Of a stretch of DNA of 37,643 nt, positions 1 through 37,643 are shown piece after piece. The DNA is from Sulfurovum sp. (GTDB taxonomy: Bacteria; Campylobacterota; Campylobacteria; Campylobacterales; Sulfurovaceae), in assembly GCA_026982075.1 (NCBI GenBank), contig JALSHU010000103.1, forward strand, positions 1-37,643, written 5' to 3'. The position numbers and the translations under genes were made by a program. How positions within the stretch are numbered: position 1 is the stretch's first letter; every line of letters begins with the position of its first letter. Under the pieces are notes generated by a model. The model was not told the origin of the DNA. It made no database searches and saw only the letters and a list, made by a program, of their open reading frames with translations.

Positions 1-356
1 CTCAATATATTAAGTTTTTTGGACGAAAAGAAAATATAGCAGACTATTTATCGCATGCAGATGCATTTTGTTTAACGTCACATTATGAAGGTTTGGGTTT
101 AGTAGCGTTGGAAGCTTTTTCCATGGGGTTACCTGTGCTTTCAACACCATCTGGAGGACCTGAAGATATTATTGTTCCTGGTGTAAATGGGTATATTTCA
201 GAACAAATAAATGTAGAAAGCTATATGAAAATATTACATACTTTTATAGAAAAGCCTTTAAGAAATAGAGCAAATATTATTAAGTTATATGAAGATAAAT
301 ATACTATGGATGTTTGTGCATTACAATATTTGGATCTTTATGAAACGAAACAATAA
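1..356 (+). CDS. Glycosyltransferase family 4, C-terminal fragment (5' end outside window)
   Basis: The reading frame is open from base 3 and stops at TAA 354-356, so only the last ~117 residues of a larger protein are visible. They hold the C-terminal Rossmann half of a GT4 (GT-B fold) enzyme: an S-H-Y-E-G-L-G segment, then the E-x7-E motif region (ALEAFSMGLPVL), then GGPEDIIVPGVNGY, which is the usual nucleotide-sugar-binding stretch. By family knowledge it is a retaining glycosyltransferase acting on the cytoplasmic side during glycan assembly. Donor and acceptor cannot be read from the sequence. It begins a run of same-strand polysaccharide genes ending at 8062. The internal TTG at 93 is not a real start because homology continues upstream of it. 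Confidence 0.85.
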   Translation, partial: QYIKFFGRKENIADYLSHADAFCLTSHYEGLGLVALEAFSMGLPVLSTPSGGPEDIIVPGVNGYISEQINVESYMKILHTFIEKPLRNRANIIKLYEDKYTMDVCALQYLDLYETKQ

Positions 357-375
357 AAAAATGAGACAACTTTAA

Positions 376-1767
376 ATGAATATACCTATAGATAAGACAA
401 ATTCTTTCATTAATCTCAATATTACATCTATTGTAATGTTATGGATATCTTTATTTATATTAACACTGATTGCAATATCAGGTAGTTTAACACCAATCAT
501 TCTATATATATTTATGAGCATATTAGCCATTGTCCTGATTGTCCTGATATCTGACAAAAATGAAATATCAATCAAAGTAAAATTATTTATTTTTTTCTTT
601 TCTGTATATCTAGCCTATACATTAATTAATTATTATATATTATTGAGTTTGTATCCTTATGAGATACCTTTGAATTATATTGATGAAAACACTTTTTATG
701 AGTATTCCAATTTAGGGTTACCATATATTATAGGAAAAAAACATTTTTTTGATCTTTTTACTTTAGCCTCTTATCCCTTACATGAGCAACCATTGTTTGT
801 GATGTTTATTTCATCTATAGCATATTTGTCTACAATTGTTGATGGCAATAATACACTTATAGCTCAAAAAATCCTTTCTCCTTTTTTAGGCGGGTTATTT
901 TCTGTAGTGTTATATTCTACATTAAAGTATCAATTCAAAGAGACTTCCTTTTCATTAAATGCGACCATTGCATTTGGTTTGTTTTCAGCTATATTTATGT
1001 ATTCAACACCGATCATGAGAGATATTGATGTAGCATTGGCATATATGATTTTTATATGCCTTTTTTTACAAAAAAATAGTGTTATTAATTTCATTTTACT
1101 GTTAGTTGTTGCTTTTATCACATACTATTTAAGAATGGAATCAGGTATGGTTTTATTTGCATTAGTACTTTTATATAGTCATTTTCATGTTAAAACGATA
1201 CATTCTAAAGCAATAAAATTTATATTTTATATTTTGGTAGTAGTATTTTCTTCTTTTTTGATTTTACTCATGGCCAATAAAATTTTTGGAAGAGTTGTAG
1301 GGTTAAATGAAGCAAATACCGCACGAAGCATTGCTGAAGCATCTGCAGAGTCCATTTCTCTTATCTTTAACAAACTACCTTTCCCTTTGAGTTATATTGC
1401 TAAAGTACTTTTTGGTCAAATGCAGCCTTTCCCCTTTTTTCTGGCTATAGATAGACTACCAGAAGCTATAAGTGGTGTCTTTTGGCCTTTTATTTTTATT
1501 ATGATGTTATATGCCGTGATCAAAAAAGAGATTAGAAAATTGATTGATACAAAAATTATCTATTTATTAATAGTAGCCATAGCCATTTTATTTTTAATGT
1601 CATCAGAACCTATGGCACGTAGAATGATGAGTGTTTATCCTATTATCTATATTGTGAGCTTGTATGTATTTTTGATTGTTCCAAACAATAAAATAAAAAG
1701 CATATTTTCATATTATATATTTGGTATCATATCACTGAATATTTTTTATTACTTTCTGAAAATTTAA
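376..1767 (+). CDS. Polytopic membrane protein, candidate polysaccharide polymerase (Wzy-like)
   Basis: A 463-residue, very hydrophobic protein with roughly 12-13 predicted membrane segments (for example around residues 20-45, 68-90, 165-235, 282-302, 370-436 and 443-462) and one larger hydrophilic loop near residues 95-135. A charged 'MRDIDVA' stretch precedes one helix and an 'ARRMMSVYP' stretch precedes a late helix. Both placements recall O-antigen or exopolysaccharide polymerases and GT-C type membrane glycosyltransferases. No strong family signature is visible, so the polymerase role rests mainly on topology and on lying between two GT4 genes, 19 bp after one and 21 bp before the next. 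No good Shine-Dalgarno precedes the ATG. It could instead be a lipid-linked-sugar glycosyltransferase. Confidence 0.6.
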   Translation: MNIPIDKTNSFINLNITSIVMLWISLFILTLIAISGSLTPIILYIFMSILAIVLIVLISDKNEISIKVKLFIFFFSVYLAYTLINYYILLSLYPYEIPLNYIDENTFYEYSNLGLPYIIGKKHFFDLFTLASYPLHEQPLFVMFISSIAYLSTIVDGNNTLIAQKILSPFLGGLFSVVLYSTLKYQFKETSFSLNATIAFGLFSAIFMYSTPIMRDIDVALAYMIFICLFLQKNSVINFILLLVVAFITYYLRMESGMVLFALVLLYSHFHVKTIHSKAIKFIFYILVVVFSSFLILLMANKIFGRVVGLNEANTARSIAEASAESISLIFNKLPFPLSYIAKVLFGQMQPFPFFLAIDRLPEAISGVFWPFIFIMMLYAVIKKEIRKLIDTKIIYLLIVAIAILFLMSSEPMARRMMSVYPIIYIVSLYVFLIVPNNKIKSIFSYYIFGIISLNIFYYFLKI

Positions 1768-1788
1768 ATAGTACGTAAGGGTTATATT

Positions 1789-2814
1789 TTGAAAAAATTA
1801 TTATTAATAGGTCCATTATCAAATAAGCATGATGCAACAAATACAGGTGGTGTTACTATACTGTTTGAGTTGTTATTATTAGAATTAAAACAAAAAAGAA
1901 TTGAATATGATGTGATTGATACATTAAAAGATAATTATCCTAATCCTGCTATAGCTTTTTTTTCTTCTTCTCTTCAGCTAATAAAAAAATTTAAAAATTA
2001 TGATTATATTTCCTTACAAGCTAGCAATAATAGTTTATTATTTTTAGGCCCACTTGTTGTTTTGTTATCAAAAATACATAAAAAACATATAAGTATGAGA
2101 AAGTTTGCTGGAAATTTAGATGACATCTATGAAAAATCTAATTTTTTAAAAAAATTAATTATTAAGTATGTATTGAAAAATATGGATATAAATTTTTTTG
2201 AAACAAAATATTTAATTAAATATTTTTATCAAATGAACGATAAAATCTATTGGTTTCCTAATGTTAGACAGCAATTAGTAGTTCCTCAAATACCTCGTAC
2301 ATTTAATAAACGTTTTGTTTATATAGGCACAATTAATCAAGAAAAAGGAATAGATGAAATTATTTTTATTGCAAAAAAACTAACCAGTGATTATACGTTA
2401 GATATATACGGACCAATACGTGAGAGCAGGTATTCTAAAAAAATATTTTCTGATCAAAATGTGAATTATAAAGGTCCTTTGGCCCCAGATACTGTGACAA
2501 ATGTTTTAAATACATATGACGTATTAATCCTACCGTCATATAGAGAAGGTTATCCTGGTGTTATTATTGAGGCTTTTTCATTAGGTATGCCAGTTATTGC
2601 TACAAGGCTTAAAGGTATTATGGAGATGATTACTCATAACGTGAATGGCTTATTGATTGATACTAAAGATAGTCATCAACTTTTGAGTGCAATTGAATCC
2701 ATTAATAATCAATCTTATTTTGATTTATCTACAAATGCTTTAAGTTCCTTTTCAAATTTTAATAGTGAAGAACAAACAAATTTATTTTTGAAAAGGATTG
2801 GTATTGGTATTTGA
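1789..2814 (+). CDS. Glycosyltransferase family 4
   Basis: A 341-residue GT4 protein. The N-terminus (KKLLLIGPLSNKHDATNTGG) is the typical first beta strand and glycine-rich loop. Residues ~175-340 form the donor-binding half: RFVYIGTINQEKGIDEII, then YREGYPGVIIEAFSLGMPVI with the E-x7-E pair, then GLLID. The start is TTG at 1789 with a TAAGG Shine-Dalgarno at 1776-1780; no closer ATG exists. Base composition is even more A/T-rich than the rest of the window, with many poly-A and poly-T runs, as is common in surface-polysaccharide loci. Its 3' end overlaps the next gene by about 11 bp, suggesting translational coupling. Sugar specificity is unknown. Confidence 0.87.
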   Translation: MKKLLLIGPLSNKHDATNTGGVTILFELLLLELKQKRIEYDVIDTLKDNYPNPAIAFFSSSLQLIKKFKNYDYISLQASNNSLLFLGPLVVLLSKIHKKHISMRKFAGNLDDIYEKSNFLKKLIIKYVLKNMDINFFETKYLIKYFYQMNDKIYWFPNVRQQLVVPQIPRTFNKRFVYIGTINQEKGIDEIIFIAKKLTSDYTLDIYGPIRESRYSKKIFSDQNVNYKGPLAPDTVTNVLNTYDVLILPSYREGYPGVIIEAFSLGMPVIATRLKGIMEMITHNVNGLLIDTKDSHQLLSAIESINNQSYFDLSTNALSSFSNFNSEEQTNLFLKRIGIGI

Positions 2815-4387
2815 TGTATGTTATGTTTTGCGATTATTTCAAACAATTTATTATTTAAAAAGAAAACAAATTAAGTATAGGATATATTATATATTTCGTA
2901 ATAAATGGCGAAAGCTATACCATTATAAATATCCACTTACTTTACAATCACATGCTGAAGTTATTCACTTGGGTACAACAATAGTCTCAAATGCAATATA
3001 TAAGAATAATACATTTATTTTTTTAAATTGTAAGTATAAAGTTGATATAAATATAGATTGGGACTATGCTAAACATGGAAAACTTTGGACTTATAACCTT
3101 ACATACTTTGATTATTTACAGCAAGAGGAAATGACTGAAGATGAAGGAGTATCGTTTATATATGACTTCATGGATCAGATAGAAAAAGTGAGAGATGGTA
3201 TGATGCCATTTCCCATTTCTTTACGAGGTATGAACTGGATTAAGTTTTTGTCACAGCATCAAATAGAAGATCAAAAAATTGATGATTCTCTTTATGCCCA
3301 ATATCATAAACTTATGGATAACATCGAATACCATATACTTGGTAATCATCTTTTAGAAAATGGTTTTTCATTACTGTTTGGTGCTTATTATTTTCAAGAT
3401 GAAAAGTTTTATGATAAAGCAAAAAAAATACTGACAGAAGAACTAGAAGAACAAGTTTTAAAAGATGGTGCGCATTTTGAACTGAGTCCTATGTATCATC
3501 AGATTATGCTTTTTAGAGTACTTGACTGCATAAATTTACTTCAAAACAATGACTGGAAAGAGCAAGAGTTACTTGCACTACTCACGCATAAAGCAGAAAT
3601 AATGCTTGGCTGGTTACATACTATGACGTATGCAAGTGGTGATATCCCATTGTTAAATGACAGTACAAACAATATAGCACCAACTACAGATGACCTTAAC
3701 AAGTATGCACTAAGGCTAGGCATACAAAAGAGGCTATTAGCACTAAATGACTGTGGTTACAGAAAAGTGAAAAATGAACGTTATGAGTTGGTGATGGATG
3801 TAGGTAATATAGGACCAGATTACATACCTGGGCATGCACATAGTGATACTTTTAACTTTGAGTTATATGTTGATGGACAACCATTTATAGTCGATACAGG
3901 ACTTTCTACCTACGAAACAAATGCTAGACGTACCTTGGAACGCTCTACTGCATCACATAATACTGTAGAGGTAGGTGGCGTAGACCAAAGTGAAGTATGG
4001 GGTGGATTTCGGGTTGCTAAACGAGCTAAGATTATTTACTTAGATGAAAATAACAATGAAATCAAAGCCACGCATGATGGATATAAGCGAATAGGTGTAT
4101 TACATACACGAAAATTTATGACTTTTGATGAAACTATAGTGATAGAAGACTCTATTGAATGTTCAGGAAAACATCAAGGTATTGCCTATATACATTTTTA
4201 TCCAGGATTACTACCAAAAATTAAAGACAATAAGATTATAATCCTAGATAAGCATATCGTCATTGACAATGCTGAAAGTATAAAGATAGAAGCGTATCAT
4301 TATGCACCAGAATTTAATAAGCTCATGAGTGCGTATAAAATTAAAATAAATTTTACAGATTATTTAAAAATGGAGATAAAAATTTGA
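2804..4387 (+). CDS. Heparinase II/III-like polysaccharide lyase family protein
   Basis: About 527 residues. The N-terminal 'LRLFQTIYYLK' followed by an all-alpha toroid region, and the C-terminal beta-sandwich with 'PGHAHSDTFNFELYVDGQPF' and 'RSTASHNTVEVGG', match the heparinase II/III family, including the His-rich catalytic region. Such proteins often sit inside exopolysaccharide biosynthesis operons, where they are thought to trim or edit the uronic-acid-containing glycan. There is no signal peptide, so export or a cytoplasmic role is unclear. Start choice: TTG at 2804 has AAGGA at 2792-2796 with 7-nt spacing. The in-frame TTG at 2798 is too close to that site, and TTG 2828 also fits homology but lacks a ribosome site. 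It overlaps the upstream GT gene, and its TGA overlaps the next TTG start (TTGA). Confidence 0.82.
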   Translation: MVFDVCYVLRLFQTIYYLKRKQIKYRIYYIFRNKWRKLYHYKYPLTLQSHAEVIHLGTTIVSNAIYKNNTFIFLNCKYKVDINIDWDYAKHGKLWTYNLTYFDYLQQEEMTEDEGVSFIYDFMDQIEKVRDGMMPFPISLRGMNWIKFLSQHQIEDQKIDDSLYAQYHKLMDNIEYHILGNHLLENGFSLLFGAYYFQDEKFYDKAKKILTEELEEQVLKDGAHFELSPMYHQIMLFRVLDCINLLQNNDWKEQELLALLTHKAEIMLGWLHTMTYASGDIPLLNDSTNNIAPTTDDLNKYALRLGIQKRLLALNDCGYRKVKNERYELVMDVGNIGPDYIPGHAHSDTFNFELYVDGQPFIVDTGLSTYETNARRTLERSTASHNTVEVGGVDQSEVWGGFRVAKRAKIIYLDENNNEIKATHDGYKRIGVLHTRKFMTFDETIVIEDSIECSGKHQGIAYIHFYPGLLPKIKDNKIIILDKHIVIDNAESIKIEAYHYAPEFNKLMSAYKIKINFTDYLKMEIKI

Positions 4388-5598
4388 AATTACTTTTTCT
4401 ATCAGACAACTTTCCACCAGAGAGTAATGCACCAGCAAGTAGAACCTATGAACATTGTAAAGAATGGGTAAAAGAGGGTATTGACGTAACAGTGATTACA
4501 TGTAATCCAAATTTTCCTTTTGGAAAAACCTATGATGGATACAAAAATAAGTTATATCAAACAGAAGAAATAGATGGTATCAAAGTGATAAGAGTATGGA
4601 GTTATATGACGGAGAACAAAGGTGCCATTAAACGTATATTAGATTATACAAGTTATGCGGTTATGGCATTTTTTGCTGGGTTATTTGTGAAGACAGATCT
4701 TATTGTTGCCACTTCTCCACAGTTATTTACTGCTCTTGGGGGTTGTGCTTTGGCAAAAGTACGTAGAAAACCATGGATCTTTGAACTTAGAGACCTATGG
4801 CCTGAGGGCATTAAAGATACAGGTGCCATAAAAAATAAAAAAATATTAAACTTTTTAACCAAGATGGAAATGTGTCTGTATAGACAGGCAACACATATTG
4901 TAGCAGTAACAAATGGGCTAAAAGAAAACCTTTCAAGTCGAGGCATTGATACTGATAAAATAGATGTTGTCACCAATGGAGCAAACTTGGAACTTTTTCA
5001 AGCAAAAGAGAAAAATAAAGAAATTCTTAGTTCATTAGGACTGGAAGATAAATTTATTTTTGGATACATTGGAACACATGGGCTTGCGCATGGTTTAGAA
5101 TTTATTATTGATTGTATAAAAGAAATAAAAGATGAAAAGATACATTTTTTATTTATTGGTACAGGAGCAAAAAAGCAAGCTACCGTTACATTAGCTGAAA
5201 AACTAGGTTTAAAAAATGTTACATTTCTTGACCCTGTTTTAAAAAATGAAGTGGTAGAATACATCTCTATCATTGATGTTGCTTTGGTACCATTAACGAA
5301 AACAGATATACATGCTTCATTGATACCATCAAAAATTTTTGAATCTGCCTCGATGCGCAAACCCATTTTACTGGGTGTAGAGGGTGAAGCAAAGCAAATT
5401 ATTGAGACACATAATGCTGGTATGGCATTTGAACCGGAAAACAAAGAAGCATTTCTTACGGGTGTCGATAGATTGGTTCATGATGAAGTGTATTACCATG
5501 CATTACAAAATGGTTGTGACACACTAGCGGAGCACTTTAGTAGAAAATCATTGGCATCAAAAATGCTTCAAGTCTTACATGAAATTAGTAAGAAGTGA
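4384..5598 (+). CDS. Glycosyltransferase family 4, WbuB-like
   Basis: A 404-residue GT4 enzyme. The N-terminal FLSDNFPPESNAPASRTYEH is the hallmark opening of the WbuB group (first strand, PPE loop, acceptor-side helix). The middle carries IFELRDLWPEG, also typical of WbuB, and the C-terminal half has FGYIGTHGLAHGLE and SLIPSKIFESASMRKPILL in the E-x7-E position. WbuB of E. coli O26 transfers N-acetyl-fucosamine; here the sugar is not inferable. Start TTG 4384 has GGAG at 4372-4375 and overlaps the heparinase stop by 4 bases (TTGA). WbuB-type transferases next to heparinase-like genes are a common arrangement in exopolysaccharide loci. Its own stop overlaps the acetyltransferase start (GTGA). 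Confidence 0.88.
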   Translation: MKLLFLSDNFPPESNAPASRTYEHCKEWVKEGIDVTVITCNPNFPFGKTYDGYKNKLYQTEEIDGIKVIRVWSYMTENKGAIKRILDYTSYAVMAFFAGLFVKTDLIVATSPQLFTALGGCALAKVRRKPWIFELRDLWPEGIKDTGAIKNKKILNFLTKMEMCLYRQATHIVAVTNGLKENLSSRGIDTDKIDVVTNGANLELFQAKEKNKEILSSLGLEDKFIFGYIGTHGLAHGLEFIIDCIKEIKDEKIHFLFIGTGAKKQATVTLAEKLGLKNVTFLDPVLKNEVVEYISIIDVALVPLTKTDIHASLIPSKIFESASMRKPILLGVEGEAKQIIETHNAGMAFEPENKEAFLTGVDRLVHDEVYYHALQNGCDTLAEHFSRKSLASKMLQVLHEISKK

Positions 5599-6176
5599 AG
5601 ATGATTGACAAAGAGACTATTGAGAAAAAAAGTCAAGAGAGCCAACTTGACAGTAAAGAAAAAATTGTAATAATTTTAAAGTCTATTTTTACGCTAGATT
5701 TCCCTAAATCATTGTTTTCATCATTTGCACATTATCTCTTTGAACATGTATTTTGGAAAACACAGATACACCATAAAGGGATCTACCGCATTCACCCTAA
5801 AGCCTCAGTTCGTAATGCACACAATATATATCTAGGGTATGATGTTAGAATTACGCTTAACTGTATTATATGGGCAGGTAAACACGCAAGGATTACTCTA
5901 GGTGATAATGTACTCATCGGACCTGGAGTACAGTTGCATGCTACCAATCATGGTTATGCATTAGAGAATGGTCCTATGACCTATCAAGATAGAGTAGAAA
6001 AAGATATTGTTTTAGGTAATGATGTTTGGATTGGAGGAAATAGTATCATAACAGCCGGTGTAAAATTGGCAGATGGTATTATTGTGGCTGCTGGGTCTAC
6101 TGTGACAAAATCATTTGAAGAAAAAAACATTATCATTGCTGGTGTTCCTGCAAAGAAAATTGCAGAAAGGAAATAA
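5595..6176 (+). CDS. Left-handed beta-helix (hexapeptide repeat) O-acetyltransferase
   Basis: A 193-residue protein with hexapeptide repeats from about residue 75 to the end. LGDNVLIGPGVQLH, the NHGY segment with the likely catalytic His, VLGNDVWIGGNSIITAGV, and the terminal AAGSTVTKS...AGVPAKKI cap are all typical of the maltose/galactoside/NodL acetyltransferase fold. It would transfer acetyl from acetyl-CoA to a sugar, here presumably during glycan decoration (inference from operon context). The N-terminal ~60 residues form an extra charged/helical region. Start GTG 5595 overlaps the previous stop by 4 bp; ATG 5601 is an equally possible start. The following gene begins directly after the stop (TAA 6174-6176, ATG 6177). 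Confidence 0.87.
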   Translation: MKMIDKETIEKKSQESQLDSKEKIVIILKSIFTLDFPKSLFSSFAHYLFEHVFWKTQIHHKGIYRIHPKASVRNAHNIYLGYDVRITLNCIIWAGKHARITLGDNVLIGPGVQLHATNHGYALENGPMTYQDRVEKDIVLGNDVWIGGNSIITAGVKLADGIIVAAGSTVTKSFEEKNIIIAGVPAKKIAERK

Positions 6177-7040
6177 ATGAATATATTAACTTTTGATATA
6201 GAAGATTGGTTCCATATCTTAGACAATGAATCAACTAAGTCGGAAAAACAATGGAAAAATTTTGAGAGTAGACTAGAACATAATATGGATAAAATTTTTA
6301 AATTGTTAGATGATAATAAGCAGGATGCTACATTCTTTTGCATCGGCTGGGTAGCGCGAAATCATCCTAAAATCATAGAAAAAATTGATGCTCTTGGGTA
6401 TGAGGTCGCAACACATTCTGACTTACATCAACTGGCTTATGAGTTTGATAGGGAAGGGTTTAAAAATGATTTAGAAATGTCTATAAAATCATTGGAAGAT
6501 ATTATCGGAAAAAAAGTAACTACTTATAGAGCACCAGGATTTTCTGTCAAAGAAGAGAATTTATGGGTTTTTGATGAACTTTTAGAATTTGGCATAGAAA
6601 AAGACTGTTCCGTTTTCCCTGCTAAGAGGTCACATGGTGGGCTTGAAAAATTTGGATATGCTCAACCGGCGTATATTAAAAGAGAAAAAGGAAGATTAAA
6701 AGAATTTCCTATAAACACGTATAATATTTTTGGAAATAATCTAGTATTTTCTGGTGGAGGGTATTTTAGACTTTTCCCTTACCCTGTACTTAAGTATTTT
6801 ATGAATCGATCTGATTATGTTATGACATATCTACATCCAAGAGATTTTGACCCCGAACAGCCCATGCTTGAAGGTTTGTCAGCATTTAGACGTTTTAAGT
6901 CTTATTATGGTTTAGATACAAGCTTGGAAAAACTTGAAAAGCTTATTCAAGATTTTCATTTTATAAGTTTAAAAGAAGCAGATCAGAGCATCGATTGGTC
7001 AAATGCTAAAACGATTAGACTAGATGGTGCAGGTGTATGA
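6177..7040 (+). CDS. Polysaccharide deacetylase (DUF3473-type C-terminus)
   Basis: A 287-residue NodB-fold deacetylase. LTFDIEDWFH carries the metal-binding D-x-E-D-W variant, ATFFCIGWVA follows, then THSDLHQL supplies the H-S-x-x-H metal ligands, and TYRAPGFSV is the R-x-P-x-F/Y motif. The C-terminal GGGYFRLFPYPVLKYF, TYLHPRDFDPEQP and the RFKSYYG region resemble the DUF3473 tail found in deacetylases of XrtA/PEP-CTERM-associated exopolysaccharide clusters. The expected reaction is removal of N-acetyl groups from a glycan. There is no signal peptide. AAAGG at 6166-6170 precedes the ATG. It overlaps the following gene by 4 bp (ATGA). No exosortase is visible in this window. Confidence 0.9.
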   Translation: MNILTFDIEDWFHILDNESTKSEKQWKNFESRLEHNMDKIFKLLDDNKQDATFFCIGWVARNHPKIIEKIDALGYEVATHSDLHQLAYEFDREGFKNDLEMSIKSLEDIIGKKVTTYRAPGFSVKEENLWVFDELLEFGIEKDCSVFPAKRSHGGLEKFGYAQPAYIKREKGRLKEFPINTYNIFGNNLVFSGGGYFRLFPYPVLKYFMNRSDYVMTYLHPRDFDPEQPMLEGLSAFRRFKSYYGLDTSLEKLEKLIQDFHFISLKEADQSIDWSNAKTIRLDGAGV

Positions 7041-8062
7041 TATCTACAAATGTAAAGACACTTAAGGGATATTGTGTTCTCAATATAGATAATCACATTA
7101 TGTATGCAGCCAAGGGCTATAAAATATTTAAAAGTATGGATAATGGGATGTCATGGCAACTTGATGGTGATATAGGTGATTTTAAATATGCTTTAGTAGC
7201 CAATACAAGTAGGTTACTTACAAGACTACTAAGAACAGAAATTACTTCACTCTTGATACTTAAAAATGGTACTAGGGTAGCCATAGGAAAAAAAGGTATT
7301 TTTGTTGCACCTCAAAATGAAAAAAGGTATAAAAAGACATTTAACATTTTAAGAGGAACCCGCCCTTTAAATATGTGTGAAGATGCTAATGGCTTTCTCT
7401 ATTTTGGAGAATATCTGAAAAATAAGGTGCGTGATGAAGTCCATATTTATGTATCTAAGGACTTTGGCATAACATGGGATGTTTGTTACACTTTTCCTAA
7501 GCATAAAATACGCCATGTACATGGTGTATTTTATGATAAATATGAAGATTTGTTATGGTTTTCTACTGGTGATCTAGATGATGAATGTATAATTGGTAAC
7601 ACAAAGGATGGTTTTAAAACGGTCAGTATTTTTAAAGAAGGTCTACAAAAATATCGAGCTGTTCAATTACTATTTTTTAAAGATTACATTGTATATGGAA
7701 CAGATACAGAGTACGAACAAAACTATATCTACCGTATAGACAGGAAAGATGGACAAGAACATTGTTTACAAGCCATACAAGGTTCTGTACTTGCTTCTGT
7801 GGGTTCAGATGATTATGCTGCAATATCTACTGCAGTAGAACCATCTAAGGTCAATCATGATTTGTTTTCATATGTATGGTTTAGCAGAGATGGCTACCAA
7901 TGGGAAGAAATATTTAAGGCTAAAAAAGATTTCTTAAGTCCAAAATATTTTCAATATGGTAGATTTAAATTTCCAATTGGAGCTATAAGTAACGAAAAAA
8001 TATTGTTTTCTGCACATGCCTTAGAAGGGTTAGATAACAGTACAATTACTAAAACCTTCTAA
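7037..8062 (+). CDS. Asp-box (BNR-like) beta-propeller protein of unknown function
   Basis: A 341-residue protein without signal peptide. Three Asp-box-like S-x-D-x-G-x-x-W motifs are visible: SMDNGMSW (residues ~35-42), SKDFGITW (~142-149) and SRDGYQW (~286-292). They sit at the ends of repeats that alternate beta strands, as in sialidase-like or photosystem-assembly-like propellers. No catalytic residues of a sialidase (Arg triad, Tyr/Glu pair) can be assigned, so an enzymatic role is not claimed. It is the last gene of the polysaccharide operon, overlapping the deacetylase by 4 bp, and may bind or modify the glycan. It converges on the beta-helix gene with a 9-bp gap and no visible terminator. 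Confidence 0.7.
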   Translation: MISTNVKTLKGYCVLNIDNHIMYAAKGYKIFKSMDNGMSWQLDGDIGDFKYALVANTSRLLTRLLRTEITSLLILKNGTRVAIGKKGIFVAPQNEKRYKKTFNILRGTRPLNMCEDANGFLYFGEYLKNKVRDEVHIYVSKDFGITWDVCYTFPKHKIRHVHGVFYDKYEDLLWFSTGDLDDECIIGNTKDGFKTVSIFKEGLQKYRAVQLLFFKDYIVYGTDTEYEQNYIYRIDRKDGQEHCLQAIQGSVLASVGSDDYAAISTAVEPSKVNHDLFSYVWFSRDGYQWEEIFKAKKDFLSPKYFQYGRFKFPIGAISNEKILFSAHALEGLDNSTITKTF

Positions 8063-8071
8063 TTCATATTT

Positions 8072-9559
8072 TTACTTAGCCTTTACAGTATTTGGAAGTG
8101 TGATTACTTTTGGGTTATTTGTATACTTATCAGTCGTAAATGTATAGTCATTTGTATGACCCGCTGCTTCTCCCGTAGTATACTCATTACTATTGTCCTT
8201 ATATATACCTCCTGTATTGTTTGTTAAAACTTGATTATCAGGGGAGTTTATACCAATATTATTTGTGACAATCATTCCACTACCATTTGTGGATAAGCGT
8301 AAATATGAATTGCGTGCATTTACAATTACATTATCTGTGATACTTATATTATTACTTTCTGTAATCTGAAGTGCATAGTTGGATGTGCTACCACAATCTT
8401 GAATAATATTTCTTTTGATTTCACCATCATACATTGACCATTTCGAATTTTGTTTATCTGCTGCAACAATCCCACTAGGAGCATCAAATATAACATTATC
8501 ATTGAATTTTGTATTACCTATACCATAGTGTATAACGAATGCATGTCCGGGATCACTTAAGTAACTATCTGTAGAGTCTGCTTTACGAAATCCCCAAAAA
8601 TGATTGTTTGTTATAATCATTGGATTAGATACATTTGTAGAACCTGCTTTTATATCTAGAGCATTTTCAGCATAGGCGTACGAGCCATTTGGGTCATATT
8701 TTCCATTTCCATTTGTATATATGTTTGAATCTATATATATGTCATTTCCATCTATAATCGTTCCCTCGGCATTCCCTTCTTGATAATCACCATCAGATTT
8801 TTTAGCCAATACAATTTGCATACCGTCATTTGCATTTACTATTTCATTATTAATGATTTTTGTATTTTTAATACTCCAACTATCTGCAGACCACTCAAAA
8901 AATGATATAGCTGGATTATCGTAAATTCGACCACTATGTGTCATATTTTGAAATCGACTATTTTGAATAGTATTATCATTTGCATCTGCATTAATTGCAA
9001 TACTTGTTATGATATTATTAGTAAAAATTCTATTAAAAATATTGTTACTGGAACCAGTCCTTAATCGAAATGCATAAGTTGCTCCATTGTCGATTGAAGA
9101 AGCTCTATCAATTATCCAGAAGCTTGCGTTATTAAAATCAAGTGCAAAATTAGCTAGTTGATTTTTATTCAGTTTCCCTGGGTGCGTATCATTTCCATTA
9201 TTAAGTACAATATACCGTCTTTTTGCATCTGTACCACTTCTTGTTAAGCGTATGTTACCTAGTGCTGTATAGTCGCCAGGTGAAACACAAAAGATACGTT
9301 TACTACTATCATTAATCTTACTCCAGTCTGAGTTGTTATTGATAAAGTGCACTTCAGGGTTAGAAGCATCACATGCTGGAAGATTTACTGTTTCCAGGTA
9401 GGTACTTGGCGTTGATGGAACAGGAGCAGTGACTCCGGGTTGGGTAGGTGTAGTCGTTTCGAAATTTTCTGCATCCACAAGTCCGTCACGTGTCATGACA
9501 AACTCTATCGCCATTAATGCCGTTAGTGGAAGCATAAGTAATAAAATCATTTTTTTCAT
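8072..9559 (-). CDS. Secreted right-handed parallel beta-helix protein
   Basis: A 495-residue protein with a Sec signal peptide (KKMILLLMLPLTALMA), then a Pro/Thr-rich linker (~residues 35-55), then a long run of Asn-rich coils with repeated I-x-x-N, N-x-I and IITNN units from ~110 to ~460, which is the signature of pectate-lyase-like beta helices. The early segment FCVSPGDY...RSGT recalls the first turn of beta-helix polysaccharide lyases of the chondroitinase B type. No catalytic Lys/Arg pair can be assigned confidently, so it may be a lyase or a binding/structural protein. ATG 9559 has AAGGA with 8-nt spacing. It lies 20 bp after the lipoprotein gene and should share its riboswitch-controlled transcript. 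Confidence 0.8.
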   Translation of the reverse strand: MKKMILLLMLPLTALMAIEFVMTRDGLVDAENFETTTPTQPGVTAPVPSTPSTYLETVNLPACDASNPEVHFINNNSDWSKINDSSKRIFCVSPGDYTALGNIRLTRSGTDAKRRYIVLNNGNDTHPGKLNKNQLANFALDFNNASFWIIDRASSIDNGATYAFRLRTGSSNNIFNRIFTNNIITSIAINADANDNTIQNSRFQNMTHSGRIYDNPAISFFEWSADSWSIKNTKIINNEIVNANDGMQIVLAKKSDGDYQEGNAEGTIIDGNDIYIDSNIYTNGNGKYDPNGSYAYAENALDIKAGSTNVSNPMIITNNHFWGFRKADSTDSYLSDPGHAFVIHYGIGNTKFNDNVIFDAPSGIVAADKQNSKWSMYDGEIKRNIIQDCGSTSNYALQITESNNISITDNVIVNARNSYLRLSTNGSGMIVTNNIGINSPDNQVLTNNTGGIYKDNSNEYTTGEAAGHTNDYTFTTDKYTNNPKVITLPNTVKAK

Positions 9560-9579
9560 AGGTATATCCTTTTTTAAAT

Positions 9580-10755
9580 TTAATTTTCAACCACATCACC
9601 AGAGACGACTGCAGCAATAGTGTTGTTGTAGCTGGCACCAAATTTATCCTGGTAATCATAGGCAGTAAGCTCAAAGTCCTCACCAGGGATGACTTTGAGT
9701 TCAAAGATACCATTTTCATCTGTTGTTAGGTCAGAACTTACCCAGTTTTTACCTATAGCATAGACTCTTACATTACCGATTGGTGCACCCTTTTCATCAA
9801 TGATACGACCAATGTAAATACCTGGGTCTTCCTCTAAAGGTTTATTTAAAGCCCATGTACCAAGACGAGATATCTCACCTCTATACGTACCATCTTCTTG
9901 TAACTGTGCATATCCTTCTTCTATCCATAGTCCCTGATTATAGTCATAATACCACATAGGAATAGTATCCAAGTTTACTGAAGAGGGAACATAATTAAAC
10001 TTTAGTGTACCTATTTCATCCTTAGCAAACTCTAATGTATTCCCATTACTATCTTCAAGTAAGAGACTAATAAGCCCATAAGACTCAAACTGGACTATGT
10101 CTCCATTACTATTGATACCTTTAAACGAACCTGTAAAAAGTGTTTTACCTTCAACGGTTGTAAGATCGAGTATTGTTAATTCTGCAGACATAGTACCATT
10201 ATATGGATTCCCATTGTTATCTACATATGTGGCATCAACATCAATAGTTTCCCCAAACAACGCTTTATTGCTCTCATGTTCCCAGCTATATTTATGTGTT
10301 CGCAGTTTATATTCAAGGTAGTTAGGAGAGAGAGTATTATCTTCTGCTAATCTTTTTATTTTAATCACGGTACTTCCTAGAAGATATCCCTCTTTTTCAA
10401 AATTAACAACCACTTCTTTATTGGCTGTAAGATTGCTCAAGATATAGTATCCTTCTGAATCTGTAGTAGTACTCTCATCTCCTATACTTACTTTTACATT
10501 TACAAGAGGTTTCCCTGTTGCATTATCAGTGATTTGTCCACTTTGTATGGCTTTGCTTGAAGGGTTTGTGATAGCTATCGTACCTGTTTCTGTGGTGGAT
10601 GATACTACACTAGTTGTTTCAGTAGTAGATGATACTACACTAGTAGTTCCTACAGTAGATATATTATCACTAGCACCACCTCCTCCACAAGCTGTAAGTA
10701 AAAAAATAGCTGTAGTAAGTGCAGTTATATGTTTGATATTCGCTAATAGAGACAT
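9580..10755 (-). CDS. Lipoprotein with carboxypeptidase-regulatory-like domains
   Basis: About 391 residues. The lipobox LLTAC is followed by GGGG, predicting lipidation at Cys23. A Ser/Thr linker holds a perfect 10-residue tandem duplication at residues 37-56. A carboxypeptidase-regulatory-like (CarboxypepD_reg) domain spans ~60-125 (GQITDNATGKPLVNVKVSIG, then TDSEGYY). A second similar domain lies near the C-terminus (GRIIDEKGAPIGNVRVYAIG, TTDENGIFEL). The middle is a beta-rich region of unknown type. Start: GTG 10764 overlaps the AAGG Shine-Dalgarno (10764-10767), so ATG 10755, eight bases downstream of it, is preferred. Likely a surface or periplasm-facing structural lipoprotein; its partner may be the beta-helix protein encoded next. 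Expression is probably set by the upstream tandem riboswitches. Confidence 0.82.
   Translation of the reverse strand: MSLLANIKHITALTTAIFLLTACGGGGASDNISTVGTTSVVSSTTETTSVVSSTTETGTIAITNPSSKAIQSGQITDNATGKPLVNVKVSIGDESTTTDSEGYYILSNLTANKEVVVNFEKEGYLLGSTVIKIKRLAEDNTLSPNYLEYKLRTHKYSWEHESNKALFGETIDVDATYVDNNGNPYNGTMSAELTILDLTTVEGKTLFTGSFKGINSNGDIVQFESYGLISLLLEDSNGNTLEFAKDEIGTLKFNYVPSSVNLDTIPMWYYDYNQGLWIEEGYAQLQEDGTYRGEISRLGTWALNKPLEEDPGIYIGRIIDEKGAPIGNVRVYAIGKNWVSSDLTTDENGIFELKVIPGEDFELTAYDYQDKFGASYNNTIAAVVSGDVVEN
10588..10647 (-). repeat. In-frame 30-bp tandem duplication in lipoprotein linker
   Basis: Two copies of a 30-bp unit encode the ten-residue TTSVVSSTTE twice, just after the lipidated Cys of the lipoprotein gene. 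The shared nucleotide core is gatgatactacactagt, spaced 30 bp apart. Copy number changes would lengthen or shorten the linker without a frameshift. Confidence 0.85.
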
Positions 10756-10767
10756 GGTATTCACCTT

Positions 10768-10799
10768 AGTTTAAATTTTTAGGATGTTATATTTAAACT
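10768..10799 (-). promoter_or_regulatory. 9-bp inverted repeat abutting the lipoprotein Shine-Dalgarno
   Basis: Perfect inverted repeat (10768-10776 with 10791-10799, AGTTTAAAT/ATTTAAACT) around a 14-nt loop. On the minus-strand transcript its 3' arm ends directly at the AAGG ribosome site (10764-10767). It is placed where a hairpin could influence translation initiation of the lipoprotein. It is A/T-rich and therefore only moderately stable. Confidence 0.5.
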
Positions 10800-10867
10800 C
10801 GTGGAAGCGAAGAGATGTTGGCAAAGCTTTATTTATCCAATTGCAATAAATACTCTCATGAGAGATT

Positions 10868-10899
10868 CCAAACAAACCAATAGATTTCAATTTGTTTGG
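10868..10899 (-). promoter_or_regulatory. 9-bp inverted repeat directly downstream of proximal riboswitch (expression-platform candidate)
   Basis: Arms CCAAACAAA (10868-10876) and TTTGTTTGG (10891-10899) are perfectly complementary with a 14-nt loop. On the minus strand the 5' arm begins at the very end of the proximal aptamer and shares at least one base with its conserved GGTTGCC 3' edge, so aptamer closure and this hairpin may compete. No U-tract follows, so it is not a standard intrinsic terminator. A 12-bp palindrome (CTCTCATGAGAG, 10853-10864) follows. Confidence 0.5.
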
Positions 10900-10970
10900 G
10901 CAACCTGGCTGTCTCCCAAGAGACCCGTGGCTTTCCGTACTCCGCTTCACAACGGGTTTGGCAATAACAG
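10899..10970 (-). ncRNA. c-di-GMP-I (GEMM-I family) riboswitch, gene-proximal copy
   Basis: Read on the minus strand, this segment has the GEMM aptamer landmarks in order: TTGCCAAACC, a short stem CCGTT/AGCGG closed by a GTGA (GNRA) tetraloop, TACGGAAAGCCACGGGTCTC, a second stem GTCTC/GAGAC with a TTGG loop, and AGCCAGGTTGCC. GEMM-I aptamers bind c-di-GMP; a minority (GEMM-Ib) prefer 3',3'-cGAMP, and that choice cannot be settled here by eye. It is the second of two tandem copies in the leader of the lipoprotein/beta-helix operon, about 145 nt upstream of the ATG. Confidence 0.88.
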
Positions 10971-11030
10971 TAATAATATATATGAAAAAGGTTCATTCAA
11001 GAAAGAATGTACACCAAATTTACATTTGAT

Positions 11031-11104
11031 GGTAACCCGGCTGTCTCTCAAGGAGACCCGTGGCTTTCCGTCCCTACTTCACAGTAGGTTTGGCCTTATT
11101 ACAT
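11031..11104 (-). ncRNA. c-di-GMP-I (GEMM-I family) riboswitch, promoter-proximal copy
   Basis: On the minus strand: AAGGCCAAACC, a 6-bp stem CCTACT/AGTAGG closed by a GTGA (GNRA) tetraloop, GGACGGAAAGCCACGGGTCTC, a stem GTCTC/GAGAC around CTTGA, and AGCCGGGTTACC. This is the textbook order of GEMM-I (c-di-GMP class I) motifs, including the tetraloop and its receptor side. It is more canonical than the downstream copy, which is separated by about 60 nt. It lies just downstream of a plausible promoter (11114-11154), so it would be the first structure transcribed. Confidence 0.9.
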
Positions 11105-11113
11105 AACAGCAAC

Positions 11114-11154
11114 ATTCTAACATAAAAATAATTAAAAAATGTCAAAAATGTCAA
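11114..11154 (-). promoter_or_regulatory. Putative promoter of the riboswitch-led operon
   Basis: On the minus strand two overlapping-spaced TTGACA-like hexamers (11149-11154 and 11140-11145, direct repeat AAATGTCAA in plus orientation) precede an A/T-rich stretch and a -10-like TAGAAT (11114-11119). The expected start near 11107 falls right at the 5' edge of the distal riboswitch, which supports the call. The spacing from the nearer TTGACA is about 20 nt, longer than ideal. Confidence 0.45.
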
Positions 11155-11238
11155 AACATCAATTTAAAGCAAAAAATTCTAATCTTTTGCTATGATTAGA
11201 AAGATAAGAATCACAATCCCAGCAAAGACTATACTATT

Positions 11239-12309
11239 ATGAAAATATCTCATATTTATACTACTACCTTAAAAGCACCACTTAAAACACCTTTCATTAC
11301 TTCCTTACGACGTGTAGATACACTTGAAGACTTAGTAGTGATTATTGAATGTGATGATGGGAATATAGGTATAGGAGAAGGTGCACCTACTCCTGTCATT
11401 ACGGGAGAAACCATGGGGTCAATGATAGCATGTATTGAGTTTGTTAAACCACATATTTTAGGAAAAGAAATAGAAGACTTTGATACTATCATTTCGCTAG
11501 TTCACACACTCATAGTAAAAAACACAACTGCAAAGTCTGCCCTTGAAATAGCACTATATGATTTAAAATCAAAGTCGAAAAAACTTCCTTTATATCGTAT
11601 GTTGGGTGGTAAAAAAACCATATTTTCTACAGATATAACCATCAGTATGGGTGAAATAGACAAAATGATAGCTGACAGCCATGAAGCTGTTGCCTTAGGC
11701 TATGATACACTTAAAATAAAAATAGGTGAAAACCCTAAAAAAGATCTTGAACGGGTAGTAGCCATACACCAATCTTTAGATAAAAATATAAAGTTAAGAC
11801 TAGATGCTAATCAAGGGTGGTCTGCAAAACAAAGCGTTACATTCCTTCATGCATTGGAGAGACAAAATATCATAGCAGAGTTCATAGAACAACCTGTAGC
11901 CGCGGATGATATTGATGGTTTAAAACATATTAAAGAAAGAGTACAAACACCTGTGCTTGCTGATGAAAGTATTTTTTCGCTAAAAGATGCCCGTAGACTC
12001 CTAGAAATGCAAGCTATTGATTATGTAAATATAAAACTTGCTAAAACTGCAGGTATTACGTATGCATTGAAACTTGCTGATGTAGCTCATGAATTTAATG
12101 TAAAATGTATGATTGGATGTATGCTCGAAGGTCCTATCTCTGTAGCTGCAGGGGTACATGTAGCTTCTGCAAAAGCAGATATCATTACAATGATTGATCT
12201 TGATGCTGTGAGCCTTTTGGCATCTCATAGGGTACAAACAAGTATACAATTTGACGAAAGTACTATTATACTTTCAGATAGCTATGGGCTAGGAGTAAGC
12301 TATTCATGA
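11239..12309 (+). CDS. Dipeptide epimerase (L-Ala-D/L-Glu epimerase type), enolase superfamily
   Basis: A 356-residue mandelate-racemase/muconate-lactonizing-type protein. The N-terminal cap has TSLRRVDTLEDLVVIIE and GEGAPTPVITGET. The barrel has catalytic Lys in TLKIKIG (K-x-K), metal ligands in RLDANQGW (Asp), FIEQPV (Glu) and LADESIF (Asp), and the opposite-face Lys in VNIKLAKTAGI. This residue set matches AE epimerases (YcjG/YkfB), which convert L-Ala-D-Glu from murein peptides to L-Ala-L-Glu in the cytoplasm. ATG 11239 lacks a strong ribosome site; a TATGAT at 11191-11196 could be its -10. It overlaps the kinase gene by 4 bp (ATGA), and an NlpC/P60 murein peptidase lies two genes on, fitting muropeptide recycling. 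The exact dipeptide substrate is inferred. Confidence 0.88.
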   Translation: MKISHIYTTTLKAPLKTPFITSLRRVDTLEDLVVIIECDDGNIGIGEGAPTPVITGETMGSMIACIEFVKPHILGKEIEDFDTIISLVHTLIVKNTTAKSALEIALYDLKSKSKKLPLYRMLGGKKTIFSTDITISMGEIDKMIADSHEAVALGYDTLKIKIGENPKKDLERVVAIHQSLDKNIKLRLDANQGWSAKQSVTFLHALERQNIIAEFIEQPVAADDIDGLKHIKERVQTPVLADESIFSLKDARRLLEMQAIDYVNIKLAKTAGITYALKLADVAHEFNVKCMIGCMLEGPISVAAGVHVASAKADIITMIDLDAVSLLASHRVQTSIQFDESTIILSDSYGLGVSYS

Positions 12310-13631
12310 ATACACTAGAAGCATTAAGATTAGGGAAACTTAAAGGCAGTAAAAAACTTAAATTAGCCTGTGGTCTTAAAATATTTCCAAAAGAGATTTT
12401 TGATTTATCTGAAACCCTCGAGATACTAGATTTAACAGATAATGCACTTTCTGATTTACCCCATGATTTTCATAAACTCAAAAAGCTCAAAATTCTTTTT
12501 TTATCTAATAATTTGTTTAGAGAAGTTCCTTCAATACTTGCCAAGTGTACCAATTTGACCATGATTGGTATACGAAACAATCAAATCAATGTATTAAAGG
12601 AAAATGTACTTCCTCTCAATATTCGTTGGCTTATACTCACAGACAATAACCTAAAAAAATTGCCTGACTCACTAGGAAACCTTCAATATTTACAAAAATG
12701 TATGCTCTCTGGTAATCGATTAGAAAGTTTGCCCCAATCCCTCTCAAACTGTAAAAATCTTGAGTTACTACGTATCTCTTCCAATAAGCTCACAAAACTT
12801 CCTATATGGCTATTACAGTTGCCAAAACTCTCTTGGTTAGCCTATAGTGGCAACCCTTTTTGTGCAAAACACCCCTCTTGTGATACCCCAATAGATGAAG
12901 TTTTATGGGAAAATTTAAAGATAGAAGAAAAATTAGGTGAAGGTGCATCTGGAGAGATTTACAAAGCCATTTGGAAAGACGAAGAAGTTGCCCTAAAAAT
13001 TTTCAAAGGCTCTATGACCTCTGATGGACTACCCCAAGAAGAAATGGATATCAATATTTCTATGGGAAAACACACACACTTAATAGATGTACTCGCCCGC
13101 GTAACAGGTCATCCTGAAGGAAGAGATGTTCTCATGTTAGAACTGATACCTTCAAAGTTTTATAATTTAGGACTACCTCCTTCACTTGAAAGTTGTACCC
13201 GAGATATATATCCTAAAGATTTTGAATTAAATATTGCCACGAGTATCAAAATTTTAGTTGCTATGGCATCAGCAGCTCTTCATATGCATCAAAGAGGTAT
13301 CATGCACGGAGACTTTTATGCACACAATATTTTAATAGACCAAGAAGGTCATAGTATTCTTGGAGATTTTGGTGGTGCTTCATATTATGAACCTAAAGAA
13401 AAAGAAATTCGTGATGCACTAGAACGTTTAGAGGTACGTGCTTTTGGATGTTTAATCGAGGAGTTTCTTCTTCTTTCTCAAAAAGATACTACCTTAGATA
13501 CATTAAAAACAAAACTTGAACAAATAAAAGATGCTTGCCTCTCAAATCCTAATTCCAGACGTCCGCTCTTTCAAAGTATTTATAAAGATATACATTCTCT
13601 CTACACAAAAAGTACACTGAATTTTAACTAA
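12306..13631 (+). CDS. Leucine-rich repeat protein with Hanks-type protein kinase domain
   Basis: A 441-residue fusion. Residues ~35-195 hold about seven leucine-rich repeats (LEILDLTDNALSDLP, LKILFLSNNLFREVP, LRWLILTDNNLKKLP-like units). Residues ~205-430 form a small protein kinase: glycine loop LGEGASGEIYKA (~210), VALKIFK with the ATP-anchoring Lys (~230), catalytic loop MHGDFYAHNILI (~333), and LGDFGGA (DFG, ~355). The catalytic Asp and Asn are present; HRD reads HGD. There is no signal peptide or membrane segment, so it should be cytoplasmic. It overlaps the epimerase gene by 4 bp and precedes the peptidase gene by 34 bp. The domain order LRR-then-kinase is known in scattered bacteria, but the substrate and ligand here are unknown. 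Confidence 0.85.
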   Translation: MNTLEALRLGKLKGSKKLKLACGLKIFPKEIFDLSETLEILDLTDNALSDLPHDFHKLKKLKILFLSNNLFREVPSILAKCTNLTMIGIRNNQINVLKENVLPLNIRWLILTDNNLKKLPDSLGNLQYLQKCMLSGNRLESLPQSLSNCKNLELLRISSNKLTKLPIWLLQLPKLSWLAYSGNPFCAKHPSCDTPIDEVLWENLKIEEKLGEGASGEIYKAIWKDEEVALKIFKGSMTSDGLPQEEMDINISMGKHTHLIDVLARVTGHPEGRDVLMLELIPSKFYNLGLPPSLESCTRDIYPKDFELNIATSIKILVAMASAALHMHQRGIMHGDFYAHNILIDQEGHSILGDFGGASYYEPKEKEIRDALERLEVRAFGCLIEEFLLLSQKDTTLDTLKTKLEQIKDACLSNPNSRRPLFQSIYKDIHSLYTKSTLNFN

Positions 13632-13665
13632 AATACTATATTATTAAAACAAAAAGAATAAAACC

Positions 13666-15000
13666 ATGAAAACATTCATATTTATAAGTAGCATTTTTTT
13701 TCTCTCTTTATCTCATCTCCAAGCAGATTACACACTCAAAGAGAGTACACGTGCAAAAAGCAAAATAGACCGCATGCCAAAAAACATTGTTGCAGATATG
13801 AAGAAAATTCCCCAAGACCCTGCTTACTACGCTAAACAAATTAAACCCTTTTCCAAGTCTAAACAAAAAAAAATGGACAAAGAATTTAATAAAAAATATT
13901 TCAAACCATGGGATATTAAAAAACTAGACATTCCTAAACAAGATTTTGGATGGGAGATACGTTTTGTTCAGAGAAAACCTATTTATAAAGCCAATGCTAA
14001 AGTCATTCCTGCATCTGTATATAATAAATGGATACATAATGCTAACTACAAGCATCTTGATAGTAAAAAATATAAAGCTATCACTGTTAAAAGAACCAAC
14101 GTAAAAGCACTCCCAACTGAAACATCTTTTTACAGAAACCCAAAAAAAACAGGAGAAGGTTTTCCTTTTGATTACAATCAGAATTCTGCGCTGCACATAA
14201 ATATACCTCTTCATATTTCGCATTTTTCAAAAGATAAACGTTGGGCATTTGTACAGGCATCATACTCATTTGGATGGGTAAAAACATCTGATTTGGCATT
14301 GGTTAATCATGATTTTATCAAACAATTTAAAAATGAAAACTATGCAATGGTCATCAAAGATAACTTAAGACTTTATGATGACAATAACAAAGCACTTTCA
14401 CTCGTGAAACTGGGTGCTCTTTTTCCCATAGCAAAAGATGGAAAATCTTACCTTGTTGCAAAAAGAAATAAAAAAGGGCAAGGACACATACATAAAGTCA
14501 ATGTGCTTAACCCTCATCATATTGCTAAAAAACCATTGCCTTTTACTGCTAAAAATGTGGCAATGCTTGCCAAAGAGTTTTATGGAGAACCTTATGGCTG
14601 GGGTGGAAGCTATGAGTGTAGAGACTGTTCGGCAACCACACGTGACTTTTTAGGTGCTTTTGGTATCTTTTTACGTCGTAATTCCAGCAAACAAGCCAAA
14701 GATGGTCAAAGTATCTACATTAAAGGACTCTCCAAATCTAAGAAGAAAAAGAAAATCATCAAAGATGCTGAGCCTTTTCGTTCACTTTTATATGTGCCCG
14801 GACATATTGTACTCTATCTTGGAGAATTCAAAGGAGAGCCTGTCATTATGCATACCTACTGGGGCATACGCAAAAAAGACCGTACAAAACTCATCACTGC
14901 TCGTACCATCATTACCACTACTGAACCAGGTAAAGAGCGTTCCGATATACGGGAAAAAAGTAAACTCATTAATACACTGAAAACTATCGTGAATTTTTGA
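13666..15000 (+). CDS. SH3-domain C40 (NlpC/P60) murein peptidase, exported
   Basis: A 444-residue protein with a Sec signal peptide (KTFIFISSIFFLSLSHLQA), a basic N-terminal region, SH3-like segments (~145-290: RTNVKALPT..., WAFVQASYSFGWVKTSDL, DNLRLYDDNN), and a C-terminal NlpC/P60 domain (~300-430). Catalytic Cys (~321) lies in YGWGGSYECRDCSATTRDF, catalytic His (~380) in VPGHIVLYLGE, and a polar third residue may follow in MHTYWG. The order resembles SH3-SH3-NlpC enzymes such as YkfC, which cut gamma-D-Glu-diaminoacid bonds in murein peptides. The product L-Ala-D-Glu would be the substrate of the epimerase two genes upstream. It acts in the periplasm. It is 22 bp upstream of rsmD. Confidence 0.87.
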   Translation: MKTFIFISSIFFLSLSHLQADYTLKESTRAKSKIDRMPKNIVADMKKIPQDPAYYAKQIKPFSKSKQKKMDKEFNKKYFKPWDIKKLDIPKQDFGWEIRFVQRKPIYKANAKVIPASVYNKWIHNANYKHLDSKKYKAITVKRTNVKALPTETSFYRNPKKTGEGFPFDYNQNSALHINIPLHISHFSKDKRWAFVQASYSFGWVKTSDLALVNHDFIKQFKNENYAMVIKDNLRLYDDNNKALSLVKLGALFPIAKDGKSYLVAKRNKKGQGHIHKVNVLNPHHIAKKPLPFTAKNVAMLAKEFYGEPYGWGGSYECRDCSATTRDFLGAFGIFLRRNSSKQAKDGQSIYIKGLSKSKKKKKIIKDAEPFRSLLYVPGHIVLYLGEFKGEPVIMHTYWGIRKKDRTKLITARTIITTTEPGKERSDIREKSKLINTLKTIVNF

Positions 15001-15022
15001 GTGTTTTAGGTAAGATTGCATT

Positions 15023-15622
15023 ATGAGAAACAAAGAAAAAATAAAAATATTTACAAGCACAATCACAGCAGGAAAATATAAAGGTAAAAAAATAGAGATA
15101 CCTGATATTTTTACCACACGAAGTTCCAAAAGCATTTTAAAAGAATCTCTCTTTAATACACTGCAATTTGACATCATAGACAAAAATTTTGTAGAAGTTT
15201 TTTCTGGTTCTGGATCCATAGGACTTGAGGCATTAAGCCGTGGTGCAGGACAAGCCTACTTTATGGAATATAATAAAATTGCTTTTCATTGTTTAGAGAA
15301 GAATGCAAAAGGTATTGATGCATCAAACTCTCATCTTTTTTATGGTGATAGCTTTGAGAAATTCCCTCTAGTGTATGAGATAGTCAAAAAAAGTAATGAA
15401 AAAACGTATTTCTATTTTGATCCTCCTTTTTCGACACGTGATGGAATGGATGATATTTATGACAAGACTGTTGCACTCATAGAAACTATTGAACCAAATG
15501 TTTGTGAACTGGTCATCGTTGAACATATGACAAATTTAACGATGCCTGACTCTATAGGTGCACTAAAACAGAGCAAACGTAAAAAGTTTGGACGTAGTGC
15601 CCTCACTTATTATCAGCCATAA
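15023..15622 (+). CDS. rsmD: 16S rRNA (guanine966-N2)-methyltransferase RsmD
   Basis: A 199-residue Rossmann methyltransferase. ITAGKYKGKKIEIPD and TTRSSKSILKESLFNTLQFD correspond to RsmD's N-terminal RNA-contact segment, VEVFSGSGSIGLEALSRGA is the SAM-binding motif I (usually DLFAGSGALGIEALSRGA), and YFYFDPPFS is the catalytic DPPY/F motif. The C-terminal KKFGRSALTYY is also typical. It methylates G966 of 16S rRNA during small-subunit assembly. The length suits the family (~185-200). It is co-directional with close neighbours (22 and 9 bp), so probably part of the operon starting at 11239, with no obvious functional link to the murein genes. Confidence 0.9.
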   Translation: MRNKEKIKIFTSTITAGKYKGKKIEIPDIFTTRSSKSILKESLFNTLQFDIIDKNFVEVFSGSGSIGLEALSRGAGQAYFMEYNKIAFHCLEKNAKGIDASNSHLFYGDSFEKFPLVYEIVKKSNEKTYFYFDPPFSTRDGMDDIYDKTVALIETIEPNVCELVIVEHMTNLTMPDSIGALKQSKRKKFGRSALTYYQP

Positions 15623-15631
15623 GGAGAAACC

Positions 15632-16384
15632 ATGGCAAGAGTAAAAACGGAAGATCATATTGCTTTATTTATAGACTGTGACAACATTTCACATAAAGCT
15701 ATTGAAGGTATTATCAATGAACTAAGTAAATATGGTGTCGTTAACATACGTCAAGCCTACGGGAACTGGACAAAAGACAACCTTAAAAACTGGGAAGACA
15801 AACTTTTGGAATTTGCCATCAAACCCATACAACAATTTGATTATTCCAAAAACAAAAATGCCACTGATATTCTTATGACTATTGATGCCATAGATCTACT
15901 TCACACCAAAGATATAGATGCCTTTGCCTTTGCCACTTCTGACTCAGACTTCACACCCGTAGTGATGCGTGTACAAAATGAAGGTATCAAAGTATTTGGA
16001 TTTGGTGAAAAAAAGACACCTAAACCTTTCATGGCTGCGTGTTCACAATTTATTTTTACTGAAAAACTTATGAAAACAGGGACTGTTGGAAGTGAAACTG
16101 CTGATCTTATCACAGCTCCTATACGAAAATCAGGGAAAGAAATGCGTCAAGATACATGGCTTGTTCATGTGCTAAGAACTGCATTGGAACAAACTATGGA
16201 TGAGGAAGGATGGGCAAATCTAGCCAATATTGGTCAATACATCAACAATTCAACATCTTTTTCACCGATTAATTATGGATACAAAAAACTTTCAAACCTT
16301 ATAGATGAAATAGACTTATTTGATGTCTATGTAGACCCAGACAGTAAACAAATGAGTATACGAGATAAAAGAATGGGTAATTAA
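15632..16384 (+). CDS. NYN-domain protein with C-terminal OST-HTH/LOTUS-like domain
   Basis: A 250-residue protein. Residues ~8-150 form a NYN (PIN-like, LabA/DUF88) nuclease domain: ALFIDCDNIS carries the first acidic cluster, KNATDILMTIDAIDLL the second, and FATSDSDFTPVVMRVQNEG the third, so the predicted metal-binding Asp set is intact. Residues ~175-248 look like an OST-HTH/LOTUS winged helix (DEEGWANLANIGQYINN, YGYKKLSNLIDEID-like), a presumed RNA-binding module. Proteins of this type are thought to process or degrade RNA; no target is known here. AGGAG precedes the ATG. The stop shares the palindromic TTAA with the stop of the convergent helicase gene. Confidence 0.85.
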   Translation: MARVKTEDHIALFIDCDNISHKAIEGIINELSKYGVVNIRQAYGNWTKDNLKNWEDKLLEFAIKPIQQFDYSKNKNATDILMTIDAIDLLHTKDIDAFAFATSDSDFTPVVMRVQNEGIKVFGFGEKKTPKPFMAACSQFIFTEKLMKTGTVGSETADLITAPIRKSGKEMRQDTWLVHVLRTALEQTMDEEGWANLANIGQYINNSTSFSPINYGYKKLSNLIDEIDLFDVYVDPDSKQMSIRDKRMGN

Positions 16385-18453
16385 CCTTCTTCTTTTTTCT
16401 TTTTGACTTTCTTCTCTTTTATCTCAGGCTCTATAAATTCACCTTTTATTAGCCCCGCTTCATGTAAAAACTGAGAAGGTTTATAATCTATTTTTTTTAC
16501 TTTGTCAAATTTAGCCAAAGAAAGGTAAAGCTTATCTTTTGCACGTGTCACTGCCACATAAAAAAGTCTACGTTCTTCTTCTATACTTGACATCATTTTT
16601 CTATTTGGAAAACGTCCATCGACCAAGTCTATCACATACACTTCTGGAAATTCCAGTCCTTTACTCGCATGTACCGTAAGAAGGTTTACTCCCTCCCCTT
16701 CACTGAGTTCATTACCTCCCAATACCATAGCATTGACAAAGCGTCTTAACTCTTTATACTGTCTTGAAAGGTCCAAAAGAAGTCTTGCTTTTCTTTCTAT
16801 ACGTTCCTTAGCAACTTTTTTCTTCTCTTCATCAATTTCACCAGACTTTAAACGTCCTCTTTGTATGGACAATAACTCAACTATACCCTTATAAAGACTC
16901 GAAGATATAGCATTTTGTAGTATATCTGATGGTTTTTCCAAATGATGGATACCATTCATCAGGGTATGAAACTCTTTAAAATATATTACTGCATCTGATG
17001 TAAGTTTAGGATGCTTGAGTAATGGATGCTTCATAAGCTTTGCATCTAACCCCAAAGTATTAAATCTTGAAGCTGACCCTATTTCATGATCATCATCAAA
17101 AAGTCCTAGTTGTATATTTTTATTTGGGTTTAATTTAGGTAAGTCATACACTTTAGGGTATAAAACACCTTGCATTAAACGTCCTTCTCCAAAGTGCAGG
17201 AAGCACTGAAATAGTTCTTTTGAAAGTGCAGAGCCTACGCCTCTGGCATACTCAAAGACATGGATGAATGCCATCATATCTTTAGGGTTTACAAGTAACG
17301 ACATCAAATCAAGTAAAAATTTTATTTCTTTGGCATCAAAGAAACTTGTTCCTCCTTTACGTTTACAGGCAATACCATATTCACGTAAAGACGCTTCCAC
17401 ACCATCAGCAGAAGAGTTGTTACGAAAAATGACTGCTATTTGATCATTAGGTACATGTGTATGTTTTATACTTTGAGCAATGGACTGATACTGTTCAAAA
17501 AGATCATTGTACATAAGCAAGCGTGGAGGATGTGTTTTTCCGTGTCGTCCAACTTCCAGTTTTTTAGGATATATACGTTCATTTCGTTCAATAACTCTGT
17601 TGGCAAGTGAAAGTATGGGAGCTGTAGAACGATAATTTGTTTTAAGGGTGTACACCGTTGCATCAACATATCGTTTAGAATATGTTGCAATATTTTCAAT
17701 ATTTGCTCCGTTAAAAGCGTAAATACTCTGATCATAATCACCTACACAAAAAAGAGAGTCTGGCTTCAGTGCATCGATAAGTGCTGACTGCAAGGTATTG
17801 GTATCCTGATACTCATCAACAAGTACTTCTGTAAATGGCATATTATTTTCTTTTAAATGGTTTTTCATACGTAAAAGTAAGTCATTAAAGGATGCAAAAC
17901 CATAGTCTATTTTTTCACGTTCAAACTCTTGGCTAATATCCAGATAAATATCCATCACAAACTCATGTTCAGGATACTTTTCCAAAAACCACACGTCAAA
18001 TGTATCGAGCGAAGCATTTTGATAAAGTGAATACATTTCATATAAATAGGTTGCAGAAAAGGGTTGCATCGGAAGATTCATTCGTTCAAAGTTACGTTTT
18101 TCATAAATACTTCTAAAAAGTGTTTTGAGTTCTGAAGGTTGCTTAAGTGCCAAATTTGGATATATTTCTTTAAGCCAGCGATAACTCACTGCATGAAAAG
18201 TACCAGACTCTATTTTTGATACTATTTTTTTTGGGAAAAATCGCTCCAGTCTGGCTATCATCTCTCCTGCTGCTTTGTTTGTAAACGTAAGCAGTAAAAT
18301 ACTAGAGGGATCAACACCAGAATGTAGTAAATGCGCTATCCTTCCTACAATTGTGGACGTTTTTCCCGTACCTGCACTGGCTATGATAAGATTATGCCCT
18401 AAAGGTGCAGTAGCAGCCGCACGCTGCTCTTCATTAAGAGAAGAAAGTGGCAA
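16381..18453 (-). CDS. UvrD/Rep-family ATP-dependent DNA helicase
   Basis: A 690-residue SF1A helicase. LNEEQRAAATAP is the Q motif, IASAGTGKTSTI is Walker A (~28-39), LLTFTNKAAGEM is motif Ia, LVDEYQDTNTLQ is Walker B (DEYQD), VGDYDQSIYAFNGA is motif III, LKTNYRSTAPIL is motif IV, NLLTVHASKGLEFPEVYV is motif V, and EERRLFYVAVTRAKDKLYLSL is motif VI. It unwinds 3'-5' in repair or replication restart. It could serve as UvrD, Rep or PcrA; the C-terminal tail is only a short Lys-rich stretch, so no beta/adaptor region is seen. Start TTG 18453 lies immediately after the upstream gene's stop, implying translational coupling. It overlaps the NYN gene's end by 4 bp. Confidence 0.92.
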   Translation of the reverse strand: MPLSSLNEEQRAAATAPLGHNLIIASAGTGKTSTIVGRIAHLLHSGVDPSSILLLTFTNKAAGEMIARLERFFPKKIVSKIESGTFHAVSYRWLKEIYPNLALKQPSELKTLFRSIYEKRNFERMNLPMQPFSATYLYEMYSLYQNASLDTFDVWFLEKYPEHEFVMDIYLDISQEFEREKIDYGFASFNDLLLRMKNHLKENNMPFTEVLVDEYQDTNTLQSALIDALKPDSLFCVGDYDQSIYAFNGANIENIATYSKRYVDATVYTLKTNYRSTAPILSLANRVIERNERIYPKKLEVGRHGKTHPPRLLMYNDLFEQYQSIAQSIKHTHVPNDQIAVIFRNNSSADGVEASLREYGIACKRKGGTSFFDAKEIKFLLDLMSLLVNPKDMMAFIHVFEYARGVGSALSKELFQCFLHFGEGRLMQGVLYPKVYDLPKLNPNKNIQLGLFDDDHEIGSASRFNTLGLDAKLMKHPLLKHPKLTSDAVIYFKEFHTLMNGIHHLEKPSDILQNAISSSLYKGIVELLSIQRGRLKSGEIDEEKKKVAKERIERKARLLLDLSRQYKELRRFVNAMVLGGNELSEGEGVNLLTVHASKGLEFPEVYVIDLVDGRFPNRKMMSSIEEERRLFYVAVTRAKDKLYLSLAKFDKVKKIDYKPSQFLHEAGLIKGEFIEPEIKEKKVKKKKEEG

Positions 18454-18792
18454 TTAATGTTGACCGATAATGTAGTAGGTATTTTTATTTTCTACTTGTC
18501 TGAGTTCTAGTTTATATTTATCTGCCCAATGTTTCACCAATGATGTAAATGCAGAAAGATTATCTGCTGAACTATCCTCATCACATTTAATTTTGAGATA
18601 TTTTTCACTGTTAGACATAGCGATAAAAGCTTTTTCCACTGCCAATACATCGTTAAATGATGGAAGATGCTGTGAAAATTTTTCAAAACCTTTGGTATTT
18701 TTTATAATCTCTTTAATCTGTTTAAGTGTTTGTTCTGTTTTTGTATAACCAAGCTGCATTAAAAGCGCTTCAGGTGTAAGTTCAAGATGCAT
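18454..18792 (-). CDS. Small conserved-looking protein of unknown function
   Basis: About 112 residues, soluble, mixed alpha/beta, with no signal peptide or membrane segment. The first half is helical (TPEALLMQLGYTKTEQTLKQ...), and the C-terminal LRQVENKNTYYIIG looks like a beta hairpin. No family recognised. Start: ATG 18792 is preferred over ATG 18804 because AGGA sits about five bases before it. The stop is directly adjacent to the helicase start, so the two should be co-translated, which hints at (but does not prove) a DNA-related or accessory role. Confidence 0.72.
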   Translation of the reverse strand: MHLELTPEALLMQLGYTKTEQTLKQIKEIIKNTKGFEKFSQHLPSFNDVLAVEKAFIAMSNSEKYLKIKCDEDSSADNLSAFTSLVKHWADKYKLELRQVENKNTYYIIGQH

Positions 18793-18893
18793 ATCTATCC
18801 TCATTTTTATATTTTATAAGGATAGATTGTAGCAGGTTTTTAATTAGTGAAATGTTAGGAAGAGCAAAAAAATATAAAACTTTTTCTATGTAT

Positions 18894-19454
18894 CTAAAAC
18901 AAAGTATCCAAAGGAGTTTCAACTCTTGCTATAAGGTCTTTATAGTGTTCAACATTTTGAAATGCTTTTTCATAACGCCAACGTAATACAAATTCAATAA
19001 TTTCATTTTTAAGTGTATTTTCTAAAGTTTCAGCCTTACCAAAATAACCTAACGAAATATTTTTTGCTTTCTTTTTACCATTTTTATCTGGTTCATAGGT
19101 AATAGCTATAATTTGAATATATTTACCTTCACGTACCTGTGCAAAATCTTCTTCCTTAAGTCCTATACCAGAAAGGTTCATCGCTTTATATATAAAAATA
19201 TTAGAAAAGTCAGGAGATTTTTCAAAAATTTTTAACTTCTCATATAACTCTTTTACACGTTTAATATTCTCTTCACGAACATTATTTTCACTTGTTTGTG
19301 TTGCTCTTTTGGCTTTTTTAACAGGTGGGATTGTTTTTTCTATCTCTGTTTTTAAGGGGTTAGTGGAAGTCTCATCTGCAATTTTTTCTTTCTTTTCCAA
19401 CTTGTCTTCTAGACGACTGGTAAGTGCTTTAAGCTTATCTAAACTACTAGACAT
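18894..19454 (-). CDS. Charged, partly coiled-coil protein of unknown function
   Basis: A 186-residue protein. Residues 1-75 are Lys/Glu-rich with heptad-like spacing (LDKLKALTSRLEDKLEKKEK) and a disordered Thr/Pro/Lys segment; residues ~65-85 (RVKELYEKLKIFEKS) form another helix. Residues ~95-186 look folded, with IIAITYEPDKNGKKKAKNISLGYFG as a strand pair and a helical end (EIIEFVLRWRYEKAF). No family recognised. A ribosome site (AAAGGGAAAAAATG context on the minus strand) supports the ATG. It is about 100 bp upstream of the small gene at 18792 and may share its transcript, though the gap leaves room for a separate promoter. Confidence 0.68.
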   Translation of the reverse strand: MSSSLDKLKALTSRLEDKLEKKEKIADETSTNPLKTEIEKTIPPVKKAKRATQTSENNVREENIKRVKELYEKLKIFEKSPDFSNIFIYKAMNLSGIGLKEEDFAQVREGKYIQIIAITYEPDKNGKKKAKNISLGYFGKAETLENTLKNEIIEFVLRWRYEKAFQNVEHYKDLIARVETPLDTLF

Positions 19455-19671
19455 TTTTTCCCTTTTTATGTAGGCTCAACGCCTCTTAAAACTTATATTA
19501 GAAAATATTCTACATCATATTTATTAATAGACAGATTAATTATACTCAATAATATTAATTTTTCTATTTTTTAATGTAAAAAATATTAATATTTTATAGT
19601 ATCATAAGACTGTTACTCGTTTTAACCATTCTTTAGATAAAATCTATTCTAATTTATAAAGAGGATATATG
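19455..19671. other. 217-bp divergent intergenic region upstream of murA
   Basis: Very A/T-rich, between the minus-strand hypothetical gene and murA. It must contain the promoters of both. Several -10-like hexamers are possible on the plus strand (for example within TATAGTATCATAAG and TAGATAAAATC), and I cannot choose among them. The murA Shine-Dalgarno GAGGA is at 19661-19665. No small gene or strong hairpin was seen. Confidence 0.6.
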
Positions 19672-20940
19672 ATGGATTATTTAGAAATAGTAGGTGGAAA
19701 TACATTAAGTGGAGATGTAACGATTTCTGGAGCAAAAAATGCTGCGTTGCCTATTATTGCTGCTACTATCTTAAGTGATCAAGAAGTAACATTAACCAAT
19801 CTGCCAAATGTTGTAGATATACGTACTTTACTTAAATTACTCACCATGTTGGGCGGAAGTGTAGAACATGATAAAACCGTAGCCAAGATCAATAACGGCA
19901 CCATTACCTCTACCAAAGCAGTATACGAAATAGTCTCTCAAATGAGAGCTTCGATTTTGGTTTTGGGTCCTCTACTTTCAAGATTTGGTGAATGTGAAGT
20001 CTCATTACCTGGTGGCTGTGCTATTGGTCAACGTCCTATTGATCTTCATCTAAAAGCACTGGAGTCTATGGGTGCTACTATTGAAATCAAAGGTGGGTAT
20101 GTCCACGCTATGGCTCCAGATGGACTCAAAGGAGCCAAGATTATCTTTGACAAAATCACTGTGGGTGGTACAGAAAACATTGTTATGGCAGCTGCCCTTG
20201 CACATGGAACTACTACCATTATCAATGCGGCAAAAGAACCTGAAGTGGTACAACTCTGCGAAATGATACAAGATGCCGGTATTAAAATTGAAGGCATCGG
20301 AACCAATGAACTGACGATTGAAGGAAACTGTGGAAAAACACTCAAGTTTCAAACTGTCAATATTATTCCTGACCGTATTGAGGCTGGTACTTACCTTTGT
20401 GCTGGAGCTATCACAAACTCCAGTATCACACTCCATAAAGTAAACCATACCCATATTCAATCTTCCATAGACAAACTCGAATCTATGGGATGTACTTTTG
20501 AACTACATAAAGATAGCATCACCATCTTCCCTGTTACTCATCTTAAACCTGTGAACCTCATCACGATGGAGTACCCTGGTTTTCCCACAGATATGCAAGC
20601 ACAATTTATGGCTCTGGCAGTCATGGTAGAAGGAGAGAGTCTCATAGAAGAACGTCTCTTTGAAAACCGTTTTATGCATGTGAGTGAACTGAACCGTCTA
20701 GGTGCAGACATATGGCTAAAAGGCAGCACTGCCGCAGTTAAAGGTGTCAATGCGCTTTATGGAGCTGATGTCATGGCAACTGACCTTAGAGCCTCATCTG
20801 CACTTGTTTTGGCGGCACTTGTGGCTGAAGGAACAACACATGTAAGACGTATCTATCATTTAGACAGAGGATATGATAATTTAGAGGGGAAACTCTCTGC
20901 ACTTGGTGCAAAGATAAAAAGAAAAAAAGAATCTATGTAA
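19672..20940 (+). CDS. murA: UDP-N-acetylglucosamine 1-carboxyvinyltransferase MurA
   Basis: A 422-residue enzyme of the EPSP-synthase fold. It transfers enolpyruvate from PEP to UDP-GlcNAc in the first committed step of murein synthesis, in the cytoplasm. Diagnostic segments are [16 protein letters not shown] (Lys/Asn of the substrate site), [16 protein letters not shown] with the catalytic, fosfomycin-target Cys at residue 116, [27 protein letters not shown] with the catalytic Asp, [14 protein letters not shown], and [14 protein letters not shown]. Length is normal. Two consecutive ATGs exist; GAGGA at 19661-19665 gives better spacing to the second (19672). It has its own upstream region and converges on a small lipoprotein gene. 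Confidence 0.97.
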
Positions 20941-20967
20941 AAAAGTAGAAGTTTATTTAACTTCTAC
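20939..20967 (-). terminator. Intrinsic terminator overlapping the 3' end of the small lipoprotein gene
   Basis: A perfect 9-bp stem (GTAGAAGTT 20945-20953 with AACTTCTAC 20959-20967) and 5-nt loop. On the minus strand it is followed by six U residues (A-run 20939-20944 on plus). The stem's first arm lies within the last codons of the lipoprotein gene, whose stop is at 20953-20955. In the plus direction no U-tract follows, so it is a poor terminator for murA. Confidence 0.72.
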
Positions 20968-21237
20968 AACTTCTATCACAGCAGGGAAACCAGGACCGAC
21001 AGCTTCTTTAACAAGTTTTGCTCTGATTTTTACTGTTTGTTTTTGTTTACTCATCAAATCAAAACTTTTTTCATTTTGAATTTTATAATTTGTTTTACTC
21101 TGTGTATCTTTAATAGAAAGATAACTATGTGGTTCAGAACCTTTGACTGAAAGTTTTCCTTCTATCTCCATATCTGTGCTCTTTACACATCCCATAAATC
21201 CTAGTGCTACCAAGACCAATATCATATACTTTTTCAT
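20953..21237 (-). CDS. Small lipoprotein of unknown function
   Basis: About 94 residues. KKYMILVLVALGFMGC is a clear lipoprotein signal with Cys after residue ~16, followed by a beta-rich domain of ~75 residues (MEIEGKLSVKGSEPHSYL, QTVKIRAKLVKEA, FPAVIEVVEV) that reads like a single OB-like or beta-sandwich unit. ATG 21237 is chosen because AGGAG sits six bases upstream; an upstream in-frame TTG (21258) lacks support and would place charged residues before the signal. It lies 10 bp after the metalloprotease gene, so the two are probably co-transcribed. The function is not recognised. Confidence 0.78.
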   Translation of the reverse strand: MKKYMILVLVALGFMGCVKSTDMEIEGKLSVKGSEPHSYLSIKDTQSKTNYKIQNEKSFDLMSKQKQTVKIRAKLVKEAVGPGFPAVIEVVEVK

Positions 21238-21247
21238 TCTTTTCTCC

Positions 21248-22975
21248 TTACTTTGCAATTAATGTGGCTTCTATTGTGCCATTTAATGTTAAATCTATAT
21301 TCACAGTACCCGTCAAGTTGTCACCTACTTTATAGTAGTAATTACCTTGAGCCTGTACAGTACCTGCTGAGGTATTTAGTGTAGGAATAGGACTATAATT
21401 AAAAAAGTTGATTGAACCTAATTCATAGGTACTGTTATTATAGGTATCTAACGTGAAATCACCTGTATTATACTCTGGAGTATTTTGCAAATTCTCATTG
21501 TCTGAAAGCAAGACAGCTACACCCCACTCTTTTAAAAGCATATTAAATGTTTTTCCTGAACCTTGAACTGACTTTGTCACCGCATCAACTACTGCATTCT
21601 CATTTTCAAAAGCATTATGCATGATGTCATGAAGCACTTTTGCACCTCCATAATTTCTTACAAGATATGCACCAAATGCATTGACTTTAGAATAATCTGC
21701 CAAAATACCATTCCATGCAGTCAGAGAAAGCGAATTATTGTTTTGGTTAAAAAGTGGGTATCTGCCTTGCGTATTAGGTGCATTACCTGCACTGCCATCC
21801 AAAGGGTCAACACCTCTTGGCCCTGTATGGCTTATCTTCGTAGCTATGAGGTCTTCAGTGGTCTCTGCTAACATTTCATTCAACCATACCTCACTAGTTG
21901 TATCAAGCAACACAGTTTTCTGATAAAAATGAATCATATGTTGAAATTCATGTGCAAGTGTTGATACCATCTCTTTTGGCCAAAATTCATCTATACTCCA
22001 AGTACCAGAAGCATTTGCAAACAATACTGCATCCGCATAAAACATTACCCTTTGATTAGATCCAGCAATAGCCGTAGAATCAAAATTATCTTTTGAATGA
22101 AAGTATCCTATCGTACCTCCATTTATACTGTTGTCATTGTCGATATCTGTCAAAAGAATAGTAATTTCATCATTGGCACTAATGAGATTCGAATATTTGG
22201 ATTGTGCGGCACTGTTCCACTCTTCACCATATATATTGGTAACCCAGTCATAAATGTCATTATCTGCACCTGCTTGTAAAAATGTACTGGCTAAGGCATC
22301 GACCATGACTTGGGTAACACATTTTGATTTGACACATCCCAAACCACTGTCAAAACTATCATTAGAAACCCAAATATTGAGTGTTTTCAAACCAAAAGGT
22401 GTAGAGATATTTGAAACAACTTTTCTAGCAGTGGCTTGTGTGGATACACTGGTATCTTCTTCCATATAAAATATTTGGCTATCACCTAGAACATCTTTTT
22501 TACTTACTGTACTTAGGGCTACAGTTTTTGCTTGTATCTTTTGGGATGAAGCGGTATTTGTTTTAAAAAACTTTTTACTATTTCTGTTAAACTCTTGAAT
22601 CGATGCATGTGCATGAAGTGCTTTTGCTTGCATGGTTGTAACAGGCTCTTCCAAAACTTTTTGACTCTCATTCCTCGATACAGTTTTATTATGCGTTATG
22701 TTTGTTGATGACGACTGTGTCTCGTGATAGTTACTTAAAAGTATATAAAGACTTTTAGGCGTATTTCCTAGGTTTACAGTAGCACTGATACTATTGGTCT
22801 GACCCAAACTCTCAACATGATAATCATCTGTAATTGTGATACTTTTTGTTGAAGATGTTGTAGTTCCTGAAGTTGTACTTGTTGTTGTACCCCCTGTTGT
22901 AGTTCCACCTCCCCCACATCCGATGAGTATGAAAGAAGCAGTGATTAACGATAGATGTTTAAAGTTCAGATACAT
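21248..22975 (-). CDS. Lipoprotein zinc metalloprotease (HExxH; M30/hyicolysin-like)
   Basis: A 575-residue protein with lipobox LIGC followed by GGGG and a Thr/Ser/Gly-rich low-complexity linker (to ~residue 45). The metal-binding site is TLAHEFQHMIHF (~340-350), with a nearby Glu-rich helix (WLNEMLAETTEDL) that could supply the third ligand. Upstream, IWVSNDSFDSG and the TQVMVDALASTF stretch, and downstream, the LFNQNNNSLSLTAW region, are compatible with the peptidase M30 (hyicolysin) type, although I am not certain of the family. The N-terminal ~180 residues may act as a propeptide. It is expected at the outer membrane or surface. ATG 22975 has AAGGA at good spacing. The following small lipoprotein may be its partner. 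Confidence 0.8.
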   Translation of the reverse strand: MYLNFKHLSLITASFILIGCGGGGTTTGGTTTSTTSGTTTSSTKSITITDDYHVESLGQTNSISATVNLGNTPKSLYILLSNYHETQSSSTNITHNKTVSRNESQKVLEEPVTTMQAKALHAHASIQEFNRNSKKFFKTNTASSQKIQAKTVALSTVSKKDVLGDSQIFYMEEDTSVSTQATARKVVSNISTPFGLKTLNIWVSNDSFDSGLGCVKSKCVTQVMVDALASTFLQAGADNDIYDWVTNIYGEEWNSAAQSKYSNLISANDEITILLTDIDNDNSINGGTIGYFHSKDNFDSTAIAGSNQRVMFYADAVLFANASGTWSIDEFWPKEMVSTLAHEFQHMIHFYQKTVLLDTTSEVWLNEMLAETTEDLIATKISHTGPRGVDPLDGSAGNAPNTQGRYPLFNQNNNSLSLTAWNGILADYSKVNAFGAYLVRNYGGAKVLHDIMHNAFENENAVVDAVTKSVQGSGKTFNMLLKEWGVAVLLSDNENLQNTPEYNTGDFTLDTYNNSTYELGSINFFNYSPIPTLNTSAGTVQAQGNYYYKVGDNLTGTVNIDLTLNGTIEATLIAK

Positions 22976-23192
22976 TTATATTCCTTTTTATTAAAATAGC
23001 GAAGTATATTATGATTGTATTACCTATGTATATAGTAATGAAAAATAGTGTAGAAACCATGCATTCCAAACAGGCAATCAATATATCTTCATGAGACAAT
23101 CAACTTTCCTTGTATATTTCGCAATATACGCGGCTTTTTCTGTAATAATACGCGTATTATAGTTAAATAATGTCAAAAAGTGAAATATATTA
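22976..23192. other. 217-bp gap with perfect 16-bp palindrome and a hairpin
   Basis: Between truD and the metalloprotease gene, both on the minus strand. It holds a perfect 16-bp palindrome (ATAATACGCGTATTAT, 23145-23160), and a 7-bp inverted repeat GTATATT/AATATAC with loop TCGC (23112-23129). On the minus strand a TATAAT overlaps the palindrome, so a promoter for the protease gene with an operator-like palindrome is possible. No supported ORF lies here. Confidence 0.6.
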
Positions 23193-24260
23193 TTATTCTT
23201 TACTCCCCCGTAAAACATCAAGTACATTGGTAGCGTAGCATCCTTTAGGCAAAACAAAAGAGAGTTCATAATGGGCTTTTTCTTCTACATAGTTTTTTGT
23301 TATCTCTGTAACTTGCACCCATGCATAACGTCTTGCACCCTGAAGGGGTATCTCTTTTACAAAAGGTGCTTCTATCACTCCTGCTATACTTTCAGAAGTT
23401 TTAGTCTTTTTACCAGGAAGCAAACCTGCTGGGGCAATATCTTTTGCTTCAAAACGTTTGGATTCTTCTACCAAGTCCTCTACATTGAAAAGTCTGCCAT
23501 AGGGATAATGCATCATGACATCACCTTCTAGTAATTTAAAAAAATTTGGCTGATTTTTTGTGCCTTTTAATGCGCCACGGGGTAAGTCCATCACCTGTTC
23601 TGTCTCAGTTTCAGAAAACTTTTCCAGTAACAAGTTAAGTTCCATTCGTTTAGAGAGCCAGTTGTTAAAAAGATAAGACTGGTAAGAACCTATGAGAAAC
23701 TCTTTTGTCTTACGGTTACGCATTTTCATGCTACCTTCTATAAGCTTTTTACCCTCTACCCAGTTGTTCCCATCGGTTCCAAAACGTTGGTTCCCAAAGT
23801 AATTGGGTACACCATTTTTCTTTATCCATTTTAGTACTGAGTCTAGTTTGTCTTTTTGCACCCCAAGCACCTTTTTTAGGCGTATGTTGAATCTGTTACC
23901 CTTTAGGTGCCCTACACGTATTTTGTTGTTATGACGTACGGTAGAGAGTATCTTTATTTTATCATGGCTAAAGGCTTTGAGTTTCTCTTCATGTACTGCC
24001 ATGATGGAGATGTATTGTATGGTCATAGCATGTTTGTCTTTGAGTCCTGCATACCCCATGTCACGTCGGCGTATGCCCACATGATTGGAAATGACATCAA
24101 GCATCTCCCAGGTCGTCATCTCTTTTTTGCGTACTTGCAACACAAGATGCTCACCCTCTCCTGTAAATTCGTATAGAGGTATCTCTTCTACCGTAAAATC
24201 TCGTGCAGAAGAGTTAAAAACAAATGTATTTTTGATATTAAGTGGGTAGATTAGGTTCAT
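23193..24260 (-). CDS. truD: tRNA pseudouridine(13) synthase TruD
   Basis: About 356 residues. NTFVFNSSARDFTVEEIPLY is the TruD N-terminal RDF-x-V-x-E motif, MGYAGLKDKHAMTIQYISI contains the catalytic Asp, and HLKGNRFNIRLKKV, GVPNYFGNQRFGTDGNNW and FLIGSYQSYLFNNWLSKR are all TruD signatures. It isomerises U13 of tRNA-Glu. The start is placed at ATG 24260 because homology begins there; the open frame extends further upstream but runs across the divergent phosphatase gene and has no family similarity. GTG 24263 is an alternative. It is followed by a 217-bp gap before the protease gene. Confidence 0.94.
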   Translation of the reverse strand: MNLIYPLNIKNTFVFNSSARDFTVEEIPLYEFTGEGEHLVLQVRKKEMTTWEMLDVISNHVGIRRRDMGYAGLKDKHAMTIQYISIMAVHEEKLKAFSHDKIKILSTVRHNNKIRVGHLKGNRFNIRLKKVLGVQKDKLDSVLKWIKKNGVPNYFGNQRFGTDGNNWVEGKKLIEGSMKMRNRKTKEFLIGSYQSYLFNNWLSKRMELNLLLEKFSETETEQVMDLPRGALKGTKNQPNFFKLLEGDVMMHYPYGRLFNVEDLVEESKRFEAKDIAPAGLLPGKKTKTSESIAGVIEAPFVKEIPLQGARRYAWVQVTEITKNYVEEKAHYELSFVLPKGCYATNVLDVLRGSKE

Positions 24261-24342
24261 CACGTACTTTCTTCGATAAATTATTAAGAGTATTTTAACT
24301 AAAAAATGTATAATCGCAATAATTACATAAGAGGGCAACACT

Positions 24343-25014
24343 TTGAAATTTGAAAATAAACAACTTCTTATCTTTGATCTTGATGGTACACTCATCAATT
24401 CGGCACTTGACTTGGCATTATCAGTCAATGAGATGCTTGAACAAATAGGAAAAGAGACCTTTTCTGAAGAAACCATTCATGATTGGGTGGGTAATGGTGC
24501 ATTAACACTCGTCAGTAGAGCTTTATCTGGCAGTAGAACCATAGACGAAAAGTTAGATGATATTTTTGTTCAAAAAGCTTTAGATATTTTTTTAAATCAT
24601 TATCAAAATAACCTTTGCAATGCTACGCTACCCTACCCACATGTAATAGATACACTGAACACACTAAAAAAGAAATATACATTTGCTATCATCACCAACA
24701 AACCTTTTGCTTTTGTAGAACCCATACTTAAAGGTTTAGAAATGGATGGTCTTTTTAGGCTCATACTTGGCGGAGACTCATTGAGTGAAAAAAAACCTCA
24801 CCCTATGCCACTCATTTATGTCACTGAAAAACTAGGTGTGAGTATAGAAAACTCTGTCATGATAGGAGACTCTAAAAACGATATCTTAGCTGCCAATGCC
24901 TGTGGTATGCACTCTATTGGAGTCACCTATGGCTACAATTATGGTGAAGATATAGGGGTACATAAACCTACAGTCATCATCAATGATTTTTCGGAGTTAC
25001 TTCAAATACTATGA
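24343..25014 (+). CDS. gph: HAD-family phosphatase, phosphoglycolate phosphatase (Gph) type
   Basis: A 223-residue HAD hydrolase. Motif I LIFDLDGTLINS (nucleophile Asp), a cap domain (~16-85), motif II FAIITNKP, motif III with Lys in EKKPHPMPL, and motif IV VMIGDSKNDILAA. The overall pattern and length match bacterial Gph, which hydrolyses 2-phosphoglycolate, but HAD specificity is hard to call from motifs. Start TTG 24343 with GAGG about nine bases upstream. It is divergent from truD (82-bp gap) and overlaps the FAD oxidoreductase gene by 4 bp (ATGA), so the two are translationally coupled. Confidence 0.85.
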   Translation: MKFENKQLLIFDLDGTLINSALDLALSVNEMLEQIGKETFSEETIHDWVGNGALTLVSRALSGSRTIDEKLDDIFVQKALDIFLNHYQNNLCNATLPYPHVIDTLNTLKKKYTFAIITNKPFAFVEPILKGLEMDGLFRLILGGDSLSEKKPHPMPLIYVTEKLGVSIENSVMIGDSKNDILAANACGMHSIGVTYGYNYGEDIGVHKPTVIINDFSELLQIL

Positions 25015-26450
25015 AGAAACAAGCAAAAATAGCCATAGTAGGTGGAGGTGTAGCAGGTGCAACTGCTGCACTCTACCTTTCACAAATCGGTTTAGAGGTT
25101 TCACTTTTTGAAAAAAAGCAGTGTCTCGTAAACGGACCTCCATTTTGTCATCTCCATGCTGGAGGTAATCTTTATCGTGAAATTTCAGATGCACAATGCA
25201 TCACATTGCTCAAAGAGTCTATCGATTTTTTGCGTTTTTATCCTCAAGTTGTGGATTATCGTCCTACGGTCATTGTCTTGCCCAAAGACGATAAAGGTAA
25301 ACCAGAAGATTTATTGCCTCGTTTGCATATCTTAAGGGATGAATATGAAACACTTATTCAAGCAGATCCACATAACAAAGTCTTAGGAGAAAGTGCTGAT
25401 TATTTTAACCTGTTTGATCGCCAGAAAATGGAACAGCTCAGAAAAGAGGAAATTGTTGATTCACCTTCTACGATTGATGAGTGGATGATCCCTGTTGCCA
25501 AAAATATTGATTTTGATAAAGTACAGTTTCCTCTACTTATGGTACAAGAGTATGGACTCAATCTTTTTCGTCTGGCTGCCAGTGTTACTCTTGCATTGGA
25601 AAAAATATCAAATTGCCGAGTATTTTTCAACACTAAAGTCACTAACATCAAAAAGAATGAAAAAGAAGAAGGTTGGAATGTCAGTTATGCGTATAAAGGT
25701 GAAAATCAAGAAGAGCATTTTGATTATCTCATCAATGCTGCAGGATTCAGGTCTGGAAAAGTAGATGATATGTTAGGGTTTAAACGACAAAGGTTTGTTG
25801 AATTCAAAGCAGCCTATGTCAGTAAATGGAATGACCAAAATACTATATGGCCAGAAGTTGTCTTTTATGGTGAACGTGGTACACCTCAGGGTATGGCTCA
25901 GTTTACACCCTATCCAGGTGGTTACTTTCAACTTCATGGAATGACCAAAAATATTACCCTCTTTACAGAAGGTTTGGTCAAAAGTTCAAAACAAAGTGCC
26001 CAACCCGAACTAAACAGAGATTTTTTAGAAAAGCTTGAAAACAACTGGAAATGGTCTGATATACGTGAACGCAGCCAATCTGCAATCAATCATCTATCTC
26101 AGTTTATCCCTTCATTTTCTCTTGGTGAAGTAGGTTCTAAACCTCTTTATGGCGCACAGCAAATACCTGGCTTGGATGATAGCCTACGTGCTGCAGACGT
26201 ATCATTTGAAGAAAGGTATGCAAGATGTGAAATAGTCAAAGTCTCTTCTGCACTCAGTGCTGTAGATGCCATCATGAAAGAACTCATACACCTAGGATAT
26301 GTAGATAAAGACCTTTATCAAAAAAGGGATTTCACATCTATACAAAGTCTCAAAGAAAATGATATAGATGCCTATGCAAAATCACTATGCAGGGCAAGAG
26401 ACTACCCTACGTGTCTAGCGGGTAGAAATGTCTCCTCTCCACAACATTAA
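25011..26450 (+). CDS. FAD-dependent oxidoreductase (DAO-like fold), substrate unknown
   Basis: A 479-residue flavoprotein. KIAIVGGGVAGATAALYLSQIGLEVSLFEKK is an intact G-x-G-x-x-G dinucleotide-binding fold, with the Glu that binds the adenosine ribose at the end of the second strand. DYLINAAGFRSGKVDDMLG is the second FAD contact region. The C-terminal ~60 residues include two or three Cys (CEIV, SLCRARDYPTCLAG). The domain sequence suggests the D-amino-acid-oxidase/malate:quinone-oxidoreductase-like group, but no diagnostic substrate motif is recognised. It is translationally coupled to the Gph-like phosphatase. Its stop shares TTAA with the convergent thiL stop. Confidence 0.78.
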   Translation: MKKQAKIAIVGGGVAGATAALYLSQIGLEVSLFEKKQCLVNGPPFCHLHAGGNLYREISDAQCITLLKESIDFLRFYPQVVDYRPTVIVLPKDDKGKPEDLLPRLHILRDEYETLIQADPHNKVLGESADYFNLFDRQKMEQLRKEEIVDSPSTIDEWMIPVAKNIDFDKVQFPLLMVQEYGLNLFRLAASVTLALEKISNCRVFFNTKVTNIKKNEKEEGWNVSYAYKGENQEEHFDYLINAAGFRSGKVDDMLGFKRQRFVEFKAAYVSKWNDQNTIWPEVVFYGERGTPQGMAQFTPYPGGYFQLHGMTKNITLFTEGLVKSSKQSAQPELNRDFLEKLENNWKWSDIRERSQSAINHLSQFIPSFSLGEVGSKPLYGAQQIPGLDDSLRAADVSFEERYARCEIVKVSSALSAVDAIMKELIHLGYVDKDLYQKRDFTSIQSLKENDIDAYAKSLCRARDYPTCLAGRNVSSPQH

Positions 26451-27283
26451 AAATGATGGCTTTTACACATAAATCTACTTTTGTTTTTAGCTACTTTTGC
26501 AAACACTGTTAAAGGGGTATTGGTCTCTTTTGCTATCTGTTGAACTTCCTTTAAATTCTTAGGATTAAAAGATACTAGCATTTCGTACTCTTCTCCGCTA
26601 AGTCCGATTTCATCATTTATATTTTCTAATATTTCAAAGCCATAGTGATTGATTTCTAGAAGCTTATTTGTGTCACAGTATAAACCATCTGAGATATCCA
26701 TACCTGCGGTAAGTACATGTCTAGACCTCTCTATAAATTCTGCCCTTAAAAGAGGTTCATAAAAGCGTGCATTTTTTGCTATTGTTTCACCCCTGTACAA
26801 AGCATCCAAATCTTTTTTACTTTCCCCCAACACACCCGTATATGCCAATAAATCACCCTCAACTAATCCCGTTCGTAATAGAGGAAAATCACTTTTAGAA
26901 ATAATAGTAATGGACAAATGTAATTTGTCTCCCCCGATAGTATCGCCACCGATGATTTCACAACCATACTCTTTGGCTGTTTCCTCCATACTTTCCATCA
27001 ATGCATCTATTTCATCATGGGTTAATGTCTGAGGTAAGGAAACAGTAACCAAAGCAAATTTTGGTGCACCATTCATCGCTATGGCATCAGAGAGATTCAC
27101 AAGCATTGCTTTACGCCCTATCTGAGACATAGTCATCCACTCTCGTCTAAAATGTATATCTTCAAAAAAAGCGTCCATACTGTACAACGTATCACCAACG
27201 ACTGCAGCATCATCACCTATATATTTAGAGTTCATTCTTGCAATAAGGTATTGTTCTTGATCTAATGTACCGTCACTTGGCAT
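26447..27283 (-). CDS. thiL: Thiamine-monophosphate kinase ThiL
   Basis: About 278 residues, slightly shorter than usual (300-330). IGDDAAVVGD is the N-terminal metal-binding motif, SMDAFFEDIHF follows, GRKAMLVNLSDAIAMNGAPKFALVTVSLP is a typical ThiL central segment, EIIGGDTIGGDKLHLSITI is the second metal site, and LTAGMDISDGLYCDTNKLLE the third. It phosphorylates thiamine monophosphate to the diphosphate cofactor in the cytoplasm. ATG 27283 is preferred over ATG 27298 because AGGA lies about eight bases before it, while nothing precedes 27298. It is a single-gene unit convergent with the FAD enzyme gene. Confidence 0.92.
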   Translation of the reverse strand: MPSDGTLDQEQYLIARMNSKYIGDDAAVVGDTLYSMDAFFEDIHFRREWMTMSQIGRKAMLVNLSDAIAMNGAPKFALVTVSLPQTLTHDEIDALMESMEETAKEYGCEIIGGDTIGGDKLHLSITIISKSDFPLLRTGLVEGDLLAYTGVLGESKKDLDALYRGETIAKNARFYEPLLRAEFIERSRHVLTAGMDISDGLYCDTNKLLEINHYGFEILENINDEIGLSGEEYEMLVSFNPKNLKEVQQIAKETNTPLTVFAKVAKNKSRFMCKSHHF

Positions 27284-27519
27284 GTATGTTTTCCTCATCT
27301 TTAATCAGTAGGTAAAATTGTAACATAGTTCCAATACTTTTGCTTGAGTTCATGATAAAGTCAGAAGAAGAGCATTTATTTTGAATCTAAGACAGATCCA
27401 AATCAAACCAACGAAAGTAACACCTTCATCTTTCTCTTCAACATTCTTAAAAATATATAATACATTTAATTTCTAAATAGATATAATAAGCCTAAATTGC
27501 AAACAAAGGACATACAGGT
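27284..27519. other. Divergent intergenic region, thiL / sdhA
   Basis: 236 bp, A/T-rich. It contains the sdhA promoter candidate (see 27482-27487) and must hold the thiL promoter. No ORF or strong structure is seen. Confidence 0.6.
27482..27487 (+). promoter_or_regulatory. Putative -10 element of the sdhABE operon
   Basis: A perfect TATAAT preceded by GA, with the start ATG 33 bases downstream and AAAGGA ribosome site in between. The -35 region shows no clear hexamer, which is usual for housekeeping promoters in this class of bacteria. A second TATAAT-like site lies about 25 bp further upstream. Confidence 0.45.
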
Positions 27520-29238
27520 ATGGATGTTAAAATCTACGAATATGATGCGGTTATTGTTGGTTCTGGTTTAGCTGGATTGGCTGCAGCTAAAGAATTGACT
27601 GAAGCAGGGAAAAAAACAGCTGTCATTACAAAGCTTCACCCACTAAGATCACACTCAGGTGCTGCACAAGGAGGCATTAATGCTGCCCTTGGTGCTGAAG
27701 ACTCAATAGAACTTCATGAATTTGACACAGTTAAAGGTTCCGACTACCTTGCTGATCAAGACTGTGTTGAGCTCATGTGTACCAAGGCTCCTGAGACTAT
27801 CAGATGGGCAGAACGTATGGGAGCTGTTTTTTCTAGAAATGAAGAAGGTAACATTGCGATACGTCCTTTTGGGGGACAATCACAGCCTCGTGCCTGTTAT
27901 GCGAAAGACAGAACAGGACTTACCCTACTTCAAACCATCTATGAACAAGCAGACCGTGCAGGTATTGAAGTATATGACGAGTGGTATGCTGCAGATATCA
28001 TTTATAAAGATGGAAAAGTCTCTGGTGTTATTGCCTATAACATTAAAGACTCTGAAGTTGCTATTTTCAATGCAAAAGTAAGTATGTTTGCCACTGGTGG
28101 AAATGGTAGACTCTTTAGATTTAACTCAAATGCACATGCCAATACTGGAGATTCTCTCTCCATAGTTGCACGTCATGGATTGCCACTTGAAGATATGGAG
28201 TTTGTACAGTTTCATCCATCTGGGCTTGGTGGTTCAGGTGTACTCATCTCAGAAGCAGCACGTGGTGAAGGTGGCCGTTTGTTCAACTCTGAGGGAGAAC
28301 GCTTTATGGAAAAATATGCACCAAATGCCATGGAACTTGCATCACGAGACGTGGTAAGCCGTGCTATTATGGAAGAGGTACGTCAAGGACGTGGTGTAGG
28401 TAAAGACGGTCAATCAGTCAATCTTGACTTGACACATCTTGATCCTCAAATCATCCTTACACGCTTGCCAGAACTACGTGAGCTAGCCATTGCTTTCCAG
28501 GGACAAGATATGCTTAAAGAGCCTATACACATCTCTGCAACGGCACACTACTCTATGGGTGGTATACCTACAAACATCGACTGTCAGGTACAAAAAAATG
28601 CTGCAGGAGACTTGGTAGAAGGTTTTTATTCTGCAGGAGAGTGTGCTTGTGTCTCTGTACATGGGGCCAACCGTTTAGGTGCCAATTCAGTACTTGAAGC
28701 GATGCTCTTTGGTAGACATGCGGGTGAGAATATGATAAAAGCTATTGATGCTGGTGTGAGTTTACGTAAAGCCAGTCTAACCGATGCTGATACTTGTATC
28801 AATGAGATGAATACGATTAAAACATCAAATGGAAATGAAAGAGTACCAAAACTAAGAGAAGAACTCCAGATTGGTATGACAGCCAATGCTGGTGTATTTA
28901 GAACAAAAGAATCTTTAGAAAAACAACTCACACTGATTGATGATATTTTGGTGAGATTTAAAAACATTCGTATCGATGATAAGTCTAAAACATTTAATAC
29001 AGACCTTCAAGAAGCTATAGAACTTGGACATATGATAGAATCAGCCAAAATAGTAGTAGTTGGAGCGATAAAGCGTGAAGAGAGCCGTGGTGGTCACTAC
29101 CGTGAAGACTTCCCAACAAGAAATGATGAAAAATTCATGGTACATACATATGCTACAATGGATGAAAACTATAATGTAGACATCGAGTGGGGTAAAGTTA
29201 CACCAGGTAAGTTTGAACCAATGGAAAGAAAGTACTAG
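27520..29238 (+). CDS. sdhA: Succinate dehydrogenase/fumarate reductase flavoprotein subunit
   Basis: A 572-residue FAD subunit. [20 protein letters not shown] is the dinucleotide fold, [20 protein letters not shown] contains the HSGAAQGG motif whose His carries covalent [15 protein letters not shown] and SEAARGEGG are active-site segments, [16 protein letters not shown] and [17 protein letters not shown] are substrate-site segments. It interconverts succinate and fumarate. The N-terminus starts directly with the FAD fold: there is no twin-arginine signal, so unlike the related periplasmic MfrA of Campylobacter/Wolinella this subunit should stay in the cytoplasm. It leads a three-gene operon with sdhB and the HdrB-like subunit; direction (SQR or fumarate reductase, as in the reductive TCA cycle) cannot be settled from sequence. 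Confidence 0.95.
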
Positions 29239-29247
29239 GAGAGCAAA

Positions 29248-30237
29248 ATGAGTGCAAATAAAAAAGTAACACTAAAAACCTTTAGATTTAATGCTGAGAC
29301 AGACTATCTTCCATACTATAAGCATTACGAAATGGAAGTAGGGAAAGATGAACTTGTCCTTGACCTTCTGAACCGAATCAAGTGGGAACATGATGGAAGT
29401 TTTTCTTACCGTCGTTCTTGCCGTCATGGTATTTGTGGTGCCTGTGCCATTAAAGTCAATGGTAAAGCCACACTTGCATGTAAAGTAAATGCTTTAGAGC
29501 TGGTAGAGCTTTTTGGAGATGAACTGGTCATTGAGCCTAGTTCCAAAAAACGTGCCATTAAAGATATGATTATAGATAAAACTGACTTCTGGGACAAACA
29601 TGCAGCTGTTAAACCTTATGTAGTCTCTGATGTTGATCCTCATCCAGAGGCTGAAAGCAAACAAAGTATAGAAGAGTTTAACAACTTTTTAGACTCAGAC
29701 CTTTGTATTCAATGTGGTGCCTGTCACTACTCTTGTCCCGCACTTGAGGTAAATCCAGACTTCCTTGGACCAGCAGCCCTCAATGCTGCCTATAGATTTA
29801 CTATAGACCCAAGAGATGAAGCAGGTGATGAACGTCTAAAAATTACTGCTGAACAAGGTACTGGTGTATGGGACTGTGTGAAATGTTATGAGTGTGCAGA
29901 AGCATGTCCAAAAGAGATTGATCCTATCGGAAAAATCGGTAAACTCCATAACTTACAATTTGTACGTGGTGTCGTTGAGTCAAATGTAGCGACACGTCAT
30001 GCTGAAGGTTTCCTAAGAGGTATGAAAAAGACTGGCTTTTTGGATGAAGCAGATATAGTTACTTACTCAGAAGGTTACTTAGGCATGTACAAACATATTG
30101 GGACTGCTCTGAAAATGTTGAAAACAGGTAAAATACACTGGCATTCAGGCATACCATTTATCAATTCTATCCCTAAAATAAAAAATCTTGATGAAGTACA
30201 AAAACTCATCGAAATTTCACAAACCAATAAGCTGTAA
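29248..30237 (+). CDS. sdhB: Succinate dehydrogenase/fumarate reductase iron-sulfur subunit
   Basis: A 329-residue protein. The [2Fe-2S] ferredoxin domain has Cys58, 63, 66 and 78 (SCRHGICGACAIKVNG...LACK). The second cluster motif CIQCGACHYSCP has four Cys (153, 156, 159, 163). The third motif CVKCYECAEACPK also has four Cys (209, 212, 215, 219), where classical SdhB/FrdB has three and binds [3Fe-4S], so a [4Fe-4S] cluster is predicted, as described for type E complexes. A C-terminal extension of ~70 residues follows. It passes electrons from SdhA to the membrane-side subunit SdhE. A 9-bp gap separates it from sdhA, and it has an AGGAG ribosome site. Confidence 0.95.
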   Translation: MSANKKVTLKTFRFNAETDYLPYYKHYEMEVGKDELVLDLLNRIKWEHDGSFSYRRSCRHGICGACAIKVNGKATLACKVNALELVELFGDELVIEPSSKKRAIKDMIIDKTDFWDKHAAVKPYVVSDVDPHPEAESKQSIEEFNNFLDSDLCIQCGACHYSCPALEVNPDFLGPAALNAAYRFTIDPRDEAGDERLKITAEQGTGVWDCVKCYECAEACPKEIDPIGKIGKLHNLQFVRGVVESNVATRHAEGFLRGMKKTGFLDEADIVTYSEGYLGMYKHIGTALKMLKTGKIHWHSGIPFINSIPKIKNLDEVQKLIEISQTNKL

Positions 30238-30247
30238 GGAGAAAATG

Positions 30248-31138
30248 ATGAGCGAACAATTACACTATGCACTATTTACAGGCTGTACTGCCAAACAGTC
30301 TACCCCTGAGTTACTTTCATCTACACTTGCAGTAGCTGAAAAGTTAGGTATCAAAATCACCATATTAGAAGAGGCCTCATGTTGTGGAGCATCTCACCTA
30401 CAAGATTTTGATGAATTTCTAGCACACGTACTGAATGCACGTAATATTTGTTATGCAGAAAAGTTAGGCCTTACGATGATTACTATTTGTAATACCTGTC
30501 AGCTTAACTCTGCTATGACGAAACATGCTTTAGACAAAGACCCTGAGCTTAAAGCAAGAGTCAATGAAAAACTTGCAGAAGTAGGATTAGAGTACAAAGG
30601 TACATCAGAAATAAAACACTTCCTCTATACACTGATAGATGAATATGGTTTAGATAATGTTAAAAATAAAGTGACAGTACCACTTTCACATCTTAATATT
30701 GCTCCATTCTACGGATGTCATAACATCAGACCATCAGAGTTACATGGAAATGCTAATGGAGGAGAAAATCCATACAATCCTAATTCACTCGATCGTCTCA
30801 TAGATGCACTTGAAGGTAACCCCGTCAATTACGAAAGTAAAAATAAATGTTGTGGTTTTCACGTAGAACTTCAAGCCAACCACACTTCTGAAGTCCTCTC
30901 CGGCAATGCTTTACTAGATGCTCTAGACAATAATGCGGATATGATGGTAACACCTTGTCCTCTATGTCACCTCAAAATGGATACCTACCAAGACAGTATT
31001 GGAAAAGTAATGGGACGTGATATAGAACTTCCTGTACTGCATATGCCACAAATGGTTGCACTTGCATTAGGATGTACAGAAAAAGAAATAGGTCTTAATT
31101 TCCACGTACAAAAAGCAAAACAACTTTACACAGCATAA
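30248..31138 (+). CDS. sdhE: HdrB-like CCG-domain subunit of type E succinate dehydrogenase/fumarate reductase
   Basis: A 296-residue protein with two CCG cysteine-rich domains: C13, C45-C46-G and C81-x2-C84 in the first, and FYGCHNIRP, NKCCGFH and TPCPLCH in the second. This is the pattern of heterodisulfide reductase subunit B and of the SdhE/MfrE subunits that replace the classical haem-b anchors SdhC/D in type E (non-classical) complexes. No membrane span is visible; association is thought to be by amphipathic helices. It would hand electrons to or from menaquinone. AGGAG at 30237-30241 favours ATG 30248 over ATG 30245. It is the last gene of the operon, followed by a hairpin at 31144-31169. 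Confidence 0.92.
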   Translation: MSEQLHYALFTGCTAKQSTPELLSSTLAVAEKLGIKITILEEASCCGASHLQDFDEFLAHVLNARNICYAEKLGLTMITICNTCQLNSAMTKHALDKDPELKARVNEKLAEVGLEYKGTSEIKHFLYTLIDEYGLDNVKNKVTVPLSHLNIAPFYGCHNIRPSELHGNANGGENPYNPNSLDRLIDALEGNPVNYESKNKCCGFHVELQANHTSEVLSGNALLDALDNNADMMVTPCPLCHLKMDTYQDSIGKVMGRDIELPVLHMPQMVALALGCTEKEIGLNFHVQKAKQLYTA

Positions 31139-31143
31139 TACAT

Positions 31144-31169
31144 GTTTCCAAAGTAATTACTTTGGAAAC
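31144..31169 (+). terminator. Perfect 11-bp hairpin after sdhE, without U-tract
   Basis: GTTTCCAAAGT (31144-31154) pairs with ACTTTGGAAAC (31159-31169) around an AATT loop, six bases after the sdhE stop. No U-run follows on either strand, so it may terminate weakly, protect the mRNA 3' end, or be a protein-binding palindrome; the whole element is a 26-bp perfect palindrome. Confidence 0.5.
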
Positions 31170-31259
31170 ACAAACAAATTGCGAATAAAGAGAAGAATAT
31201 CAGTGCAAAGCAAGAATCTAAAAATAAATAAGACTATTTTAATCCTATTTAAATTTTCT

Positions 31260-31265
31260 TATGAT
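31260..31265 (+). promoter_or_regulatory. Putative -10 element of the superoxide reductase gene
   Basis: TATGAT, with the superoxide reductase ATG 39 bases downstream and AAAGGA ribosome site before it. The upstream ~30 bp are A/T-rich with no -35 consensus. Alternative TAAGAT three bases later. Confidence 0.35.
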
Positions 31266-31303
31266 AAGATTCTCTTACAAAAACTTTAACCAAAGGATAC
31301 AAT

Positions 31304-31687
31304 ATGCCAAAAATTAACAAATACGTAGACATCTCAGAAGTAGATAGAGAAGCAAAGAAAGACCTTATCGACAGACACTCACCATTCATCCACTGTGCTG
31401 ATACAGCAACTGCTGGTGAGCCATTTGAGGTAACAGTAAAAATGGGTAACGAATACACTCACCCAGATGATTTCGATCACTTCATTGAAACAATAACACT
31501 TTTTAACGGTGAAACAAAATTAGCAGAAGCTACATATGTTCCAGGAACTCTTGGAAACACAAAAGCACACAACACAACTACATTTACCATTATCCCAACT
31601 GGTAAAAAACTTAAACTAGTAGCTCACGGTTACTGTACTAAACATGGTATCTGGGAAGGTACTGAAGTTGAAGTAGCAGTTAACTAA
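31304..31687 (+). CDS. Superoxide reductase (class II, neelaredoxin type)
   Basis: A 127-residue desulfoferrodoxin-fold protein without the N-terminal rubredoxin-like domain, so class II. The mononuclear Fe(His)4Cys site is readable: His25 (in DRHSPFI), His53 and His59 (in YTHPDDFDHFI), Cys111 and His114 (in YCTKHGIWE). It reduces superoxide to peroxide in the cytoplasm without producing oxygen. The canonical Glu-Lys before the first His (E14-K15 in Pyrococcus) is Asp23-Arg24 here. Codon use is unusually regular with many preferred codons, hinting at high expression. It is monocistronic, with a promoter-like TATGAT upstream and a hairpin at 31697-31717 downstream. Confidence 0.9.
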   Translation: MPKINKYVDISEVDREAKKDLIDRHSPFIHCADTATAGEPFEVTVKMGNEYTHPDDFDHFIETITLFNGETKLAEATYVPGTLGNTKAHNTTTFTIIPTGKKLKLVAHGYCTKHGIWEGTEVEVAVN

Positions 31688-31696
31688 ATGCACTTA

Positions 31697-31717
31697 GGTA
31701 GGGGATTTTCCTCTACC
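31697..31717 (+). terminator. GC-rich hairpin downstream of superoxide reductase
   Basis: GGTAGGGG (31697-31704) pairs with CCTCTACC (31710-31717), one G-U, 5-nt loop, ten bases after the stop. Only an AT-mixed stretch follows, not a clean U-tract. It is a probable transcription end because the next gene has its own TATAAT. Confidence 0.5.
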
Positions 31718-31834
31718 AATATATATTCTCATTCACTCACCATCGTTCTCAAGTATACCTAATATAAAAACTATCTATTGTATATCAAAATATAGCTTTT
31801 TCCCGCACCCCTACTTTCTCAAAATATCTTTAGC

Positions 31835-31840
31835 TATAAT
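31835..31840 (+). promoter_or_regulatory. Putative -10 element of the S41 protease lipoprotein gene
   Basis: Perfect TATAAT, with the ATG 49 bases downstream and an AAGGG ribosome site between. No -35 consensus visible. Confidence 0.45.
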
Positions 31841-31888
31841 ATTTTAAATACAATGCATTAATGTTATACATCTATCTAAGGGTTTCAT

Positions 31889-33064
31889 ATGCTATACAAC
31901 ATACTATTACTCACTTTTATACTATTCCTAACTGCTTGTGGTTCTAATTCTAGTGAAAATAATACTCAAGTATTTACACCTCAAGAAAAAATATTTGTAC
32001 ATAATCTTTTTTTAAATGAGTATCTCTTTTATGATAGTGTCACTTCATCTATAGACTATACCTTATTTGATTCACCACAATCACTTATCAATACACTTCG
32101 TATTTCACCTCCTGACAAATGGAGTTTTACACTAACAGCAAAAGAATATGAAGATTTTGAAAATCAAACAACTGCTGGCTTTGGTTTTGGATATACTCAG
32201 GACTTTACTGTTTATCTTGTACGTATTGGTGCACCTGCCTACGGAAAACTTTTAAGAGGAGATAAAATTTTATATATCAACGGACAAGATGTTACAGCCA
32301 ATCTTCTTACTGATGCAAGCCAAAATTTGGGCATAGAAACAACCTTCACAGTATTACGTAAAAATGAGCAGATAGATATAGCTGTTGTGCCCAATCCCTA
32401 CACATTTAAAGTCTCGTTAGGAAAAATAATCAACCAGAATACAACAAATATCGGTTACCTCCGTTACGATTCTTTTACAGAAAATTCTATATCAGAACTT
32501 GAAATGCTATTTACAACATTTAAAGATGCCAATATTTCTGAACTCATCATTGATCTTAGATATAATGGAGGTGGTTCCGTTATTACTGCCAGTACTTTAC
32601 TTGATAACATATCAAATGCTTACGCTGGTCAAAGACAAATCTACCTAGACTGGAACGCCAATTATAAAACCAAAAATGAAACCTATACCTTTGAAGATAC
32701 TGACTTACAAGATGGTAATGAACTCACGATGCAACGTGTTATTTTTCTTGTCACAGAAAAATCTGCATCTGCCAGTGAGCTTGTCATTTCTGCTCTGACT
32801 CCTTACTTGGGGGAGAGCAATGTCATCACTATAGGTACCAATACACATGGCAAACCCGTAGGTATGTCAGGACGTATATACGGGATAAACTACTATTTTT
32901 TAGTCAATTTTTTTGTTAGAAACAATCTCAATGACACAACAAGTTTTGATGGTATCTCCCCTACGTGTTTGGCAGAAGATGATCTCACTCATCTAAGAGG
33001 TGATACCAATGAAACCATGCTTTCTACAGCGCTTTATTATATACAAAATGATGCATGCCCTTAA
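31889..33064 (+). CDS. S41 family (C-terminal processing peptidase-like) lipoprotein protease
   Basis: A 391-residue protein. The lipobox LFLTAC gives a lipidated Cys near residue 17. A helical S41 N-terminal region (EKIFVHNLFLNEYLFYD) is followed by a PDZ-like domain (~95-165: FTVYLVRIGAPAYGKLLRGDKILYINGQDV is its core). The catalytic core shows IGYLRYDSF, LIIDLRYNGGG, the nucleophile Ser in KSASASELVISALTPY, and the general-base Lys in NTHGKPVGM. It would be a periplasm- or surface-facing Ser/Lys protease. It has its own promoter-like TATAAT and lies 23 bp before the glycosylase-like gene, with which it may be co-transcribed. Substrate unknown. Confidence 0.88.
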   Translation: MLYNILLLTFILFLTACGSNSSENNTQVFTPQEKIFVHNLFLNEYLFYDSVTSSIDYTLFDSPQSLINTLRISPPDKWSFTLTAKEYEDFENQTTAGFGFGYTQDFTVYLVRIGAPAYGKLLRGDKILYINGQDVTANLLTDASQNLGIETTFTVLRKNEQIDIAVVPNPYTFKVSLGKIINQNTTNIGYLRYDSFTENSISELEMLFTTFKDANISELIIDLRYNGGGSVITASTLLDNISNAYAGQRQIYLDWNANYKTKNETYTFEDTDLQDGNELTMQRVIFLVTEKSASASELVISALTPYLGESNVITIGTNTHGKPVGMSGRIYGINYYFLVNFFVRNNLNDTTSFDGISPTCLAEDDLTHLRGDTNETMLSTALYYIQNDACP

Positions 33065-33087
33065 GAGTTTTGAAAGTATAATTCATA

Positions 33088-33747
33088 ATGAAAAACCTTA
33101 AAAATGCGCTTCTGTTAAAACAACTATACCAACTCAAACAATTAGGGTACAAATACACTTCAGTATCTGCCTATCAAGAGACAGAACCTGACCTTACTTT
33201 ACCAAACAACCTATATGCCTTAGAGAAACAAGCCAAAGAATGTCATCTATGCACACTAAGTAAAGGGAGACAGAAAGTCGTTTTTGGGGAAGGTAATCCC
33301 AATGCAAAACTCATGTTTGTAGGAGATGCACCAAGTAGTAGTGATGACAGTGCAGGTAAGATATTTACAGGACGTTCTGGTGAGATGCTTAGTAACATGC
33401 TAGAGAATGTTTTAAAATTATCAAGATCTGATGTCTATTTAACCAATATCCTAAAATGTAAATCTTTAGTGCATCAATCTCTCTCTCCCTCACATGCACA
33501 TACTTGTCACCCATATCTTCTTAAAGAAATCAGTTTAGTCAAACCAGATATCATTATCACCTTAGGTGACACTGCCTATCACTATCTCACAGGAGATACT
33601 ACTGATATGAGTCAAGTAAGAGGTATCGTACAAGAAAAAGAGGATTATACTATCATCCCCACTTACCATCCTAGTTATTTACTTAGAAACCCCAGTGCCA
33701 AGAAAGTAGTCCTTGAAGATTTGTTAAAAATAAAAGCATTGATATAA
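33088..33747 (+). CDS. Uracil-DNA glycosylase-like protein (family 4/5 fold, divergent motifs)
   Basis: A 219-residue protein. Four Cys consistent with the [4Fe-4S] site of family 4 UDGs are present: Cys52 and Cys55 (CHLC), Cys124 (ILKCK) and Cys140 (TCHPYL). KLMFVGDAPSSSDDSAGKIFTGRSGEML occupies the position of the GEAPGxxED motif, but the Glu is Asp and the APG Gly is Ser. IIPTYHPSYLLRN is the H-P-S-Y motif II. The usual KCRPP-x-NR-x-P sequence after Cys124 is also altered. Family 4 enzymes remove uracil from DNA; whether this version does is uncertain. An extra N-terminal ~40 residues precede the core. It is followed by a strong terminator. Confidence 0.82.
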   Translation: MKNLKNALLLKQLYQLKQLGYKYTSVSAYQETEPDLTLPNNLYALEKQAKECHLCTLSKGRQKVVFGEGNPNAKLMFVGDAPSSSDDSAGKIFTGRSGEMLSNMLENVLKLSRSDVYLTNILKCKSLVHQSLSPSHAHTCHPYLLKEISLVKPDIIITLGDTAYHYLTGDTTDMSQVRGIVQEKEDYTIIPTYHPSYLLRNPSAKKVVLEDLLKIKALI

Positions 33748-33772
33748 ATGTGAAGATACTTCACATTTTTTT
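33746..33772 (+). terminator. Intrinsic terminator after the UDG-like gene
   Basis: AAATGTGAAG (33746-33755) pairs with CTTCACATTT (33759-33768), followed directly by a further T-run ending at 33772. The stem begins inside the last bases of the stop codon region. Separates the UDG-like gene from the diguanylate cyclase gene. Confidence 0.78.
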
Positions 33773-33799
33773 GACATTTTTTAGTTAGACTCCATTTAC
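33771..33799 (+). promoter_or_regulatory. Putative promoter of the diguanylate cyclase gene
   Basis: TTGACA at 33771-33776 overlaps the end of the terminator's T-run, with a weak ATTTAC at the 17-nt spaced -10 position. The 13-base string TTGACATTTTTTA here is also present in the promoter region of the riboswitch operon (minus strand, ~11137-11149 region). Weak evidence; A/T-rich context makes chance matches likely. Confidence 0.3.
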
Positions 33800-33832
33800 G
33801 AAAGATATTACAGTTTAAAGGAAAGGAACAGT

Positions 33833-35665
33833 ATGCATCAAAACAACCATATATTCGCATATATTATCAAGTTTGCATTGCTATTTTTTACCCTATTCCT
33901 TTTTACCTCTACAGCTGTATCAGCGAATTCTAACGTAGTCGTGACAGATGATACATCATCCTACACTGATTTTAAAGTAGATTATCTTATCGAAAAGCCA
34001 AACCAACTACTCACTATAGAAGAAGTTTCTACATTACCATTTACAAAACATACAAACAATGCTTTTAGTTTTGGTTACAAAAAAAATAACTTTTGGTTTC
34101 GATTTACTATTCAAAACAACTCAAACCATGAAAAAGATATGGTTTTGGAACTTACTGAAGTCATTCATAAAACAGTTGACCTCTATGTTGTCTCAGATAC
34201 CATCGTACATCAAAAAAATGGTTTACGTATTCCCGTGCAAAACCGTGAAATAAAAGAATCTACACCCTCTTTTCCGCTACATTTAAAAGCAGGAGAACAT
34301 AAAGAAATATATCTGAAAGTTGCAACTATATATGGTCTTTTTGGCGCCATTCATCTAAAAACAGAAGAACAATATCAAAAAGATATACAACTGAAAAAAT
34401 ACCTTTATCTTGCATATTTTTCGGGGATACTCATGATTATGTTCTATAATATTGTGATTTTTCTATATTTGCGAGATAAAATGTATTTTTATTATATTTC
34501 ATATGTATTTGTTTTCATGCTTTGGGCTGCCAACTTTAAAGGTATTTTACTCCCTTATACAAATATAGAAATATATAATTTATTACAAATGACCATTCCT
34601 ATCTTTTTTACTTTACTGATACTTTTTTCACAATCTATTTTAGAAACAAAAAAATACTTTATACGATTACATAGAATACTCAATGGTTTTATAGTTGTTT
34701 GTATAGTCACATTAATTTGGATGTCTATATCTATAAAGAGTGGTTTTTATTTTATGAATATTGTGGCTACACCCCTGTTACCATTTTTATTAATCGTGGC
34801 CATTTGGGCCTTATATAAAAAACATACGATTACTAAAATATATCTTCCCGCACTCACTGTCTATATCCTAGGTATGATTCTACTCAGTTTAATGGCTATT
34901 GGTATATTACCCTATACTGTTGAGCTGAGTCATGCTGCTATGATTGGGGCTATTTTTGAAATAGTTCTTTTCTCACTTTTACTTGCATACCGCATCAGTA
35001 TTGTACGTAAAGAATCCCTAGAAACACGTGAACAACTTTTAAAGCAACAAAAAACGGAGAGTACACGCCTTTTTCATGCCGTTGCTGAAAAAACCATGGC
35101 ATTAAATCTAGCAAAAAAAGAACTTGAAGAAGAATTAGCCAAAAAAATTGCTTTGGAAAAACATTTAAAACACCTGGCATCTACAGATCCGCTTACAGGG
35201 CTCTATAACAGACGTGCCTTTTTTGATATATGTGACGTAGAAATGAAAAATGCAAGAACTGATAACACACAACTTACATGCCTCATTATTGATATTGATC
35301 ATTTTAAACATATTAATGATACCTATGGACATGATATCGGAGATAAGGTTATTTCAACTCTAGCGAAATTAATGATTGATAACACGAGAACTATGGATTA
35401 TATAGGAAGAATTGGAGGAGAGGAATTTGCCGTCTTGATGCCAAATACAGATATGGATTCGGCTTTTCAAATCGCTGATAGGTTAAGAGAAAATATTGCA
35501 AAAAATGAAATAATACTAAATCCAAGTGTTATTTCTATATCTGTAAGTATTGGGTTAAGTTATTTAACACATGAAGATAAAAATATACATACACTTCTTA
35601 AACGTGCAGATACTGCCTTGTATGAGGCAAAAGAAAATGGTCGTAATCAGGTTTGTTATCTCTAG
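33833..35665 (+). CDS. Diguanylate cyclase with 7TMR-DISM sensor (DISMED2-7TM-GGDEF)
   Basis: A 610-residue membrane sensor. A signal peptide (ends ~VSA, residue 32) is followed by a periplasmic 7TMR-DISM extracellular-type domain (~35-185, with FSFGYKKNNFWFRFTIQN), then seven membrane helices (~195-395), a coiled coil (~400-450, LAKKELEEELAKKIALEK) and a GGDEF domain (~450-610: STDPLTGLYNRRAF, IIDIDHFKHINDTYGHDIGD). The active-site motif is GGEEF at ~528-532, a functional variant, and an intact inhibitory I-site RTMD lies five residues upstream (519-522). It makes c-di-GMP from GTP in response to an unknown periplasmic or membrane cue, with product feedback. AAGGA precedes the ATG. It is monocistronic after a terminator. 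Confidence 0.93.
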   Translation: MHQNNHIFAYIIKFALLFFTLFLFTSTAVSANSNVVVTDDTSSYTDFKVDYLIEKPNQLLTIEEVSTLPFTKHTNNAFSFGYKKNNFWFRFTIQNNSNHEKDMVLELTEVIHKTVDLYVVSDTIVHQKNGLRIPVQNREIKESTPSFPLHLKAGEHKEIYLKVATIYGLFGAIHLKTEEQYQKDIQLKKYLYLAYFSGILMIMFYNIVIFLYLRDKMYFYYISYVFVFMLWAANFKGILLPYTNIEIYNLLQMTIPIFFTLLILFSQSILETKKYFIRLHRILNGFIVVCIVTLIWMSISIKSGFYFMNIVATPLLPFLLIVAIWALYKKHTITKIYLPALTVYILGMILLSLMAIGILPYTVELSHAAMIGAIFEIVLFSLLLAYRISIVRKESLETREQLLKQQKTESTRLFHAVAEKTMALNLAKKELEEELAKKIALEKHLKHLASTDPLTGLYNRRAFFDICDVEMKNARTDNTQLTCLIIDIDHFKHINDTYGHDIGDKVISTLAKLMIDNTRTMDYIGRIGGEEFAVLMPNTDMDSAFQIADRLRENIAKNEIILNPSVISISVSIGLSYLTHEDKNIHTLLKRADTALYEAKENGRNQVCYL

Positions 35666-35748
35666 TCACATACAATTTTTAAAGCTACACTACACAGTCT
35701 TAGATATCTTCACGTATAAGCAGGATAATGCATTACCCTTCACTTTTA

Positions 35749-37643
35749 CTAAGAAGTGGCAACAATCTCTTCTATAACTGTCACAATATTAGGGTCTTCA
35801 AGGGTAGAAGTATCCTGCGTAATCTTTTCCCCTTTAGCAATAGAACGTAAAATACGTCTCATAATCTTACCCGAACGTGTTTTAGGGACATCAGGCACAA
35901 AAACAATATCATCACAAAGAGCAATGGAACCAATTTCTTTTTTAATCACCTGATTAATAGCTACTTTCAGTGCATCAGATGCTTCTGAAGCATCATTAAG
36001 AACAATATATGCAAAAATACCTTCACCCTTAATAGCATGTGGTTTTCCTACGACAGCAACTGTTGCTACAGCATCATGTTTATTGATAGCAGCTTCAACT
36101 TCAGCTGTACCCATACGGTGTCCCGATACATTAATCACATCATCTGTACGTCCTGTGATAGTAATATATCCATTCTCTTCCATCATCGCACCGTCACCCG
36201 TAAAATACACAGGTATTCCATCTTTTTTACAGTCACCAAAATATGCTTTTTTAAATCTATCTGGATCTTTCCATATATTTCTAATCATAGATGGCCAAGG
36301 GCGTGTGATACACATCAAACCTTTTTCACCTATGGGTGTAGGTGTTCCATCTTCATCAATGATTTCAGCAATAATCCCAGGAAGTGCAAATGTCGCACAC
36401 CCTGGTTTGATAGGTGTCGCTCCAGGAAGTGGAGATATCATATGCCCACCAGTCTCAGTTTGCCAATACGTATCAACAATGGCACACTTAGAATTCCCTA
36501 CTACTTCATAATACCATTTCCATGCAGGCGGGTCTATAGGTTCACCCACTGTTCCAAGCACTCTTAATTTACTTAAATTATACTTTGTAGGCTCATCTTC
36601 TCCTGTCTTATGTAGCAAACGAATAGCAGTTGGTGCTGTATAAAACTGTGTAATGTTATGATCTTGTACCATTTTCCATGCACGTCCAGCATCAGGATAC
36701 GTTGGTACCCCTTCAAACATCAATGTCGTACCACCAGCTGCAAGAGGGCCATAGACAATATATGTATGTCCCGTAATCCATCCAATGTCTGCAGTACACC
36801 AATACACATCACCATCACGTAAATCAAAAACCCATTCTGTAGTCATTTGTGCCCAGAGAATATATCCAGCAGTTGAATGTTCTACTCCTTTTGGTTTTCC
36901 TGTACTCCCAGAGGTATAGAGTAAAAAAAGTGGATCTTCTGAATCCATCGGCTCAAAAGCGCAGATATCTGACTGTACATCTATCATATCATTATAACAA
37001 TGGTCACGCCCCTCCACCCATGTGATGTCCTCAAAATTTCTTTTTACAACAAGCACCGCTTCAACAGACTTGCCATTTTGGCTTAAAGCATCATCTACCA
37101 CATTTTTCAGCATATATGGTTTACCTTTTCTAAAGGCTCCATCAGCAGTGATAACTACTTTTGCCTCCGCATCTTCTATACGGTCTTTCAGTGCCTCAGC
37201 AGAAAACCCTCCAAACACGATAGAGTGTATAGCGCCTAAACGTGTACATGCGAGCATCGCATAGGCTGCTTCTGGTATCATTGGCATATACAAAACAACT
37301 CTATCCCCTTTTTTGATACCAAACTCATTTTTTAGTAAATTTGCCATTTTGTTTACACGGGTTGAGAGCTGCCCATAGGTAATGTATTCTACATCTCCTT
37401 TATCACCCTCAAAAATAATGGCATTTTGCTCTCTCTTTGTTTCCAAATGTCTATCGATACACTGATTAGATACATTGAGTTTACCATTGGTAAACCACTT
37501 ATAAAAAGGTGCATTAGACTCATCAAGTACCTTATCGTATGGTGCTAACCATTCTATCTTTTCATCTGCAAAACCTTTCCAAAAACCTTCATAGTCTTCT
37601 ATCGCCTTATTTTGTAATTCCCAATACGCATCCATACTTGGTA
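35749..37643 (-). CDS. acs: Acetyl-CoA synthetase (5' end outside window)
   Basis: The visible 630 residues cover almost all of an AMP-forming acetyl-CoA synthetase. [22 protein letters not shown] is the N-terminal signature, [17 protein letters not shown] the AMP-binding P-loop, [13 protein letters not shown] a substrate-pocket motif with the conserved Trp, [14 protein letters not shown] and [20 protein letters not shown] the A7/A8 region, and [12 protein letters not shown] holds the acetylatable Lys. It activates acetate to acetyl-CoA. The ATG at 37635 is probably internal: the frame stays open to the window end and homologues carry ~20-25 more residues, so the true start lies beyond 37643. 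It converges on the diguanylate cyclase gene with an 83-bp gap that shows no convincing terminator. Confidence 0.96.

Follow-up and report, generated by a model that had tools for sequence, protein, structure and literature searches.

Two c-di-GMP-I (GEMM-I) riboswitch aptamers stand in tandem on the minus strand of a Sulfurovum sp. contig, in the leader of an operon for a lipoprotein and a secreted beta-helix protein. The observation is confirmed within the window, which is the whole stretch of DNA analyzed (37,643 nucleotides), and its explanation as two complete c-di-GMP-I riboswitches in series controlling both genes is modestly favored overall. The pair is a further case of the already published tandem c-di-GMP-I riboswitches; the new points are its conservation in Sulfurovum and the strong link of tandem pairs with lipoprotein genes. 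The two aptamers and the genes behind them are as follows.

11027 to 11103, minus strand: copy 1, c-di-GMP-I aptamer identified by Rfam, with G20 at 11094, A47 at 11067 and C92 at 11032.
10896 to 10972, minus strand: copy 2, c-di-GMP-I aptamer (RF01051), with U18 at 10964, G20 at 10962, A47 at 10934 and C92 at 10900.
9583 to 10755, minus strand: lipoprotein of 391 aa with the lipobox LTAC and CarboxypepD_reg (carboxypeptidase-regulatory-like) domains.
8072 to 9559, minus strand: right-handed beta-helix secreted protein of 495 aa (AlphaFold2 pLDDT 90.5).

In the Rfam search of the window, copy 1 (11103-11027) matches RF03167, c-di-GMP-I-GGC, with 64.4 bits (cut-off 59, E 3.8e-13), and in the search of the whole assembly it matches RF01051 with 65.3 bits at 11104-11028 (cut-off 35). 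Copy 2 (10972-10896) matches RF01051 with 48.4 bits (cut-off 35, E 1.3e-6), its RF03167 score of 44.8 bits lying below the cut-off of 59. The sequence-only reading had described two GEMM-I copies in tandem on this strand, ahead of a lipoprotein/beta-helix operon, and had proposed an RF01051 search as the check: both copies exceed that threshold, the landmarks agree with the description, the Rfam bounds place the copies 54 nt apart, and the lipoprotein (10755-9583) and beta-helix (9559-8072) genes follow the leader. Its span of 10899-11107 holds both aptamers, short of the final 3 nt of copy 2. The first-stem tetraloop is GUGA, a GNRA loop, in both copies, and no further Rfam family reaches its gathering threshold in the window. 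The assembly carries 6 RF01051 aptamers per 1.64 Mb, a density at which, by our own arithmetic, two aptamers would fall less than 200 nt apart with a chance of about 0.004.

Of 78 genomes in the genus (this one included), 72 carry RF01051, as do 60 of 120 sampled genomes of the family, 15 of 200 of the class and 0 of 14 control genomes. For closer comparison, 100 stretches were taken around listed RF01051 matches (the best ~150 of 531), and nhmmer (E<=1e-3) on the retrieved loci, with L063-L065 excluded, yielded 179 unique aptamers from 64 genomes. These include 25 tandem pairs, defined by a distance below 400 nt and spread over 19 genomes, each pair with at least one member among the best ~150 of 531 matches, a selection that biases the tandem share. 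Orthologous leaders in three other genomes (G026, G009 and G008) have the window's pair in common, with a likeness to the window's copies of 0.86-0.97 for copy 1 and 0.86-0.96 for copy 2; copy 1 and copy 2 within a genome resemble each other at 0.79 in the window, 0.82 in G026, 0.76 in G009 and 0.90 in G008. Because orthologous copies are mostly closer than the copies within one genome, the window-type pair probably predates the four strains. At other tandem loci the two copies range up to identical, and such near-identical pairs may be recent or homogenized.

The pocket residues G20, A47 and C92 and the pair C44-G83 are intact in both window copies by alignment (C44 and G83 read by numbering), C44-G83 being what we take to be the interhelical C-G pair. 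Excerpts from PMC4744006 name G20, A47, C92 and an interhelical C-G pair as contacting the ligand. The examined part of PMC9481103 gives A in place of this G as the mark of c-AMP-GMP aptamers, and that of PMC7288161 reports cGAMP binding by a G20A mutant. Position 20 is G in 177 of the 179 aptamers, A in one and C in one; both window copies have G, and the A20 of c-AMP-GMP (GEMM-Ib) aptamers is absent from both. The G20/A47/C92 triad reads GAC in 174 aptamers, GAT in 3, CAC in 1 and AGC in 1. RF03167, the best clan match of copy 1, differs by a G in the model's A47 column. That G presumably accounts for the "GGC" of its name. It is found in neither window copy, both having A there, and copy 1 reads GGAAA against the RF03167 consensus GCGAA. 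As copy 1 lacks a G at 47, the RF03167 label is no evidence of another ligand, and copy 1, having A47, is filed by its sequence under the ordinary RF01051 pocket. Both copies are predicted to bind c-di-GMP.

A device with two inputs, in which each copy would sense a different ligand, is accordingly a very improbable reading of a pair with identical pocket residues. Its appeal lies in the bases ahead of the first landmark, AAGG in copy 1 and ATTG in copy 2 (positions 17-20), and in two other tandem loci whose first copy carries U92 (G035) or the AGC triad (G017). The copies differ at 18-19, with A17 and G20 unchanged; at position 18 copy 1 has A and copy 2 has U, and of the 179 aptamers 144 have A there, 25 have G, 9 have U and 1 has C. 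The sequence-only reading had suggested that these bases might alter ligand preference or affinity: with the pocket intact in both copies a differing preference is unsupported, and a difference in affinity is possible, copy 2 having the rare U18. U92 occurs in the aptamers G035:C136:21353, G043:C212:5617 and G002:C1:625910 and the AGC triad in G017:C67:29207; the odd aptamers of G035 and G017 each stand first in a tandem pair and are followed by a GAC copy, and these two loci may be mixed-ligand tandems. Positions 21 and 46 pair as C-G in 174 of the 179 aptamers and as G-C in the model consensus, a flip also seen in pattern-picked aptamers from other genera of the class (L176-L179, L181 and L182; at L180 and L183 the pattern gave chance matches alone, and at L184 none).

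The leader is predicted to contain the following structures downstream of the pockets.

11012 to 11031, minus strand: hairpin 1, 8 bp, beginning at C93 on the 3' side of P1 (-5.9 kcal/mol).
10985 to 11015, minus strand: weak terminator-like element, GGTGTACATTC..GAATGAACC and then TTTTT (-5.7 kcal/mol in the window).
10868 to 10899, minus strand: hairpin 2, 13 bp, beginning at C93 of copy 2, with no U-tract after it (-11.1 kcal/mol).
10854 to 10865, minus strand: small hairpin 3 (UCUC/GAGA), from RNAalifold, with one pair changed on both sides and one broken in one orthologue.
10761 to 10810, minus strand: hairpin GUUUAAAU/AUUUAAAC with UCGCUU pairing the Shine-Dalgarno sequence AAGGUGA, from the RNAalifold consensus.

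Behind each window aptamer there is thus a hairpin at C93 that overlaps the 3' side of P1, which argues for two switches. Each of the four orthologues has a hairpin at the start point of hairpin 1, with arms that differ, by eye, in G009 and G008 and stay paired there. Across the four orthologues 96.2% of the hairpin 2 cells are paired; one pair has a two-sided change, two have one-sided changes and one is broken in 2 of the 4. Over the whole counted structure three two-sided changes are seen, a number reached by 33 of 500 shuffles. Since hairpin 2 shares merely 1-3 nt with P1, it need not exclude P1. In copy 1, P1 is weak, as A14 and C93 do not pair. The terminator-like element overlaps hairpin 1 by 4 nt and has a block, GAATGAACCTTTTTCATAT, identical across the four loci; it reaches -4 to -5 kcal/mol in G026 and G008 and falls below threshold in G009, and a simple terminator scan of the leader found none. 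Hairpin 1 and the terminator-like stem are both missing from the RNAalifold consensus of the four leaders, in which the flank of copy 1 and its G20 pair with a stretch far downstream. The consensus hairpin at 10761-10810 could possibly sequester the Shine-Dalgarno sequence; the pairing involved (UCGCUU/UCACUU) has two pairs broken in G008, one of the four orthologues, and the inner stem of the hairpin is invariant.

Structure immediately behind the aptamer is also found across the genus. At 179 sites the RNA just after C92 is more stable than its dinucleotide shuffles by a mean of -1.68 kcal/mol (s.e. 0.18, offset -2), a signal that vanishes by +22 (+0.03); weaker dips of about -0.5 at +40 to +52 and -0.75 at +142 to +148 were counted against it. 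At 131 non-redundant sites the 8 nt after C92 are complementary to the stretch 13-60 nt on at 4.52, versus 4.20 in shuffled and 4.06 in partner-swapped sequences (p 0.004 and p 7e-5, respectively). At these sites a Rho-type C-rich element was also considered: the C/G ratio is 1.3-1.7 over the 60 nt that follow C92 and 0.85-1.06 beyond them. Hairpins of -4 kcal/mol or lower that begin at 92-98 follow 16/25 first copies, 10/25 second copies and 47/125 singles; control windows shifted 60 nt downstream give 1, 4 and 27. Terminator-like elements, defined as a hairpin followed by a U-run, occur behind 22/102 non-redundant singles versus 5/102 control windows (p 7e-4), and behind 8/25 first copies (control 1) versus 1/25 second copies (control 0; p 0.02), a contrast that in non-redundant counts is 5/14 versus 1/13 (p 0.16).

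In the proposed mechanism, transcription would start at one promoter ahead of copy 1 and run through both switches, ligand binding would firm P1 and disrupt the hairpin at C93, and the operon would be released solely when both copies are occupied, making the response steeper. Double gating is likely in this outline, its mechanism being hypothetical; that high c-di-GMP would turn the operon ON is guessed from the nature of its target, a surface protein. Through its terminator-like element (11015-10985), copy 1 would probably act on transcription, and copy 2 would probably affect how the transcript folds near the ribosome-binding site. A weak terminator-like element behind copy 1 and none behind copy 2 make a transcription-then-translation pair possible, and because the RNAalifold consensus lacks hairpin 1 and the terminator stem, this two-stage reading is put forward as a hypothesis. 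The more specific version, a lipoprotein-specific tandem with copy 1 on transcription and copy 2 on translation, perhaps with the linker AACCUUUUUCAUA pairing the 5' flank including G20, is tentative and rather doubtful.

The plainer arrangement, in which both switches would work on transcription by one mechanism, is a real though minority possibility: c-di-GMP-I doublets are grouped as pseudo-cooperative in the examined part of PMC9481103, and the window has a hairpin at C93 behind both copies, but hairpin 2 lacks a U-tract and a terminator-like element follows just one of the 25 second copies.

The series reading places a single promoter ahead of copy 1, where two elements are found.

11140 to 11154, minus strand: TTGACA-N3-TTGACA direct repeat of period 9, seen in the sequence, its second copy 20 nt upstream of TAGAAT.
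11114 to 11119, minus strand: TAGAAT, a -10-like box.

TAGAAT, kept in three of the four orthologous leaders and missing in G008, is likely the -10 of the operon promoter; the promoter scan's own pick is the nearby TATTTT. TTGAC repeats of period 9 lie upstream of 5/25 first copies (window, G026, G009, G044 and G035; not G008), 0/25 second copies and 2/129 singles, with at most 0.05 expected per class. More broadly, TTGAC repeats (period 9, 10 or 11) and GTAAT boxes (period 11) precede GEMM-I leaders in the genus, and they probably serve promoters under c-di-GMP control as common binding sites for transcription factors.

If copy 2 had its own promoter in the linker, the locus would consist of two promoter-riboswitch units, and transcripts would pass either two switches or one. 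At other tandem loci GTAAT-N6-GTAAT stands 54 nt before G20 in 5/25 second copies, as it does in 10/128 singles (expected 0.1 and 0.2, respectively), accompanied by TATAAT 28 nt before G20, and the strongly conserved window linker contains TTGAAT-16-TATTAT. The GTAAT box is, however, missing from the window linker, promoter-like sites number 3 in 601 nt versus 2.3 expected, and the linker's TATTAT is merely 10 nt from G20, so that a transcript started there would lose P1; two such units are improbable. The linker as a shared promoter/operator was also considered and dropped: it has 26 matches in the 78 genomes, 4 of them exact, at the four orthologous loci, and 22 with 1-2 mismatches each.

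Several pairings were tried as switching partners. In the minimum-free-energy fold of copy 1 plus linker, the 5' flank UAUG.AA.AAGG pairs the linker segment CCUUUUUCAUA in 4/4 orthologues, a pairing retained solely within the lipoprotein-specific two-stage version. The proposal that CUUCACAAC is a general anti-aptamer strand pairing the GUUGUGAAG stem-loop was dropped: runs of at least 8 occur at 11/173 sites versus ~2.6 expected, with 9 of the 11 from one related locus set, and 6-nt runs number 36 versus 25.9 expected, with no excess of 5- or 7-nt runs. As a chance 6-nt run falls in ~1 site in 5, finding one in the window group carries little weight. An anti-aptamer pairing anchored at G20 that uses a downstream CUUUUU was likewise rejected; it scores 5.08 versus 3.95 shuffled at 59 sites with AAAAG flanks and is absent at 70 sites with other flanks (3.20 versus 3.02, p 0.42; swap p 0.51); confined to AAAAG flanks, the signal is better read as a terminator U-tract. 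A displaced P1 behind hairpin 1 (AUGUA/UACAU, 5 bp in the window) was rejected as the main model, as it shows no genus-wide excess and has an ensemble probability of 0.00 in the four orthologous modules; analogues reach 8 bp in the first copies of G028, G029, G036 (at one of its tandem loci) and G076 (C7), and 7 bp in G075 (C8).

Lipobox proteins are encoded behind 21/24 readable tandem loci versus 16/110 single loci (Fisher p 9.6e-12), or 7/9 versus 11/67 in non-redundant counts (p 3.9e-4), with targets called by a crude gene finder and a lipobox pattern and N-termini collapsed at 40% identity for the non-redundant counts. Loci with no readable gene were dropped (1/25 tandem, G013:C19, and 19/129 singles), and some single loci were gathered through homology to the window's lipoprotein, a bias that runs against the contrast. 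The genus seems to reserve tandem pairs mainly for lipoprotein genes. Homologues of the lipoprotein (E<=1e-10) occur in 19/78 genus genomes, its own included. The beta-helix protein has no Pfam match of its own, and a search of solved structures by sequence profile gave 0 matches; PF13229 appears in 29 of 120 homologues among the matches listed (own count), and Foldseek finds PL6 alginate lyases, phage tailspikes and the adhesin PfbA at TM 0.2-0.5. A biofilm or surface role of the operon is plausible. Convergent with it on the plus strand, at 1789-7040, is a polysaccharide gene set comprising glycosyltransferases, a heparinase II/III-like protein, a hexapeptide acetyltransferase and a polysaccharide deacetylase with DUF3473. 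The window also encodes, on the plus strand, leucine-rich repeats fused to a protein kinase domain (12306-13631) and a 7TMR-DISM diguanylate cyclase with GGDEF (33833-35665), the latter counted in favor of the c-di-GMP reading.

The examined part of PMC9481103 reports 347 doublets and 12 triplets of c-di-GMP-I, classed as pseudo-cooperative, and states that bi-mechanism function of tandem arrangements has not been comprehensively evaluated. Those doublets share class and order with the Sulfurovum doublets, to which the separate expression platforms and pseudo-cooperative logic described there may also apply; the Sulfurovum doublets concentrate before lipoprotein genes. The same part describes a SAM-II/SAM-V bi-mechanism tandem, whose terminator-linked first switch and translational second switch follow the logic of the bolder Sulfurovum reading, with another ligand and other aptamer classes, whereas the second mechanism in Sulfurovum is hypothetical. 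According to excerpts from PMC4759541, a triple tandem in B. thuringiensis gives more stringent, digital control; it likewise lines up complete c-di-GMP-I riboswitches within a single 5' UTR, but has three copies in a Gram-positive organism and is experimentally shown, while the Sulfurovum pair is known by computation. A single c-di-GMP-I riboswitch with dual transcription-translation control, showing no in vivo response to c-di-GMP, is described in the seen portion of PMC11218506, and that of PMC12452182 reports tandem c-di-GMP riboswitches as enriched in Thermodesulfobacteriota and Deinococcota. "Campylobacter" has 0 occurrences in the main texts of PMC9481103 and PMC12452182, as does "sulfurovum" in the former, and searches of the CC-licensed PMC literature, judged by title, found no dedicated paper on c-di-GMP riboswitches of Sulfurovum, Campylobacterota or epsilonproteobacteria, the matches being on Leptospira and Gemmatimonadota.

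For the genus, these findings mark c-di-GMP-I riboswitches as a frequent regulator in Sulfurovum, and they raise a testable question: why a two-stage switch would serve surface proteins and not other c-di-GMP targets of the same cell.
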